NCBI RefSeq assembly: GCF_030815985.1
Contig: NZ_JAUSXM010000001.1
Coordinates: 744,001 to 808,000, forward strand
DNA: 64,000 bases
Direction: 5' to 3'
From: Paenibacillus sp. W2I17
GTDB taxonomy: Bacteria > Bacillota > Bacilli > Paenibacillales > Paenibacillaceae
This document shows positions 1 through 64,000 of the stretch, one piece after another; position 1 is the first letter of the stretch; every line of letters begins with the position of its first letter. The notes beneath the pieces were generated by a model that saw only the letters and a list, made by a program, of their open reading frames with translations, made no database searches and was not told the DNA's origin. Both the position numbers and the translations under genes were made by a program.

Positions 1-841
1 ATACATAATCGGGATAACGCTCCATCATGCGAAGCACCGTGGAGAATGTTCTTGCGCCCTTTCGGATCGTCTCACGGATCGGCCATAACCAGGCCAAATC
101 AATATGAGCATGCCCAACCGCACTTATGTTCAGCACAGGATCGCCGCCACGACGTGATAATTGTTCGTTCAATAATAGCTTGGCGCGATGTATGCGGTCA
201 GGCGTTAATTCCGTCAATACTATGGAAGCGTCATACAGGGATTGAAGAATCCTTTCTCTGCGCGCCATGTTGACAGGAAGGTGTTCTGCCGTCTCCAGAA
301 GCACTTCGGTGTCGTAATACAACCTTCGTATATCTTCACGACAATGTGCCAAAATCGCTTCTTTTACCGTACCGCCCTGGTATTTTCCAAATAAGTCGTT
401 ATTGCCGGCGTCAGCCCACAGTTCGAATGCTCCGTCCGTCACCGTTATCGACGAATGGTCCAGTTCAACAACTCTTTTCCCAGGGAGACCCAGTGTGAAT
501 TCAAACTCTGAATTAATCGTTGTCAATCCCTGTACAGGCGTTCCTTCGTGGTCCACCAGACAGAGTTCGCCGTTCACGTCCAGCAGAAGAACAGCCTTGG
601 CGTCACTACCGGACGGTGGAATGCTCCCTGTAAAACAAAACCAGGCACAATCCCATAACTTCCCCCAACGCTCGCCCTGTGAAAGAGTGATTTGCTGACC
701 TGACATTCTTTCCTCGAATGGAACAGGCTCCGGGGTAACCCATGCCGTCACATTCAACTTGGCAATGGGCTCATATATGGCTTCACGGAGTTTGGACAGC
801 ATTTGATTCAAATGTCCGAGTCTAATCGGTTCATATGGCAT
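1..841 (-). CDS. alpha-mannosidase, GH38, N-terminal part (cut by window edge)
   Basis: I translated this myself because the frame runs off the left edge. About 280 residues are visible. The start ATG at 841 follows a GAGAGGAGAG ribosome site, and the stop of the preceding gene lies 27 bp upstream, so the two form an operon. The N-terminal accessory region is followed by the GH38 catalytic entry motif VGHAHIDLAWLWPIRET, whose Asp belongs to the zinc site in this family. Family knowledge: retaining alpha-mannosidases of this type release mannose from glycans in the cytoplasm. The catalytic nucleophile and C-terminal domains lie outside the window. The neighbouring glycosidase-like gene and GntR/LacI regulator fit a mannoside-use operon. 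The family is certain; the substrate is inferred. Confidence 0.9.
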   Translation of the reverse strand, partial: MPYEPIRLGHLNQMLSKLREAIYEPIAKLNVTAWVTPEPVPFEERMSGQQITLSQGERWGKLWDCAWFCFTGSIPPSGSDAKAVLLLDVNGELCLVDHEGTPVQGLTTINSEFEFTLGLPGKRVVELDHSSITVTDGAFELWADAGNNDLFGKYQGGTVKEAILAHCREDIRRLYYDTEVLLETAEHLPVNMARRERILQSLYDASIVLTELTPDRIHRAKLLLNEQLSRRGGDPVLNISAVGHAHIDLAWLWPIRETIRKGARTFSTVLRMMERYPDYV

Positions 842-868
842 AATTGTTTTGTTCTCTCCTCTCGTTCA

Positions 869-3095
869 TCAAGCTTTTGCTTTTGCATTCTCACGATCCC
901 ACCTTACTTGAATCTCCACCTTGTTCTTGCTGCCATGCTCATAGTTCAGCAGTACGGTTTTCGATTTTGAATCCCATTTCCATTCGGCAGGTACAGTCTG
1001 GTGTTGATCTATACTGCAAACGGATATGGGTTCAAATGGGCAATAGAATCTGGCAGTGGCCTGCATGTTGGTCGGACCCTTGGCTACACATTGAAAACCT
1101 GTATTCGTTATCGTCAGATCTTCAATTCTGGAAGAGGCAGAGATCAGGCTCACCTTGTCTTGCTGTGGCCTTCCGGCCGTAATGTCGTATAACAGTGCTT
1201 GCTCACCAGGAGCCAACCTTACTTCTTGCCGAACATGCAGGTCAGGATCGAACAAGTCCACCACCGGACCTGGGATAACCAGTGGTTCTTCGGATATGGA
1301 CTCTTCCAGGACAGAGGCTATGATGTAGGGCCCACGTTTAATTTTAAAATAATGCTTGGCTTCCCAACGGAAGTTGGAATCCTGTAGTCTCTCCCATGTT
1401 TCTTTCACAGTCTGGCGAAGTTGATCTGCACTCGCTTTACTTGACGTACATGCAGCCGGATGTACAGGAAGCCAATGCACCGCCCCTTTGCCCACAGGAT
1501 GAATCCCTTCCTGTTCTACCTTAAGCCCTAGCTGTTCAAACAAGTGCTCGCGTGGTGAGGTATATATGGTATTCGTGCTTTCCCTGCGCTGGTCATCATT
1601 CCACCATGCCCGGATGTTGTGATAGGGGTCGCTGTCGTCTCCCACATAGATCAACGCACCACCGTCCTGTACCCATTGGGCCAGTGCATAATGGATATCG
1701 GAGTGCTCCGGCTTCATGTACTCATAACTCAACAGCAGGACACGATATGGAGCCAGGTAATGTGGATAGCGCCTCACATTATCAAGCTGGACGGGTCTCA
1801 CAGGTATTCCGTGTTTAAGCAATGGCAGAGCAAGACCATAGAATGAAGAGAAATCCAGCAGCTCCGTGTCGCCATCCGCTTGGAATCCTTCCGGATCTGT
1901 ACCGTCATATTTTCCAGCATTCGGTGCCTCCGGCTCAGGCTTCATGCGTTGAAACATGGCCGAGTCGGCGATCAATGCACCAATGCGGGGAGATTCACCA
2001 TCCATTTTCAATCCGGTCCTGATCCATGCTGCCAAGCGTGTGCATGACATGCAGCAATGTCGTTGCATAGTCAGGTGGAATCCGCTCTTTATGCGTGCCT
2101 TCATCGGAAGGATAAGTTCCTTTGAAAATTCTTCGCGGCCAAGGTGCGACCTCGTAATGGGAAACCCCGGGATGAAGCAGGGAAGCAGCAACGGTCTTCA
2201 GGTAGTTCTGTTTATAGTCGGCCCATGTATAATTCGGATTGTCCTCGATAGGGTCATGCAGAAACCACATTCGTCTGTCTGTACCCCGCACAAGCTCTTG
2301 CATGACACCATATTCCAAGTAAGCGGTTTCAAAAGTGCGTTCTTTGCGCACCCCTTCATACACGTTCGGTGTTCGTGATGTCCCGGTCCAGATTTGTGCA
2401 ATATATCCATCTACGGAGGGAAGCTCTATCAATCGAGACTGCGGGCTAACAATTCGCCACTGCGTATAATTGATCAGGCTGTGGGTCGGAACGTAGAATC
2501 GCAAGATGCGATTGTAACGTTTCAGAGCGTAATCTTTCATCTCGGTACACAATCGGTCTAACACACGTGTGTATAAATACGCTTTCAATTTGGAAGCCCG
2601 AAACTGTGCATCGGGTGAGGAGTGAGGCGGACTCCAGGGTTCTTTGTAATACAACTGCCATTCTCTCTTAAACGATTCCGAGTACCCCCCGTTTACCCAG
2701 AATTCAGGCTCCTCCAGATGGATCGCCTCCACGCCAGAATCAACAGCTGCACGTATGCGTTCAGCGATATATTTACCAAAGGAAACCGTTGGGACCATGT
2801 AAGGAATAATAGGTTCCTTCCCATGGACAATCATCTCGCCATCGCGATCCATCTGGGCTTCATCCCAGTGCGTTTCCCCGTCTACTTCCCCGTCCAGATA
2901 GTCGTTATAGGTCCCCCATGCTACTCCTGTCATTAAATGAACCACGTACCCTTTATCCTTCCATTCCTGAATACGTTGCGGCATCGTATCGTCCATTCCA
3001 TAGACCATGACAAAATCCGTTTGCAGATCATAATCAGGATGATAGGGTGCTGATTCCTGAAATCCGGTTCGTTCTTCTTTCCGATCTCTAACCAC
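869..3095 (-). pseudogene. glycosidase-like protein, frameshifted
   Basis: Two overlapping minus-strand frames form one protein of about 740 residues. The N-terminal frame ends with TGA at 1995; the continuation, from the GESPRIG residues on, is in the neighbouring frame. The shift falls between about 1995 and 2015 in AAAATGGATGGTG and equals one extra base. The first half has a TIM-barrel look, with an acidic EAIHLEEPEFW motif that could hold a catalytic Glu as in clan GH-A. The second half has a GATase-like stretch (LLLSYEYMKP, GGALIYVGDD) as in beta-galactosidase trimerisation domains. I cannot name the GH family. The listed start is GTG at 3095, seven bases after GGGAGGT; an ATG 21 bases further upstream lacks a ribosome site. 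It is followed at 27 bp by the GH38 gene. Real mutation or assembly error cannot be separated here. Confidence 0.6.
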
Positions 3096-3197
3096 AGCTA
3101 TGACCTCCCTGCCCATGTTGGATTGGTCTTTCGTTGTAAATATTCACCATTTCATAAAATATAATATACATTAAGAATATATTCAATATGTTTTTTG

Positions 3198-3233
3198 AAA
3201 AAAAAGCCCTTTCCGTACATCTACGGAAAGGAC
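3198..3233 (-). terminator. Rho-independent terminator after the GntR/LacI regulator
   Basis: A 10-bp stem CCTTTCCGTA / TACGGAAAGG with a four-base loop is followed on the minus strand by an unbroken T run (3198-3205). It lies 25 bp past the regulator stop, so the regulator is probably transcribed separately from the glycosidase operon. Confidence 0.85.
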
Positions 3234-3258
3234 TTGAATTTAAGCATTGAAATGATGA

Positions 3259-4395
3259 TTAGGGACAGCTTCCAGTCGTTTGACGAACGACAAGTTCAGG
3301 TTCAATCAGAATTTTGCTGAAGCCCGTAATCTCGCGGCTATTCCGAATGACTTCGAGAAGCTGGTTGGCTGCGCGGATTCCCATCTCTCTCTCAAATTGT
3401 TTTACATGCGTAAAAATACTGAATTCCTCCACGATGGAAGTGGGGTCATCAAAGCTTACAATCGATACATCTTCGGGAATGCGAAGACCAGCTTGCTTAG
3501 CCATTTGATAGATCTGAACCCCCAGCCTTCCGTTAAGCGATATATAAGCAGTCACCATCTTGTTGCTGATATATCGGTACAATGGATGGGCTTCTGCATC
3601 CTTCAGAACAGACAGCGGTTTGAAATCTGTAATCATATGTGCAGGGTTAATCAATGCTCCTTTATCCTTCAGTGCTTCAATATAACCATCAATCCGCTCC
3701 TGGACCGTGACGGTTTGCAATGGAGAATCCGAGCAGATCGCTATATCACGATGTCCAAGCTCCCATAGATGTTCAACGGCCAGCCTCACGCCCAACCTTC
3801 CATCAGCCGCAATGTAATGGGTTTCGACGCCAGGCAAATATCGGTCAATCAGCAAAAAAGGGAAGCCGGATATCTTCATGCCGAGAATCTCCTCGTTATA
3901 GTTACCTTCATCCACAGGAAAGATTAATAGCCCCTCAGTTCCAAGTGCCTTTAACTCCCTGATCGCATCCTTTTCTTTCTCGATGTTGCCATGCGTCAGC
4001 ATGATCATGCTGCGATAGCCTTCCTGATTGAGTGACTGCTCGATCCCTTCGATGAGTCGAATCGCAAAGTAGTCGTGAATCGTAGGCATGATCACCCCAA
4101 TCATTCTTGTACTCGATCTGCCTCCCTTTACTGCCGGAGATTCAGAAAATGCGGTGTCTGCTGCATCTGTGCCTTCCGCGACAAAGCTTCCTTTCCCCGG
4201 GACGCGTGCAATCAATTTCTCGTTAGCCAAGCCTGTCAGGGCATTCACAACTGTAATTTTGCTAACGTTAAATCGATCCATGAGTTCCTTCTCTGTCGGT
4301 ATTCGATCACCCGGCTTCATATTTTCGGAAGCAATGAATTTGCGGATGTAGTCTTGAATTTGTTGGTACAACGGTATTCGATCATTCGTACTCAT
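3259..4395 (-). CDS. GntR-family regulator with LacI-type sugar-binding domain (AraR type)
   Basis: The first 70 residues are a GntR winged helix (IPLYQQIQDYIRKFI, PGDRIPTEKELMDRFNVSKITV, RVPGKGSFV). From about residue 100 there is a LacI/periplasmic-binding-like effector domain (MIGVIMPTIHDYFAIRLIEGIE, with GHRDIAICSD further on). This architecture is that of AraR-like repressors, which release DNA when a sugar binds. The ATG at 4395 sits about ten bases after GGTGAT; a GTG three codons upstream has poorer spacing. It lies upstream of the glycosidase operon on the same strand but has its own terminator, so local repression of the GH38 locus is inferred. The effector cannot be read from sequence. 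Confidence 0.85.
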   Translation of the reverse strand: MSTNDRIPLYQQIQDYIRKFIASENMKPGDRIPTEKELMDRFNVSKITVVNALTGLANEKLIARVPGKGSFVAEGTDAADTAFSESPAVKGGRSSTRMIGVIMPTIHDYFAIRLIEGIEQSLNQEGYRSMIMLTHGNIEKEKDAIRELKALGTEGLLIFPVDEGNYNEEILGMKISGFPFLLIDRYLPGVETHYIAADGRLGVRLAVEHLWELGHRDIAICSDSPLQTVTVQERIDGYIEALKDKGALINPAHMITDFKPLSVLKDAEAHPLYRYISNKMVTAYISLNGRLGVQIYQMAKQAGLRIPEDVSIVSFDDPTSIVEEFSIFTHVKQFEREMGIRAANQLLEVIRNSREITGFSKILIEPELVVRQTTGSCP

Positions 4396-4765
4396 GATAA
4401 TCACATCACCAATTCATTCATTATATTTTTATATATAAAATATATTTTTACACATATAAGTACAATAAACAACCGTATAATGCCTGTCAATCCTTCATTC
4501 CTTGACTCACCTTCTTTATTTGGGAGACAAACAATTTTTCTGGGCGCAGAATCATCAGGTGTTGATCCCCTACTCTCGTGTGCGCCATAAACTAATCGTG
4601 CTCGGTGACCCCTCAGGAGTTGCACTCCCCATACTTACAGCCGAGTTAATCAAATTGATTTCTCGACAACCTAAGATGTAAGTTTGATACACATTGGCTC
4701 GATGTTTTAAACAGTTACATCATCTCTTCTAAGAAGCAAAATCTAAAATAAAGGAAGTTGATTTC
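4396..4765. other. intergenic, no gene seen
   Basis: AT-rich spacer between the divergent regulator and the PAP2 remnant. The part near 4420-4470 is very AT-rich and could hold the regulator promoter, but I see no convincing -35/-10 pair or operator. AAAGGAAG just before 4766 is the ribosome site of the PAP2 remnant. Confidence 0.4.
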
Positions 4766-5384
4766 ATGACTAATCTAAAATCCTCCTATAGATCAGAATG
4801 GTTGTCACTGCTATGGCTTTTAGCAGTCCCCATTCTAAATATTTTTTATGGGGTCTTGAACCGGGCGGGAGATCGAGTGTCTAGTCTTCAGACAAACTTG
4901 GACGTTCTAATTCCCTTTATCCCAGGCTTTATCGTCCCCTATTTAATTTGGCATCCTTTCATCACGGGGGTATTGATTGCTCTTGCATTCGGAACAGAAT
5001 GGTCTATTTTCAAACATTAATTGCATTATGTAGCGGATTGATAATCTCTTATATTTTCTTCGCTCTATTCCAAACTTCTATTCAACGCCCGGAGATGCAC
5101 ACCAAACCGGATTAATTGCTCAATTGGTTCGATTCGTTTATACGACGGATCAACCTTATAACTGTTTTCCAAGCATTCACGTTTTAACAAGCTACCTAAT
5201 GTTAAGAGGTGGTCATGTCTTTAACCGTACTATACATTTAATTATTGCAATCAATTCTATACTCATTATTATTTCAACAGTACTAGTCAAGCAGCACGTG
5301 GTTGCAGATATATTAGGTGGTATTTTAGTTGGGAGTTATGTTTTCGGTTGGCAAAAATGGTTGTCATACGAAAAAAGGTAATTC
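4766..5384 (+). pseudogene. PAP2-superfamily membrane phosphatase, twice frameshifted
   Basis: Three consecutive reading frames give one PAP2-like protein of about 205 residues. Frame one runs to residue 84. Frame two, near 4985-5110, continues with a membrane helix (ALCSGLIISYIFFALF) and an RPE motif. Frame three resumes at PGDAHQTGLIAQLVRF and carries the phosphatase signatures YNCFPSIHVLTS and KQHVVADILGG. In the family the His residues of SxH and of the last motif form the phosphotransfer site on the outer face. Two frameshifts make it non-functional as read. A good ribosome site (AAAGGAAG) remains. It is isolated, with no operon partners. Confidence 0.75.
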
Positions 5385-5443
5385 TTCTTAACCCAGAATA
5401 ATGTTAAATCATATTCAGAGATGTGTTTACTTGATTTGAGTTC

Positions 5444-5650
5444 TTGCTTGAGAGTGTAAAAAAAACTAGGTTGCGAACTGGCACCGGTACTCTAGCCATT
5501 GGAAAAGAGTCTACAATCCGGGAATTCGGCAGCGCCCTTGGCGTCGCTATCGTCGGAACCGTGAAGACCCAAAGCTTCACTGGGCATTTGCCAACAGGTC
5601 TTCAGCACGCAGGTGCTCACCGAAGCTGTAGCTGCGGCTACCACCTGCCG
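5444..5650 (+). pseudogene. fragment of a DHA2-type (QacA/EmrB) drug exporter
   Basis: The frame contains TIREFGSALGVAIVGTV, which matches the helix 13/14 region of 14-helix DHA2 exporters, where a consensus like RQxGGALGVAVxGTV is usual. Nothing resembling the rest of a transporter is found on either side, and the frame soon loses similarity. It looks like a short residue of a deleted gene. Confidence 0.5.
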
Positions 5651-5751
5651 ACACATGATCTCTTAATGGACCTATAGGTGCAGGGACTGTGCTGGCTAGC
5701 TGCTTCAGCGGTGCATTTCTTAGTTGTATCTACTCATTATTCAGGTTTTTG

Positions 5752-5818
5752 TCTAATCGGAAATGGGAACAAGTTCGTGTCCATTTCGGCAATTGGTACA
5801 AGTTCGTGTCCCTCGACA
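5752..5818 (-). repeat. family-1 intergenic repeat, copy A (short form)
   Basis: Two head-to-tail units of the form GGNACAAGTTCGTGTCC ending in the boundary CCCTCGACA. It lacks the hairpin present in the long copies. Strand is given as the direction in which hairpin-bearing copies would terminate transcription. Confidence 0.75.
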
Positions 5819-5979
5819 GCGGACTTGACGGAGGACAACCAGCCAGAGCTAAAACTAAAACAACCTGACGTCGGTGGAATACCGGCGCCAGGTCGAAGCC
5901 TAAGGGCTTTCATAATGTCTACTGAATGGAGCCTTGACCAGTGTTCATAGGAGTCAATTCCAAACTTGTTCGGTCAGCT

Positions 5980-6140
5980 CTAATATTTTCTAAATTGATT
6001 GGGCGACATCCCCGTCTGTGATTTAAAAAATTTGGAAAAATTGGCCGGATATTCGAAACCAAGCTTATAAGCAATACTAGAGATCGGTTCTGAAGTACCG
6101 GACGTTGATCTGGCTTTCTTTGTATTATTGAGCCATAGTT
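5980..6140 (-). pseudogene. C-terminal remnant of an AraC-family regulator
   Basis: The last 36 residues of this frame (EPISSIAYKLGFEYP, FSKFFKSQTGMSPNQFRKY) are the second helix-turn-helix of an AraC/XylS DNA-binding domain. The sequence just upstream still resembles the first one weakly (LTKKLWL). The remainder of the gene is missing and the frame runs into the DUF3888 gene, so it is a truncated leftover. Confidence 0.7.
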
Positions 6141-6151
6141 TCTTCGTTAGT

Positions 6152-6553
6152 TCAATGCGTTTTAATAGTTTCTTGCCAGTTAGGAGGAAAGTCATAATTC
6201 CTAATGTGCTTATACTCAAGAACCACTATTGATCCCGAGTTATCTATACTAAACCTCATCGAGTCGAGTCCAACATCCAAATGAGGTCCTACATACGGGA
6301 TAGTTTTAACCTGAACATCAATATGTGAAGAATGATATTTAACGTCTACATCAGTTCCATCCAAAAAGGGCGTAAACGTAGGTGATACAGTTGATTTATT
6401 TTTGTAGTAGTGGTTAATCTGTTCCTGTATTTTTGGAGCTAACAAAGTAAGTACAAGCCGTTTCAATGGTTCATCGTTTGGCTTTGCACAAATGGGCTGG
6501 ATTACCATCAAGAAAATGATGGCTGTTAGCAATGATCCTATAAATCTTTTCAT
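6152..6553 (-). CDS. DUF3888-like small secreted protein
   Basis: A protein of 133 residues starting at the ATG at 6553, ten bases after GAGGG; an in-frame ATG 14 codons upstream lacks a ribosome site. Residues 1-23 are a signal peptide (MKRFIGSLLTAIIFLMVIQPICA). The mature part (LKRLVLTLLAPKIQEQINHYY, IDVQVKTIPYVGPH, FSIDNSGSIVVLEYKHI) has the layout I associate with DUF3888 proteins of Bacillus, whose function is unknown. It is flanked by an AraC remnant and repeats, with no operon partner. Family call moderate, secretion strong. Confidence 0.65.
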   Translation of the reverse strand: MKRFIGSLLTAIIFLMVIQPICAKPNDEPLKRLVLTLLAPKIQEQINHYYKNKSTVSPTFTPFLDGTDVDVKYHSSHIDVQVKTIPYVGPHLDVGLDSMRFSIDNSGSIVVLEYKHIRNYDFPPNWQETIKTH

Positions 6554-6616
6554 TTCTGAAACCCTCATTCCCAGATTTTTACGGGTAGTTTTCACTAAAT
6601 GAAGATAATTTATTAT

Positions 6617-6646
6617 GCAAACCTGCCCGTTAGCTTAATGAAACAG
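6617..6646. repeat. family-2 short repeat, ACCTGCCCGTTAGCTTAATG variant
   Basis: Shares CCCGTTAGCTTAATGA with sites at 33995, 36953 and 38410. It stands next to a family-1 repeat, as the 33995 and 38410 copies also do. Confidence 0.6.
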
Positions 6647-6654
6647 ATTAATAT

Positions 6655-6898
6655 ATTAATCGACATGGTACCATGTTCTTAACCTTTCCAGCAAATACTA
6701 AGTTCTTGCGTTAGGTCCGAAAAACCTATTCTTGATACAGAAAAATCGTTATTCAAGCGAAGTTTTATATTTATGTGGCTTTTATCTCGCCATGAAAGTT
6801 CCATCATGATGCTATTTAGATATCTACCTAATCCGAAATGACACCATGTTCTTGTCCTTTTCGGCAAAGGAACCAAGTTCTTGTCCCTCGACAATAGC
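6655..6898 (-). repeat. family-1 repeat, copy B with a diverged neighbour
   Basis: The 6830-6898 part is a clear copy: TAATCCGAAATG, two CNATGTTCTTGTCC-like units and the CCCTCGACA boundary. The 6655-6790 part is a decayed copy with a weak hairpin (AATCGTTATTCAAGCGA). The stretch just before it (ATGAAAGTTCCATCATGATGCTATTTAGAT) is shared with the copy near 14530, so the original repeated unit was longer than the palindromic core. Confidence 0.65.
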
Positions 6899-7224
6899 CA
6901 TTAAGACCATCTCGGCAAAACGTCATTTGAACTGTTTCTCTGCTCTCCTTTCATTACCGTCATTTCCAATATAAACTTAAACTCCAGAATATCTGAACCT
7001 TGGATCGGTAACACATGGGTGTTCGCGAACAAAAAGTTGTCGTGGTACTTTTGACGAAGAGTGCTCATTATTTGAGGATGCAATTCGATTACCAATGCCT
7101 GCTGAATTAACGAACATTGAGTTGTGTCTGTTACTGGCATAATCGTTATCATTGCGCAAGTGGTCCATAGTTGTTTCCACGATGCACATACTATTAATAT
7201 ACGACCATTCGCGAGCATTGACCA
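6899..7224. other. no recognisable gene
   Basis: Minus-strand frames of 82 and 127 codons cover this stretch but resemble nothing I know, lack ribosome sites and are bounded by repeats. Probably decayed sequence. Confidence 0.4.
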
Positions 7225-7290
7225 CTCTTCGACAAAACTTGTACCATTAAAAACAAGAAAAGTCGCTAGAATAGCGACTCTCAATGACCT
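7225..7290 (-). repeat. family-1 repeat, copy I (hairpin half)
   Basis: AACTTGTACCATTAA is followed by a perfect hairpin GTCGCTA-GAA-TAGCGAC and CTCAATGAC, the same order as in long copies. It lies 65 bp past the rph stop on the minus strand. Its T run is partly lost (TTTTCTTG), so termination there would be weak. Confidence 0.65.
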
Positions 7291-7354
7291 TTATTCTTTT
7301 TCCTCAACCACTGTCTGTTGTATATCTTACGCTTTTGAATCGTTCGTCTGATAG

Positions 7355-9973
<2,619 letters not shown>

Positions 9974-10011
9974 TCAACATCTCTCCTAACCACCAAATTA
10001 AAAAAAATCCT

Positions 10012-10040
10012 TTGACAAGATTTTACCGGCATGTTACAAT
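10012..10040 (+). promoter_or_regulatory. near-consensus sigma-A promoter on the plus strand
   Basis: TTGACA (10012-10017), a 17-bp spacer and TACAAT (10035-10040). It points away from rph towards a hairpin terminator at 10131, so it would give an RNA of roughly 115 nt with no evident ORF. This is the best-matching promoter I found in the window. Confidence 0.6.
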
Positions 10041-10050
10041 TAGATTGTAA
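10034..10050. promoter_or_regulatory. perfect 17-bp palindrome upstream of rph
   Basis: TTACAAT-TAG-ATTGTAA. It overlaps the -10 box of the plus-strand promoter and lies just downstream of the predicted rph start site, so one bound protein could affect both directions. Confidence 0.5.
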
Positions 10051-10061
10051 GATGCATTAAC

Positions 10062-10090
10062 TATATATTAATATTATTTAATAGACGCAA
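10062..10090 (-). promoter_or_regulatory. possible rph promoter
   Basis: On the minus strand TTGCGT (10090-10085), a 17-bp spacer and TATATA (10067-10062), about 90 bp before the rph start codon. Reasonable spacing but only a moderate match. Confidence 0.35.
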
Positions 10091-10130
10091 TCCGATCATA
10101 TCATTGTGACTGTTAATATGCAATGAAAAA

Positions 10131-10161
10131 AGAACCTGAGCATTTTGGCAGGTTCTTTTTT
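10131..10161. terminator. bidirectional terminator
   Basis: Stem AGAACCTG / CAGGTTCT with A and T runs on both sides, so it can act on the CPBP protease transcript (minus) and on the putative short RNA (plus). Confidence 0.8.
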
Positions 10162-10227
10162 CATGTTCGCGATCGAGAGGTCCATTAATAAGATTATTAT
10201 CAATCTAAATAACTTTTTTCTCATTAG

Positions 10228-11046
10228 TTAATTACGGCATACCCCCCTTCCAATCAGGCTTGGGATATATAAACTTAAGAAAATTCCGCCTAATGCAGAT
10301 GGAAACAATACAAAGGCCGTGAATTGGAGTGCTTTCATGCCTTCTATCCATACATACCCATGAATTGAATCTAGGAATTGGGCAAACGTCATAATGGCTG
10401 TATGAAAACCGATCGCAACCCATACTGTTCCTGACACTGCTCGGAGATAGCCTAGGATTAGAGCAAATCCAGGTATAAATTGAATCTGTTCTGAAGAATA
10501 CAATGCACCGATTACCCAGGCAAACAATGAAAAGAGTACCATTTGAATCATCACAACAGACCACCAAAGTGGTAGAATTGATTGCAGAAGTTTAAAAACA
10601 AACCCCCTAAAGATCAATTCCTCAGGTAGTGCCTCAATGAGAAAAACGGAAATCATGAGAAGTCCAGCACCTAACAGCATATCGCTAATAGGAGTATTTA
10701 ATATGCTGACATTACTCCAACCTAGAGTGATACATAGTGTCACCCCCAATGTTGCGGGTATGAGCCAGATTAGAAAACCGGTAATAAATGAACTTAGTTT
10801 TGTTCTAAATGAACGATGTTCCCTCCATTTTAAGTTCTCCTTACTGCATCTCCCGGCAATATACAACGTTATCAATACCAGGAGAGTTATAGTTACGCCC
10901 ATGAGAAGATGATGTAATTGGCTATAGCCAGACTTCATATAACTTTGTTGAAACCACAACATTAGCCGCCAGTATAGCGAGGCTGACACCAGAATAATCA
11001 TTATACTCACGATAACTCTACGTAACCTAAACAGATGGTTAATCAC
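10228..11046 (-). CDS. CPBP-family intramembrane protease (CAAX-protease type)
   Basis: 272 residues with about seven or eight hydrophobic segments. The family motif EExxxR is present as PEELIFRGF (Glu142, Glu143, Arg147), with a later His-containing helix (GTVWVAIGFHTAIM) that supplies the next conserved residue. Start is GTG at 11046 after GAGAGGGG. Bacterial members act in the membrane, often in bacteriocin immunity or peptide processing; no partner gene is next to it, so its substrate is unknown. A terminator follows at 10131. Confidence 0.8.
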   Translation of the reverse strand: MINHLFRLRRVIVSIMIILVSASLYWRLMLWFQQSYMKSGYSQLHHLLMGVTITLLVLITLYIAGRCSKENLKWREHRSFRTKLSSFITGFLIWLIPATLGVTLCITLGWSNVSILNTPISDMLLGAGLLMISVFLIEALPEELIFRGFVFKLLQSILPLWWSVVMIQMVLFSLFAWVIGALYSSEQIQFIPGFALILGYLRAVSGTVWVAIGFHTAIMTFAQFLDSIHGYVWIEGMKALQFTAFVLFPSALGGIFLSLYIPSLIGRGVCRN

Positions 11047-11179
11047 TGTTATCCCCTCTCTCTGCTCATGAGTTATATGTGAATACTACATTTCAACCTA
11101 GTCTCAAATTTTCGTTTGCCGAATCATGCATGGTGCTGTTTTCAGCCCTTATTGCCAGTACGGACACACTGATCTTCTG

Positions 11180-11374
11180 TTATGCTGAGGAACTGAACAG
11201 ATCCAGGTTAAGGTAGCCTGACTTTAAAGGTGCGCATCGCTGACTTAATTCATTTAGCAATCGGTTCGTTGCCATCCGCTTCCGCACCACCGCGATGTAA
11301 CTGAGCATAACACCCTGGTAATCGGCAATAGGACGAAGTCCTGTTCCTTCATTAAGATTATAAACTACGAAAGC
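11180..11374 (-). pseudogene. unidentified C-terminal gene remnant
   Basis: An open minus frame of 64 codons without a start reads like real protein (DYQGVMLSYIAVVRKRMATN, ending NLDLFSSSA) and is bounded upstream by a stop. I do not recognise the family. It is probably the tail of a deleted gene. The rest of 11047-11443 shows nothing else apart from the ribosome site of the next gene. Confidence 0.3.
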
Positions 11375-11443
11375 TTAATTTGGTTATTAAATGGGCAATT
11401 CGGAAATAATTCACTCATACCGCCTATAGGAGGGAATAACTTC

Positions 11444-12777
11444 ATGAATTCTAATGATTCTCAATCATCAGAGCAAAGTGCTTATTTGAAAGAACTGAAC
11501 GCCCTATTTATCCCTTTGGATGGCATGGAGAATCTGGACCGCATGGTTGACGCGATCGGAGATGCAGATATTGTATTGCTCGGCGAAGCAAGCCATGGGA
11601 CAGCTGACTTCTACCGATATCGTGCCGAACTATCGAAGAGACTGATTGCAAGTAAGGGATTCAATATCATCGGCGTGGAGGGTGATTGGCCTGCTGCTTA
11701 TCGGCTGAACCGGTATGTGAAAGGAATGTCGGGATCCGATTCTTCGGCATCCGATGCACTGGGGGATTTTACCCGCTGGCCAACCTGGATGTGGGCGAAT
11801 ACGGATATTTGTGATTTTGCCGAGTGGCTGAAAGAGCATAATGCAGCGAATCACACTGAAAGCAGTGAAAGTCCGAAGGTTGGATTTTATGGTATAGACA
11901 TGTATTCATTGTGGGAATCGATGGAGGCCATTATCGGTTATTTGGAGGAAACAAAGTCTCCCCAACTGGAACAGGCACGCCGTACATACGCTTGTTTCGA
12001 TCCTTACAGTAAGGATCATCAGAGTTATGGCATCGCGGCAGGATTACTTTCGGAGAGCTGTGAGAATGAAGTGGTTGAACTGCTAAAACAAATGCAGAAC
12101 CGGCGCATGGCGTATCCGGGTAGTGAGGAAGAACTGAATGCTGAGGTCAATATGCTGGTTACTTCAAGCTCCGAGGCCTATTACCGTACGATGGTCCGAG
12201 GCGGTCAGGAATCCTGGAATGTTCGGGATAAACATATGGTTGAATCGCTAAAGAGAATCATGTCCTTTTATGGAAGATCTGCCAAAGCCATTGTCTGGGA
12301 GCACAATACGCATATTGGTGACGCGCGGGCAACGGATATGATACAGGATGGCATGGTGAATGTGGGTCAGCTGCTGCGAGAGGACCCGGAACACCGTGTG
12401 TTTGCCGTTGGCTTCGGAACCTATCAGGGTGAGGTACTCGCGGGAAGAGCTTGGGGAGATCCTGTGGAGAAAATGATTGTTCCACCTGGACAGCCAGGAA
12501 GCTGGGAGAGGATTACATGCACCGGGCAGGTGAAGGCCGGGATGGCCTGGTCATGCTCTCCGATACATCCTCCGTCTTGTATAAAGTCATTGGCCACCGT
12601 GCTATCGGTGTGGTATATAATCCTGATCATGAGCGCTACGGCAATTATGTACCTTCCAACATGGCGGATCGTTATGATGCGTTTATTCATATCGATCGGA
12701 CCAGCGCTCTTCAGCCACTGCAAGTGCATCAGCCCGTTGCAATAGAAGCTTTATTTCAACATAACGGATCTTCCTAA
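11444..12777 (+). pseudogene. erythromycin-esterase-family protein, frameshifted near the C terminus
   Basis: Residues 1-355 read in one frame with the family motifs GEASHGTADFYRYR, GVEGDWPAAYRLNRYV, FYGIDMYSLW and WEHNTHIGDARAT, including the Glu/His pairs thought to be catalytic in EreA/EreB-like enzymes. At about 12505-12515 the frame is lost by one missing base (GGGAGAGGATT); the true tail continues as DYMHRAGEGRDGLVMLSD and ends at 12777. Intact length would be about 444 residues, normal for the family. The as-read tail from 12515 to 12745 is nonsense. Start ATG follows GGAGGG. Most chromosomal members are not proven to hydrolyse macrolides, so resistance is not claimed. An assembly error is possible because the rest is well preserved. 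Confidence 0.75.
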
Positions 12778-12813
12778 ACGTCTGGGTGTCGAAGGCAGAT
12801 TCCAACATAAAAG

Positions 12814-12859
12814 CAGCAGTCTCTGAATCGTTCATTCGAAACGGGAGACTGCTGTTTTT
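12814..12859 (+). terminator. Rho-independent terminator after the esterase-like gene
   Basis: Stem CAGCAGTCTC / GAGACTGCTG followed by TTTTTA. Confidence 0.8.
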
Positions 12860-12860
12860 A

Positions 12861-12890
12861 TTGGACTATCGTTTAGCGTCAGTAAATGAA
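12861..12890. repeat. family-2 short repeat, diverged copy
   Basis: TTGGACTATCGTTTAGCGTCAGTAAATGA, directly after a terminator T run, resembles ATTGAGCTATCGTTTCCCGTTAGC at other sites. Confidence 0.4.
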
Positions 12891-12938
12891 TAAAGAACTA
12901 ACATGGTCAGCTCCTTCGAACTTAGTTCTGAATCTTAA

Positions 12939-13679
12939 CTATGAAAAATATCGTCTTATAAAATAACTTGGAGTACAGCTCCATGCGTGGCAATAGCTAT
13001 TGACCAAATTACTGCCGTAAGGAGAGAACGTTTTGTCTTCCGGGTCATAGAACTCCCAAAACGTGTCTGCTCCATTTTTCAGCATGCCGCCCCAATATTT
13101 TCGGATTTGTTCCATGGCTTTTTCCCTTTGCCCGCTCAGAACCAATGCATCTACGTAATGATGAACCATATACGGGGTGGCCATGCCAATGGCATTTTCG
13201 TTGCGTTCCAGTCGTTCGAGCAGCTTCCTGGCAAGAGGCGCATCAACAACCTCGGCAAGAATCATCCATACCTGAGATGCCCAGGACACCTGTCTCGCTT
13301 CCCACTAATGAAATATTCCTGTTCTTCGTCTCATAAATATCGTATTTGAACCCTAATCCAGGCCTCCTGCTCCGATTTTCCCAGATCATGGGCAATCTTC
13401 AACGCTCTTCTCATGTTGTAAATGAGCACTGCCTAGGCACCAGCCTGCTTGTTAAGTTCATCATGCCAGTCGAGGAAGCAATACCACGTGTCATCATCTT
13501 GTACAAGTCCATGCCCGTCTAGTCTGGCAAGTGAAATGTGAATCTGCTCGTATGCCACTGGCCAGAGTTCTTCCAGCGTATCCCGGTCCCCGTTCGCTTC
13601 GTAGTAATCGTACAGGGTTGCTATAAAGAATAACGCGTAGTCATATAGATAAATATCGTCCAAGTAAGGCTCAGGGTGC
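12939..13679 (-). pseudogene. C-terminal remnant of a GH78 alpha-L-rhamnosidase
   Basis: Three frame segments belong to one protein. KHPEPYLDDIYLYDYALFF to DWHDELNKQAGA (13433-13679) is followed by a TAG in place of a Gln codon; then YNMRRALKIAHDLG continues, a frameshift follows near 13310-13330, and WASQVWM to HAWSCTPSYFIRRYFS ends the protein. The alpha/alpha-barrel style (TFWEFYDPED, SYCHAWSCTPSYF) is that of bacterial GH78-like rhamnosidases. The N-terminal half is missing, replaced by a solute-binding-protein fragment at 13680. Confidence 0.7.
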
Positions 13680-14390
13680 TTCCGGTTTGTTGATAGTTGT
13701 CATTGACTTCCTTAGACAGTTCGTTCTCCATTTCTACGTCTTTGTACTCGCTGATGGAACTGTTGGCTTCTACAAATGCCTTAAAGAGATCTGATTCTCC
13801 ATCAAACAGGTAGTTCAGTACCTCCTTGGCAGCATCCAGATTTGCCGATTTCGCATTCAAAGCGTATCCCGCAGACGTTGCAGCTGATACAAACACAGGC
13901 TGTTCGGGCTCATTATCTGGCAAAGAGGCAAATCCTCTTGTAAATTTTGCAGCGCCTTTGGACGTCATGGAAGCATAATCCCATGTTCCGGTAAGGTCAT
14001 GGTTGCTTTCCCGTCGATGAACAGCTGTGCAGATTGGGCACTTCCAATGCCGAGCGAGTTTTTAACCACATAGTTTTTATCATAGAGCTCCTTGTACTTG
14101 GAGATGGTTTGAACCCACTTTGGGTAGGTCAGTGATTTTTCGCCGTTTTGCAGTTTGACATCGAAATCCATCTCATCCGGATACACGACATTGGTCGCAA
14201 TCGGATACATGCCGAATTGGATCATCCAAGGGTCCTTATCGCCCATCGCGATTGGAGTTACGCCTGCAGCCTGCAGCTTCTGGCACAATTCCAGGAAGAA
14301 AGGCCAATCCTTCGGAAACTCGGAATATCCTGCTTGCTGTAATAATTCCTTGTTGTAATAAACGACCTCCTTAATTAACAATCTACTCAT
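13680..14390 (-). pseudogene. sugar ABC solute-binding protein fragment (family 1)
   Basis: Two frames make one protein. VVYYNKELLQQAGYSEFPKDW to IDGKATMTL is followed by a frameshift near 13965-13985, then ASMTSKGAAKFTRGFASLP to NDNYQQTG. The motifs are those of family-1 extracellular sugar-binding proteins (YYNKELL, FIDGKATM, FxSLP). The signal peptide and first 130 or so residues are missing, cut close to a family-1 repeat at 14407. The C terminus runs straight into rhamnosidase sequence, so a deletion fused two genes of one sugar locus. Confidence 0.75.
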
Positions 14391-14406
14391 TCAACTCCAT
14401 CATATT

Positions 14407-14505
14407 TGTCTAATCGACTATGACACGATGTCCTTGTCCTCAGTTCGAGAAAAGCGCTTGTTTCATTAAATAAAAATCGCAATTTACGCGACTTTTTATG
14501 TTAAT
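14407..14505 (-). repeat. family-1 repeat, diverged copy
   Basis: TCTAATCGACTATGACACGATGTCCTTGTCC, an inverted half unit and a weak hairpin TCGCAATTTACGCGA with a T run on the wrong side for strong termination. Same order as full copies. Confidence 0.5.
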
Positions 14506-14556
14506 TTCTTTTGCCATGCGACATGAATTCCAGCATGATACTATTTAGATCCTTAC

Positions 14557-14703
14557 CTAATCGGAAATGACACAATGTTCTTGTCCTTTTCGGCAATGGT
14601 ACAATGTTCTTGTCCTCAGCAAGGGACAAGAACTTAGTTCCTTAAATCAAAAAAACCGCTATATAAGCGACTTTGAATGGAACAATGTTCTTGTCCCGCG
14701 ACA
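14557..14703 (-). repeat. family-1 repeat, copy C (long form)
   Basis: TAATCGGAAATGACACAATGTTCTTGTCC, a second unit, an inverted unit GGGACAAGAACTTAGTTCC, the hairpin (CGCTATATAAGCG) with a minus-strand T run, and a last unit ending TCCCGCGACA. Confidence 0.75.
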
Positions 14704-14788
14704 TTTCTATAGAACGTTGTGTTAAACGTCTATTTTTACCTTTGCATCCTACAGGTGCTGCAATAAACGCTTGCTATACTCGGTTCCT

Positions 14789-15274
14789 CTATGCGTTCTG
14801 TTTATCCTGCGAATGGGTCAACATTCGTGAGTGAGTCGTTCTTTCCTTAGTGTGTGCGGTTTTTGTTATTTTGTTATTGTTGCGTGCTCTGGTTAGGCTG
14901 CGATACGTTTCTCCATGCTGAACCATACCAATGAGAATACGAGCTAGCTTTCCAATAAGTTTAACATAGATTGCATCTTGCCCATCCCCCTTTTTCACAT
15001 TCTGCTTATGCCAGCGCTTGAAGTCCGGTTGGTGACGCGCAAGCTGGAGTACCGCCAGAAACAAATACTTTCGCAGCATGCTGTCCCCGCGCAATATTAC
15101 GGTTGAACGCAAGACCGCTTCTCTGGCTTTCTCAAAAACTCCATTGCTCTTCCTGCATGATCTCGCTCGATGACCTTGTATACACGGGACGGTGGATAGC
15201 AAGAAAGGATGGGATCGTCCTTCCATAAGGAACCATCGATGGGCATTCTGGAATGGACACCAACCTCCTTCCAA
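14789..15274 (-). pseudogene. IS110-family transposase, C-terminal remnant
   Basis: From about 15091 down, the frame reads RGDSMLRKYLFLAVLQLARHQPDF, FKRWHKQNVKKG and DAIYVKLIGKLARILIGMVQ. This is the C-terminal transposase_20 region of IS110 transposases (KRG...LRxxLxxAA, then a VAxxRKLxxxIxxML helix). The first 60 codons do not fit and the N-terminal DEDD domain is absent. An N-terminal piece of the same family lies at 17402 in the same orientation, on the far side of the sigma-factor gene. Confidence 0.65.
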
Positions 15275-15343
15275 TGCTGTTCTACGTCCGCAGGCTTTTG
15301 AATGCCTTCCAGCCCTTAGTTTCGGGCTAGATGTTTTTGTTTG

Positions 15344-17320
15344 TCAGTAAAAAGTATTTTCGTATAACTTCCCTGTATGCGCATCAAGCACTTCGGGCGT
15401 CCGCTCGTGCTCGCTACCAATCATTCGATACACTAGTTCGTACGGGGCCTCTTCCGCCCTAGCATTGTGCATCCGTTCCCATTGCAGACGCAGCTTGGCC
15501 TGTGCCGTCCATCGGAGGATGGCTGTCTGGTAATCAAATGAAGGCACGGTCTCCAGCTTCTTTAACTGTTCTGGCCTTATGGAGGGGGACATCAAACTTT
15601 TGACCCTCCCATTAGAGCGGTCAACAGCTAGCTGATAGCATTCATCCCTGACAGATACGTCTTGAACATATACACCAAAGCGAATGATTTCCAAACGATC
15701 TTCGTCGTGGGTCTCTTCAGTTAGAAGCTTGAGATACGGCAACATTTCGGCTGCTAGTCCTCGGACATAGTCCATAGCTACTTCTATACATGCGTCTCGA
15801 TCCCAGGTTAATGGAGCTAGTTGATCTGGCTTACCATGCGAAACAAAGTCAATCAGTTGTCCGGTTTGGCTGTCTACTCGCGCCTTGACCGCTCCCTCCA
15901 TCTGATCAGCCCAATAGGCCTTCCAAGACCGGTCATTCTTGGCTGGACGCTCTTCATTCTGTTGCTTCCACACCATCAACTTGGTGTTCGAGCCAATATT
16001 GTCGTCTTGTACTAACTGAAATTGGTCGTTGTCTACGCCAATCCACTCTTCTAGGCTTCGTGCGGGCGGGAACTCACCTGGCCACTCGTCCAGAGTTCTT
16101 GGGTCAGAGGGGACAGCTTCTGCCCTATAGGCTGTCGGAACTTCCTCCTGTGATGATGCAGTATAGATTAGCCCTCTACTTCGGGGGGCGTAAACAAGAT
16201 GGACCTGATCGTCACCATCCGTGTACACGGCTTTGTCCAACACGCAATATTCCACATGTAGCAAAAAATTCGCCTTCATACACGCCATCTGTTCCTCTTC
16301 TGGTGTGATCATGGTTGGGAGTGCTGGCCCTGGAACGGTTCCGTAGTACCTAAATGCGACCACTCGACCGCTGGGGTGAACCATAATCAGGCATCCCGTC
16401 TCAGGAAGCGGCAGCCCCATCGCCTTCTGCTGTCGTGTGTAACCAAACATCCCTTCCATCCAATCCATCTCACAATACGGAAAATCACGCAGTGCGCCGG
16501 GATAATGATCTTCCAGGAATTGCTCTGCCTGCTGTTTGAGCTCCTCCTCAGATATCCGTGTCTCGTTGTCCAATGAGGCCCAGGAAATGGCATAGTCTAG
16601 CAAGTTGCCGTCCCTGGAGAGCGTGGCAGAAACGGCGTCATCACTCCCCGTTTTAACCCATAAGAATCCCGCTTCTCCCTTCCCTGTTCCCCTCATGGTG
16701 TTCTCTTGATAGTCATTGACGATCAGATCATAATCCCGTGAAACGGCAAACTGGTGCTCTGCCTGTTGTCTTAACTGCAGGCGTAATGTATCCAGGTCTC
16801 GTTCGAGAAAATCTTGAGTCATTTCGTTGCGCAAATGTTCCAGCCCCTTCCGTAATTGTGTTTTTACAGTACCTAATGGCATATCCAGGAGATGGGCGAT
16901 TTGCTGCTGGGTCAGGTCCTTCTTATATTTTAAGAACAGGAGCTGACGCAGCTTCGGATTCAGACTGGCCAATGCACGCTCCAGATCCAGGGTTTGATCG
17001 ATATCATTAACGACCAATGGCTCTTGCGCCTGCGGGTCTTCGCTCAGGTGAACACGCTTGGATTTCTCCAAATGATTGAGCGCCCGGTTCACCACAATTC
17101 TGGTAAGCCAGCTCTCAAACGCTTCGGCTTGCTGTAGCGTTTGCAGTGACTCATAAGCCTTAACCAGGGCATCCTGAACGATATCCTCCGCATCTTTGGA
17201 CTCCCGTACATAATGGCGAGCCACTCGGTGCAGCTTATCCGTTCGATCCTTTATAAGAGAAACGAAGGCATCGTGATCTCCGTTTTGTGCGGCGTTGATT
17301 TGTTGCTGTGCATCGATCAT
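15344..17320 (-). CDS. ECF sigma factor with large PepSY/YcdB-like C-terminal extension
   Basis: 658 residues, against about 170-190 for an ordinary ECF sigma factor. Residues 1-90 are region 2 (DAFVSLIKDRTDKLHRVARHYV, DAEDIVQDALVKAYESL, SWLTRIVVNRALNHL). Residues 110-166 are region 4 (LRQLLFLKYKKDLTQQQIAHLL, MPLGTVKTQLRKGLEHLR). The remaining 490 residues are soluble, with no membrane helix, and contain repeated DxxTGxxxxF-type turns (VDSQTGQLIDFVS, VDRSNGRVKSL, LDAHTGKLYENTF) as in PepSY/YcdB-YcdC domains. No anti-sigma gene is next to it, so the extension may itself control the sigma part; that is inference. Start ATG at 17320 after CAGGAGGTG. IS110 remnants flank both sides. Confidence 0.8.
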   Translation of the reverse strand: MIDAQQQINAAQNGDHDAFVSLIKDRTDKLHRVARHYVRESKDAEDIVQDALVKAYESLQTLQQAEAFESWLTRIVVNRALNHLEKSKRVHLSEDPQAQEPLVVNDIDQTLDLERALASLNPKLRQLLFLKYKKDLTQQQIAHLLDMPLGTVKTQLRKGLEHLRNEMTQDFLERDLDTLRLQLRQQAEHQFAVSRDYDLIVNDYQENTMRGTGKGEAGFLWVKTGSDDAVSATLSRDGNLLDYAISWASLDNETRISEEELKQQAEQFLEDHYPGALRDFPYCEMDWMEGMFGYTRQQKAMGLPLPETGCLIMVHPSGRVVAFRYYGTVPGPALPTMITPEEEQMACMKANFLLHVEYCVLDKAVYTDGDDQVHLVYAPRSRGLIYTASSQEEVPTAYRAEAVPSDPRTLDEWPGEFPPARSLEEWIGVDNDQFQLVQDDNIGSNTKLMVWKQQNEERPAKNDRSWKAYWADQMEGAVKARVDSQTGQLIDFVSHGKPDQLAPLTWDRDACIEVAMDYVRGLAAEMLPYLKLLTEETHDEDRLEIIRFGVYVQDVSVRDECYQLAVDRSNGRVKSLMSPSIRPEQLKKLETVPSFDYQTAILRWTAQAKLRLQWERMHNARAEEAPYELVYRMIGSEHERTPEVLDAHTGKLYENTFY

Positions 17321-17401
17321 TGTCGTTCACCTCCTGTTATATAGACAGCTAACTCGGGGGTTTGGATTTAATTAATGTAACATTATTCTGGAACTGACCG
17401 A

Positions 17402-17653
17402 TCAAGTGACCACCCGCATGCGGCAAGCACGGGTGCCAAGGAGTACGTCACTCTTGGCGTGTTCCTGCTGAAGCTCCTTCATCCACTGAAGCAGTTCTTC
17501 CAGCCCGGTACGGGTATTGGAGAACTCACAGTCCTTTCCCCGTTCGATCCCCCGGTAATCGATGGCGCGAGCGACATGGATTTCTTTCGCAATATCCTCA
17601 TGGGTTCCACGCCCTTGAACGTACACCCAAATCATCAATCTTCCATTGTCCAT
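17402..17653 (-). pseudogene. IS110-family transposase, N-terminal remnant
   Basis: The middle of the frame (IAKEIHVARAIDYRGIERGK, TGLEELLQWMKELQQEH, DVLLG) is the start of the DEDD domain of IS110 transposases, where the conserved sequence is GIDVAKxxHxA. The first Asp is altered (EDIAKE) and the frame is lost after DVLLG. Only about 60 residues survive. Confidence 0.7.
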
Positions 17654-17734
17654 CCACTAATTTGGCCTTAATGATATAAGGCTAACATACTAATATTGGT
17701 TTGGCCTTCCTGATCGGTATTCGTGAGTACTTTT

Positions 17735-17895
17735 TTAGTTCCCGGCTGAAATAATTTCTTCTAATTTGATCCAACTGTAATCCTCGATTCTCCTGTTGGG
17801 TTTTTCAATTGATGTAACAACCCCGCGCATAACTTCATCGTCGAACGAATTGAATACAGTCAACGTGATAGATCTACGAAAACACGTTACATGCA
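17735..17895 (-). pseudogene. YolD-like protein remnant
   Basis: A minus frame right after the histidine-kinase stop reads LTVFNSFDDEVMRGVVTSIE followed by NRRIEDYSWIKLEEIISAGN and a stop. This fits the second half of YolD-like proteins (xGxVxxID...RIxxxDxxxWIxxxDIIxI). YolD genes normally sit beside a Y-family polymerase (UvrX), which is absent. Probably a fragment. Confidence 0.4.
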
Positions 17896-17906
17896 ATTTT
17901 AGTCAG

Positions 17907-19223
17907 CTATTTAAAAGCTCGACTTATTTTAAATTTCAGGATAATCCTGTAATTCTCTTGATCTTCAGATGAAGAGAATTGTCCTATCATCCGATGCATA
18001 ACTTTTTCTATGATTTTTTCACCCAATTTATAACTTTCTACAGATTCATTATTTATTTTTAATTTGTTTTCTACAAAAATCACAAAATGATGATCTTCTA
18101 TATAAGTAAATAAATTAATTTTTTGCTCTCGATCTGCATATTTTAGTATGTTCGACAGAAAATTATCAAATACACGTCCAATATTTTCTATATCCACAAT
18201 AATTATGACATCCGTAGGGGAGGCATTTACAAGCACCTGAAATCCTTCCGCTCTAAGTACAGCTGTAATATCTGACAATACATCATGAATTGATTCCCGT
18301 ACTGAAAGGGTTACTAAGTCTGCCTCCCTCTCTTTATCTAATAAAAAATATGAAAACAGATCGTCTGTACGATTCTTAAGTTGGAGAGCCTTTTGATACG
18401 CACTCTCGATCTGATACCTTGTTTCTACACATAAATCTTCTGGTGTATTACGGGCAAACTCTAAATACATGATGAGAGATGTCAGTGGCGTACGCATATC
18501 GTGAGACATTTCGGTTGCAAGATTTCTACTCTCATTTTGCAAATTTTCTATCCTTTCTAACCTGCCTAAAAATGCTTTACGTAGTTCCTCTATACTTTCC
18601 GCAATCATCGCCAATTCATCATACCCTCGTACCGTTATAGAATAGTCTAATGAGCCGCCTTCAAGGATATGAATTTCTTTATTAATTGTGCGTAAATATT
18701 TGATCCCTCTACGTATTCCAAATAAAACAATGGTTATAAATAACATTGCGGACAGCAATATTTCAAGCATGTAGGCCACATTATAGTAGTGGGAAAAATA
18801 AAATCCATAGATTGAAACGTTACCTGTCCCATCCTTAAATTGTACTGGGTAAGAGTTCCGTCGATCATAATCAGTTTCAGGCTGACTTCCATATGCTCCT
18901 TCGTCATCAGCATGGTACAAGGAATCATATTGAAGCACCTGGTTCTGAAATACGTATAAAAATAAATTACTCTTCTGACTTTTAATCCAGTCTGAAAACG
19001 CAATACGATCTGTCGTTGACAGATCGTTTGCTGAAACATATTCTGAAAATTTTTGGACGTAAACTTGAGATTCGGACTTTAAACGCTCATCAGAAGTAAA
19101 ATAATGATCCATAACCCGATTGCTTATGGACTGCAAAAGTAAAAAACAAAGAACACTTATGGTGAGAGCAATAATTATTAAAATAGTCAACTTTTTAGTT
19201 ATAGTAAGTTTATGAGTGGCCAA
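17907..19223 (-). CDS. sensor histidine kinase (OmpR-partner type)
   Basis: 438 residues: first membrane helix about 11-30, an extracytoplasmic loop of about 120 residues, second helix about 153-170, HAMP region (RRGIKYLRTINKEI to 220), HisKA with phospho-acceptor His241 in EMSHDMRTPLTSL, and HATPase with N box DNFLSNILKYA. It overlaps the response-regulator gene by 14 bp, so the two are translationally coupled. Known role: it senses an outside or membrane signal and phosphorylates its partner. It resembles VanS-like kinases in general build, but no van genes are present. Confidence 0.9.
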   Translation of the reverse strand: MATHKLTITKKLTILIIIALTISVLCFLLLQSISNRVMDHYFTSDERLKSESQVYVQKFSEYVSANDLSTTDRIAFSDWIKSQKSNLFLYVFQNQVLQYDSLYHADDEGAYGSQPETDYDRRNSYPVQFKDGTGNVSIYGFYFSHYYNVAYMLEILLSAMLFITIVLFGIRRGIKYLRTINKEIHILEGGSLDYSITVRGYDELAMIAESIEELRKAFLGRLERIENLQNESRNLATEMSHDMRTPLTSLIMYLEFARNTPEDLCVETRYQIESAYQKALQLKNRTDDLFSYFLLDKEREADLVTLSVRESIHDVLSDITAVLRAEGFQVLVNASPTDVIIIVDIENIGRVFDNFLSNILKYADREQKINLFTYIEDHHFVIFVENKLKINNESVESYKLGEKIIEKVMHRMIGQFSSSEDQENYRIILKFKISRAFK

Positions 19224-19905
19224 AACGGTAACCTCTTCCCCATTCCGTTAAGATATACGCTGGTTTTGCTGGATCTTCTTCGATTTTCAATCGTAATTTT
19301 CGGATGTGTACTACTACCGTATTATTTGAACTGTAGAAATAAGGTTCCTTCCAAATACTCTCATATATATTTTGGGCAGAGAAAATTTTATTTCTTCTGG
19401 TCATCAACAGTTTAAGTAGACCGTACTCCAGATCGGAAAGCTCAATCTTCTGACTGCCTTTCCATACATCGTTAAATTGTTCACTTACTTTTAAGCTTCC
19501 TCCGATAAGAAATGTTTCGCCATAATCCTTTTTATCCTGATAAATCGTATACCTACGCAACAAAGCAATAACTCTTGCCAGAAGCTCCTGTTCAGAAAAA
19601 GGTTTAGTTAAGTAATCATCTCCACCAGCAAGCAAACCTTCCGTTTTGTCCAAAGTTCCGGATTTAGCAGTTAGAAAAAGAATAGGAACATTGTATCGTT
19701 CTCTGATTCGTATACAAGCCTCCAGTCCGTTTATTCCAGGCATCATAATATCCAGAATCACCAAATCCAATGACTCATTTACTAATTCAATTCCCTGTTC
19801 TCCATCTTTAGCTGTTGTTACTTCATAACCTTCACGGACAAGAGACATACGTAGCAGATCACGAATTTCCTGATCATCTTCAACCACTAAAATCCGGCTT
19901 GTCAT
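19210..19905 (-). CDS. response regulator, OmpR/PhoB family
   Basis: 231 residues. The receiver domain has acidic Glu9-Asp10-Asp11 (VVEDDQ), phospho-acceptor Asp52 (VILDIMMPG), Thr (LFLTAKS) and Lys (DDYLTKPF). The winged-helix output domain at 130-228 ends YILTEWGRGYRFG. It lies 26 bp after the amidinotransferase stop and overlaps the kinase, so all three are probably one transcript. The likely target is this operon; a binding site was not identified. Confidence 0.92.
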   Translation of the reverse strand: MTSRILVVEDDQEIRDLLRMSLVREGYEVTTAKDGEQGIELVNESLDLVILDIMMPGINGLEACIRIRERYNVPILFLTAKSGTLDKTEGLLAGGDDYLTKPFSEQELLARVIALLRRYTIYQDKKDYGETFLIGGSLKVSEQFNDVWKGSQKIELSDLEYGLLKLLMTRRNKIFSAQNIYESIWKEPYFYSSNNTVVVHIRKLRLKIEEDPAKPAYILTEWGRGYRFGHS

Positions 19906-19931
19906 AGTTCACCTCATACTTGATTTAACTT

Positions 19932-21056
19932 TTAGCTATCCGTGCGAAGCAATGGCTGTGTACTGCAACGGAAAGCTCCGCCGAAAGAACGAGAAATTTC
20001 GTAATCAACATATTCTACTTTGATTCCTCTTTTCTCAAGCTCTTTTCCAATTGTATTTTTGAATGCAATGTCCGTAACATATACTTTGCTACTGATTGGC
20101 AATCCATTTACCGCCAAATCTTGAGCATCCTTGTAACTCACTTCGATTTTGTCCCAATTATTAAGTTCTTCTGGGAGCCCATTGTCTAACGAATCCATGC
20201 TAACAATCATTAATCCATCTCTTACAAAACTGATAGCACAATCCAGGTGCAATGTGCCAGGCTCTAGCTTCACCTCAACCACCTTATAACCTGATGGTAT
20301 CAAATAGTTTCTGAGCCAATCAATACCGGCTTTGTTTGAAGCTAGACCAGAATTACCGACGAATACAGTCTTTCCATACACGAGGATATCTCCACCTTCA
20401 AGGTAAGGACCGGCAGCAGAGTTGATTCCTTTAGAAACGTCTGGTTGCGGGACAGCTACATGCGGAACGTTATTTTGGGCTGCTTCCTTATCCAGAATAC
20501 TTCTAACAGGTAAAACCTCAAGTCTCCGGTAAGCCGATTTAAATGAACCTTCAATTAGATGATTTCCGATTGTGAAGAATGGATCTCTGACAAAGAAATT
20601 AGTTACTCCTTCGCCACCTGTAATGCCATCTTTCACAGCCCCTAGTTGTTTTTCCTTTTCAGTTAAAAGGCGTGGACGTTGAACCTCAACCCCGTATTTT
20701 TCAAGAACCTTTTTAAGGTCTTCACGCTCTTTTTCCCACTTTTTCTGTGCCTCTGCCGGATCCGTATTCATTATAGACATGCCTCCTTCAGGCATAGGCA
20801 TGTCTCCTTCTGGAAAATCATCAAAATTGAAGTGCATAAAAGCTTCAGATTGTGTCAATACAACTCTTTTTAGCGTGGCGAATTCACTCTCTACATATAC
20901 ATTGTTTTTCTCACTTTTTGTAGTCACAGTTCCATTCACTTCCGTAACTCTATTAACTTTAGACACACCAGTCGCCCCTGCCACTGGTAATATGCTAGTT
21001 ACCAGTACAAGTGATAATGCTGTTGATCCAACCCACTTCAAATTCTTTTTTTTCAT
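19932..21056 (-). CDS. secreted amidinotransferase / arginine-deiminase-fold protein
   Basis: 374 residues with a clear signal peptide (MKKKNLKWVGSTALSLVLVTSILPVAGATG as two hydrophobic blocks). The mature part has the catalytic elements of the guanidine-modifying superfamily: FVRDPFF, EGGDILVYG, the His of TLHLDCAISFV and the nucleophilic Cys364 in GGAFRCSTQPLLR near the C terminus. Family members act on arginine, agmatine or glycine/arginine pairs and are mostly cytoplasmic, so an exported one is unusual. Start ATG follows TTAGGAGGG. It heads an operon with a two-component system, suggesting that its substrate, product or target is outside the membrane. The reaction cannot be decided from sequence. 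Confidence 0.8.
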   Translation of the reverse strand: MKKKNLKWVGSTALSLVLVTSILPVAGATGVSKVNRVTEVNGTVTTKSEKNNVYVESEFATLKRVVLTQSEAFMHFNFDDFPEGDMPMPEGGMSIMNTDPAEAQKKWEKEREDLKKVLEKYGVEVQRPRLLTEKEKQLGAVKDGITGGEGVTNFFVRDPFFTIGNHLIEGSFKSAYRRLEVLPVRSILDKEAAQNNVPHVAVPQPDVSKGINSAAGPYLEGGDILVYGKTVFVGNSGLASNKAGIDWLRNYLIPSGYKVVEVKLEPGTLHLDCAISFVRDGLMIVSMDSLDNGLPEELNNWDKIEVSYKDAQDLAVNGLPISSKVYVTDIAFKNTIGKELEKRGIKVEYVDYEISRSFGGAFRCSTQPLLRTDS

Positions 21057-21214
21057 ATTAATGCCCTCCTAATAATTTGTTTTAATGCTTACAGTTTGAA
21101 TTATAGAGAGTAATTCTTAACAGTTTATGAAGGCATACTATTTTAATTTAAACTCCTTCCCGTAAGGTCTGACAAGAGATCTTTAAATGAATCACATCTT
21201 CTTCCATCAAAAAC

Positions 21215-21532
21215 TTAGATACCCGCTTCTCCATGTTTTGGCTCACGCAGTTTAATAGAAGGATTGCTAGATAGATAGGTTTCTTCATGTGCAAAGCAAA
21301 ATAAGGAACGTACAAAACGGATACGGTGCCCTAGGTTGCTTGGTTTTAGACGATCAGATTGCTTTGCTAAGTATTCCTTCAGGAGATTTAGAGTTACTCC
21401 CGAAATATCTACATCCCCTAGATCAGAAACCAGCATCTTGAGTTGTAAAGCATACGCACGCAATGTATTCAGGCTCAATCCTTGAATTCGTTTATCTGCC
21501 TCATAATGATTCCAAAGTTCACTTAAAATCAT
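21215..21532 (-). pseudogene. tyrosine recombinase, N-terminal SAM-like domain only
   Basis: 105 residues from the ATG at 21532, seven bases after AGGAGG. LSELWNHYEADKRIQGLSLNT, LRAYALQLKML and the end FAHEETYLSSNPSIKL are the core-binding domain of XerC/phage-type integrases. The catalytic R-H-R-Y domain is missing: the frame stops after REPKHGEAGI, just where the catalytic part should begin. A family-1 repeat lies 35 bp upstream. The product could still bind DNA but cannot recombine. Confidence 0.65.
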
Positions 21533-21566
21533 AATAAAACCTCCTATTAAGAGCAATTAATTTTAG

Positions 21567-21680
21567 GCAATAGGAACAAGTTCTTGTCCAATACGGTAAT
21601 CGGGACAAGAACTTGTACCGATAAAACAAAAAAGCCGCTAAAATAGCGACTTCAATGGGAATATGTTCATGTCCCTCGAC
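21567..21680 (-). repeat. family-1 repeat, copy D
   Basis: TAGGAACAAGTTCTTGTCC, inverted GGGACAAGAACTTGTACCG, hairpin GCCGCTAAAATAGCGAC with a minus-strand T run, a last unit and TCCCTCGAC. It lies 50 bp past the GH1 stop. Confidence 0.8.
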
Positions 21681-21729
21681 CTTCCATCCACATAACACCA
21701 GCGACTCCATCATATCCTAAGGATATGAT

Positions 21730-22626
<897 letters not shown>

Positions 22627-22639
22627 TCAAGCCTGTGGG

Positions 22640-23045
22640 AAGCGATAAAAAAGGATGTTATTGATTTTATGACAGAGAAAACGTTGATCATAAAACTTTA
22701 TATCTTCACTATAGGGATAAATTTGATTTGTTAGATACGCTCTCTGTGTCATCTGCGAAGCTGGATCTTCTTCAGAAGGAAATTTCGGTTGGTTTAAGTA
22801 TTTTGCAGAAAAACATTCATTTTGTTTCGGTGATGCTGGCTAGTAAAGGAGCTCTTTTATTTCACAGTTGATGCCTTGATTTTATTATCATGGATATTCG
22901 CAATGGTTGGAATTTGATTGAAGATAAAAAGATCGGTTAAAAAGAGGAGGTTATCATACAATTTTTCAAGCCAGCGTATGTAGGACTCCTAGTCAATGGA
23001 ATGCCTTATCCATCAAAGGTTATGGAAGAACAAGTGGGATTATGT
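22640..23045 (+). pseudogene. decayed TetR-family regulator (paralogue of the 23305 gene)
   Basis: Plus-strand translation gives NVDHKTLYLHYRDKFDLLDTL, LQKNIHFVSVMLASKGALLF and later QFFKPAYVGL and NGMPYPSKVMEEQ. These match, in order, RKTIYLHYKDKYDLLDNL, AVLAGKGAPFF, NFFAPAYVGL and NKMPYPPSVMNKQ of the intact TetR protein encoded at 23305 on the opposite strand. A stop codon and at least one frameshift interrupt it, and most of the DNA-binding part is missing. Confidence 0.65.
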
Positions 23046-23194
23046 AAGAGAATAACCTGTTATAGGTCATACATAATAAAATACTTGAAGCAGGCGTATA
23101 CGTAGACTGCCCAGCACGAACATCTTCATGAGAGCTGTCCTTTACTGACAATCACTGTAAGAAGATGCATGCTTCTAAGTCTGTAAATTCTAAA

Positions 23195-23230
23195 AAAGGC
23201 TTTCGAGTTTATCTTCTCTCGAAAGCCTTT
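23195..23230. terminator. bidirectional terminator
   Basis: Stem AAAGGCTTTCGAG / CTCGAAAGCCTTT with flanking A and T runs, between the TetR remnant (plus) and the intact TetR gene (minus). Confidence 0.85.
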
Positions 23231-23304
23231 AAAATGTACACAATGTGAACCTCCGAAAAAGAAGAGGTTTATGTGATGATGCCTCAAGGCATTATTTATT
23301 GAAA

Positions 23305-23850
23305 CTAAGACAAGTTCATATCTAATATATATTCTGCTTGTTTATTCATAACGCTGGGGGGATACGGCATCTTATTTACAAACCACCATTCCACGAGTCC
23401 TACGTATGCTGGAGCGAAAAAATTCACCAGAATATCCTCATTTAATCCCTTCGTTCTCGCTTCGTCGAACTCCCACCCCTGTCGGAAATCTTCAATAACA
23501 AATTCAAGGAATCTGCTGCGGAAGAACGGAGCTCCTTTACCCGCCAGAACAGCCGAAAAGAAGCAATAGTTGCTTTCAAAATACTCAAACCAGGTTATTT
23601 GAGTTTCATCTGAGGTTTCTGATTCTGGATAACAAATTAGTCGGAGTGCTTGGATGTGTCCTTCAATGAGATTATCCAATAAGTCGTATTTATCCTTGTA
23701 ATGTAGATAGATCGTTTTTCGGTTAACGTTTGCTCTGTCTGAAATTTCTTGCATTGTAATATCATCAAAGTCTTTTTCAAGTATCAATTCAACAACAGCT
23801 TTTTTAATTGCTCCTTGTGATTTTAATATACGTCGATCCACTTTAGACAT
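23305..23850 (-). CDS. TetR-family transcriptional regulator
   Basis: 181 residues. The N-terminal helix-turn-helix (AIKKAVVELILEKDFDDITM, ISDRANVNRKTIYLHYKDKY) is typical of TetR repressors. The C-terminal half (ITWFEYFESNYCFFSAVLAG, FFAPAYVGLVEWWF) fits the TetR_C_33-like group seen next to small permease or pump genes in Bacillota. ATG at 23850 after AAAGGGG. The natural target is unclear: the downstream side is a terminator, and the opposite side is 1.5 kb of debris before an MFS pump at 25340. Confidence 0.88.
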   Translation of the reverse strand: MSKVDRRILKSQGAIKKAVVELILEKDFDDITMQEISDRANVNRKTIYLHYKDKYDLLDNLIEGHIQALRLICYPESETSDETQITWFEYFESNYCFFSAVLAGKGAPFFRSRFLEFVIEDFRQGWEFDEARTKGLNEDILVNFFAPAYVGLVEWWFVNKMPYPPSVMNKQAEYILDMNLS

Positions 23851-23994
23851 ACGTAACCCCTTTCTAGTTGAGTACTAAACCCCAAACCCTTTATTTTTGT
23901 TACTTATTACCCAAAAAATACTCATTTGGTTATTGCATTAGAGTGTTCCCTTATATAATAATACACAAATGATGATTATTCCATAAGGGGGAAA

Positions 23995-24046
23995 CAAAAT
24001 AAGAAAGGGGCTGATACACACAAAATAAGAAAGGGGCTGATACACA
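23995..24046 (+). repeat. perfect 26-bp tandem duplication
   Basis: Two adjacent identical 26-mers containing AAGAAAGGGGCTGATACACA. Each contains AGAAAGGGG, which would look like a ribosome site, but no ORF follows. Confidence 0.85.
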
Positions 24047-25330
24047 CATTTAGAAAATGTTGAGATCTTATTCTAGGCTTTGGCGTCTTAAGTGAGGGTG
24101 CGAACATTGTGATCATATAGTATGAACAGTATTTTCTGTTCTGCTCTTATGTGAGGATATCACTTAATTGATACGAGGATATTTAAAAACAATGTAATAA
24201 TCAAAAACAGAAGCGGTGTCCCAAAAGGAAAGATGATTTGTTACTAAGAAAACTTAGGATTCGTGATGCAATTTATGAAAACTTAAAATGAGCAACGAAA
24301 TTCACTGAAAAAATTTCAAATGGCTTATTTAAACTTTCAAATAATACAGGTCGACTTAGTTGTTTCTTGCCCTATTCCGACCGTTTAGGATTTAATAACC
24401 CATTTAATAATGAAGTGTGAGTAATCCTTAGTAGATGAGTACAATTAAAACTGAAAATCATCTGGTTGTATTACATTGGTTGAGCTTAAAGAGGAAATAT
24501 TGTTATTGAAAACTGTTCATAATGAAAGAACCCATAGAATTCTTCAATCTCCTCGAGCAAGATCATGGTTTAGGTTGCTTTATTAGATATGAAGAAAGTT
24601 TCGTACCCCATTCGGACAAACACTCGAAACATTCTTTCATCTCCGTGGGGGTCATACTCTCAACATACAACAACCGCTTTCTAGAAGCTGAGTCTGTTAA
24701 AACTCATCTCATGTAATTCTCTTTAGCCTAGACTTTCTCGGTTCTTTCCATGGTGTTCTTTATTTAGGAAATGAACAACATGTCTGCCGAGTTGGGCACA
24801 GCTCACAGAGACAGATGGACACTGACGAACGGTCAGTGCGATCATTCAGATACTCCTGCTGTTTTCTGTCCAACGCACGATTAACGCTTTTGTCATCGCC
24901 CTCCTTGGCTAAAAGTATCCTGGGAATCACAGCCATAGCTCTACTTTTTTTCGCAATGCACACTCTTATTCCAGACCTGTTACCTTTAATTTGTTAGATT
25001 ATTATTTCCTGTATGACGCGTAATATCCGAAGCTTATCACTAAAACGGAATCAACTGTGTTCTCGTTATTGGGCATCAATGACCTACCTGTTGACTCCTT
25101 CTTCTATGTGGCAAGCAGAATTACTGAACTTTTGTATTCTCTTGCTGCAATCACCGCAGAATAAGTTTAAGGTTCAAAGTACAAAACTCACTATGTAATT
25201 AAAGAAAATCAAAAGATAGACACTGTCATTACAGGAATCGACAACGAACTTTTTGACCACCTAAGAATATGGAAATAATGAAATTATCTTTTTTACTAGT
25301 GTAATTAAAACGAAAATGAAATGAGATAGG
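24047..25330. other. 1.3-kb region of decayed sequence
   Basis: No convincing gene. Short plus frames look protein-like in places, for example LLGINDLPVDSFFYVASRI near 25055-25130 and ILGITAIALLFFAM near 24918-24965, the second like a membrane helix, but they are in different frames. An inverted repeat ACTGAC-GAACG-GTCAGT (about 24822-24838) resembles a TetR-type operator. It is over 900 bp from the intact TetR gene, so the link is weak. Confidence 0.35.
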
Positions 25331-25339
25331 AGTAATACA

Positions 25340-26509
25340 ATGATATCGAATACATGGAAAATTTATATGCTCGCCATTGTTAGCTTCCTCGTCGGTACAT
25401 CGGAGCTTATTATTGCGGGGATTCTGGATAAAGTAGCTGCATCAATAGGAGTCCCTGTATCAGTGGCTGGGCAGCTAATTACTGTTTTTTCATTGGCGTA
25501 CGCTTTTGGGACACCTGTTATAATGGCTTTAACGTCACGAATGGATCGGAGAAATCTACTCATTTACTCTCTTGTCGCATTTGTCATTGGCAATGCCATG
25601 ACAGCCGTTTTGCCAGGATTTCTCCTTCTATTCATCTCGAGGATCGTTCTGGCACTTAGTACCGGCGTATTTATTGTTACGGCCTTGATGGTGGCATCCA
25701 AACTCGCTCCGCCCGATAAACAGGGGAGCGGTATTGCAACAGTCGTGATGGGCTTTTCGACCGCACTGGTTGTCGGCGTTCCGCTAGGCAGAGTTGCAGC
25801 TTCTATGTACGATTGGAAGTTAATATTTGCAGGTCTCGGTGTGCTTGGACTGTTGGCCATTTTCGGAATGTACTCCCTGATTCCAAAGTCGGAAGGAGAA
25901 GAGCCGGTTCCGATTGGCAAGCAACTGGCCTTGTTGAAGGAGCCTAGAATCGCCATGGCGTTGCTGATCACTTTCTTCTGGATCGCCGGATATTCGATTG
26001 TTTATACGTACATTTCACCGTTCCTGCTCTCTGTTACGGGAATGAGCGAGAAAATCGTAAGTATTGGGCTGTTCGCTTTCGGCATTGCCAGCCTGCTGGG
26101 ATCTAAGTTCGGAGGCTACAGCTCGGATAAATGGGGTGTATCCCGCACGCTCATCGGTAGTTTGCTGGTTCATGCGCTGGCTCTGATCTTAATCTTCATC
26201 GGGGCTATGTCGCCAATCGTCATGTTCCCACTGCTCATGCTGTGGTCCTTCGCCGCCTGGACTTCAGGCCCAACTACGCAGTACAATTTGGTCCAGCAGG
26301 CACCGGAAGCATCAGGTATTATGCTCAGCTTGAACAATTCTGTTGTGCAGCTAGCCATGGCTTTTGGTGCAGGCCTCGGTGGAGTTGTCGTGGAGCAAAT
26401 ATCACTTTCATCCATCAGTTGGATCGGTGCTATTATTGTATTTCTTGGAGTTATAACCACAGTTGCGTCCTCACGCTTTTCGCGTTCGGAGGCCCTCGAC
26501 AAAGGGTAA
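25340..26509 (+). CDS. MFS exporter, 12-helix DHA1 type
   Basis: 389 residues with 12 predicted helices. The A-motif region between helices 2 and 3 is TSRMDRRNLLIYS, and helix 5 has the drug-exporter motif C-like GFSTALVVGVPLGRVAASMYDW, in the style of AraJ/YdhP/PbuE-type exporters. Start ATG after GATAGGAG. A terminator follows at 26606. Substrate unknown; members of this group export purines, sugars, chloramphenicol or other drugs. It stands alone apart from the distant TetR gene. Confidence 0.85.
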   Translation: MISNTWKIYMLAIVSFLVGTSELIIAGILDKVAASIGVPVSVAGQLITVFSLAYAFGTPVIMALTSRMDRRNLLIYSLVAFVIGNAMTAVLPGFLLLFISRIVLALSTGVFIVTALMVASKLAPPDKQGSGIATVVMGFSTALVVGVPLGRVAASMYDWKLIFAGLGVLGLLAIFGMYSLIPKSEGEEPVPIGKQLALLKEPRIAMALLITFFWIAGYSIVYTYISPFLLSVTGMSEKIVSIGLFAFGIASLLGSKFGGYSSDKWGVSRTLIGSLLVHALALILIFIGAMSPIVMFPLLMLWSFAAWTSGPTTQYNLVQQAPEASGIMLSLNNSVVQLAMAFGAGLGGVVVEQISLSSISWIGAIIVFLGVITTVASSRFSRSEALDKG

Positions 26510-26605
26510 ATCTGCTGCTGCATCTTTAAGTTGCGTATCATTCGTTAATGGTGCTTAATTGAAAGAAACATTAAACACACCTATAAATAGTCATCAATTT
26601 GAAAG

Positions 26606-26637
26606 CCACCATTAATCATATTTTAATGGTGGTTTTC
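26606..26637 (+). terminator. Rho-independent terminator after the MFS gene
   Basis: Stem CCACCATTAA / TTAATGGTGG followed by TTTTCC. Confidence 0.8.
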
Positions 26638-26770
26638 CGATTTTAATGATTTTCCTTGTTGGCACATCTTAAAGATATAATATGTACTTCTTAAATCTTG
26701 AACACATACACTAAAATTGATTTCAAACACATTTCGTTTGAAGTATTATTTTATCAACCGTGCTCCTAAC

Positions 26771-26875
26771 TCGGTACAAGTTCTTGTCCTTGGCTCGGGA
26801 CCCGAACTTGTACCGATAAAATAAAAAAGCCGCTAAAATAGCGACTTCAATGGGACCATGTTCTTGTCCCTCGAC
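26771..26875 (-). repeat. family-1 repeat, copy E
   Basis: CGGTACAAGTTCTTGTCC, inverted GGGACCCGAACTTGTACCG, hairpin GCCGCTAAAATAGCGAC with a minus-strand T run, GGGACCATGTTCTTGTCCC and TCGACA. Confidence 0.85.
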
Positions 26876-26978
26876 AACAAAGTTCCCCAACATTGTTCCA
26901 TAGTATGAATCTCAATCAAATAGCGGCTACTATATCCGAAATCCAAATTTTTTTTATTCATTAAGGTACCACAAGATC

Positions 26979-27018
26979 AAATAACCACAGTCGCTATAAA
27001 ATGCGACTGTGGTTATTT
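26979..27018 (-). terminator. long hairpin downstream of the MarR gene
   Basis: A perfect 16-bp stem AAATAACCACAGTCGC / GCGACTGTGGTTATTT with an 8-base loop, 120 bp past the MarR stop. Only a short U-rich tail, so termination is likely but not textbook. Its core AGTCGC/GCGACT echoes the family-1 hairpin. Confidence 0.6.
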
Positions 27019-27140
27019 GCCCATAATGTATTTCTGTTATAATGTCCGTTTATTTGATAGTCGGATTAGTGTGATGTGCGCTGAGAGTTCCAAAGGTCTA
27101 AATATGATTCGATGTTGGCAAATTTATTTGTGTACCGTAT

Positions 27141-27554
27141 TTAAGAAGTAAATAATCGAATGTTTTTTTTATCCTTTTCAGACATAGACGCCTCTAAAAC
27201 AGAACTAACTTCTGTAATAATATCTCTCGTATATTTCTCACCGTTTGGAGTAAGAACAACATAGAAGCCTCTCTTATCTTCTTCATACACAACTCGTTCT
27301 ACAGGTTGAAAAGTATGGTTTTCCAATCTGGTGATTAGACGAGTAAGAGCACTCTGGCTTAAACCAATCATATTCGATGCAGTAGCCAGACGTAGTTTGT
27401 TGTCTTCGGAATGATAAAGGTACATAAGCAAATAAAACTCTTTTAAGCTAAATTGATAACGTTCCTGAAGGATATGGTTTAAAGCATTATTAATTCGATC
27501 ATGATATTTGGAGAAATTGACCCAGTCATGAATTAGATAATCCGAATCGCTCAA
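27141..27554 (-). CDS. MarR-family transcriptional regulator
   Basis: 137 residues with the MarR winged helix: RYQFSLKEFYLLMYLYHSED, ATASNMIGLSQSALTRLITRLE and the wing RVVYEEDKRGFYVVLTPNGE. No conserved Cys, so direct thiol sensing is not indicated. It lies 224 bp downstream of the VOC gene on the same strand with its own terminator. By analogy with MhqR/YodB-type circuits it may control the adjacent oxidoreductase and VOC genes; inference only. Confidence 0.88.
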   Translation of the reverse strand: MSDSDYLIHDWVNFSKYHDRINNALNHILQERYQFSLKEFYLLMYLYHSEDNKLRLATASNMIGLSQSALTRLITRLENHTFQPVERVVYEEDKRGFYVVLTPNGEKYTRDIITEVSSVLEASMSEKDKKNIRLFTS

Positions 27555-27778
27555 GTATATCGTCCTTTCATTCTATACGTTGTATTGTCCCACATATAGT
27601 ATTACCTTAACTTAAGCTGATGTCAAAAGATCAAATCGATGCCTTTTCCTCAAATTGTGTATAGCTATAGTGCATGCATTTCCTTAGAATATACGAACAT
27701 AGGGACAGCATTACTTACATGATTAGAAATTTTCTCTGTGTAACAAATTTCTTATATGGTTGGTCATAAGTGCAGATG

Positions 27779-28300
27779 TTATGGGGTAAAACGTTTTGCT
27801 TCACTATCTTCAGGGTAGTTTAATCCATGCGGTGTATAGCTAATGAGTTCAATTAACATTCCCCATGGTGCACGCCCATATACAAAATGACCTGTTCCAT
27901 CTTCAACATCTCCTAACAATTCACCGGGATCATTTAATAACTCTCCACCTGCTTCAACAAATGCTTTAGCTGCTTCTTTAATGTCATCCACATAGAAACC
28001 AAAATGTTGAACACCCAAGTCAGAAGCAATTGACGGTTTCCGTTGATCAGCATCGACGTAATTAAATAGTTCGATACTAGCGCTATTATTAAAAGAAAGC
28101 AAGCGCATATGGATAACTTTGGTTCCCTTTTTCAGACCTAATGTTTTCTCAACATTTGGTCCAGCTAAAGGCTCATCTTCTAATTTTTTATTATCATAAG
28201 CAATTTTAGCGCCAAAAGCCTTTTTAAAGAAAACTGTTGCTTCTTCGATATCGGGAACGGTTACTCCAATATGGTCGATTCCTCTTGTAATATTTTTCAC
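27779..28300 (-). CDS. VOC-superfamily (glyoxalase-like) protein
   Basis: 173 residues. One extended VOC domain: GIDHIGVTVPDIEEATVFFK at the N terminus, VIHMRLLSF, LGVQHFGFYVDDIKEAAKAF and the C-terminal GRAPWGMLIELISY. The metal ligands His (GIDHIG), Glu (IELF), His (VQHFG) and Glu (LIEL) appear present, so it is probably a metal-dependent lyase, dioxygenase or epimerase. It follows the old-yellow-enzyme gene by 78 bp, likely co-transcribed. Confidence 0.82.
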   Translation of the reverse strand: MKNITRGIDHIGVTVPDIEEATVFFKKAFGAKIAYDNKKLEDEPLAGPNVEKTLGLKKGTKVIHMRLLSFNNSASIELFNYVDADQRKPSIASDLGVQHFGFYVDDIKEAAKAFVEAGGELLNDPGELLGDVEDGTGHFVYGRAPWGMLIELISYTPHGLNYPEDSEAKRFTP

Positions 28301-28378
28301 GTTTTATCTCTCCCTTTATTTAAATTTATTTTTATTCTTGGCTATTAAGCAAAGTCTTATGAATATAAGACTACATCT

Positions 28379-29425
28379 TTAACGAATTCCTCTAGAATAC
28401 TGAAAAGGTGGTTCCACTATCTTTGTTGTCGTTTTGATCGCATGCAATGTCCAATAAGGATCATTCAACATTCCTCTCGCCACCGCAACCAGATCTGCAT
28501 CGTCATTTGCAATAGTTGCTAGAGCGAGTTCAGCATTTTCAAGCTTTCCTACAGCAATCACAGGAAGACCAAGACGCTCCTTAAACATTCTTGCGAAAGG
28601 GACTTGGTAACCAGGCGTGTTTAATGGCTTCAATTTTCCTGGGATTCCTTCACCACCGCTAGAAATATGGAAAATGTCTACACCTGCAGCTTTAAATCTC
28701 TCTCCCATATGCAATGCATGTTCAAGGTCATACCCGCCATCAATGTATTCAATTGCAGAAAGTCTCATAATCAGGGGCATATTTTTGGGCATGACACTTT
28801 TCACCGCTTGAATGACCTCTACGCCAAATTTCGATAGGTCTGTTCCATATACATCTTCTCTGATATTAATACTAGGTGACATAAACTGATGAAGTAAATA
28901 CCCATGAGCACCATGAAGTTCAATGGTATCAAACCCGGCTTCAACTGCACGTCTAGCAGCATCCTTAAATTGACTAATTACTCGATTAATCTCTTCGATC
29001 GTTAGGGCTCTGGGGGATTTCAACTCTCCATATTTCGTCTCTTCAGGTAGCGCTACACCTTGAACAGAGGACGGAGCTACTGGTTGAATAGCATCCTCTG
29101 CCTTTCTGCCGGCATGCCCAATCTGTATACCTATTTTGGATCCATGCTTCTGAACTTCAGAGACGAGACGTTGATATGGAGGAATTTGATCATCGGACCA
29201 CAGGCCAAGATCACCATCTGTGATTCTTCCATCAGGATCAACGCCGGTCATTTCTACAATGATTAGTCCTGTTCCACCAACAGCTCTGGAAGCATAGTGC
29301 ACAAAATGCCAATCATTGGGTACGCCATCTTTTAGATCAACAGAATATTGACACATCGGAGCCATGACAGTTCTATTTTTGAGTTCCAGGTTTTTGAGTT
29401 TGAAAGGTGTGGATAAATTATTCAT
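28379..29425 (-). CDS. NADPH-dependent flavin oxidoreductase, old yellow enzyme (YqjM/NamA type)
   Basis: 348 residues from the ATG at 29425, which follows GGAGGT at good spacing; an ATG 13 codons upstream does not. An FMN-binding TIM barrel with the YqjM signatures Cys25 (APMCQYS), GHAGRKA, HGAHGYLLHQFMSP with the His pair that holds the substrate carbonyl, and VAVARGMLNDP. Known role: it reduces C=C bonds of enones, quinones and nitro compounds with NADPH. With the VOC, MarR, HxlR and nitroreductase genes nearby it fits an electrophile-detoxification group. Confidence 0.9.
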   Translation of the reverse strand: MNNLSTPFKLKNLELKNRTVMAPMCQYSVDLKDGVPNDWHFVHYASRAVGGTGLIIVEMTGVDPDGRITDGDLGLWSDDQIPPYQRLVSEVQKHGSKIGIQIGHAGRKAEDAIQPVAPSSVQGVALPEETKYGELKSPRALTIEEINRVISQFKDAARRAVEAGFDTIELHGAHGYLLHQFMSPSINIREDVYGTDLSKFGVEVIQAVKSVMPKNMPLIMRLSAIEYIDGGYDLEHALHMGERFKAAGVDIFHISSGGEGIPGKLKPLNTPGYQVPFARMFKERLGLPVIAVGKLENAELALATIANDDADLVAVARGMLNDPYWTLHAIKTTTKIVEPPFQYSRGIR

Positions 29426-29521
29426 TTTTAAATTACCTCCAATACTATTTGTTTGCACATGCAAATAATATCACTCGAATCTCTTCTTGTCAAAACAGTA
29501 GTCATTTCATTAAAGCCACAC

Positions 29522-29547
29522 CAAGCTATCCTTCCCATTAGCTTAAT
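29522..29547. repeat. family-2 short repeat
   Basis: AAGCTATCCTTCCCATTAGCTTAATA, three differences from the common form, abutting the hairpin at 29552. Confidence 0.6.
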
Positions 29548-29580
29548 AAAAAGACAGCCGACTAAATTAATCGGCTGTCT
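29547..29580 (-). terminator. hairpin terminator, minus direction
   Basis: Stem AGACAGCCGA / TCGGCTGTCT, followed on the minus strand by TTTTTATT. There is no intact gene just upstream, so it probably belonged to a lost gene. Confidence 0.65.
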
Positions 29581-29817
29581 ACTAATTGGTTTACATTCTA
29601 CTGCGTTCATTTGGGACTCACGACAAAATATTATGCTTCACATTTCATTGAAGAAAGCCCATAAAGAACTGAATCTGGAGAGTTATACGCCATACAATAA
29701 AAGATAGCTTTCTATGCAGGATTGAAATATAAAATGTTATATATCTTATCTATTAATTAGGTCACTTATGTTATTAAGTACATTTCGTTGACATTTAATG
29801 AAAAAAAACTGAACAGG
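29581..29817. other. no gene seen
   Basis: AT-rich spacer. An 84-codon plus frame has no family resemblance and no ribosome site. Confidence 0.4.
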
Positions 29818-30112
29818 GAATAATGCACCTCTTGGTACTAACCAGCCGCCTAAATGCAGGTTTCTCGTTTAGCGTCTCACCTCGTGCATTTATCATCTTA
29901 GATCCGATTTTGTCATCTTTAGCTCAAGAAGGTACCAAGCCCCATCGGAGTGAACTTAAGCGATTACCATTACTGGTTGCAATGATTGACGGGATAAATT
30001 GCATAGGGGCAGCGTTATAATTTGGACGATAGTCAAAGCCTTTGGTGTCTGAAGCCAAGTGTCGTTCCATTATGCTATCAATGGGATCAATAATTGTAAA
30101 TCTGCCGCACAT
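29818..30112 (-). pseudogene. SRAP/HMCES-family protein (YedK-like), nonsense-mutated and truncated
   Basis: MCGRFTIID with the essential Cys2, then YNAAPMQFIPSI and LRWGLVPS. The next codon is TGA where the family has Trp (GLVPSWA). The same frame continues as KDDKIGSKMINARGETLNEKPAFR, as expected for the family, then ends after about 30 more residues. SRAP proteins form a covalent link to abasic sites in single-stranded DNA. One nonsense codon plus loss of the last third make this a pseudogene. Confidence 0.8.
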
Positions 30113-30354
30113 CCGAATAGACCTAACTATAAAATTCGTTATAGGTTCAGGTGGGAAATTGTTATTCTCCTACACTACGCACCTCGTTATGCTTCTCAGT
30201 CAAACCAACTAGTTCCTCTCTACTTGTTTAATCTATTCTAATTTAAACTAGTCTTAATTATTGCAATGATAAAATAGCCGGTCGTTTTACCGTCTATAAG
30301 ACAATTTTCTTAGTTTGTAAAAAAAATCTTTCTTTCATAAAAAGTTATCGATTC
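30113..30354. other. intergenic, no gene seen
   Basis: AT-rich spacer between the SRAP remnant and the HxlR gene; no feature I can support. Confidence 0.4.
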
Positions 30355-30675
30355 TTATTCTAAATTGTAATCTCCCCACTCGCACATAGTTTGAAGGATT
30401 GGTAAAAATTTCTTACCAAGAGGGGTTAAACAATACTCGACTCTTGGTGGAACCTCTTTATAAATTTCACGATGCAGGAGTCCATCACTTTCTAACTCTC
30501 TGAGCTGCTTCGTTAGCATCGATTGCGTAATATCCGGAAAAACACGATTTATCTCCCCAAACCTTCTAGTTTCCTCGGCAATATACCATAAGATCGATAA
30601 TTTCCACTTCCCTGCAACTATTTTTTGGACTTTATTTAGTCCGCAATCAGACGAATACTTGTTGTTGTGATACAT
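30355..30675 (-). CDS. HxlR-family transcriptional regulator
   Basis: 106 residues with the HxlR winged helix: KVQKIVAGKWKLSILWYI, RFGEINRVFPDITQSMLTKQLRELE, DGLLHREIYKEVPPRVEYCL. A Cys at position 11, before the first helix, matches the thiol-sensing Cys of YodB/HypR-type members. ATG after GGAGGGG. It is divergent from the DHA2 pump at 30853, the classical layout for a repressor and its target. Confidence 0.88.
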   Translation of the reverse strand: MYHNNKYSSDCGLNKVQKIVAGKWKLSILWYIAEETRRFGEINRVFPDITQSMLTKQLRELESDGLLHREIYKEVPPRVEYCLTPLGKKFLPILQTMCEWGDYNLE

Positions 30676-30852
30676 ATTTTCCCCTCCAAAATAAATATAC
30701 AGGCTCTTAGAAGCGTGTAAAAACTCTTTAGTATTGTTTTTTATAGTATGTTCTAAAAAAGATCGTACTTGTTTAAAGTAAGATACTTTAATAAGATTAC
30801 GGAGCGAAACAATATGGTAATTATACTTTATAGAAGATGGAGGAATAAAGGG

Positions 30853-32301
30853 TTGAAATCTTTGGAATTGAAAAAATACAATACGAGTGCGATTATGGCA
30901 GCTTTGCTTATATGTGGTTTTTTCGGCTATCTAAGCGAAACGGCTATCAATATTGCAATGACTAATTTGATGGAAGTATTCCAAATTTCGGCTGCGACGG
31001 TACAGTGGTTAACGACGGGCTACATGTTGACCATAGGCATTTTAACGCCAATAAGCGCAATGTTGTTGCAGATGTTTTCTACAAGAAAGCTCTTCACAGT
31101 TTCGCTCATCAGTTTAATCGTGGGTACATTGATCGCGGCGTTGGCGTTAAATTTTGAAATGTTGATGTTCAGTCGAATTTTACAGGCAGTAGGCATGAGC
31201 ACCTTGATCCCCCTGTTGTTCAATACAGTTCTCGTCATCTATCCGCAAAATAAACGGGGTGCAGCGATGGGATTAGTCGGGCTTGTTACCATGTTTGCCC
31301 CAGCGCTCGGCCCGACCTTTGGGGGGCTGGTAGTTGGATATTTAACATGGCAGTATATTTTCTGGTTCTCACTTCCATTTTTAGTCGTAGGATTGTTGAT
31401 GGGGTTGAAGTATTTAGAGAACGTTACTGATGTCAAAAAGCAGCGGATTGATTTACTGTCTGTGTTGTTGTCAACGATTGGATTCGGCGGAGTTGTTTTT
31501 GGCTTTAGTCAGGTAGGCGAAGGATCTGAAGGCTGGGGGAATCCGGTTGTGATCACTTCAATCATTGTCGGCCTCATTGCACTGGTGCTGTTCGTGTTGC
31601 GTCAGAACGTTATGAGTAGTCCGATGATGAACCTGAGCGTGTTCAAGTATCCCATGTACCTTGTTGGGCTGATTCTGGTAGCGTTATGCCCGATGATTTT
31701 TATGACGACCCTGATTATCCTGCCAATGTTTTTGCAGACGGGCGCCGGATTGTCTCCGTTCACTGCGGGACTCATGCTTTTGCCGGGTAGTGCGCTTTTC
31801 GGTCTCCTCTCCCCGCGCATAGGGCACTTATTCGATAAACATGGGCCAAAATGGCTCGTTATCCCCGGATTCGTGATCGTTTTAGTCATGTTATGGTTCT
31901 TCACTAACCTATCTCCTGCTTCTTCAATCGCCTTTATGGTGGCTGTGCATATAGGGCTCTCTATTGGGACAGCCTTGATCTTAATGCCTGCTCAAACGCA
32001 CGCGCTAAATCAATTGCCGCCAGACTTGTACCCGCACGGTACGGCAGTCATAAACACATTGCCACAGGTTACGGGAGCGATTGGAATTGCTGTAGCTGTC
32101 AGTATCCTTATGGGCGGTATGGATAAATACCTGCACGGCTTCTCCGCTCTTTCCAAACAGGTCGAGATGGCAAACGCGATGTCGGCAGGAGCATACAACG
32201 TATTCGTGTACATGATTATCCTGGCCCTAATTGGCTTGGTCACAGCGTTCTTCATTCGCCGCAGCGTAGTCAACCGCAAAGAGGTGCATTCGCAACATTA
32301 A
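30853..32301 (+). CDS. MFS exporter, 14-helix DHA2 type (LmrB/EmrB-like)
   Basis: About 482 residues from the TTG at 30853, nine bases after GGAGG; an ATG at 30769 in the same frame has no ribosome site and would sit in the promoter region. Fourteen helices; motif ETAINIAMTNLMEVFQIS at helix 1, QWLTTGYMLTIGILTPISAML, and motif C GLVTMFAPALGPTFGGLVVG. LmrB-like pumps give resistance to lincomycin or other lipophilic drugs; the substrate here is unknown. Probably controlled by the divergent HxlR gene. Confidence 0.87.
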   Translation: MKSLELKKYNTSAIMAALLICGFFGYLSETAINIAMTNLMEVFQISAATVQWLTTGYMLTIGILTPISAMLLQMFSTRKLFTVSLISLIVGTLIAALALNFEMLMFSRILQAVGMSTLIPLLFNTVLVIYPQNKRGAAMGLVGLVTMFAPALGPTFGGLVVGYLTWQYIFWFSLPFLVVGLLMGLKYLENVTDVKKQRIDLLSVLLSTIGFGGVVFGFSQVGEGSEGWGNPVVITSIIVGLIALVLFVLRQNVMSSPMMNLSVFKYPMYLVGLILVALCPMIFMTTLIILPMFLQTGAGLSPFTAGLMLLPGSALFGLLSPRIGHLFDKHGPKWLVIPGFVIVLVMLWFFTNLSPASSIAFMVAVHIGLSIGTALILMPAQTHALNQLPPDLYPHGTAVINTLPQVTGAIGIAVAVSILMGGMDKYLHGFSALSKQVEMANAMSAGAYNVFVYMIILALIGLVTAFFIRRSVVNRKEVHSQH

Positions 32302-32559
32302 TGTTTTGTCAGCGATTCTCTTATCAGTGCCTATGAAGAACGTTCACACAAAATGGTAGGGACCTCTATTTATCCATAAGTACAAAAAAGTGTACTAAGG
32401 CAATTTAAATTGCCCTCTTCCAAAAGATGAGCAATGATTTTATTCTAGAAGATGAATGTAACAAAAATAATCAATAAAATTCAATCATATCCAAATAAGC
32501 ATGGATTTATCAAAAACATTATGTGAAGAAACATCGAAACACAAGAGGAGGTTATACTA

Positions 32560-33234
32560 ATGACTACTAAATCTTTTCAAGAAGTTGTACGCTCTCGACA
32601 ATCTGTGCGTCAATTTCTCTCTACACCCGTTACGGAAGAAGTGATTCGTGAGGTTCTCGAAGATGCTCAATATACACCGTCTAATTGCAATACGCAGCCT
32701 TGGAATGTTCATATTGTTTCAGGTGATAAGAAGGATGAATTGAGTAAAGCTTTGTTACGCGCGAATGAGGAAGGGAATCATACACCAGATTTTACATTTG
32801 ATATGAACGCCTTTTACGGCCGATATGGCGAACGCAAAAATACGCATGGAAAAGCTTATTATGAATCACAAGGAATAGCACGAGAAGATTACAAAGGTCG
32901 CAAGCAGGCAGCTGCACAAAATTATAATTTTTTTAATGCACCCCATGTTGCTTTCTTATTTATGCCTTCATTTGGAGATAATGTGCGTGTCGCATCTGAT
33001 ATTGGAATGTATGGTCAGTCATTTCTACTAGCGCTCGAGGCACGTGGGATAGGCGGTATTCCCCAGACAGCATTAGGCTTTTCTGCTGATACTGTCCGCG
33101 AAGTTCTTGGAGTATCGGGCGAACTAAAATTATTATTTGGAATATCATTTGGTTACCCAGACAAAGAAGCACCAGTAAATGGTTTTCGGATGGGTCGTGA
33201 CTCAATCGAGGATAGTGTGACATTCCATCGTTAA
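32560..33234 (+). CDS. nitroreductase-family flavoprotein
   Basis: 224 residues. N-terminal FMN contacts VRSRQSVRQFLSTPV, the segment YTPSNCNTQPWNVHIVSG, and C-terminal GGIPQTALGF and FGISFGYPDKEAPVNGFRM. Such homodimeric enzymes use NAD(P)H to reduce nitroaromatics and quinones. ATG after AGAGGAGG. It lies 258 bp after the DHA2 pump, possibly under its own promoter, and ends at the terminator at 33321. Confidence 0.9.
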   Translation: MTTKSFQEVVRSRQSVRQFLSTPVTEEVIREVLEDAQYTPSNCNTQPWNVHIVSGDKKDELSKALLRANEEGNHTPDFTFDMNAFYGRYGERKNTHGKAYYESQGIAREDYKGRKQAAAQNYNFFNAPHVAFLFMPSFGDNVRVASDIGMYGQSFLLALEARGIGGIPQTALGFSADTVREVLGVSGELKLLFGISFGYPDKEAPVNGFRMGRDSIEDSVTFHR

Positions 33235-33320
33235 ACAAACTCTATAATGATGATATCATCGTTCTCGATATCAATATCCAATGGATCAGTTACATCGAGT
33301 TCTAGAATTAGTTTGAAATA

Positions 33321-33356
33321 AAAGCAGCTAATCATTTTGGTCAGCTGCTTTGTTTG
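33321..33356 (+). terminator. terminator after the nitroreductase gene
   Basis: Stem AAAGCAGCT / AGCTGCTTT with a T-rich tail. Confidence 0.7.
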
Positions 33357-33360
33357 TTGT

Positions 33361-33389
33361 ATGAGCTATCGTTTCCCGTTAGTTGAACG
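33361..33389. repeat. family-2 short repeat
   Basis: ATGAGCTATCGTTTCCCGTTAG, immediately after the terminator tail. Confidence 0.65.
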
Positions 33390-33501
33390 TTATCTTTTTA
33401 ATTATGATATGTTTCACTTGTTTAATTGGTTAAATGGCCTTTATATAGCCATTGATCCCCAGTTTTCAAAAAATCAATATAGATGGCAACATTCCCATCA
33501 T

Positions 33502-33930
33502 CTACTTTTGCCAAAATAATTGAACCTCATTCTCACTCACTGGATCAAATCCGCGATACTCTAGGTTCCCTAACTCAATTTGTGATAAGACAGAAACATT
33601 TTGCTCAGATTCATCATCTTGTAAAGTATACGTATCATTCTGATCATCCCACGCCACTTCAGGGACAGATAATGTTGCTAAGGCTTCGTAATCTTTATTA
33701 TTCATAGCGTTAATTATTCTGAGTGCTGCATTCAAAGGGCCTCTAACTGTACCCATATCCATTTCATTCAAAGTATTCTGAGCCGCTTCTAATTCAGCCT
33801 TAAGTTGCTTGTTTTCAGCTTGAAGATCCTGAATTCCCTGATCATCTTGGGTAATAGGTAGATCTTCAACAGAATTATCACAAGCAGTCAATGCGGAAGC
33901 AAAAATAAACATCATTACAAATCTGTTCAT
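33502..33930 (-). CDS. small lipoprotein with coiled coil
   Basis: 142 residues from the ATG at 33930, behind AAGGAGG; an upstream in-frame start lacks a ribosome site. Signal peptide with lipobox (ASALTAC, Cys17), then an acidic stretch, a coiled coil (LQAENKQLKAELEAAQNTL) and a small C-terminal domain (ALRIINAMNNKDYEAL, VSENEVQLFW) with an NTF2/SnoaL-like feel. Anchored outside the membrane. Function unknown. It is bracketed by family-2 repeats at 33361 and 33995. Confidence 0.75.
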   Translation of the reverse strand: MNRFVMMFIFASALTACDNSVEDLPITQDDQGIQDLQAENKQLKAELEAAQNTLNEMDMGTVRGPLNAALRIINAMNNKDYEALATLSVPEVAWDDQNDTYTLQDDESEQNVSVLSQIELGNLEYRGFDPVSENEVQLFWQK

Positions 33931-33994
33931 TATACACCTCCTTGAATACGGTCTCCCTATATCTTGATTAACGAGCAATAAACAAGTTTAGTTA

Positions 33995-34022
33995 CGCTAA
34001 CCTGCCCGTTAGCTTAATGAAT
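33995..34022. repeat. family-2 short repeat, palindromic variant
   Basis: CGCTAACCTGCCCGTTAGCTTAATG; GCTAAC and GTTAGC are inverted around CTGCCC. Confidence 0.6.
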
Positions 34023-34052
34023 TAACGAGGAAAAGAACCGTCTAGTTTTATG

Positions 34053-34199
34053 CCTAATCGGTAATCGGACTATATTCTTGTCCATTCCGGCAATCGGTAC
34101 AAGTTCTTGTCCTTGGCTCGGGACACGAACTTGTACCGATAAAATAAAAAAGCCGCTAAAATAGCGACTTCAATGGGACAATGTTCTTGTCCCTCGACA
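34053..34199 (-). repeat. family-1 repeat, copy F (long form)
   Basis: Four units (CGGACTATATTCTTGTCC, CGGTACAAGTTCTTGTCC, the inverted GGGACACGAACTTGTACCG, GGGACAATGTTCTTGTCCC) and the hairpin GCCGCTAAAATAGCGAC with six minus-strand T. It starts 73 bp past the tdh stop and can serve as the kbl-tdh terminator. Confidence 0.85.
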
Positions 34200-34271
34200 T
34201 TTAAAGCATTCGGATTTAATCCGAATTGCTTTTTCTAGCGATGTCACTCTTCGATCGAATTCATAATAACT

Positions 34272-35231
34272 TTAAGCCTTGCGAAGCATTTGTCTCTCGC
34301 TTAGCTGTGAAAGCATATCCTTCGTCATGGCCTTCAGGTCGTAGCGAGCATGAAATCCCCATTCTGTTTTCGCTGCTGTCGCATCAATGGAATGCGGCCA
34401 GCTATCGGCAATCGCCTGTCTCTTCGGATCAACGTCATAATCGAGGATAAAGCCGGGAAGCTCATCCCGAATCGATGCAGCGATCGCCTCCGGATCCACG
34501 CTCATTGCGGTGACATTAAATGAATTTCGGTGCATCAACCGGGAAGAATCCGCTTCCATCAAATCGATGATAGCGTTCAGGGCATCCGGCATATACATCA
34601 TGTCCATGTTTGAGTTCTTGGCGATATAAGATGTATACCGGCCAGACGTCACGGCTGCGTAATAAATTTCCACGGCGTAATCCGTCGTTCCTCCGCCGGG
34701 AGGCGTCATATAAGATATCAAACCCGGGAATCGTAGCCCCCTAGTATCCAGGCCGTATTTGTGAAAATAATAATCACAAAGCAGTTCGCCGGACACTTTG
34801 TTCACGCCGTACATCGTATTGGGCCTCTGGATCGTATCCTGAGGGGTATTGTCTTTCGGAGTCAAAGGACCAAAAGATCCAATGGAGCTTGGAGTGAAAA
34901 ATTGGCAGCCGAGCTCCCTGGATATTTCAAGTGCATTCATCAATCCACCCATATTCAAATTCCAGGCAAGCAGTGGTTTCTCCTCTGCGGTAGCCGACAG
35001 CAGCGCAGCCAAATGGATGACGGTATCAACTTCGTACCGCTTGGCGATTTCGAACATCTCCTTATCATTCGTCACGTCCAGCAGCTCGAATGGCCCGGAT
35101 CGGGTAATTTCGTGGGCTGATGACCTGAGATCCGTAGCAACGACGTGATCCGCACCATAAATTTCACGTAATTTAACAACTAACTCAGAACCGATTTGGC
35201 CCAGTGCTCCGGTCACCAAAATCTTGATCAT
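34272..35231 (-). CDS. tdh: L-threonine 3-dehydrogenase, SDR/epimerase type
   Basis: 319 residues. Rossmann motif GALGQIG (8-14), Asp34 after beta-2 (VVATDLR) for NAD, catalytic Ser near 115 (TPSSIGSFGP), Tyr141 and Lys145 (YGVNK), and PGLISYMTPPGGGTTDYAV. This is the short-chain threonine dehydrogenase group that oxidises L-threonine to 2-amino-3-ketobutyrate, unlike the zinc Tdh of E. coli. Start ATG after GGGAGG; 37 bp after the kbl stop. The pairing with kbl strongly supports the function. Confidence 0.92.
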   Translation of the reverse strand: MIKILVTGALGQIGSELVVKLREIYGADHVVATDLRSSAHEITRSGPFELLDVTNDKEMFEIAKRYEVDTVIHLAALLSATAEEKPLLAWNLNMGGLMNALEISRELGCQFFTPSSIGSFGPLTPKDNTPQDTIQRPNTMYGVNKVSGELLCDYYFHKYGLDTRGLRFPGLISYMTPPGGGTTDYAVEIYYAAVTSGRYTSYIAKNSNMDMMYMPDALNAIIDLMEADSSRLMHRNSFNVTAMSVDPEAIAASIRDELPGFILDYDVDPKRQAIADSWPHSIDATAAKTEWGFHARYDLKAMTKDMLSQLSERQMLRKA

Positions 35232-35268
35232 AAGACATTCCTCCCGAAATGTACTCCCGCGAATGCAG

Positions 35269-36459
35269 CTAAATCAGCTTCATTTCCTTGCCAACTTTCT
35301 CATAAACGGAGATCACCTGGTCGAGCATCTCCTTGGTATGGGCAGCTGTCGGCATGTTGCGTATTCTTCCGGTTCCTTTCGGAACCGTTGGAAACAGGAT
35401 TGCCTTGGCGTAAACGCCTTCTTCATAAAGCCGTTTGCTGAACAGTTGGGTGGTTACTTCATCGCCAATGATACAAGGTGTGATTGGCGTTTCGCTTTGG
35501 CCTACATCATATCCAAGCCGGCTCAAGCCATTTTTCAAATCATTGCCGTTCTCCCACAGCTTCTCGATCAACTCTTTGTCATTCATCAAAATGTCGACAG
35601 AAGCGCTGCAAGAAGCGATTGCAGCCGGAGGTAGCGATGTCGAGAACAGAAACGGACGGCTTCTTAGCTTCAACCATTCGATCAGTTGTTTTTTACCCGC
35701 CACATAACCGCCGACAACGCCAATCGCCTTGGAAAGAGTACCAATTTGAAAGTCAATGCGGTCGGACAATCCAAAATGCTTCACGGTTCCCGCACCTGCT
35801 CCGAGAACGCCCGAACCGTGGGCATCATCCACATAAGTAATCAGATCGAATTCTTCTGCTATTTTCACGATTTCAGGCAGCTTTGCTATATCACCATCCA
35901 TGGAGAAAACCCCGTCGGTGATGACCATAATTTTATGGTACTGACCGGATTCCTTGGCATCTTTCGCCTGCTGTCTTAAATCATTCATATCCGAATGCTT
36001 AAAGCGAATCACCTTGGCTCTCGACAGGCGGCAGCCATCAATAATCGAAGCGTGGTTCAGCTCATCTGATAAAATCGCATCATGCTGGTCCATTACCGCG
36101 GATATAGCAGCCATATTGCAGTTAAATCCCGATTGATACACGATAACGGCTTCCGTTTTTTTGAAACGGGCCAGTTTTTCTTCAAGCTCAATATGAAGAT
36201 CCATCGTACCATTAATTGTTCTCACAGCCCCTGCGCCTGCCCCGTATGTCTGCGACGCCTTAACTGAAGCATCAATCAGGCGGTAATCTGTTGCCAGTCC
36301 CAAATAGTTATTGGAAGACAAATTGATTAGGGACTTTCCGTCGATACGAATAACAGGACCATTTGCACCCTGCAGCGTATCGATGACGTTATATAGACCT
36401 TTAGTCTTTAGATCTTCGATGTTCGAACTTAAAAATTGGTCCAATGCTTGACTTGACAT
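35269..36459 (-). CDS. kbl: glycine C-acetyltransferase (2-amino-3-ketobutyrate CoA ligase)
   Basis: 396 residues, the normal length. Alpha-oxoamine synthase fold type I with [41 protein letters not shown] and the PLP lysine Lys244 in [13 protein letters not shown]. It splits 2-amino-3-ketobutyrate with CoA to glycine and acetyl-CoA. First gene of the kbl-tdh operon, which turns threonine into glycine and acetyl-CoA. ATG after GAGGAGGG. Promoter at 36525-36552. Confidence 0.94.
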
Positions 36460-36481
36460 TCCATTCCCTCCTCGATATACG

Positions 36482-36504
36482 TATGTCCTCGTACAGGAGA
36501 CATA
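36482..36504. promoter_or_regulatory. inverted repeat in the kbl leader, possible operator
   Basis: TATGTC-N11-GACATA, with inner TCC/GGA symmetry, about 15-35 bp after the predicted transcription start and before the ribosome site. It could be a repressor site or a leader hairpin. Confidence 0.45.
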
Positions 36505-36524
36505 GTATTCTTCAAAAAAACCCT

Positions 36525-36552
36525 GTTATAAAAGGAAATAAACTAATTTCAA
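36525..36552 (-). promoter_or_regulatory. probable sigma-A promoter of kbl-tdh
   Basis: TTGAAA (36552-36547), a 16-bp spacer and TATAAC (36530-36525) on the minus strand, about 65 bp before the start codon. Confidence 0.6.
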
Positions 36553-36603
36553 TGTATCATCATTTTTATTTTTTGTACACATGTGGCGGACAAAAAATAA
36601 AAA

Positions 36604-36655
36604 TATCCGCAAAAAAACATAGCGATTGCTTCCCCCATTCTCGGAAGCAATCGCT
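36604..36655 (-). terminator. strong terminator upstream of the kbl promoter
   Basis: A 13-bp stem AGCGATTGCTTCC / GGAAGCAATCGCT and a minus-strand T run (ATGTTTTTTT). It insulates kbl from upstream transcription. It is upstream of, not inside, the predicted kbl transcript. Confidence 0.8.
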
Positions 36656-36719
36656 ACTAAATCTTTGCTTATATCTTTTGCTGCTCTGTAGTTTGCGATA
36701 CCATGCCGATTAGATACAC

Positions 36720-36866
36720 GACTAATCGGTAATAGGAACAGGTTCTTGTCCAATACGGTAATCGGTACAAGTTCTTGTCTTCGGCTCGGGACACGAACTT
36801 GTACCGATAAAATTAAAAAGCCGCTAAAATAGCGACTTCAATGGGAATATGTTCTTGTCCCTCGAC
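36720..36866 (-). repeat. family-1 repeat, copy G (long form)
   Basis: Four units plus the hairpin GCCGCTAAAATAGCGAC and boundary TCCCTCGACA. Same orientation as copy F, so the kbl-tdh operon stands between two direct copies. Confidence 0.85.
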
Positions 36867-36952
36867 AAGTTCCCTACCAAAAAATAAAAAACTTATCGGC
36901 TGATATCCGGTCCCAATTACAGGTTCCACAGAAAAACTGATTCCTTGTTTTT

Positions 36953-36984
36953 TTATTAAGCTATCGTTTCCCGTTAGCTTAATG
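36953..36984. repeat. family-2 short repeat, best-preserved copy
   Basis: Seven T, then ATTAAGCTATCGTTTCCCGTTAGC and TTAATGA; ATTAAGCTA and TTAGCTTAAT are inverted repeats. Confidence 0.7.
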
Positions 36985-37068
36985 ACTTGTGACGCCTTTC
37001 ACCGTGATGAATTCATTCAAATGCTAAGTAAATACTTCATTATACAAACAAAAAAACCACTCCCGACA

Positions 37069-37146
37069 TGAACTGCACCCCAATTGTTAGACACAACTAC
37101 CAATTGGAGGTGCAGTTTTTTTATGACTAAATTCAGTTCAGAATTT
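37069..37146 (+). mobile_element. left end of an IS3-family (IS150-like) element, remnant
   Basis: TGAACTGCACCCCAATTGTTAG begins as IS150-group ends do. An inverted block (CCAATTGGAGGTGCAG) makes a terminator-like hairpin, then ATGACTAAATTCAGTTCAG encodes MTKFSSEF, the start of OrfA. Similarity stops there, so only about 80 bp survive. Confidence 0.55.
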
Positions 37147-37348
37147 CTCCCTGAATCGCTAGGCTTCCAATCGCCTTAAATCGTTCTACCTCTATGGTTT
37201 TGCCGAAATAATCGGCTGGATCAACGTCTTCCATCAGTCCCCATTCGACCATATCTGGCGTACGGGTCAGCAATTTCCGATGCGACTGTCGAGAATCCTC
37301 TCTATCGCTGGATATTCCTCGAATCTTCTTTCGATGAAATGTTGAATA
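37147..37348 (-). other. short protein-like remnant of unknown family
   Basis: One minus frame reads RKLLTRTPDMVEWGLMEDVD then PADYFGKTIEVERFKAIGSL, looking like the end of a real gene, but there is no start and I do not recognise it. It may continue the locus of the 37374 gene. Confidence 0.3.
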
Positions 37349-37377
37349 ACCGCCCCGTAAAGGGGCGGTTTTCTTAG
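37349..37377. terminator. GC-rich hairpin terminator
   Basis: AACCGCCCC-GTAAA-GGGGCGGTT followed by TTC TTA on the plus strand; directly adjoins the stop of the 37374 gene on the minus strand. Confidence 0.7.
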
Positions 37378-38051
37378 GCTTGCATAAATGCTTCTAACGG
37401 TTCCAGAATCGCGAACGTCTTCTTTGCATCCTTCTTCCGTTGCTCCTCATAGAGTTTGGTCAACTCTTCGAATGATTTAGCTTTAATCTTCGTATAACTC
37501 GATTTGGTGTATCTGATTATGTACGTCTCTACCCCTTCCTCTTCACTCCACTCGTAAACGACATCATATTTGTCCCTCAAATTCTTTAATTGAAGTGACC
37601 GGCGCAACACTGCAAAGTGTTCTTCAATGGCTTCATCGCATTCCTCTATAATCTTCTCGTACGTGCAGCCAACTCGCATCAGAATCTCCGATGCCCGTTC
37701 ATCGCCGTATCTCGCGAGAAATTCCTTCAACGAAACCAGCGCATATAGCAATATTTGTTCCTGGTCATTCGGATTCCTGTATTCATAACAGCCTACAACC
37801 AAATTGCGGTCGGTCATCTCCTCCTTACTGAATTGCATATTAAACAAATACTCGAGTGTCTTTTGCTTCATAACGGTTTCCAACATCTGTTCTTTATCAA
37901 TCCTGATGCCCGTTGTCACCCACGGAAACGGTAGTTGGCCGTTACCTTCACGCGGTATGCTACCCCTAAGATTCAAAATCGGCATACCCGTAGCAATTGC
38001 GTACGACCTGTTATATCCTTCGCCCGCGAATATTTCCTGTTCTTCTAGCAT
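37374..38051 (-). CDS. hypothetical protein, 225 residues
   Basis: No family recognised. Soluble, charged, no signal peptide or membrane helix. The N-terminal part (GYNRSYAIATGMPILNLRGS, LPFPWVTTGIRIDKEQM) and the acidic helical middle (YEKIIEECDEAIEEHFAVLR) look like a genuine cytoplasmic protein. The C terminus is rich in Lys/Glu (ELTKLYEEQRKKDAKKTF). ATG after AGGAGG. It sits alone between an IS3 remnant and family-1/2 repeats, so it may be part of a former mobile region. Confidence 0.6.
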   Translation of the reverse strand: MLEEQEIFAGEGYNRSYAIATGMPILNLRGSIPREGNGQLPFPWVTTGIRIDKEQMLETVMKQKTLEYLFNMQFSKEEMTDRNLVVGCYEYRNPNDQEQILLYALVSLKEFLARYGDERASEILMRVGCTYEKIIEECDEAIEEHFAVLRRSLQLKNLRDKYDVVYEWSEEEGVETYIIRYTKSSYTKIKAKSFEELTKLYEEQRKKDAKKTFAILEPLEAFMQA

Positions 38052-38409
38052 GTGTCCTGCCTCCTTTTAGTACCAAGTTCCATTCGGGGACTATTGCATC
38101 CATAAAACTACCACTTTTTTGTGCTGGTCTCTTATTAGTTCATCAGCGCTTTTCATTAACCCACGAAGATATTTCTGGGATATATTTTACCATATGAGAA
38201 CAATAAGTCCATCTAATGGTTCCGTTATCATGCCCGTTGGCTAATGCCGGCTGCCAGTCTAAAACTTTATTTTTACGGTCTAACAATTTATTTTCACAGA
38301 ACAGCTGAAGCCCAGGCGACCGACACGCCGCTGCTCTCTCCGATCCGGACGAGATCCGCGCAGCTTCATACATGGTGCCCAACGGTGCAGCTCACACACA
38401 GGACGTTCC
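38052..38409. other. upstream region of the hypothetical gene
   Basis: A 79-codon minus frame (38143-38382) has no family resemblance. TTGTTC...GGTAAAATA (about 38180-38210, minus) could be the promoter of the hypothetical gene. Nothing else supported. Confidence 0.35.
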
Positions 38410-38446
38410 TATTAAGCTAACCTGCGCGTTAATTGAATGGATTAAC
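38410..38446. repeat. family-2 repeat, diverged palindromic variant
   Basis: TTAAGCTAACCTGCGCGTTAAT, close to the 33995 copy and followed by the same TTAACGGG-like segment and a family-1 repeat. Confidence 0.55.
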
Positions 38447-38469
38447 GGGCAAAATAACGATTAGATATA

Positions 38470-38509
38470 CGCCTAATCGGCAATCGGACTATGTTCTTGT
38501 CCATCGACA
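38470..38509 (-). repeat. family-1 repeat, copy H (single unit)
   Basis: GCCTAATCGGCAATCGG, ACTATGTTCTTGTCC and TCGACA, parallel to the left end of copy F. Confidence 0.7.
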
Positions 38510-38840
38510 ATAATAAAAAAGCCAATTATATATCGCAAATAATCTTCGTAAGCAAATGATTTATAGGGGCCTTTCTCAAAGATTATAATTTCGGCATGTT
38601 CATCCGGACGGCGGAAGATAATGAAAACATACCAAAAAGAGCTATTTCCTTTATCAGAAATAGCTTCTTTTTGTATTTGACGTAGACAACCCGCTCATAG
38701 CGGCAATCTCAATCTAACCGGACACCCCGATTCCGTGTAGCCGGCACGAATAACAACGGGTATCCAGCTCATCCCGAGAGGTCCGAGCCATCATGTCCGG
38801 TGAACGACAGACACGCAAAAAGTTTGGATCACGCGCTTTT
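38510..38840. other. intergenic, one weak hairpin
   Basis: AAAGAGCTATTTCCTTTATCAG followed by AAATAGCTTCTTTTTG (about 38637-38673) forms a terminator-like hairpin in the plus direction. No gene seen. Confidence 0.4.
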
Positions 38841-41432
38841 TTATCCGTTTTTCTTCATTCGGTACTGCCCGGGCGTCATGCCTTTCTGCTTGCGGAACAG
38901 CCGGATAAAATACGAGGGATGATACCCTACTGATTCGGCGATCTCGTTCACTTTGAGATCGGTCGTGCACAGCAGCTCCGTGCCCCGTTCAAGACGAAGT
39001 TCCATCACATAATCAACGAAGTTTTTGCCATACGCTTGCTTGAATGAACGGCTAAGCGTATAAGAACTAACGCCAAAACGTTTCGCACAGCTCTCAAGCG
39101 AGAAATCTGCCGTATAATCACGTTCGATCTCCTCCTTGACTCGTTCCGCGAAACGATCAGTATACAGCCTATCAGCACCGCCGATCTCGCGCCCGTAAGG
39201 TTCCAATACCTGTGTACGCACAAAGACGGCCATCGCTTTGGGCTGGCGTATAGTGGCAAGACGTTCATACAGTCCCATATGGTCGACGTGCTCGGATTGA
39301 GCGCCGTTCTCCATCATCGTGTGCAGCAGACTGCCGAGCAGATGAAAAGTCAGATTTCGCAATTCTGGCTTCGAGGTGGCTCGGCGCGCCAGCTCATCGA
39401 TAAATTCATCCATCAGCTCGCCGGCTTCCTCGATTTGGCCAAGCTTGACGCAGCGGAGCAGCTCACGTTCGAGCTCGAACGGATAAGCGCTCTGCTCACC
39501 CAGATTCGGCATCCATTCGTCGAGATGCAGAACCCGACAATCTTCGTCGTGCGGAATATGACGCAACGCACCTCGCAGGGAATGAAGCAGCTCTGGCACT
39601 TCCAGAATTTTTGCAGCGCTGCCTGTGCACACCAGGGTTTGCAGCCGCAGCACAGAGCGTACCGTACCCGCCAACTCTTCTGCCAGCGTTTTCCACAACG
39701 CGTTCAGCGGCTGTCCATCGCTTTCTTCATTTGCAGCATCACCTTGGGTCTTTTCGTCTGAACTTTGCAAACCCTGCATATATTCTCGATTCATTTCGGC
39801 CGTAATGCCGTTTTCATCTATGGAGTAAGGAATCAGCACGGCGGCGGTCGAATCCTGAAAATTCACTACGATTGCACGCATCATGCGCTGTTCCACAAAT
39901 TCACGGGCTACATTGGCGGCGGCGAACGTCATCAGCAATTCGTCTTCTTCACGAAACTTCGATTCCGGCGGCGACAGCACGCCGACCTGCATCAAGAAAA
40001 CCGACAACCGCTCGTCGGGATGGATCGACCACCCGAATCTTTCCATTCGCGATAGCAGTTCCCGCTCGCTCAACGTCTGATAATGCCCCTGCATCAACTG
40101 CATCAAAAAGGCGGATCTCAGTTCAGGATAAGTGTGTTCAAGCCGAGCCTCGGCTTCTCTTTTGGCGTCAGCCAGACCGCGCCAACTCGTCTCAATGTAG
40201 TCCAGTTCGTCGTATGGATGCCCTGCCTTCTCGATTCCGGTACCGTCAGATCCATTTTTAGGCTGCTGGCTTACGTGAATTTTTCGCAGCAGTCGGTTTA
40301 GGCCTCTTTCTTGTTCAGACGTTTCTGCTGTCCCCGCAGCCCCGTCCGCCGAAGAGTGGGCTAGCGCCGGAGAAAAATGGTTGCCGAGGATCTCTACCAA
40401 TCGACCGATCGGCCGGTGCAGCCGGTGCGAAGCCAACCAGGCGACTAGCAGCGCCAATAGCATACCGGCCAAACTGACCGCCAACAGCGAACGTGAGAGC
40501 AGCACGACAGGGCGAGTTAGCGCTTCTAAAGGCGAAACCGTCACATAAGTCCATTCGACCCCCGGACGCTGCAATTGGCTATGGGAGACGGAGTAGGTTT
40601 TGCCTTGCCATTTGAACAGATATGAATCCGGTGTGTCCGAGACCTGAGTTCGAAGCTTTTCACGCAGCGCGGATTCGAAAGTCGAGGTTCGCATCGGATC
40701 GTCCGACGGCACATCTGACATGCGGATTAAGGGTGGCCCGGAACTTGTATATAGAAACGAAGCGCCTTTATCATCGAAAGATGCCCGGCGCATCCGTTCT
40801 TCAATCTGATTTCTGTCCAGGTTCAATAGAAGAGCTCCATAAGGATCTCCGTAACCGGGCAGCTTCCGGACCAATACGACCTCTCCGTTCTCAGAAGCCG
40901 TCCAGCGAAAATCATCCAGCCAATACAAAGCAGACGGGGCATCGACAATGTTTTGAAACCGCTTACTATCCTCTGTAAACGAAATCTTCCTTAACCCGTC
41001 CGTATCCGATAGCAAAAGCGGCTCGTTGCGAGCAAGCAGCAGCTTTGCATCTTTCAGCTCCGGATACGACGCTTTCATCAGTCCCAGAAAGCGATACAGC
41101 TCCTGGGTTCTCTGGTATTCCATACGAAGATTTGCTTTTCTCATATCGCCATCAAGTCTTGGATCTAGCGCCCAACGGGCCGCAGACTGTTCAACCTGCA
41201 CGAACAGTTCGTCCATACTTTCTGCCGATCGTTTAACGAGTGCCCGGTTGCTGCTCATCACCTCACGTTCGATATGCTCGGTTCCGAGCACATAAGACGA
41301 GAAACCAATAACCGCTGTCGGGATGCTCGACATACACAGTGCCAGAATCAGGCTGTAACGATAAAAGCGTCCTTTTACTTCCCGGCTTCGACTCAGCAAC
41401 CGAAAATTTCGCCAACTTCGAATGTCAGTCAC
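38841..41432 (-). CDS. membrane-bound AraC-family regulator (YesS/YtdP type)
   Basis: 863 residues. Helix at about 27-48 (SLILALCMSSIPTAVIGFSS), an extracytoplasmic Cache-like sensor, second helix at about 310-330 (LLAVSLAGMLLALLVAWLA), HAMP-like segment (HRLHRPIGRLVEIL), a cytoplasmic middle, and two AraC helix-turn-helix motifs at the C terminus (SLESCAKRFGVSSYTLSRSF, NEIAESVGYHPSYFIRLFRK, PGQYR). Start GTG at 41432 after AGGGGG. This type usually activates a neighbouring oligosaccharide ABC operon; here that is the 41573-45071 set just upstream on the same strand. Confidence 0.9.
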   Translation of the reverse strand: MTDIRSWRNFRLLSRSREVKGRFYRYSLILALCMSSIPTAVIGFSSYVLGTEHIEREVMSSNRALVKRSAESMDELFVQVEQSAARWALDPRLDGDMRKANLRMEYQRTQELYRFLGLMKASYPELKDAKLLLARNEPLLLSDTDGLRKISFTEDSKRFQNIVDAPSALYWLDDFRWTASENGEVVLVRKLPGYGDPYGALLLNLDRNQIEERMRRASFDDKGASFLYTSSGPPLIRMSDVPSDDPMRTSTFESALREKLRTQVSDTPDSYLFKWQGKTYSVSHSQLQRPGVEWTYVTVSPLEALTRPVVLLSRSLLAVSLAGMLLALLVAWLASHRLHRPIGRLVEILGNHFSPALAHSSADGAAGTAETSEQERGLNRLLRKIHVSQQPKNGSDGTGIEKAGHPYDELDYIETSWRGLADAKREAEARLEHTYPELRSAFLMQLMQGHYQTLSERELLSRMERFGWSIHPDERLSVFLMQVGVLSPPESKFREEDELLMTFAAANVAREFVEQRMMRAIVVNFQDSTAAVLIPYSIDENGITAEMNREYMQGLQSSDEKTQGDAANEESDGQPLNALWKTLAEELAGTVRSVLRLQTLVCTGSAAKILEVPELLHSLRGALRHIPHDEDCRVLHLDEWMPNLGEQSAYPFELERELLRCVKLGQIEEAGELMDEFIDELARRATSKPELRNLTFHLLGSLLHTMMENGAQSEHVDHMGLYERLATIRQPKAMAVFVRTQVLEPYGREIGGADRLYTDRFAERVKEEIERDYTADFSLESCAKRFGVSSYTLSRSFKQAYGKNFVDYVMELRLERGTELLCTTDLKVNEIAESVGYHPSYFIRLFRKQKGMTPGQYRMKKNG

Positions 41433-41489
41433 TCTTGTTCCCCCTTTTTTTCTAACGCTATCAACAGTCTATATAATTTTATGAAAAAA

Positions 41490-41540
41490 AAGGAAACAAA
41501 TACAAGAGAACTCCCGTTTCCGGAGGCTCTCTTGTTTACA
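41490..41540 (-). terminator. hairpin between solute-binding protein and AraC gene
   Basis: ACAAGAGAACTCC / GGAGGCTCTCTTGT stem with a later T tract on the minus strand. Transcripts of the abundant binding protein probably end here, with partial read-through or a separate promoter for the regulator. Confidence 0.65.
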
Positions 41541-41572
41541 TCCTGCTTTTTCGGAATGACTCTGCCAGCCCC

Positions 41573-43087
41573 TTACTGCGCCGCTTGACGGTCGGTATAA
41601 GCCTGATTTAGCTCATCCGTAATTTTTTGCAGATCCGAATCGTTTTTCAATTTCTCGACATAATTGTCCCAGTCCGACAGCGACTGCTTGCCGAGTATAA
41701 TTTTGGTTTTCATATCCTGAATATTCTTCGCCAGCTCAGGTCCCACTGAAATATTCGTTTCCGAATACAATCCAATCGCTTTGTCAGGAATACTGATCGC
41801 TTCACGCTCATCGATAATTTTCATATTGCGTTCATAAATGTCCATCGGCATACCTGCTCGATATGCGCGCAGATACTTGTCGTACGGCATAAAGATCTGG
41901 CCGAGTGCCTGCTGGGCAACAATATCCGTTTTGGCCTTTTCGGTCGTCATCTTGATTCCGTTTTCTTCCGTATAATGCACATCTTTAAGACCATAACCGG
42001 CCAATGTCCCGCCTTCTTCCGATGCGCCGTAGTCCATCAGCTCAAGCAGTTTTTTCATTTTTTCTTCCGATACCGTTTTGGGAATCACGAACATACCGAA
42101 AAATCCACCGTCCTTGTTGACGTAGCCGTTCATCGAGACAAGCGGCAGGAAGTTTGCGTCCGGATTGCTTTTCAGCTGCGCTTCCATCGGCTCCCACGCC
42201 GCTTCGACGGTGTTGACGGCGGCGCCCGCACGACCTGCATTCAAGTGGTCTTTGGTCTGGCTTTCTTTCAGAACGGCGAGATCTTCCGAAATCACCCCTT
42301 CTTTATACGCTTTGCTTAGCCATTCCAGAGCGTCGCGCATTTCAGGCATCAGATTCACGTTGACCAGCTTGCCGTCGACGTCTTTCCAATCTCCGGTAGT
42401 CTGCGTAAACGCGCTGACGATTGCCCAATAGCTGCCCATGTTGTTTTGATTGACCAATCCTGTTAATCCGATCGTATCGTCTTGACCGTTTCCATCCGGA
42501 TCGTCTTTCGTAAATGCTTTTAGCACTTCATACAATTCATCTGTAGTCTCCGGAACTTCCATGTTCAGATTGTCGAGCCAGTCTTTACGCAAAAACAGGA
42601 AGGCTCCTCCTTCTACCGGCCGTACTCGGGGGATCCCGTAGTTATTGCCGTCAGCCTGCTTGGTGTTGATCCAAGACTCTGCCGGAAAGTTCGCCAGGTT
42701 GGGGTAGTCTTGAATATAAGGCGTCAGATCCCAGAATGCTCCCTGCTGCACCATGGTACGTACCTGTGCCGAGAAGGGCTCGTCGACTAGCATCAGATCC
42801 GGAATATCGCCCGAAGCCAGCGTAACGTTCACCTTGTCGCCATAGCTGTTCGGCGATACCCAGGTAATATTGAGATCGGTATTCGTTTTCTTCTCGATCT
42901 CTTGAACGATTACATTGTCCGCTCCGGGCGGTTCCGGCGTAAAATACATCGACATGATACTGACCGGCAGCGGCTTTCCATCTTCCGGCACGCCGGATGC
43001 CGCATTTTTACTGCTGCAGGCCGCTGTAACCAGGGACAGCGCCATAATGGACACCAATCCCAATTTTGCTCCCATTTTCTTCTTCAT
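41573..43087 (-). CDS. oligosaccharide ABC transporter, solute-binding lipoprotein (LplA/YtcQ type)
   Basis: 504 residues from the ATG at 43087, behind AAAGGGGAG. Lipoprotein signal (GLVSIMALSLVTAACSS), then a type-2 family-1 binding protein with GKPLPVSIMSMYFTPEPPG, YGIPRVRPVEGGAFLFLRKDWL and LDPDGNGQDDTIGLTG-like DPDGNGQDDTIG. The DGNGxxDTxG motif is typical of large Paenibacillus oligosaccharide-binding proteins. It captures a plant or host polysaccharide fragment for the two permeases encoded upstream. As usual for this class no ATPase is encoded; a shared MsmX-like ATPase is presumed. Confidence 0.9.
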   Translation of the reverse strand: MKKKMGAKLGLVSIMALSLVTAACSSKNAASGVPEDGKPLPVSIMSMYFTPEPPGADNVIVQEIEKKTNTDLNITWVSPNSYGDKVNVTLASGDIPDLMLVDEPFSAQVRTMVQQGAFWDLTPYIQDYPNLANFPAESWINTKQADGNNYGIPRVRPVEGGAFLFLRKDWLDNLNMEVPETTDELYEVLKAFTKDDPDGNGQDDTIGLTGLVNQNNMGSYWAIVSAFTQTTGDWKDVDGKLVNVNLMPEMRDALEWLSKAYKEGVISEDLAVLKESQTKDHLNAGRAGAAVNTVEAAWEPMEAQLKSNPDANFLPLVSMNGYVNKDGGFFGMFVIPKTVSEEKMKKLLELMDYGASEEGGTLAGYGLKDVHYTEENGIKMTTEKAKTDIVAQQALGQIFMPYDKYLRAYRAGMPMDIYERNMKIIDEREAISIPDKAIGLYSETNISVGPELAKNIQDMKTKIILGKQSLSDWDNYVEKLKNDSDLQKITDELNQAYTDRQAAQ

Positions 43088-43153
43088 GCTCAATCTCCCC
43101 TTTTATTCGGATAGATAACCCATTCTGTCTATACTTGCTGCCTGTACTTGCGT

Positions 43154-44032
43154 TCACTCTTTCACCGAACCGACCATCGCGCCTTTTGCAAAATGCTTTT
43201 GCAAAAATGGATAGACCATCAGGATCGGAATGGTTGCGATTACTACAGCAGCCATTTTCAACGTTTCCGACGGAATCTGCTGCTCGGCGGTCATCTCGGC
43301 CGCTGCCGTTCCTCCCGACGCCGTCGACGAGTCAATCAGCATGTTTTGCAGGAGGACTTGAAGAGGCTGCTTGTTGAAATCGTTGATGTAAAGTAGCGCC
43401 GTGAAGAAGGTGTTCCAGTACGCTACGGCGTAAAACAGGCCGAATGCGGCCAGCGATGGCAGCGACAGCGGCAGAATGATACGCCACCACACGCCGATAT
43501 CGTTACAGCCGTCGATACGGGCCGCTTCTTCCAAGCTGGGCGGGATACTATCAAAGAAACCTTTCATCAATAATACATACCACCCGCTGGTCAGCACCGG
43601 CAGAATCAGCGACCAGATACTGTTGATCAAATTGAGATCGCGTATTAACAGGTAGGGCGGAATAATACCAGGATTGAACAGCGTCGTCAGCAGAATCAAC
43701 AGCATCATCACCCGCCGCCCTTGCAGCCGTCTTCGTGACAGGGCATAAGAGAGACAGGATGTCACAAATAAACTGAACACCGTGCCGACGGTAGCCAGAA
43801 ATGCACTGTTGCCCATGGCACGGATAAAAGAATCGGTGGACAACAAATACCGGTAAGAATCAAGACTCCACTTTTTCGGGAAAAGCGTCGCTTTGTTGCG
43901 AATGAATTCTGCCGGGTCGCTGAACGACACGACCAGCACGTAATACAAAGGAAACAGCGTGACCAGACCGATCACAGTCAGAAAAAATAGATTGGTCGCA
44001 TTGAATAGATGATCGCTTTTGGACTGGAGCAT
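43154..44032 (-). CDS. sugar ABC permease, LplC/YtcP type
   Basis: About 292 residues from the ATG at 44032, ten bases behind AAAGGAGG; an in-frame start ten codons earlier overlaps that ribosome site. Six helices and the permease EAA loop (PSLEEAARIDGCNDIGVWWR, IILPLSLP). MalG-like half, paired with the 44091 gene; ends with the usual FAKGAMVGSVKE tail. Confidence 0.92.
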   Translation of the reverse strand: MLQSKSDHLFNATNLFFLTVIGLVTLFPLYYVLVVSFSDPAEFIRNKATLFPKKWSLDSYRYLLSTDSFIRAMGNSAFLATVGTVFSLFVTSCLSYALSRRRLQGRRVMMLLILLTTLFNPGIIPPYLLIRDLNLINSIWSLILPVLTSGWYVLLMKGFFDSIPPSLEEAARIDGCNDIGVWWRIILPLSLPSLAAFGLFYAVAYWNTFFTALLYINDFNKQPLQVLLQNMLIDSSTASGGTAAAEMTAEQQIPSETLKMAAVVIATIPILMVYPFLQKHFAKGAMVGSVKE

Positions 44033-44090
44033 AAAAACTCGCGCCTCCTTTCGTTTCTTCACACTGGTTGGAACTTCCTATGAACCTTTT

Positions 44091-45071
44091 TTAATAAACA
44101 CCTTCTTCGCCGAATTTCTTGGCTAGCTTGTTCGCTCCGATAACCAGGATCAGACCTACAACCGATTTGAACACGCCGACGGCAGTACTGAAACTGAGTT
44201 GGCCTTGCTTGATACCTAGCCGGTACACATAAGTATCGAATACATCTGCAACTTCGGATACGGCGCCGTTCATCATCAGGAAAACCTGTTCGAAACCGAC
44301 GTCCATAATATGTCCAATCCGCAGAATAAGTAGGATGATTACGACCGAACGGATGCCCGGCAGTGTAATATGCCATATCTGCCGGAAGCGTCCCGCTCCG
44401 TCGATCTTCGCTGCTTCATTCAACTGCGGATCGATCCCAGCCATTGCGGCAAGGAACAATACCGTACCCCAACCTGCATCTTTCCAGATCGACTGGACCG
44501 TCAGCAGACCCCAAAAGTAATTGGGATTGGTCAAAAAGTCGATCTTGTTTAGACCGGCCGCCACCAAAAGCTGATTGATAATGCCTTCGCCGGTAGACAG
44601 AAGAAGAAACGTAATGCCCACGATAATGACCCAAGACAGAAAATGCGGCAGATAGACGATCGACTGGATCGTTTTACGGAACTTGTTGCCGCGCAACTCG
44701 TTCATCATGACCGATAACAAAATTGGCAGTGGGAAGAAAAAGATCAGCGACAGCAAATTGATCGCCATCGTGTTTCGGAACAAGATCAGAAAGTCGGGAT
44801 TCGAAAAGAAACGGATGTAATGTTTGAAACCGACCCACGAACTCGCCCACATGCCCTGATAAGGCGAATAATCTTGAAACGAGATCACAATTCCCCACAT
44901 TGGCACATACTTAAATAAGATAAAGAACACGATGCCCGGTAGCGCAAGCAGATACAAAAAGCGATCGCGCTTGACGCCGTTCCAGATATTTCGTCTTCGC
45001 TCCGCAGCCAGGCTCTTTCTGTATACGCTTTCTATTTTTCTTTTGGCGGCTGTGTCCATTTGGGAAGGCAT
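44091..45071 (-). CDS. sugar ABC permease, LplB/YteP type
   Basis: 326 residues. Starts with a long basic N terminus, six helices, EAA loop DPQLNEAAKIDGAGRFRQIW and HITLPG. ATG after GGAGGTG. First gene of the operon permease-permease-binding protein; the second permease starts 58 bp after its stop. Confidence 0.92.
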   Translation of the reverse strand: MPSQMDTAAKRKIESVYRKSLAAERRRNIWNGVKRDRFLYLLALPGIVFFILFKYVPMWGIVISFQDYSPYQGMWASSWVGFKHYIRFFSNPDFLILFRNTMAINLLSLIFFFPLPILLSVMMNELRGNKFRKTIQSIVYLPHFLSWVIIVGITFLLLSTGEGIINQLLVAAGLNKIDFLTNPNYFWGLLTVQSIWKDAGWGTVLFLAAMAGIDPQLNEAAKIDGAGRFRQIWHITLPGIRSVVIILLILRIGHIMDVGFEQVFLMMNGAVSEVADVFDTYVYRLGIKQGQLSFSTAVGVFKSVVGLILVIGANKLAKKFGEEGVY

Positions 45072-45427
45072 ATCCCCACACCTCCATCTGGTGGTTTACC
45101 GTTCACCCAAATCATCCGTGTTCTTGCATGCTTGGGAGCGGTTGATGTCAGCATAGCGGCTGAGACGGTTTCCGGCAATCAACGCTTTTTGCGGCAATCT
45201 ATTCAACGAAGTAAAGGCATATCATATGTTGTGTGTGCTAACGAAAACCAAGAAGAAAAAGTCCGAAAATAAGCTGACCCTCCTACGAATTTCCATGCAT
45301 TGACTTTTCTTGCAAGCACAAAAAATCTTACTACCGAGTTTAATGTGAATACTTTTTTAACTAATTAAGCCTATTCTGCTCACAAGAAGAGGAACCGAAA
45401 GAATCGTGATCTCCACTAGAGAGCCAC
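45072..45427. other. promoter region of the ABC operon
   Basis: A 350-bp leader upstream of the LplB-type gene. Short frames on the plus strand are not gene-like. No clear promoter or operator could be chosen. Confidence 0.35.
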
Positions 45428-45465
45428 AAAGACCTCCTTAATATTTATAGAGGAGGTCTTTTCAG
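45428..45465 (+). terminator. hairpin AAAGACCTCC / GGAGGTCTTTTC
   Basis: Perfect stem with a short T run on the plus strand and A run on the minus side. No intact gene ends on it. Confidence 0.6.
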
Positions 45466-45879
45466 AAAGTCGGTGATCATACTTCCGGTCATTTTCTGTT
45501 ACTTGCCAGTTTCAGCGAACGTTTTAATGCGCTCTCCAATCTGGTCACGGACCCTTTTGAATACAGCCCATCATACGAGAAATGGAGAATGGAGAATTGA
45601 AGGAGTGTCCGATCCCCAGCTGGAACCTTATAAGAAGCATTTACGCAGTAAGACATCGCAACAAACTTTTTCTCCTTCACTGAATCTCTAGTATCTGATC
45701 GAGGGTTTCTCTACACCATAACGAAAAATCCCCCCTGTTACAGGAAGAGTTCACAACTACGTGATCTCTTGCCGCCCTGTTTACGTGAAGGGGATTTTCA
45801 GCTCATGCTCAGGCTTTGCTTGATGCACCGCAAGCTTCATTAGATTATTTATTACATCATCATGCAGAACATATTAACA
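45466..45879. other. no gene seen
   Basis: Frames of 63-72 codons exist on both strands at 45473-45691 without ribosome sites or family resemblance. AAAAATCCCCC (45725) and GGGGATTTT (45790) can pair across a 55-base loop downstream of the GH88 gene. Confidence 0.35.
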
Positions 45880-46995
45880 CTACCAGAACCGTTCTTGATG
45901 TCCCATTAACAACGAAATACCTTCTGCAAAGTAATAATCACCGTAAATCAATGGAACATTAACATTATGCTTTTCAGGGAAATGACTCGTACCATGTAAA
46001 ATGAGTCCTTCCTCTGTATCCGAATCCCAGGCTCCATAATTCGTATACAATGAATGCAGAATTTGCTTTCCGCGTTCGCGATAGATTCTTGCCTCCAGTC
46101 CGTCAACCTGTTCCGCTAGGAGCAAAAGTCCACAAGCAGCGCAAGCTCCAGCCGAGGAATCACGAATCGCAGGAATTCCTTCTGACGAACGGAAATCCCA
46201 GTAAGGAACATGGTCTTCCGGTAAATTGGCCATAAAGAAGTGAGCGGTTTGTTTGGCTGCATTCAAATATTTGGGGTCACCTGTGTACTGGTAACTTAGA
46301 CTCATTCCATAAATCGCCCATGCCGTCCCACGAGACCACGCAGATTCCGGTGCGAATCCTTGTCCTCCCTTCACTCCAAGCTTTTCGCCGGTATCGGGGT
46401 CAAAAACCACGATATGAGCAACCGACCCATCAGTCCGATAAAAATGCTTCAACACCGTATCAGCATGCTTGATTGCAATGTGCTTATATCGTGGATCTCC
46501 GGTTATACTGGATGCCCAATAAAGTAACGGCAGATTCATCATACAGTCGATAATGGCCCAACCTGCAAGTTCTTCCCCATTCCACGCTCGAATGAAGTTT
46601 CCCTGGGCATTAAAGCGCGCAGCAAGTAGGTTGGCAGCAAGCAGCGCCCTTCGTTTAGAATCCTCTGCTCCGAGAATCTTGTATCTTGCTCCACTTGTTA
46701 AGGTCCACATAAAACCGATATCGTGATCAATCTTGTTTGAATCGGTCAGCAATATATCCAACTGGCTTTCGCATGATTCTGCTGATTCCTTTAATTCATT
46801 ATCTTGCGTATCTCGATAAACAAGCCACATCAATCCTGGCCAAAAACCAGAGGTCCACCAAGATGCTGGCTCAAGCTGATACTCTCCATTTATACTTGCA
46901 TGCGGGAATCCATCTCCGATTCGATGATGAATACGCTTTACTTTTGCCTTCGTCTGATCCCAAGCTTCTTGCACCCATTCCGTTTTGACCGTCAT
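45880..46995 (-). CDS. unsaturated glucuronyl hydrolase, GH88
   Basis: 371 residues, matching the 377 of the well-studied Bacillus enzyme. The (alpha/alpha)6 barrel carries DHDIGFMWTL (Asp92) and GWAIIDCMMNLPLLYW (Asp150), the two catalytic Asp of the family, plus SAWSRGTAWAIYGM. Known role: hydrating removal of the unsaturated uronic acid left by polysaccharide lyases on glycosaminoglycan or plant fragments. Cytoplasmic. ATG nine bases after AAGGAG and 30 bp after the DUF2264 stop: same operon. The AraC gene at 48287 is the likely local regulator. Confidence 0.9.
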   Translation of the reverse strand: MTVKTEWVQEAWDQTKAKVKRIHHRIGDGFPHASINGEYQLEPASWWTSGFWPGLMWLVYRDTQDNELKESAESCESQLDILLTDSNKIDHDIGFMWTLTSGARYKILGAEDSKRRALLAANLLAARFNAQGNFIRAWNGEELAGWAIIDCMMNLPLLYWASSITGDPRYKHIAIKHADTVLKHFYRTDGSVAHIVVFDPDTGEKLGVKGGQGFAPESAWSRGTAWAIYGMSLSYQYTGDPKYLNAAKQTAHFFMANLPEDHVPYWDFRSSEGIPAIRDSSAGACAACGLLLLAEQVDGLEARIYRERGKQILHSLYTNYGAWDSDTEEGLILHGTSHFPEKHNVNVPLIYGDYYFAEGISLLMGHQERFW

Positions 46996-47025
46996 TCATA
47001 ATTGCTCCTTCCTTTAGGTGAACTC

Positions 47026-48171
47026 CTATATGTCGTTCGACATTGCTTTATCCAACTTGAGGTTTCTACCTGACCATATCATTAGTGACGTCCATTCTGC
47101 CTCTCCTTGCCAGAATTCAGCGTCCGATGGCAGGCCCAAGGCGAGAAATACCGTCGTGCATAAGTACAAGCTACCTGTCGAAATATATCCTTCTCCGATA
47201 TCAGGCTGTCTGCCAGCAAAACCAATGCGAAGCCAACCGGAATCATCGAACGTACCCGGCATCTCGATTTGCCTCCTGATCACGGCAGTAAGCCCGCAGC
47301 GTACTTGAGTCGGTAGCAGTTCTTCAGGGAGCTCATCCCTTAGAGCCATTAAAGACAGATGCTGAAATGCACCGAAACGATAGGCAAGTGATCGTCCAAT
47401 TGGTGGGAACGTTCCTTCAGGTGATATCATCCGTTCCAAAACAGCTGCATAACGTACTGCTCTTTTCATCACTTTATTCCGAAGTGTACTCCAATCGCCA
47501 AATTGATCTCCTATCACATCCAAAATATCAATCATCATGGGTTGAATGACAAAACTGTTGTAATAATCCCAATGAAATGCGGGACCGTCTCCGTATACCC
47601 CGTCTCCTTTATACCATTGCTCGTGTTGCCTTAGTGCATAATCGACGCGCATACGATCCCAATCCTCTGCTCCCATCCGATACAGAGCGGCTTCAATCAT
47701 GGCGCTAAACAATAGCCAATTACTGAATACGGGACGGATAATACGCGTTGCCTTCAAAGCTATAACTAAATTAGCCTTCACTTTCTCATCCAGCAATTCA
47801 TATAGCTCGTTTGGAGCACGGAGAACTCCGTTAGCGAGAAAGGCTGCGTCAACCAAGGGCTGTCCGCCTTTCGTGAAATTCATAAAGTCAGGCGAATTAG
47901 GGTCCGTAGCAGCCTCGATGGCCAGTCTGGCCATACCTGCGATTCTAGCTCGAATCTCTCCCTCGTCTCCACAACGCGGTCCATGCTCAAGCCAAGGTGC
48001 AATTCCCGCAAGCGTACGTCCCAATGCCTCCAAGTATGTGTAATTAGCCCGATCTCCCTCCCCTGCTTCAACAGGCATATCATTAACCAACCGACGTTCC
48101 GATAAAGAATGAAGAACAGGATATGCAATTCGAACCAAGGTTTCCACCCAATACTTCCTATCGCCCGTCAT
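47026..48171 (-). CDS. DUF2264-family protein
   Basis: 381 residues. All-alpha protein with the DUF2264 landmarks DFMNFTKGGQPLVDAAFLA, NWLLFSAMIEAALY, WYKGDGVYGDGPAFHWDYYN and SPEGTFPPIGRSLAYRFGAF. These proteins have an (alpha/alpha) toroid like GH88/GH105 and are usually in uronic-acid or rhamnogalacturonan loci; their activity is not established as far as I know. Start ATG after AAGGGGG. Co-transcribed with GH88; divergent from an AraC gene. Confidence 0.85.
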   Translation of the reverse strand: MTGDRKYWVETLVRIAYPVLHSLSERRLVNDMPVEAGEGDRANYTYLEALGRTLAGIAPWLEHGPRCGDEGEIRARIAGMARLAIEAATDPNSPDFMNFTKGGQPLVDAAFLANGVLRAPNELYELLDEKVKANLVIALKATRIIRPVFSNWLLFSAMIEAALYRMGAEDWDRMRVDYALRQHEQWYKGDGVYGDGPAFHWDYYNSFVIQPMMIDILDVIGDQFGDWSTLRNKVMKRAVRYAAVLERMISPEGTFPPIGRSLAYRFGAFQHLSLMALRDELPEELLPTQVRCGLTAVIRRQIEMPGTFDDSGWLRIGFAGRQPDIGEGYISTGSLYLCTTVFLALGLPSDAEFWQGEAEWTSLMIWSGRNLKLDKAMSNDI

Positions 48172-48286
48172 CGTGCTACCCCCTTAACCTGACAGTTGTC
48201 TAAAAGAATTATAGTCGGTTGTAACCTCTGCTACAATAAACTATAATGATCAAAAACTGACCTATTGTGCTGAGGAGTGTTAAAGT

Positions 48287-49066
48287 ATGCTGCAGTTGTT
48301 CTCATGCGGGTTCCATACTATTCACCATGAAGGAATCATAAGGAATCGTCCGTATGGCTCCGGTAACTACACTTTTGTATTTTTTAATAGCAACGCAGAG
48401 GTGAAGCTACAGAATGACACGATGATCATTGAAAAGAATACTTTTATCTTTTTTCAACCCCGGACCCCCCATTCTTATCGCGAAATCGAAAGCCCTTTCA
48501 TAAATGACTGGTTTCATTGTAATGGAGATGATTTACCGGAATTTCTTGCGGAATTGAATTTCCCTTTGGATACGCCCGTGGAAGCATCTGATCCGTTGCT
48601 TATTTCTAGGTGCATCATGGAATTACAGAACATCTATCGGCTTGACGGACCGTTACGTGAGCGAATTATGGATTGCGACCTTCGGTCTTTTTTTATGAAA
48701 TTAACCGATTTACGTGAACGAACTGCTCCTCACCAACTGAATCGTTATTATATGCGATTTACGGAACTACGTAATGATCTCTACCGCTTTCCCCATCAGA
48801 ACGTTTCTGTGACGGAATTGGCTGCACGACTAAATCTAAGTAAATCCTATTTCCAACATATATATAAGCAGTTATTTGGTTGTTCTGTGATGATAGATAT
48901 TATTAACGGAAGGCTTGAACGCGCGAAGTACCTTTTGGATCATAGTGAGATGTCAGTAACCCAGATTGCTAACTCATGCGGCTACGAGAATGACACTCAT
49001 TTCATGCGTCAATTCAAGAAGTTTGTTGGCATCTCGCCGAGACAATATCGATTCAGAAATGAGTGA
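48287..49066 (+). CDS. AraC-family regulator
   Basis: 259 residues. N-terminal cupin-like sensor (YTFVFFNSNAEVKLQN, NTFIFFQPRTPHSYREIE) and two C-terminal helix-turn-helix motifs (SVTELAARLNLSKSYFQHIY, MSVTQIANSCGYENDTHFMR, SPRQYRFRNE). ATG after GAGGAGTG. Divergent from the DUF2264-GH88 operon with 115 bp between, so it probably activates that operon in response to a sugar. Confidence 0.9.
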   Translation: MLQLFSCGFHTIHHEGIIRNRPYGSGNYTFVFFNSNAEVKLQNDTMIIEKNTFIFFQPRTPHSYREIESPFINDWFHCNGDDLPEFLAELNFPLDTPVEASDPLLISRCIMELQNIYRLDGPLRERIMDCDLRSFFMKLTDLRERTAPHQLNRYYMRFTELRNDLYRFPHQNVSVTELAARLNLSKSYFQHIYKQLFGCSVMIDIINGRLERAKYLLDHSEMSVTQIANSCGYENDTHFMRQFKKFVGISPRQYRFRNE

Positions 49067-49282
49067 TTTCTATATATGTTGAGAGCAGAGGTAAAAGCCT
49101 TTGCGAACGTTACGTCCACAAAGGCTACAAAGAGTGGCCTGATGTTACTTTCATTTGGTTCCTGCCGAGGGTAATGTGCGAGTACACTGTCGTTCCATTG
49201 CAAAAGGGAAGTTTGTTCCGAATATTAATTTGAAATTATCAATTTACTTCATAATAATGCTCACTATAAAAACTAAGTAAAG

Positions 49283-49355
49283 AACGAGTTCTCGAAATAA
49301 AAAAAGCCGCTATTTTAGCGACTGAAGATGAAACTATCTTCTTGTCCTTCGACAG
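49283..49355 (-). repeat. family-1 repeat, copy K (hairpin half)
   Basis: AAAAAAAGCCGCTATTTTAGCGAC hairpin, with minus-strand T run, and a last unit ending GTCCTTCGACA. Confidence 0.7.
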
Positions 49356-49373
49356 CTGACTCCTTGATTTTAT

Positions 49374-49397
49374 TGAGCTATCGTTTCCTGTTAGCAG
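49374..49397. repeat. family-2 short repeat
   Basis: TTGAGCTATCGTTTCCTGTTAGC, 19 bp after copy K. Confidence 0.65.
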
Positions 49398-49556
49398 ACA
49401 TTTCGACGTAAAACCGCCCGTCCAACCTCCAGCTAATGTGTACCCTGATAGTTCTAATACTACATCCTCGCCGTATTTAAGCATCGAATAGTTATATTCC
49501 TTCAAAATTTTAGTCATATAACTGCTGACTGAGTTAAATACTTCATTTGATTGCAA

Positions 49557-49809
49557 AAATTAACTTACATAATAAGCCGATCCAGAGAAATGTTCTTGCC
49601 CAGTCACAGTTAAATAGTATAAACAATCCAGTCAAACGGGTTCTCCATGTTGATAAAGCAATTAGGGATAAATCCCTCTAGAAGTTCAGCATTCTAATAC
49701 TATGCAGAAATTTCACCTGTTCATGTTACAGCTACCCTTTATCCATTCAGAACTTTCTAGGTCGATTACAATATTAAATATAGTACTCGTTAGTATTACC
49801 TCTGCTCAT
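49557..49809. other. intergenic, no gene seen
   Basis: AT-rich sequence between the broken gene and the diacylglycerol-kinase stop; no clear terminator. Confidence 0.35.
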
Positions 49810-50712
49810 CTACGCCACATCCGAACTGCACGGGACTATCAAAGTTAATCCGCGCGGGATAACTTCAATGTCCATTAGCCCAGTAGTGTGCATCTCACCG
49901 TCAATCCCCACTTTTGCTATGTTATCACCAAATTGAGTAATTCTTAAACGCTTTGTCTTAAAATACAAGACATCTGAGCGGTCAAGATGGGTTCCATTTT
50001 TTATATCTAAAAGAAGTTGAAAGGTATTAAACAATGATTTTTTTTGAATTACTAGTACATGAAGTTGACCGTCATCCATCTTGGCATCCGGAATAATGCC
50101 CTCAATTCCGCCAATAATCGCTGATTTTGAAACTAAGTAAAGAAGTGCATCATGTTCTTGTTCTAAATGATCACATTCAATCTTAATATGTGTTCCCGAT
50201 AATATTTTGGGAAGTTTAGGTAGAGCGGACAAATAATAAGCCTTATCCCCTATAACTTTTTTTAGGGTTTGGTTGGTTGTGTAACTGATTGAATTCATTG
50301 CACCACCAGCCAAAACGTAATGAAAATATTCATTTCCAGCCAACCCGATATCTATCTTCTTGGTCATTCCTTTTTCGAGCATTCTAGTGAAACCTTCATA
50401 TGATCGTGGTAATTTCAAAGCATTTCCAAAATCATTGACTGTACCTGTCGGTAGGTAAGCTAGAGGTAAGTCTAGACCTAGATTTTTAATGGTGTTAATG
50501 GCGTAATGCAGGGTTCCGTCACCACCTGCAACAACCAGTGAATCACAATCTTCAAAAAATGAAGTTCCTAAATCATTATTCTCCTTACTTGTGTAGAAGA
50601 TATCATTATCATTTAAAGCGTATTTCTTTTTCATATACTCTATAACTGAAGCCTTCGTTTTATATGCTGTATGCTGCCCTGAAACGGGGTTTACAATCAT
50701 TTTTGGTTTCAT
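49810..50712 (-). CDS. diacylglycerol/lipid kinase family protein
   Basis: 300 residues from the ATG at 50712 behind GAGAGGGAG; the frame also opens at a TTG seven codons earlier inside that ribosome site. Motifs of the DagK/YegS/DgkB family: KMIVNPVSG, the ATP loop DSLVVAGGDGTLHYAIN, LPTGTVNDFGNALKLP and C-terminal VGIDGEMHTTG. Known role of DgkB-like members: phosphorylation of diacylglycerol, largely that released by lipoteichoic-acid synthesis, to phosphatidic acid. Its promoter carries the tandem 12-mer box at 50789-50822, shared with the other genes of this region. Confidence 0.87.
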   Translation of the reverse strand: MKPKMIVNPVSGQHTAYKTKASVIEYMKKKYALNDNDIFYTSKENNDLGTSFFEDCDSLVVAGGDGTLHYAINTIKNLGLDLPLAYLPTGTVNDFGNALKLPRSYEGFTRMLEKGMTKKIDIGLAGNEYFHYVLAGGAMNSISYTTNQTLKKVIGDKAYYLSALPKLPKILSGTHIKIECDHLEQEHDALLYLVSKSAIIGGIEGIIPDAKMDDGQLHVLVIQKKSLFNTFQLLLDIKNGTHLDRSDVLYFKTKRLRITQFGDNIAKVGIDGEMHTTGLMDIEVIPRGLTLIVPCSSDVA

Positions 50713-50788
50713 CACTGGAATGCTCCCTCTCAATAGATTCCCTTTCCTTTATGATTCAAGTCTATATTCTTTACGAATGTACAACATC

Positions 50789-50822
50789 GTACATAAGGGC
50801 GAATGTTCCTTCCCTTTCGGGT
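50789..50822 (-). promoter_or_regulatory. tandem 12-mer box upstream of the kinase gene
   Basis: GCCCTTATGTAC (50800-50789, minus strand) and ACCCGAAAGGGA (50822-50811), 22 bp apart, ending 77 bp before the start codon. The first 12-mer differs from GCCCRAAYGTAC at two places. Confidence 0.6.
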
Positions 50823-50969
50823 ATCTATGAATAAAATGAACATCTAAAAGACGCGTCGTTCATGGAATACTTCATTTTTAATTTATCAATTTTCCTTATG
50901 TAGTAAGTACCATATTTTATTATTCATGCCTGAATTCATTTACTTTGGTCTGGCTAGGTTATACATAAT

Positions 50970-51003
50970 GCCCGAAAGGGCAGAATAAATCTGCCTTTTA
51001 GAA
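50970..51003 (+). promoter_or_regulatory. tandem 12-mer box upstream of the lipoprotein gene
   Basis: GCCCGAAAGGGC (50970-50981) followed 22-23 bp later by a weaker GCCTTTTAGAAC. A promoter-like pair TTACAA, 17 bp, TATATG follows a few bases downstream, so the box is placed as an activator site. Confidence 0.55.
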
Positions 51004-51108
51004 CGATGTTACAATTTTTTTTCAGTTGTAGTATATGTATAAGCTATTAATTTTGTTTTTGGTATAGCGAAGCATGATGTTTATTCAACTATTGAGAGGA
51101 GAAAGATT

Positions 51109-52215
51109 ATGAAGAATACTACGATAAGAATGTTGACGGCAAGTCTGACAGCTTTGGCCATTATGACAGTTGCTGTGGGTTGTACAAGTAATACAAATTC
51201 GAGCCCTTCCAAAGTTGAGGAGAATTTGAACTCGGGCGAATCTACGGTCAGTATTTCTGACTCTTACGATAATACCGAAGAGCTAGCGGCTACTTTCCCC
51301 ATCATTAACCCCACACCAATCGAGACTGAGATGGAAAAGAATATACAGAATAGACTCCTAAACGGCTTTGAGAACTGGAATCGAGGTTATGAAGCCTGGG
51401 AAGCCTGGGGCGACATTCTATATACAGACGACTCCCTCTATAATGTCCACAGCGTGAAACTCACTTTGAAAGAATATCAAGATGCCATGAATGCGCAGCT
51501 GAAGTCTACCAATATTCAGATGGGTAATTTCAACAATATGATCATTAATGACGATTGGGCAGCTATTCGATATGACATCTCTTCGACTGCCAGAGGGAGC
51601 CAACAATCTTCCGATGGAAGCGTGATGGAGTTCGTCCATTTCAAAGACTATGGTGATCCGCTGGGAACTCGGGTTGTTGAAGGTTGGGCTGGTACAAAGG
51701 GGACGGATTTTGACGGGTTGACAAGTTTCCAAACCGATGAGGCGAAGGCGGCACAGCAAGCTGCATTGGATGAAATAGTCAATGCAAAGATCCCTGATAC
51801 CACAGATCTCGAAACAAAATATCCTGTTACTTATCCTACGCCTATTAACACCGATATGGCTAAGAAAATTCAAAGCACCATATTGAGCGACTTTGATAAA
51901 TGGAATCAGGGCTTTGATGCTTGGAGTGACTGGGCCGATACGTATTATGACAGCGACCTGCAATATCATACAAATGCAGAAACAATGACTTTCCCGGAGT
52001 ATAAGGATTTCGTGAAGAAAGATGCGGAATCGACCGATGTAAAGCGTATTCGTTTTGATAATATGCTTATCAGCGGTGACTGGGCAGCCATTCACTATAG
52101 AATTACCAATGAGGACACGAAGACAGGGAAAAAAACTGCTGGCGACATAATGCAGTTTTTACACTTTGCCGAGGAGGGTAACAGCTTAAAAGTTATTGAA
52201 TCCTGGACCAAGTGA
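51109..52215 (+). CDS. lipoprotein with two tandem NTF2/SnoaL-like domains
   Basis: 368 residues. Lipoprotein signal (LTALAIMTVAVGCTS). Two repeats of about 130 residues follow: PIETEMEKNIQNRLLNGFEN, WNRGYEAWEAWGDILYTDD, INDDWAAIRYDIS, then PINTDMAKKIQSTILSDFDK, WNQGFDAWSDWADTYYDSD, ISGDWAAIHYRIT. Each ends with a FVHF/FLHF-x-WxG/T strand as in the NTF2-like fold. This points to an internal duplication. Exposed outside the membrane; ligand unknown. ATG after GAGAGGAGA. Its promoter has the shared box at 50970. Confidence 0.82.
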   Translation: MKNTTIRMLTASLTALAIMTVAVGCTSNTNSSPSKVEENLNSGESTVSISDSYDNTEELAATFPIINPTPIETEMEKNIQNRLLNGFENWNRGYEAWEAWGDILYTDDSLYNVHSVKLTLKEYQDAMNAQLKSTNIQMGNFNNMIINDDWAAIRYDISSTARGSQQSSDGSVMEFVHFKDYGDPLGTRVVEGWAGTKGTDFDGLTSFQTDEAKAAQQAALDEIVNAKIPDTTDLETKYPVTYPTPINTDMAKKIQSTILSDFDKWNQGFDAWSDWADTYYDSDLQYHTNAETMTFPEYKDFVKKDAESTDVKRIRFDNMLISGDWAAIHYRITNEDTKTGKKTAGDIMQFLHFAEEGNSLKVIESWTK

Positions 52216-52300
52216 CCCAGGTGTTTATGAGAAAACCAATAACACTTATTAGAAACTGCGGACTACAAGTTCAGATTTGTTCAGCAAGCATAAAACACAT

Positions 52301-52340
52301 TACGGGAAGTATCCAGCAATGGACGCTTCCCGTATATGTT
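52301..52340 (+). terminator. terminator after the lipoprotein gene
   Basis: Stem TACGGGAAG / CTTCCCGTA with tail TATGTTTTAT. Confidence 0.65.
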
Positions 52341-52476
52341 TTATGAATGTATTTCTGATCATCACTAAAATAATGAATTATTCCAATTATATGTTCCCAA
52401 TATAGTGTACTTAATTCATATTTCAATAATCAGCTTGCTTGTTTGATCCGATAATGATAAGCGTTTATAGAAAAAC

Positions 52477-53085
52477 CTAAAGTAAATAAGATAAAATGTA
52501 CATCCACATAATTAAAACAATGACATTTGCAAAATCTCCGTACAAATCGCTGTATTGGTTGTTAAAATGATTAAGATAATACGAGTATGCAAATGTTGAA
52601 ACTACCCATACTGTGCTCGTAAAAAGCGCTCCAAAATTCGTATACTTTCCTGGAATTCGATATCTAGGAGTAACCATATAAACAATTTTAATTGTAAAAA
52701 ATAAAAACATTAAAACTACAGGCCATCTCAAAATAGCTAACAACAGTTTTGTTATCTCATTAATGCCTTTAAGTAAATCGAAATGCAAAATAATACTACT
52801 ATAGCTATATACCAACAAGCTAAATATGATAATAATGACCAACATGATGGTCAGAAGAAGTGCTTTCAATCGACGAAGAAAATAGTTTCGATGTTTAAAC
52901 CCAAACAGTGTGTCCGAACAGACAAGCACTGCATGCATTCCGTTAGAAGCTAGAATAAATGCAAAGACCGTCCAAACACCACTATGAAGTGTGAGCCCTT
53001 TGATCATAATCAAGATTGGAATAAGAGATAATTTTGAACAAAAGCCCCGCCATAGAATTGAATACGGCAGAGCATATACACTCAT
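52477..53085 (-). CDS. YihY/BrkB-family membrane protein, shortened
   Basis: 202 residues, about 80 fewer than usual. Several helices with family features (WTVFAFILASNGMHAVLVCSD, NYFLRRLKALLLTIML, SSIILHF, LLAILRWPVVLMFLFFTIKI, YRIPGKYTNFGALFTSTVWV, YGDFANVIVLIMWMYILSYL). The first one or two helices and the usual C-terminal LGAEINA are missing. The start ATG has GGAGTG directly before it. It may be a degraded gene or a short variant. Lies 59 bp after dedA on the same strand. Confidence 0.6.
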   Translation of the reverse strand: MSVYALPYSILWRGFCSKLSLIPILIMIKGLTLHSGVWTVFAFILASNGMHAVLVCSDTLFGFKHRNYFLRRLKALLLTIMLVIIIIFSLLVYSYSSIILHFDLLKGINEITKLLLAILRWPVVLMFLFFTIKIVYMVTPRYRIPGKYTNFGALFTSTVWVVSTFAYSYYLNHFNNQYSDLYGDFANVIVLIMWMYILSYLL

Positions 53086-53144
53086 TCACTCCAGAAACTA
53101 AATGGAAACCTAGCTTTTAGGAATAAAACCAATTTTATCATATA

Positions 53145-53648
53145 TCAATATCCCAAGATTTGCATCATTGATAAAACAGGTTCTTTAAAATAAATGCCTA
53201 AAGCAAAATAGGTTATTGTCCAGGTCACAGCACTTGAATACGTAAAGATAGCAAATTTCTTGAAATGAATCTCGCTCATTCCTATCAGTAAGGGCATGAT
53301 ATAGCGCACCATCGGAATGAACATTCCAATGAACATTGCTAAATCGCCCTTTCTCTTCAATATAGATTCCGCTCTTAAGAAGTAACGATTGTCTAACCAT
53401 CTTTTTTTGAATTTATGACCAAAAAATCTTCCTATGGTATAGGAAATTGTGATTGCCGTCAATAAGCCTGTTAGAATGGAGCTGTAAGCTGCCCAATAAT
53501 TGACGACACCTGTATGGCTTAATATCGATCCAGATACAATAATAATTTCGTTAGGTACAGGAATGCCAAACGGACCTAGTGAAAAAGCTAGAAAAAAGAA
53601 TACATATCCATACTGAGTAACAAGTTCTAATAACGTATCACTAAACAT
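53145..53648 (-). CDS. DedA-family membrane protein
   Basis: 167 residues with the VTT/SNARE-associated core: GPFGIPVPNEIIIVSGSIL, GLLTAITISYTIGRFFGHKF, then GDLAMFIGMFIPMVRYIMPL with the conserved Arg, and GMSEIHFKKFAIFTYSSA. DedA proteins move or scramble lipids; some recycle undecaprenyl phosphate or phosphatidylethanolamine. It follows the Asp23 gene by 236 bp, most of which is a 164-bp inserted MITE, so the two probably formed one operon. Confidence 0.87.
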   Translation of the reverse strand: MFSDTLLELVTQYGYVFFFLAFSLGPFGIPVPNEIIIVSGSILSHTGVVNYWAAYSSILTGLLTAITISYTIGRFFGHKFKKRWLDNRYFLRAESILKRKGDLAMFIGMFIPMVRYIMPLLIGMSEIHFKKFAIFTYSSAVTWTITYFALGIYFKEPVLSMMQILGY

Positions 53649-53704
53649 TATACTGTATTCAGCTCCTCATGCTGTCGGAGTAGTTCTCGAAATAACCATG
53701 ATAT

Positions 53705-53868
53705 TAGGACGTGTCTCCAAACTCGCTGAAGTGCATCTTTCACCGCCTTTTCGCCCTCTGCTGCGTCAGTTTCCCTTGATGTTCCCCGGCACGCCTGCAG
53801 AAAACTTCCTGGCTTGGAACAAAAATTTGGCAAAATCTGCCTCCTTCAGAGTTTTCAGACACGCCCTA
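53705..53868. mobile_element. 164-bp MITE with about 25-bp terminal inverted repeats
   Basis: The left end TAGGACGTGTCTCCAAACTC and the right end, read on the other strand, TAGGGCGTGTCTGAAAACTC, agree at 17 of 20 bases and both continue into GAAG. The boundaries suggest a TA target. No ORF. It lies 17 bp past the Asp23 stop, inside the presumed asp23-dedA operon. Confidence 0.7.
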
Positions 53869-53884
53869 GATTCCAACTGTGTTC

Positions 53885-54244
53885 TCATGACTGTCTCGTT
53901 TCGGCCAGTTTAATTCCCTCAACACGAATGTGGACTTGATCTGGAGAAATACCCGTCATATTATTCACCGCTTCAAATATGCTGGACTGTAATTCACGGC
54001 TGACATATTGGATTTTCACTCCGTAAGGTACAACAATTCTAAGCTCGATGATTAATTTTGAGTTTGAGAATGTAACAGATACTCCTTTATGCATTTTTTT
54101 CCCACTCACTTGTTTAATCATGCTATCTACGGCTCCTGTTGACAACAGTATAATCCCAGATTCTAACCTTGCAACTACGGAAACAATTGTTGTAATCGCC
54201 TGCTCTAAAACATTTATCTTCCCTATATCTGTATGTATAATCAA
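53885..54244 (-). CDS. Asp23/Gls24-family envelope-stress protein
   Basis: 119 residues. The Asp23 pattern is clear: GKINVLEQAITTIVSVVARL, GIILLST, SVTFSNSKLIIELRIVVPYG, VSRELQSSIFEAVNNMTGIS and DQVHIRVEGIKL. Start is TTG at 54244, nine bases after AAGGAGA. In staphylococci Asp23 lies under the membrane and its loss triggers a cell-wall stress response. The promoter carries the clearest copy of the tandem 12-mer box (54320-54353), 76 bp before the start. Confidence 0.88.
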   Translation of the reverse strand: MIIHTDIGKINVLEQAITTIVSVVARLESGIILLSTGAVDSMIKQVSGKKMHKGVSVTFSNSKLIIELRIVVPYGVKIQYVSRELQSSIFEAVNNMTGISPDQVHIRVEGIKLAETRQS

Positions 54245-54319
54245 TTTTTAACGTCTCCTTTAAAACAATTTAATAGAAGGTATGTACCCATTTTATCTTT
54301 AATTAGAAATTAGCGTAAT

Positions 54320-54353
54320 GTACCTTGGGGCAGAGAGCATTGTACCTTTGGGC
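54320..54353 (-). promoter_or_regulatory. tandem 12-mer box upstream of asp23 (clearest copy)
   Basis: On the minus strand GCCCAAAGGTAC (54353-54342) and GCCCCAAGGTAC (54331-54320), two near-identical direct repeats exactly 22 bp apart. A -10-like TAAAAT follows about 25 bp downstream. Confidence 0.7.
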
Positions 54354-54360
54354 ATATACT

Positions 54361-54597
54361 TCAATTGTTGAATATCTCATTACATCCCATTTCAGGTCTA
54401 TTTAAAATTGGATACAATAGGTCTAATCAACCACACAAAGGGCTTAGTTCATATCTGAGGAACAAACGATGGGAAACATTATTACATACCTAAAATGGCC
54501 ATACCACTTCCTGGTACATCTTTTTTGCAGGTACCTATTTAATTATTTCAGGCGCTGCAGAAACAATGGCAGCAATATACAATATCACTTATAGACA
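54361..54597 (+). other. probable gene tail of unknown family
   Basis: Near 54500-54621 one plus frame reads TSWYIFFAGTYLIISGAAET then MAAIYNITYRQQAKGDID and a stop inside the terminator at 54598. It is protein-like with one membrane helix but has no start in frame. The rest of the stretch shows nothing. Confidence 0.3.
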
Positions 54598-54640
54598 ACA
54601 AGCAAAGGGAGACATCGACTAAAGATGTCTCCCTTTGCTT
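54598..54640. terminator. strong hairpin terminator
   Basis: A perfect 18-bp stem CAAGCAAAGGGAGACATC / GATGTCTCCCTTTGCTTG, 22 bp past the LTA-synthase stop. The U tract is weak, but the stem is the longest in the window. Confidence 0.75.
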
Positions 54641-54661
54641 GTATCCCTAAGGACGAAATAA

Positions 54662-56581
54662 TTAATCTTCAATCATTTCATGCTGACTCTCATTCTCCCG
54701 ATTACTGTAGATATCAGGTAACTGTAATAAATAGCTATTGGAAATGTCAAGTAAATACTGGGCGGCCGAGAATTGAGATGGAGTAGATCCCCCTTCCACG
54801 CTACTGTTATTACTTAATTCATAATGTACTCCGTCGGCATAATTATTACCTGTCATATATAATATTTTATCATTTATAAAAGAACCCTCAGGTAGAAAGT
54901 GTCTTAACGGAATCAAATTACTCTCTTGATTAAACAGGTCTTCACCTAAAACAAGTTGATGTCCCAAGGGAGTTCCCAACAGGTTGGCTACGGTTGGCAG
55001 AATATCAATTTGTCCACCTGTAGTGTTTATTACAGGAGGAAGTTGCCCTGAAGGCGAATGCACAATGAAAGGGATGTTCATCATATCTGTGTACCCATAG
55101 TCATGATCTAACAAGGAATTCATCAGTTCCTTTTCTTCTCCTGTAAGCCCAGTCATTGGAATCCCCTGGTGATCTCCATAAAAAACGACCAAGCTGTTAT
55201 CCCATAGTCCAGATTCTATCATTTCGTCAAGAAACTGACCCAGGGCAACATCGGCATAATTTTGAGCCTGAATATAATCACCGATCAATGTATCCTTGAA
55301 ACGATCAGGCAGCTCGATTTTAACCTTTTCTTCAGGCAAGTGATAGGGATGATGTGCACTCATGGATATGACCATTGCATAGAACGGTTGATTCCGTTCA
55401 TCCAAAATGGACATTTCAGAAGATGTTTTGGAGTACAAAACTTCATCTGATGCGCCAAAAGCAATAGGATCATCTTCTCCGAAAAATGCTCGATCATAAT
55501 AACGTTCAAAACCAATTGCACGATACAATTTATTGCGATTCCAAAAATCCACACTATTGGTATGGAACGTCGCTGTGAAATATCCATTTTCCTTAAGTAA
55601 ATGTGGTAGACTTGGCAGTTGTTTATCCATATATTTTGATGAAGTTGCTGGTTCATTCTTAGGTACGTAAAAGGATGTATTTACGACGAACTCGGCATCC
55701 GAGGTTGTCCCCTGTCCAGCATTAGAATAGAAATGAGGGAAATAAGTATTGTTCTTAATTAACTGATTTAAATTAGGTGTGATCTCTTGACCATCCATTT
55801 TGAGTTCAATCAAAAAATTTTGAAAGGATTCCATCTGTACGAGAATTAAATTCATGCCTTTATTGATTCCATGAAACTTCGGTGCATCTTTAAGTGGAGA
55901 ATTTCCTTTGGTTTCATTGATTGCCTCTTGCGAGATATCACCAGGAGCTATAAGTACTTCCTTCTCCAAACGATCGGCAACAACCTTATAGACTTCATAG
56001 TTAAGAATCCCCATACTCTTCGCTTTATTGATTTCGTTCATACTAGCATGGACCGGCCAGATTTTGAATAAACATAATGCGAATGATGCGCTGATCGTAC
56101 AAGTTAACACCTTGTGACTCATACGTAAAGCAGGCTTCTTCCAGATTGAACCATACTTAGGTTGGATAATTAAAACTAAGAATAAGACAATGTCGATAAA
56201 CAAAAATAGATAATAGGGTGTAAGCAATGATAATGCGCTTTCTCCTACATGAGTAACCTTTTTGGCTTGTTTAAGTGAATGATACGTAGCGATAACACCA
56301 TAATATTTGTAGTACATGATGACCGCAAAATAAATTAACGTCATGCAGAAATTGACCAGCATGTAGTATAAAACTTTCCTCTTGGCAGCAAACCATTCAA
56401 TCAGGCTGAACATCAGGATAAAGAAAGGGAGCTCTGTTTGAATAATAGCCCAATTGGCTCCATCATGAAATACAACAGACCATGCTACTACACTTTTCAA
56501 CAGGAGAATAAAACTAAATAAACACAGATTTTTATAGGCTCGGCGATGTAATCTACCCGCGCCTTCATTTCTTTTGTACAT
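54662..56581 (-). CDS. lipoteichoic-acid synthase family protein (LtaS-like)
   Basis: About 639 residues; the ATG at 56581 has AGAGG at good spacing, while the ATG three codons earlier abuts it. Five N-terminal helices (to about residue 175), then an extracellular sulfatase-fold domain: metal-binding Glu (ILVQMESFQNF), catalytic Thr about residue 293 in AGQGTTSDAEF, WNRNKLYRAIGFERYYD, and the Asp-His pair VVFYGDHQG. LtaS uses phosphatidylglycerol to build the glycerol-phosphate chain of lipoteichoic acid and releases diacylglycerol. The diacylglycerol kinase at 49810 is a natural partner. No tandem box was found before this gene. Confidence 0.9.
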   Translation of the reverse strand: MYKRNEGAGRLHRRAYKNLCLFSFILLLKSVVAWSVVFHDGANWAIIQTELPFFILMFSLIEWFAAKRKVLYYMLVNFCMTLIYFAVIMYYKYYGVIATYHSLKQAKKVTHVGESALSLLTPYYLFLFIDIVLFLVLIIQPKYGSIWKKPALRMSHKVLTCTISASFALCLFKIWPVHASMNEINKAKSMGILNYEVYKVVADRLEKEVLIAPGDISQEAINETKGNSPLKDAPKFHGINKGMNLILVQMESFQNFLIELKMDGQEITPNLNQLIKNNTYFPHFYSNAGQGTTSDAEFVVNTSFYVPKNEPATSSKYMDKQLPSLPHLLKENGYFTATFHTNSVDFWNRNKLYRAIGFERYYDRAFFGEDDPIAFGASDEVLYSKTSSEMSILDERNQPFYAMVISMSAHHPYHLPEEKVKIELPDRFKDTLIGDYIQAQNYADVALGQFLDEMIESGLWDNSLVVFYGDHQGIPMTGLTGEEKELMNSLLDHDYGYTDMMNIPFIVHSPSGQLPPVINTTGGQIDILPTVANLLGTPLGHQLVLGEDLFNQESNLIPLRHFLPEGSFINDKILYMTGNNYADGVHYELSNNSSVEGGSTPSQFSAAQYLLDISNSYLLQLPDIYSNRENESQHEMIED

Positions 56582-56699
56582 ACCATTCATCCTCTAAAAT
56601 TATTAAAAAGGAGAAGGAGCAACTCCTCCATCTCCTACAGCGTTAACCTATCTATAATTTTCTGAAATCTATAATTCTCAAGGCACAACCAATTTACGT

Positions 56700-58913
56700 C
56701 TATCCTCTATTTATGGGTTCTGGAAAGAGATCGTGTGAATTCGTACGTGTTTGGTGCCGTTTTTCAACGATTTCCATTACCTTCTCACCCTCAACATCCA
56801 AGTTCGGCAGAAGTCGATCTAACCATTTCGGCAAGTACCACGCCGATTTACCCATAAGTATCATCACACCTGGGACAATCAATAGACGGACAACAAATGC
56901 ATCAAACAATACCCCAAAGAGAAGTGCAAAACTCATTACCTTGATACTTGGATCATTCGTCATCATAAACCCTGCAAATACGGATATCATGATCAATCCT
57001 GCAGCTGTAACTACGCCCCCACTGTTCCGGATTCCCGCCAGTACGGATTGTTTGGCATCACCGTTCTTTTTGAAGTCCTCACGCATGCGGCTAACCAGAA
57101 ATACCTCATAGTCCATAGCCAATCCAAACAAGATTCCAACAACCATTATCGGTAAAAAGTTAAGCACAAGTGATTGTCCGCTGAAGCCGAAGAGATTTTG
57201 AAAATATCCATCCTGGACAACGTAGGTAATGAATCCCATTGTTGCTCCAAGCGAGAGAACAAAACCCAGCACTGCTTTAATTGGAACCAAGATAGAACGA
57301 AATACCATCATTAATAGGAGAAAGGCCAAACTAACAATTATGACACAGAACTCAGGTAATGCTTCGTTCAGTTTTTGAGAAATATCAATATTGATTGCTG
57401 TACTGCCCGTTATTTTAAGTTGCACATGGTTCTGACTTTCAATCTCAGGAATATGACTGCGAATCGTTTTAACAAGTTCTACCGTTTCCACATCAGCATG
57501 ACCTGTAGCCGGTATAATGTTAATCAAAGAGACTTTTCCAGATGCACTTTTAACCGGATCGGCAACCATCCCAATGTTTGGATAGGTTTTAAGTTGTTCT
57601 ACTGTTTTCGCCAAATTAACATCAGCTTCAGCACTTCCATCCGTTTTTGCAAGAATCATCAGAGGGTTATGGTAACCCACACCGTATGCTTCAGACAACA
57701 TATCGTATGCTCGTCGTTCCGTCATACTGGTTGACTTTAATCCATCATCCATAGTACCTGTTTCCATGTGTAAGAATGGTACCGATAATGTCGAGAGGAG
57801 TGCCACTCCGAGAACCACTGTGATCCAAGGTCGTCCTGTCACTAATCTCCCCCACAGATTTCCTCGAGATGTTGTCTGATTCAATCTCCCAGAGTTCTTT
57901 ATCGGCTTAACCTTTATCTTGCTACCCATTGCGTCAAGGACTGCCGGTACTGTGATTATTGCAATTAAAACAGCTACAAAAATACAAAGCGCAGCAGCTA
58001 ACCCCATTGCTGTAAGGAAAGGAATTCCTACGACTGCCATACCTGCAAGACCAATAATTACGGTTACACCTGCAAAAACAACTGCACTGCCTGCTGTACC
58101 GTTAGCTATTGCAATAGCTTCTCTTTTCTCAAAACCTCGTGCACGCTCTTGACGGTATCTTGAAATAATGAATAGTGCGTAATCAATACCTACTGCAAGT
58201 CCAATCATACTCGCCAATGATAAGGCAAATGAAGGTGTATCTAAGAAATTAGACCCCAGGATGATCAGCATTACGCCGGTACCAAGACCAATGACTGCTG
58301 TTAGAATCGGAATGATTCCAGTGAGTAGGGATCCGAAAGCAATGGAAAGTATAACAAGTGCAATTAGAATACCAATTCCTTCTGTAGCTCCACCGATCTC
58401 CATCTTCACATAACCAGATCCAGTGAGCTCCGCTTGGAGTCCAGCATTCCGTAAAGCTTCTGCGGCATGAATTACGTACTCTTTAGAAGTTTCTTTAACA
58501 TCACCATCAGCCTTGTTATAAGAGATTGACGCATAAGCGATTGTGCCATCCGCGTTCAACGATTTGTTATCAAATGGGCCGGAGACTTCAGTAACAGCAG
58601 GATCTTTTGATATGCTCTGAAGTTGTGTTTCAATCAGTTGTTTTATCTTTTCAGATGATAATGTTTCGTTAGCAGGTGCTTTGAGAACCAGCTGGATTTC
58701 TTTACTGGTATCTATCATTGACGGAAACTCCTGGTACATCTGTCCCATCGTTTCAATTGACTCTAACCCGGGTATCGTAGTTTCTTCACTAAGTTTCGGT
58801 CCCATTCCCATTGCCACCATTGAGGTAATCAACATGACCATAATTGATCCGATGATTACCTTCATGCGGTTCTTGGCAGACCAAAATCCCAGTCTGTATA
58901 ACATTTTTGCCAT
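56700..58913 (-). CDS. ydfJ: MMPL-family RND exporter (YdfJ-like)
   Basis: 737 residues with two MMPL halves, each one helix, an extracytoplasmic loop and a five-helix bundle. Signature segments: GLAVGIDYALFIISRYRQER near 240 and GLAMDYEVFLVSRMREDFKK near 600. MMPL proteins export lipids or lipophilic compounds by proton drive. In B. subtilis YdfJ is controlled by the YdfHI system; here the same kind of two-component pair lies just upstream. ATG after GAGGAG. Own promoter with the tandem box at 58986. Confidence 0.88.
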   Translation of the reverse strand: MAKMLYRLGFWSAKNRMKVIIGSIMVMLITSMVAMGMGPKLSEETTIPGLESIETMGQMYQEFPSMIDTSKEIQLVLKAPANETLSSEKIKQLIETQLQSISKDPAVTEVSGPFDNKSLNADGTIAYASISYNKADGDVKETSKEYVIHAAEALRNAGLQAELTGSGYVKMEIGGATEGIGILIALVILSIAFGSLLTGIIPILTAVIGLGTGVMLIILGSNFLDTPSFALSLASMIGLAVGIDYALFIISRYRQERARGFEKREAIAIANGTAGSAVVFAGVTVIIGLAGMAVVGIPFLTAMGLAAALCIFVAVLIAIITVPAVLDAMGSKIKVKPIKNSGRLNQTTSRGNLWGRLVTGRPWITVVLGVALLSTLSVPFLHMETGTMDDGLKSTSMTERRAYDMLSEAYGVGYHNPLMILAKTDGSAEADVNLAKTVEQLKTYPNIGMVADPVKSASGKVSLINIIPATGHADVETVELVKTIRSHIPEIESQNHVQLKITGSTAINIDISQKLNEALPEFCVIIVSLAFLLLMMVFRSILVPIKAVLGFVLSLGATMGFITYVVQDGYFQNLFGFSGQSLVLNFLPIMVVGILFGLAMDYEVFLVSRMREDFKKNGDAKQSVLAGIRNSGGVVTAAGLIMISVFAGFMMTNDPSIKVMSFALLFGVLFDAFVVRLLIVPGVMILMGKSAWYLPKWLDRLLPNLDVEGEKVMEIVEKRHQTRTNSHDLFPEPINRG

Positions 58914-58985
58914 TTCAGTATCGTCTCCTCTGCTCTATATCTTAAATATAATCTTATTTTATAATTAGTTTTAGACAGCAACATC

Positions 58986-59018
58986 GTCCCAATGGGCATT
59001 TGAATCTGCCCTTTGGGG
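58986..59018 (-). promoter_or_regulatory. tandem 12-mer box upstream of the MMPL gene
   Basis: Minus strand CCCCAAAGGGCA (59018-59007) and GCCCATTGGGAC (58997-58986), 21 bp apart, ending 73 bp before the start codon. Confidence 0.65.
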
Positions 59019-59098
59019 AATGCTATATCAAGGGAATATTCTTTTTTTGGATCTAATCTACAATATATGTACTTAATGTCATCAAATCTATACCAACG

Positions 59099-59135
59099 GA
59101 AAAAGCATGCAGGTCGGTACCCTGCATGCTTTTTC
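59099..59135 (-). terminator. terminator of the two-component operon
   Basis: Stem AAAAGCATGCAGG / CCTGCATGCTTTT, 14 bp past the response-regulator stop. Confidence 0.85.
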
Positions 59136-59148
59136 AGTTGATCAATAA

Positions 59149-59796
59149 TTATAGTTTCAGAATACCTCGATCTAGTGCAGTTGCTACTGCTTGTGACCGC
59201 GAATCTACCCCAAGTTTATTGTATATGTTCGTTAGATGAGCCTTGACTGTTCGTTCTCCAATATTCATGTCAAATGCTATTTCTTTGCTTTTATACCCTT
59301 TAGCCACGCATTGCAAAATGTAGTTTTCTTTATCACTCAAAAGTTTGACATCTTGCTTGACTTCTTGTTGCGATTTTAATTTAGCAGCCATTACTCGCTC
59401 TAGCATCTCCTCAGATAAGAGCATTTCCCCCTGCATTGCAGAATCAATGCTTCTGAACAAGCTTTCTCTGCTTGTATCTTTTAACAAATACCCTTTGGCT
59501 CCCAAAGCCAACCCGTTAATCATCAGTTCATCCTCGTTATACGTGGTCAGGATAATAATAGGGATCGTAAGGCCTTTCTTCTTGAATTCCTTCATCGTTT
59601 CGAGTCCACTCAGAACAGGCATATTCAGATCCATTAGAATTATGTCAGGCTCAAGCTTTTCAACCTTCTCAAGCGCATCCTGTCCATTTACAGCTTCCCC
59701 TACGACTTGATATTTTTCGCTGGTCTCTAATATGAGCTTGAGTCCTTCACGAACTACAAAATGATCGTCCACCAACATAATTTTATAAGGGCTCAT
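59149..59796 (-). CDS. ydfI: NarL/LuxR-type response regulator (YdfI-like)
   Basis: 215 residues from the ATG at 59796, five bases after AAGGAGG; an upstream in-frame start overlaps that site. Receiver domain with Asp-Asp (LVDDHFVVREG), phospho-acceptor Asp56 (IILMDLNMPVLSG), Thr and Lys. C-terminal LuxR helix-turn-helix (ENYILQCVAKGYKSKEIAFD, GERTVKAHLTNIYNKLGVDS). Overlaps the kinase gene by 14 bp. The tandem boxes upstream of five local promoters are its likely targets. Confidence 0.9.
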   Translation of the reverse strand: MSPYKIMLVDDHFVVREGLKLILETSEKYQVVGEAVNGQDALEKVEKLEPDIILMDLNMPVLSGLETMKEFKKKGLTIPIIILTTYNEDELMINGLALGAKGYLLKDTSRESLFRSIDSAMQGEMLLSEEMLERVMAAKLKSQQEVKQDVKLLSDKENYILQCVAKGYKSKEIAFDMNIGERTVKAHLTNIYNKLGVDSRSQAVATALDRGILKL

Positions 59797-60991
59797 GTTG
59801 ACCTCCTTCATTAATTGTCACCGACATCGTTATGGTTGTACCTTCTGAGCTGCTATCGATCTTGATGTGTCCACCAATCAATCTTGCTCGCTCACGGATT
59901 CCAAGTAATCCATAGTGACCAGGTTTCTTTCCGATCGCATCTGGATTAAAACCTTTTCCATTATCTGATATTTCTATCTGAAGTTGATTGTTCGAGACGA
60001 TAACACTGACTTTTACTACATTGGCATTGGCATGGCGCGCAACATTCGTCAACACCTCTCTGACGATATGAAGACTATGTTCCATCACAACTCTTGATAG
60101 TAGTTGATTCAGTTGTATATTCCAGTCTACCTGAATACCCGTTGAATGTCTGAAGTGCCTTACTTCATCTTCGACAGCTTCCTTAAAATCGATATCAGGT
60201 GCTGATTTAATTCTAAGGTCATCTATTGCCCTGCGTGCTTCAGCCAGTGTTCTACGTGCTTGCTGCATGGATTGAATTATAATGTTATGAGCCTTTTCCG
60301 TATTCCCCTGCATAATGTGCGCGTTGGACGCTTCCAATTGCATAATTAAACCAGCGACTCCTTGGGCAAGAGTATCATGTAAGTCCCTAGCCATTCGCTG
60401 CCGTTCATTGGACAATGTAAGTTCTTCGACCTTTTGATGAGCCACTTGCAGTTCATTCAAAAACTTTTGCAGCTTGACTCGCTCATGAACTTGATGAAAA
60501 AATAGTATTCCATAAGCTATTACGATAATTAGCATCATCACAAAAATCGGAATGAATACCAGCAGTTCCTTTGTACCTCCGACTGTTAAAGAAGAGTCGA
60601 AAAATATGATAATACTAATCAAAGCTATAAATATCACCCTACTTATCCGAAAAGAAAAACCTAAACTTTGGGCAATTAATACGGGGAGCAACCCCACCAA
60701 CACTGCCTGATAACTTCCAGGGAAAAGTATAGCGCACAGGTAAATTAAGATCCCTTGTATTCCAAAGTAAAACCAAAAATGTCTTTGGCTAACCCGATAT
60801 GAAATCCAATGCAACGCGGCGTGGAGAACAAACAGTCCCGTAAATACGAAACTACTGATAACTTTAGGATCATCCAAAAACTGAAGTGTAACAGATCCTG
60901 CGTATACGAAGATCAACCAAATGAGAATGGGCTTTCTTGTTGCAAATAATTCATGTATAGTCTCAAGTTTATTCTTCTTATTAGTCACCAT
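59783..60991 (-). CDS. ydfH: NarL-type sensor histidine kinase (YdfH-like)
   Basis: 402 residues. Five or six helices fill the first 170 residues with almost no outside loop, so it probably senses a signal in the membrane. Then a coiled coil (LNELQVAHQKVEELTLSNE), a HisKA_3 box with the phospho-acceptor His (RQRMARDLHDTLAQGVAGLI), and HATPase motifs VLTNVARHANA and DNGKGFNPD and GLLGIRERA. B. subtilis YdfH has the same size and layout. The ribosome site is weak. Operon with the regulator; a tandem box lies about 290 bp upstream, suggesting autoregulation. Confidence 0.88.
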   Translation of the reverse strand: MVTNKKNKLETIHELFATRKPILIWLIFVYAGSVTLQFLDDPKVISSFVFTGLFVLHAALHWISYRVSQRHFWFYFGIQGILIYLCAILFPGSYQAVLVGLLPVLIAQSLGFSFRISRVIFIALISIIIFFDSSLTVGGTKELLVFIPIFVMMLIIVIAYGILFFHQVHERVKLQKFLNELQVAHQKVEELTLSNERQRMARDLHDTLAQGVAGLIMQLEASNAHIMQGNTEKAHNIIIQSMQQARRTLAEARRAIDDLRIKSAPDIDFKEAVEDEVRHFRHSTGIQVDWNIQLNQLLSRVVMEHSLHIVREVLTNVARHANANVVKVSVIVSNNQLQIEISDNGKGFNPDAIGKKPGHYGLLGIRERARLIGGHIKIDSSSEGTTITMSVTINEGGQHEPL

Positions 60992-61282
60992 AATAACCCC
61001 AGTCCAAGTTTTATCACCTTAATCTCTTTACGTATATTAGCAAAGATACACTTACTTAATGAAACAATCCAGTACCCAGTGAGCTTGCCTTCATTTGCTC
61101 GAAGTTATCCAAGACTTGATTATTAACATTTTCAATATAATGTACAAATTCAATGTTAGGATGGCTTCCTGTACATGCTTGATTACTCCTGTGAAAGCTC
61201 AAAACCATCATCTAAATTACAAATTTTCTTGGGTAAAGGTGCATGCAATCTAATTATAGTACTATAATCCATTCACTACATC

Positions 61283-61316
61283 GCCTAAATGGGTATGTTT
61301 GATTGCCCTTTTGGGC
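61283..61316 (-). promoter_or_regulatory. tandem 12-mer box upstream of the kinase-regulator operon
   Basis: GCCCAAAAGGGC (61316-61305) and ACCCATTTAGGC (61294-61283) on the minus strand, 22 bp apart. It lies 292 bp before the kinase start codon, further than in the other cases, so a long leader or another start must be assumed. Confidence 0.5.
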
Positions 61317-61767
61317 AAAACCTTAGGTTTCGTGTTAGCCATAGCTTGATGAAAAAACAGAACTATCAGATGTAGTGATCAAACATGATCTCGATTTGAA
61401 ACCTGGAACATATCAATTCAATTGTAGCATGTATATGTATACGGAACTATAACTGTCGTTTAATAGCATTTGTAGAACATGCTACACAATAGAGTTGAAT
61501 AGTGAGGGGGCTCTCCCTAACAATGACAATCAGCACAAAGTAATCTATCTGCATATGTTTCCCCTCCCTTTATCCAAAATTGCATTCTGTATCCTACCCT
61601 TTTATTTGCTAAAGTGCTTATTGACGAGTTTATTTTATCCATTTCAAATGGGAATACAGTTCCAGGGGAAACTCTCCCCAGAATTGATGTTGGTCTCTTG
61701 ATCATAATCCATCCTTTAGCCTGTTAGTCACTCACAAGAGACTCACTACTCACACTTAGATATTCAT
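61317..61767. other. no gene seen
   Basis: Frames of 62-68 codons at 61495-61705 on both strands have no ribosome site or resemblance. Sequence otherwise featureless. Confidence 0.35.
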
Positions 61768-61804
61768 CTAATCGGAAATGGGAACATGTTCTTGTCCCCA
61801 GACA
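61768..61804 (-). repeat. family-1 repeat, copy J (single unit)
   Basis: TCTAATCGGAAATGGGAAC, ATGTTCTTGTCC and CCAGACA. Confidence 0.6.
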
Positions 61805-61825
61805 GATGTGTGTGTTGTGTGTGGC

Positions 61826-61957
61826 TTATCGTGATTCTTTCTCGAAGTAAGGAAATTCCAAAGATCGCCACCAGTCAAAGTCTTTGACGTATCCATCAAC
61901 ATCCGTTTTTTCAACGACTCCTGCCCCTTCATAACCTAAAAATATAAGTGCTTTCAA
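61826..61957 (-). pseudogene. short C-terminal remnant of unknown family
   Basis: A minus frame reads LKALIFLGYEGAGVVEKTDV, then DGYVKDFDWWRSLEFPYFEK and stops. It is clearly protein-like but starts nowhere and I do not recognise it. Confidence 0.35.
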
Positions 61958-62094
61958 TTGAGCGGCCTCTTCTTATATATTTTTCAAGAACTCACTTATT
62001 TATGATATGATTCTCCGGGATAACTGGAGCGGCAAGTTTTAAGGCAACTTACCATAACTTGTGGTACGGTTCGGCGTATTATCTGTAGTGCGAA

Positions 62095-62124
62095 ATCGAA
62101 GGCACCCAGTAGGGTGCCTTCGAT
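62095..62124 (-). terminator. hairpin after the GH43 gene
   Basis: A 13-bp stem ATCGAAGGCACCC / GGGTGCCTTCGAT with a four-base loop, 75 bp past the stop; U-poor tail. Confidence 0.65.
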
Positions 62125-62198
62125 GTTCTTACTGTCTCTCTTTGGCAAGTTGGATAAACGAACTCAAATCCATCAACCAACCTTGTTGGGACACTCGT

Positions 62199-63182
62199 TC
62201 ACTGTAAAGAACGTGCAAGTGCTGCAACAGAGCCGCGGAAATCGGGTCTGCCGTCAGCCGTCCACAAAAGCTCTGTCACAAATGTATGGCGATTCGGATC
62301 GTACAGTGGATCTCCTATAATGTTCTTGTACGTTCTTGCGTGGAACACAAATAGCGTCTTTTCGTCGGCCTCTGACACCGTGAAGGAATTATGACCGGGA
62401 CCATACATAGAGATGCTCTCATCTGTCGAGAAAACCGCTGCTTGCGACTTGCGCCATGAGGTGGCATCTAGCAAATCAGCATCCGCATCGGCTTCAAGCA
62501 GGCCCATGCAATAATTGAAATCAGTGGCGCTAGCCGAGTAAGAGAGGAATATCCGATCACCCTTGCGAAGAAATGCCGCGCCTTCGTTCACTTTATAACC
62601 AATGATCTCCCAGTCATATTCCGGCATCGAAATCATCGTTTGCGGCCCAGTCAGCGTCCACGGATTGCTCATTTTAGATATATACAGATTAGAGTTGCCT
62701 TCGATATTCGAATCCTTTTGTGCCCATACGTAATAACGGCTGCCATTATGCTCAAAGGTAGTGGCATCGAGGGCGAAGCTTTCCCACGCGGTACGAACCT
62801 GTCCTCTTTCCGTCCAACTGCCTTCGAGCGGATTGGCATGTTCATTCTCCAGCACGTACATCCGATGGTCGAACAAGCCTTCAATCGTTCCCGTCGTGCG
62901 TGCGGCAGCGAAATACACGTACCATTTGTCATCAATAAAATGAAGTTCAGGCGCCCATATATTGGTACTAAGAATACCAGTCTCGCGCTTTCTCCAGATC
63001 ACTACAGGAGTTGATGTAACAAACTCCTCAAGGTTCTGGGCTCTACGGATTTCAATCCGATCATACTCCGGAACGGATGCTACGAAGTAATAATAACCGT
63101 CCGAATGTCGGTACATAAAAGGATCTGCTCTCTGCTCAATTAATGGTTGAATGTCGTGTAACGCTCTTGGCTGGATTTCCAT
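62199..63182 (-). CDS. GH43-family glycosidase (arabinosidase/xylosidase type)
   Basis: 327 residues, a single five-bladed propeller without signal peptide. Catalytic pattern: Asp of RADPFMYRHSDGYYYFVAS, Asp of ALDATTFEHNG, and Glu of YKVNEGAAFLRKG, in the usual order base, pKa modulator and acid; IWAPELHFIDDKWYVYFAA is the typical second blade. Cytoplasmic, so it cuts imported oligosaccharides. ATG after AGGTGATAAG. It follows the sugar permease gene by 28 bp, so it belongs to an ABC-transporter operon that continues beyond the window. Exact substrate unknown. Confidence 0.88.
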   Translation of the reverse strand: MEIQPRALHDIQPLIEQRADPFMYRHSDGYYYFVASVPEYDRIEIRRAQNLEEFVTSTPVVIWRKRETGILSTNIWAPELHFIDDKWYVYFAAARTTGTIEGLFDHRMYVLENEHANPLEGSWTERGQVRTAWESFALDATTFEHNGSRYYVWAQKDSNIEGNSNLYISKMSNPWTLTGPQTMISMPEYDWEIIGYKVNEGAAFLRKGDRIFLSYSASATDFNYCMGLLEADADADLLDATSWRKSQAAVFSTDESISMYGPGHNSFTVSEADEKTLFVFHARTYKNIIGDPLYDPNRHTFVTELLWTADGRPDFRGSVAALARSLQ

Positions 63183-63210
63183 CTTATCACCTGCTTCATC
63201 ATAATATTTT

Positions 63211-64000
63211 CTACCCTTTAACAGCCCCTGCAGTCATACCGTCTATGAAATATTTCTGGAAAGCAATAAACAGTATGAAAATTGGAATGATGGAGAAGAA
63301 GGAGCCCACGATCAAGAGGTCATAGTTATTGCCATAAGGAGTTAACAACGTTTTCAAACCGATTGGAAGTGTGAATTTACTCTGATCTCCGAGCACCATG
63401 AATGGCCACAACAGATTATTCCAGCTATTCATACCATTCAAAATGGCCATTGCCGCAAAGGAAGGCTTCATAATCGGCATAATTAGTCTGAAATAAATCG
63501 CATACTCGTTTGCGCCATCAACCCGCCCAGATTGAATAATCTCTTTGGGTATGCTTCTTAGATATTGCCTGAAGAAAAATATTGTCGCGGCATTGGCTAT
63601 ACCCGGCAGAATGATTGCTGAATAGCTATTCACCATTTTCAAATCATTAATTAGGCTGTACAAAGGAACCAGCAGTATTTCGAAAGGCACCATCATAATG
63701 AGCAAAACACATATAAAGAGGAAGTTCTTCCCTTTAAAATCATATGCTGCAAAACCATATCCAACAAATGCGCTTACAAAAAGTGTTAAAACTACTTGAA
63801 CGATTGTTAAAGTCATACTGTTCCAAAACCACACAAAATAATCATGTTCTCCTGTAAACAGATAGATAAAATTGTCAAAACTCATAATACTAAAATCCAA
63901 ACTTAGGTTAAGACCATATCTAATTAATGATTCACCTGGTTTGAAGGAAGATAGGGCCACTGCATAGAATGGAATCATTATTATAACGAATAGTATAATG
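63211..64000 (-). CDS. sugar ABC permease, MalG/AraQ type (N terminus outside the window)
   Basis: The frame is open to the window edge; at least 263 residues are visible. Five helices and the EAA loop RVDGANEYAIYFRLIMPIMK, with IPIFILFIAFQKYFIDGMTA and GAVKG at the C terminus. It is the inner-membrane half of a sugar importer; its partner permease and binding protein are expected just beyond position 64000. An internal ATG at 63978 is not the start because hydrophobic sequence of the first helix continues upstream. Confidence 0.9.
   Translation of the reverse strand, partial: IILFVIIMIPFYAVALSSFKPGESLIRYGLNLSLDFSIMSFDNFIYLFTGEHDYFVWFWNSMTLTIVQVVLTLFVSAFVGYGFAAYDFKGKNFLFICVLLIMMVPFEILLVPLYSLINDLKMVNSYSAIILPGIANAATIFFFRQYLRSIPKEIIQSGRVDGANEYAIYFRLIMPIMKPSFAAMAILNGMNSWNNLLWPFMVLGDQSKFTLPIGLKTLLTPYGNNYDLLIVGSFFSIIPIFILFIAFQKYFIDGMTAGAVKG

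What the first reader, a model, noticed from the sequence alone, without database searches (positions are those of the whole stretch)
49810..61316. Putative YdfHI-like regulon marked by tandem 12-mer boxes at five promoters of an envelope gene cluster
The same two-part box occurs upstream of the diacylglycerol kinase (50789-50822), lipoprotein (50970-51003), Asp23 (54320-54353), MMPL exporter (58986-59018) and histidine kinase (61283-61316) genes. Each is a pair of GCCC...GG(T/G)(A/G)C-like 12-mers with a 21-22 bp period, i.e. two helix turns, oriented towards the gene. For kinase, Asp23 and MMPL the box ends 77, 76 and 73 bp before the start codon. As I remember it, the B. subtilis YdfI site is a tandem 12-mer close to GCCCRAAYGTAC; the Asp23 site (GCCCAAAGGTAC) differs from that at one position. 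Control of Asp23, a lipid kinase and a lipoprotein by a YdfHI-like system would extend the known single-target circuit.
Basis: partly seen in the sequence, partly recalled or inferred. Interest (0 to 1): 0.85.

Follow-up and report, generated by a model that had tools for sequence, protein, structure and literature searches.

The report
Five-promoter envelope regulon with shared boxes
Five neighbouring promoters in a Paenibacillus-like soil bacterium carry the same two-part control box, evidently the binding site of the two-component regulator encoded beside them, so one membrane sensor probably controls a set of cell-envelope lipid genes and not only a single exporter.

Summary
Two-part boxes stand before the lipid-kinase, lipoprotein, Asp23, MMPL and histidine-kinase genes. 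A model built from 23 sites of other genomes ranks exactly these five first in the 7.0 Mb genome. Loci of related regulators carry the same composite promoter (103 sites in 70 of 80), mostly before MMPL or kinase genes (57 of 100). In 75 congeneric genomes a site occurs in 41 of 44 with the regulator and 1 of 31 without. Close homologues of the window's lipid kinase (5 of 246 genomes) and lipoprotein (5 of 246) are boxed or behind a boxed gene in 9 of 10 cases, the own genome and a near relative counting in both. Best reading: the adjacent kinase and NarL-type regulator form a YdfHI-like system that activates an envelope-lipid regulon. Binding, activation and signal are inferred; B. subtilis YdfI and its published site could not be compared. 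New variant of a known kind.

The parts
50789..50822 (-). box pair before the lipid kinase gene; 22-bp period
   Evidence: found by R3 (built without window sites)
50759..50788 (-). kinase promoter: -35 GATGTT (50783-50788), 18-bp spacer, -10 TAGACT (50759-50764)
   Evidence: sequence
49810..50712 (-). diacylglycerol-kinase-like lipid kinase (DAGK_cat, YegS_C; longest ORF to 50733)
   Evidence: TIGR00147 above its cut-off; diacylglycerol-kinase equivalog models below theirs
50970..51004 (+). box pair before the lipoprotein gene; 23-bp period
51005..51034 (+). lipoprotein promoter: -35 GATGTT, 18-bp spacer, -10 TAGTAT
   Evidence: sequence
51109..52215 (+). putative lipoprotein with a SnoaL-like domain; lipobox-like AVGC read by eye
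54320..54353 (-). box pair before asp23; the weakest of the five under R3
54290..54319 (-). asp23 promoter: -35 position ATTACG, 18-bp spacer, -10 TAAAAT
   Evidence: sequence
53885..54244 (-). Asp23-family protein
   Evidence: PF03780
58986..59019 (-). box pair before the MMPL exporter gene
58956..58985 (-). MMPL promoter: -35 GATGTT, 18-bp spacer, -10 TAAAAT
   Evidence: sequence
56700..58913 (-). MMPL-family (RND superfamily) exporter, YdfJ-like by context
   Evidence: PF03176; an MMPL homologue lies in 50 of 80 named regulator loci
54662..56590 (-). LtaS-like sulfatase-fold membrane protein, 109 bp behind MMPL, no box found before it; probably read from the MMPL promoter
   Evidence: below the LtaS equivalog cut-off; its homologue has its own box in Gorillibacterium (L063 10688-10753)
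53145..53648 (-). DedA/VTT-family membrane protein behind asp23
   Evidence: PF09335
52477..53085 (-). YihY/BrkB-family membrane protein, short
   Evidence: PF03631
61283..61316 (-). box pair before the histidine kinase gene (autoregulation)
61253..61282 (-). kinase-regulator operon promoter: -35 GATGTA, 18-bp spacer, -10 TATAAT
   Evidence: sequence
59783..60991 (-). sensor histidine kinase (HisKA_3), hydrophobic N-terminal part (residues 21-169)
   Evidence: hydropathy
59149..59811 (-). NarL/LuxR-family response regulator, proposed to bind the boxes

Best explanation
The cluster is the regulon of a YdfHI-like two-component system. An intramembrane-type histidine kinase (59783-60991) senses a membrane or lipid condition and phosphorylates its NarL-type regulator (59149-59811). 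The phosphorylated regulator binds two 12-bp dyad-like boxes 22-23 bp apart (about two helix turns, same face) and, because box 2 ends exactly at the edge of a poor -35 (GATGTT), recruits RNA polymerase to a -10 fixed 18 bp further on. It thereby activates its own operon, the MMPL exporter with an LtaS-like gene, Asp23 with DedA- and YihY-like membrane genes, a SnoaL-like lipoprotein and a lipid kinase. Likely purpose: to change membrane-lipid and teichoic-acid-type polymer handling together with lipid export under envelope stress. Shown by computation: the composite promoter, its restriction to these five promoters in the genome, its conservation, its co-occurrence with the regulator and the recurring targets. 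Inferred: binding, phosphorylation dependence, activation rather than repression, operon limits, signal and purpose.
For: Five composite promoters with identical -35/-10 geometry. Five and only five strong sites in 7.0 Mb. In 13 relatives' loci a site lies directly behind the regulator gene in 13 of 13 and before the kinase in 8 of 13. 103 distinct sites in 70 of 80 named loci, 100 of them with a same-strand ORF start within 350 bp: MMPL 41, HK 16, RND pump or adaptor 8, AI-2E 5, Asp23 3, LtaS 1, lipid kinase 1, other 25. In 73 sites found by the boxes alone, a TAnnnT stands exactly 24 bp after box 2 in 67 and at 23 bp in 4, against at most 13 at any other offset. Sites in 41 of 44 genomes with the regulator, 1 of 31 without; leaving out the 10 genomes that trained R2, 31 of 34. 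GGGC-type boxes gather in one supported branch of the regulator tree that holds the window, 12 of its 14 rows (exceptions below). R1 hits genome-wide in Gorillibacterium and Saccharibacillus fell, unlinked to the regulator, before homologues of the window's lipid kinase (75% and 68%) and, in Saccharibacillus, lipoprotein (69%). A lipoprotein homologue in a genome used for no model (G137, same genus as a training genome) was found by protein search and proved boxed; that genome has the regulator on another contig. The window regulator keeps the ComA Arg183 and Thr190 equivalents but not Tyr187 (ComA numbers placed by me), the pattern that PMC3246441 gives for YdfI (passages). A YdfI DNA-binding domain activates PydfJ in B. 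subtilis (PMC5897336, passages).
Against: No binding or expression data. The window's boxes depart from the relatives' form, and the asp23 site is weak under R3 (E 0.08 genome-wide). The lipoprotein homologue in G051 (75%) has no box although the genome has the regulator. Ten of 80 named loci gave no site. Three regulator-bearing genomes lack an R2 site, though R1 finds sites in all three; one genome without regulator (G045) has a weak one. Outside the GGGC branch, L127 has one GGGC-type site beside a GTAC-type one, and the L131 site reads GGGC-type although the script typed it as GTAC. Behind the regulator of L037 and L041 no same-strand gene starts within 300 bp of the site. The training sites of R2 and R3 were first located with R1, so their independence of the window is not complete, and some named loci are the same contigs as unnamed training loci. 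The genome search scores only its best first-look candidates (150 of 1309; stricter filters), so weak distant sites could be missed. For the window's own DNA-binding domain ComA is only sixth among solved relatives. Databases name many close relatives of the regulator DegU or CheY, five of the best 120 YdfI.
Confidence: 0.87

Rival explanations
1. The boxes bind a different LuxR/NarL- or ComA-type regulator encoded elsewhere; the neighbouring two-component pair is only one of its targets.
For: The half-site layout (TTGCCC-N4-GGGCAA at the HK box) resembles the ComA inverted repeat, TTGCGG half-sites with a 4-nt spacer, described in PMC4797271 (passages), so a ComA relative could bind.
Against: Box presence follows this regulator, 41 of 44 against 1 of 31 genomes; box type largely follows the regulator's branch; the five genomes with unlinked or operon-borne kinase or lipoprotein homologues that I checked have the regulator; the ComA Tyr187 equivalent is missing.
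Confidence: 0.06
2. The repeats are RNA elements (intrinsic terminators or attenuators): GCCC...GGGC and CGTACATnAGG...CCTnATGTACG are inverted repeats, followed by a T-run in many relatives.
For: On 24 distinct rows an 11-pair inverted repeat has 87% of cells paired (shuffles 82%) and 12 cells changed on both sides (shuffles 3.8); T-runs of 6-8 follow in 37 of 50 distinct 23-bp-period sites.
Against: In the window and in Saccharibacillus the kinase and lipoprotein boxes lie between divergent genes, upstream of both, where neither gene's transcript ends; the window sites have no such T-run directly behind box 2; the -10 lies at a fixed distance. GTAC is its own reverse complement, so tandem boxes create part of the inverted repeat. 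In one search the number of pairs changed on both sides is not above shuffles (172 of 500 as high), and such counts rise with relatedness.
Confidence: 0.04
3. The system is the regulon of the adjacent pair, but the regulator represses, or works as repressor and activator according to phosphorylation.
For: None direct; the promoters were scored by sequence only.
Against: Box 2 ends at the -35 edge without overlapping the -10, and the -35 is far from TTGACA, which fits class II activation; a YdfI domain acts as activator (PMC5897336 passage).
Confidence: 0.06

Closest known systems
Bacillus subtilis YdfHI-YdfJ two-component system (Serizawa and Sekiguchi 2005; title seen in reference lists, paper not held)
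   Different: Five boxed promoters instead of one named target; lipid kinase, lipoprotein, Asp23 and LtaS-like genes included; GGGC-type box 1; fixed -35/-10 described here
ComA of B. subtilis (PMC4797271 and PMC3246441, passages)
   Same: Closest solved DNA-binding domain of a relative's regulator, sixth for the window's own; inverted half-sites with a 4-bp spacer plus a second site nearer the promoter
   Different: Core GCCC not GCGG; second site is another 12-mer and not TTGCGG-5-TTGCGG; recognition residue Tyr187 missing
LiaSR/VraSR envelope-stress systems
   Same: NarL-type regulator and membrane kinase tied to envelope genes; VraR is second to fourth among full-length solved relatives, behind NarL
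   Different: Different neighbours; no LiaF among the ten proteins scanned; boxes and targets differ (LiaR site from general knowledge)

Membership tests
YdfHI-type two-component system | HisKA_3 sensor kinase next to a NarL/LuxR response regulator | tested here: met
   PF07730, PF02518, PF00072, PF00196; overlapping genes
YdfHI-type two-component system | MMPL gene (YdfJ-like) beside the pair and boxed | tested here: met
   MMPL gene starts 235 bp behind the regulator gene, with the box between them; MMPL homologue in 50 of 80 named regulator loci
   Several relatives' boxes fit it; the window's first boxes are mostly GCCCnAAAGGGC, asp23 GCCCAAAGGTAC one position off. The source paper was not held
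YdfHI-type two-component system | Arg183 and Thr190 equivalents, shared in B. subtilis only by ComA and YdfI (PMC3246441 passage) | tested here: met
   ERTVKAHLTNIYNKL against KRSIEYSLTSIFNKL
YdfHI-type two-component system | Orthology with B. subtilis YdfH/YdfI by sequence | not tested
   The B. subtilis accession tried was not in the collections; YdfI is only a database label on relatives
YdfHI-type two-component system | Regulator binds the boxes and controls the gene | not testable with these tools
   Needs footprinting and expression data
ComA | TTGCGG-N4 inverted repeat and Tyr187 in the recognition helix | tested here: not met
   Core is GCCC; alanine at the Tyr187 place

The most novel reading that the evidence does not exclude
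A YdfHI-like system that in Paenibacillus and allied genera became a dedicated controller of diacylglycerol and teichoic-acid-type lipid turnover: it couples an LtaS-like enzyme (which would release diacylglycerol), a dedicated diacylglycerol-kinase-like enzyme (which would recycle it), an MMPL lipid exporter, a DedA-type lipid carrier and Asp23. The lipid-kinase subfamily was found only under this control (5 of 5 close homologues in 246 genomes), and the box switched between GTAC and GGGC largely together with one regulator branch, so that paralogous systems in one genome, as in P. helianthi, read separate promoters.
Probability: 0.4. Interest if true: 0.75.

Novelty: new variant of a known kind. 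Interest (0 to 1): 0.62.

Why it matters
In the search listings and passages that I saw no signal or purpose was given for YdfHI; PMC5417439 reports from the 2005 study that a YdfJ deletion had no drug phenotype (passage). A multi-gene regulon whose recurrent members handle lipids and the envelope points to what the system senses and does, gives ready reporters, and supplies a predictive promoter rule (two boxes, -35, 18 bp, -10) that can be searched across Bacillales. The branch-linked box switch offers a natural case for studying how a regulator and its sites diverge together.

Tried and rejected
Chance repeats: rejected. Terminator reading: rejected as the main function for the window because of divergent placement; kept as a side observation for relatives. 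ComA membership: rejected on core and Tyr187. Reading the B. subtilis paper and the ComA tripartite-site paper: not held. The B. subtilis locus by accession: not in the collections. The consensus as text: no paper. The first multiple alignment with wide flanks was ragged and was replaced by a tighter one. In the tree rows L059, L068, L103 and L114 stand on extreme branches because the script picked wrong proteins, and L071 and L113 yielded no row; these are not used for the claim. Box type there was read from box 1 only. One search of structure-library sequences with the window's own domain did not put ComA first. Structure prediction and fold search were not used: the families are clear from profiles.

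Literature searches: in the held open library; most subscription papers are missing, so absence there is weak. Papers: PMC3246441, PMC5897336, PMC4797271 and PMC5417439 were seen as passages only; PMC10521742 only as a listing.
Full report
What is in the sequence. The window is bases 744,001-808,000 of a single 7,008,369-base contig; its regulator is 95-97% identical to proteins labelled Paenibacillus. The cluster holds, on the minus strand, a sensor kinase (59783-60991), a NarL/LuxR-type regulator (59149-59811), an MMPL exporter (56700-58913), an LtaS-like protein (54662-56590), an Asp23-family protein (53885-54244), a DedA/VTT protein (53145-53648), a YihY/BrkB protein (52477-53085) and a lipid kinase (ATG at 50712), and on the plus strand a putative lipoprotein (51109-52215). 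LtaS, UptA and diacylglycerol-kinase names are family-level: the equivalog models were matched below their cut-offs, only TIGR00147 (YegS/Rv2252/BmrU lipid kinases) above.

The boxes. Each continues without a gap into a hexamer GATGTT (kinase, lipoprotein, MMPL), GATGTA (HK) or ATTACG (asp23), then exactly 18 bp, then TAGACT (kinase), TAGTAT (lipoprotein), TAAAAT (MMPL), TATAAT (HK) or TAAAAT (asp23). Box 1 at the HK promoter reads TTGCCC-AAAA-GGGCAA, a full dyad with a 4-bp spacer.

Are they more than chance? A sequence-only covariance model of the five (R1) finds the five in the whole genome at E 2e-12 to 3e-9; the next are 0.24 (an echo of the MMPL site on the other strand) and 0.34. Self-matching makes the five strong by construction, but the empty remainder is informative. 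R2, from 25 sites in 12 relatives' loci without any window site, puts the kinase and lipoprotein sites first and second in the genome (2e-4, 0.004; next 0.66). R3, from 23 sites of other genomes, mostly GGGC-type, puts all five window sites at ranks 1-5 (2e-9, 1e-8, 4e-8, 6e-4, 0.08; next 0.8, an echo); with filters off in the window alone they are also ranks 1-5. The sites that trained R2 and R3 were first found with R1, so this is cross-checking, not full independence. E-values of these models are rough by the tool's own statement.

Relatives. In one search, 19 of 39 genomes matched the regulator at E <= 1e-40, 12 of them beside the own genome at 61-97% identity. In 13 fetched neighbourhoods of these a site lies directly behind the regulator gene in 13 of 13 and before the kinase in 8 of 13; the gene behind is MMPL, an RND adaptor and AcrB-type pump, or LtaS, but in L037 and L041 no same-strand gene starts within 300 bp. 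R1 and R2 together found 103 distinct sites in 70 of the 80 at E <= 0.01; some of these contigs are the same as unnamed training loci (equal contig lengths for at least L063, L073, L080, L083, L114). A box-only pattern found 73 sites in 53 loci, against 0, 0, 0, 0 and 1 in five dinucleotide shuffles. All 73 lie on the regulator gene's strand, 69 are outside ORFs of 150 aa or more, 70 have an ORF start within 300 bp, and a TAnnnT stands 24 bp behind box 2 in 67 and 23 bp in 4, against at most 13 at any other offset. Because this pattern holds no -10 information, the fixed -10 is independent evidence of a promoter. The strict pattern finds no site in the window itself.

Regulator and box go together. 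Of 75 congeneric genomes sampled, 44 have the regulator (E <= 1e-55) and 42 an R2 site (E <= 0.001): 41 of 44 with and 1 of 31 without the regulator (Fisher p = 2e-16, relatedness not corrected); without the 10 genomes that trained R2, 31 of 34. The three exceptions with regulator are G016, the window's close relative, and G046 and G047; R1 finds sites in all three. The exception without regulator, G045, has one weak site (3.5e-5); its regulator search stayed empty at 1e-40 too. In a tree of 79 regulator rows, typed by box 1, 12 of the 14 rows of the supported branch that holds the window are GGGC-type (support 99/95), one is GTAC-type (L062) and one has no site; the thirteenth GGGC row, L068, is a wrong protein. 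Against a clean split: L127 has one GGGC-type and one GTAC-type site, and the site of L131 reads GCCCGAAAGGGC but was mistyped by the script. P. helianthi carries a GGGC-type locus (L061) and two GTAC-type loci (L087, L108).

Targets beyond the exporter. Of 100 sites with an ORF start in reach: MMPL 41, kinase 16, RND adaptor or pump 8, AI-2E-type permease 5, Asp23 3, LtaS 1, lipid kinase 1, other 25. Of 20 'other' proteins scanned, 16 matched a Pfam family, among them short-chain dehydrogenases, cytochromes P450, PAF-acetylhydrolase-like lipases, DegV, chemoreceptors, a glycosyltransferase, a second response regulator, an oxidoreductase and a MarR regulator. An unlinked, weaker site in G041 stands before an 85-aa ORF followed by DegV and Asp23 genes. 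R1 over whole genomes hit a cluster in Gorillibacterium about 800 kb from the regulator: box-lipid kinase (75% identical), a second kinase (63%), box-MMPL (65%), and a third box; and in Saccharibacillus alkalitolerans a divergent lipoprotein/lipid-kinase pair (69% and 68%) with one box each, the arrangement of the window, while the regulator lies on another contig. Starting instead from the proteins, 5 of 246 genomes of the order hold a close lipid-kinase homologue (E <= 1e-75): four have a box directly upstream and the fifth (G131, P. camerounensis by coordinates) has the gene behind a boxed MMPL gene in one operon-like run. Five of 246 hold a close lipoprotein homologue (E <= 1e-30): four boxed, including G137 that trained no model, and one (G051) without box. 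The own genome and its near relative G016 count in both sets, so beyond them the tally is 3 of 3 and 2 of 3. The own genome's other MMPL-family frames (6 of 7 by length) have no box.

Mechanism. The kinase has a hydrophobic stretch over residues 21-169, as in intramembrane-sensing kinases (general knowledge). The DNA-binding domain of a relative (L038) is closest to ComA among solved structures; for the window's own domain ComA is sixth. PMC3246441 (passages) states that Arg183 and Thr190 of ComA are shared in B. subtilis only by YdfI and that Tyr187 is unique to ComA; the window regulator has Arg and Thr but alanine in place of Tyr187 (numbers placed by me on the alignment). PMC4797271 (passages) describes ComA sites as an inverted repeat with 4-nt spacer plus a second, direct-repeat site downstream, and assigns them to two activation modes; the layout here is analogous, with a different core. 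PMC5897336 (passages) uses a YdfI domain to activate PydfJ. I therefore infer class II activation from box 2 at the -35. The common thread of targets is lipids and envelope; since LtaS-type enzymes release diacylglycerol and DgkB-type kinases recycle it (general knowledge), a lipid-turnover response is the most pointed functional guess.

Limits. No binding or expression data; no direct B. subtilis comparison; the recalled consensus is unverified; operon limits are guessed from gaps (MMPL to LtaS-like 109 bp, asp23 to DedA 236 bp, DedA to YihY 59 bp). The asp23 site is the weakest of the five by R3. Genome searches score only their best first-look candidates.

Noticed in passing
L033-L043 sites and 52 sites with 23-bp period in L054-L133: In GTAC-type sites the right half of box 1 and box 2 form an inverted repeat (CGTACATnAGG...CCTnATGTACG), and 6-8 T follow in 37 of 50 distinct rows, like a terminator lying on the -35. 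Purpose unknown; the window's sites lack the T-run behind box 2.
   Followed up: partly
window 52477-53085: The YihY/BrkB-family gene is short (202 aa) and matches only profile positions 77-244 of 259; the near relative G016 has a longer ORF (L031 3519-4268, 249 aa). It may be damaged; not examined further.
   Followed up: no
L178 5896-7089: Gorillibacterium timonense has a second, unlinked copy of the kinase (63%) between boxed lipid kinase and boxed MMPL genes, with no regulator homologue marked among the listed ORFs beside it.
   Followed up: no
L061, L087, L108: P. helianthi carries three paralogous regulator loci with two different box types (GGGC and GTAC), a natural test of promoter insulation.
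   Followed up: partly
L107, L115, L116, L121, L127: In Bacillaceae some boxes stand before cytochrome P450 and short-chain dehydrogenase genes, hinting at a lipophilic signal or substrate.
   Followed up: no
window 60992-61252: The predicted promoter of the kinase lies about 260 bp before its start codon, leaving a long untranslated leader.
   Followed up: no
L169, L171, L172: A distal site about 55-60 kb from the regulator stands before a 451-aa gene in three related genomes; in the one scanned (L169) it is glycosyl-hydrolase-53-like.
   Followed up: partly
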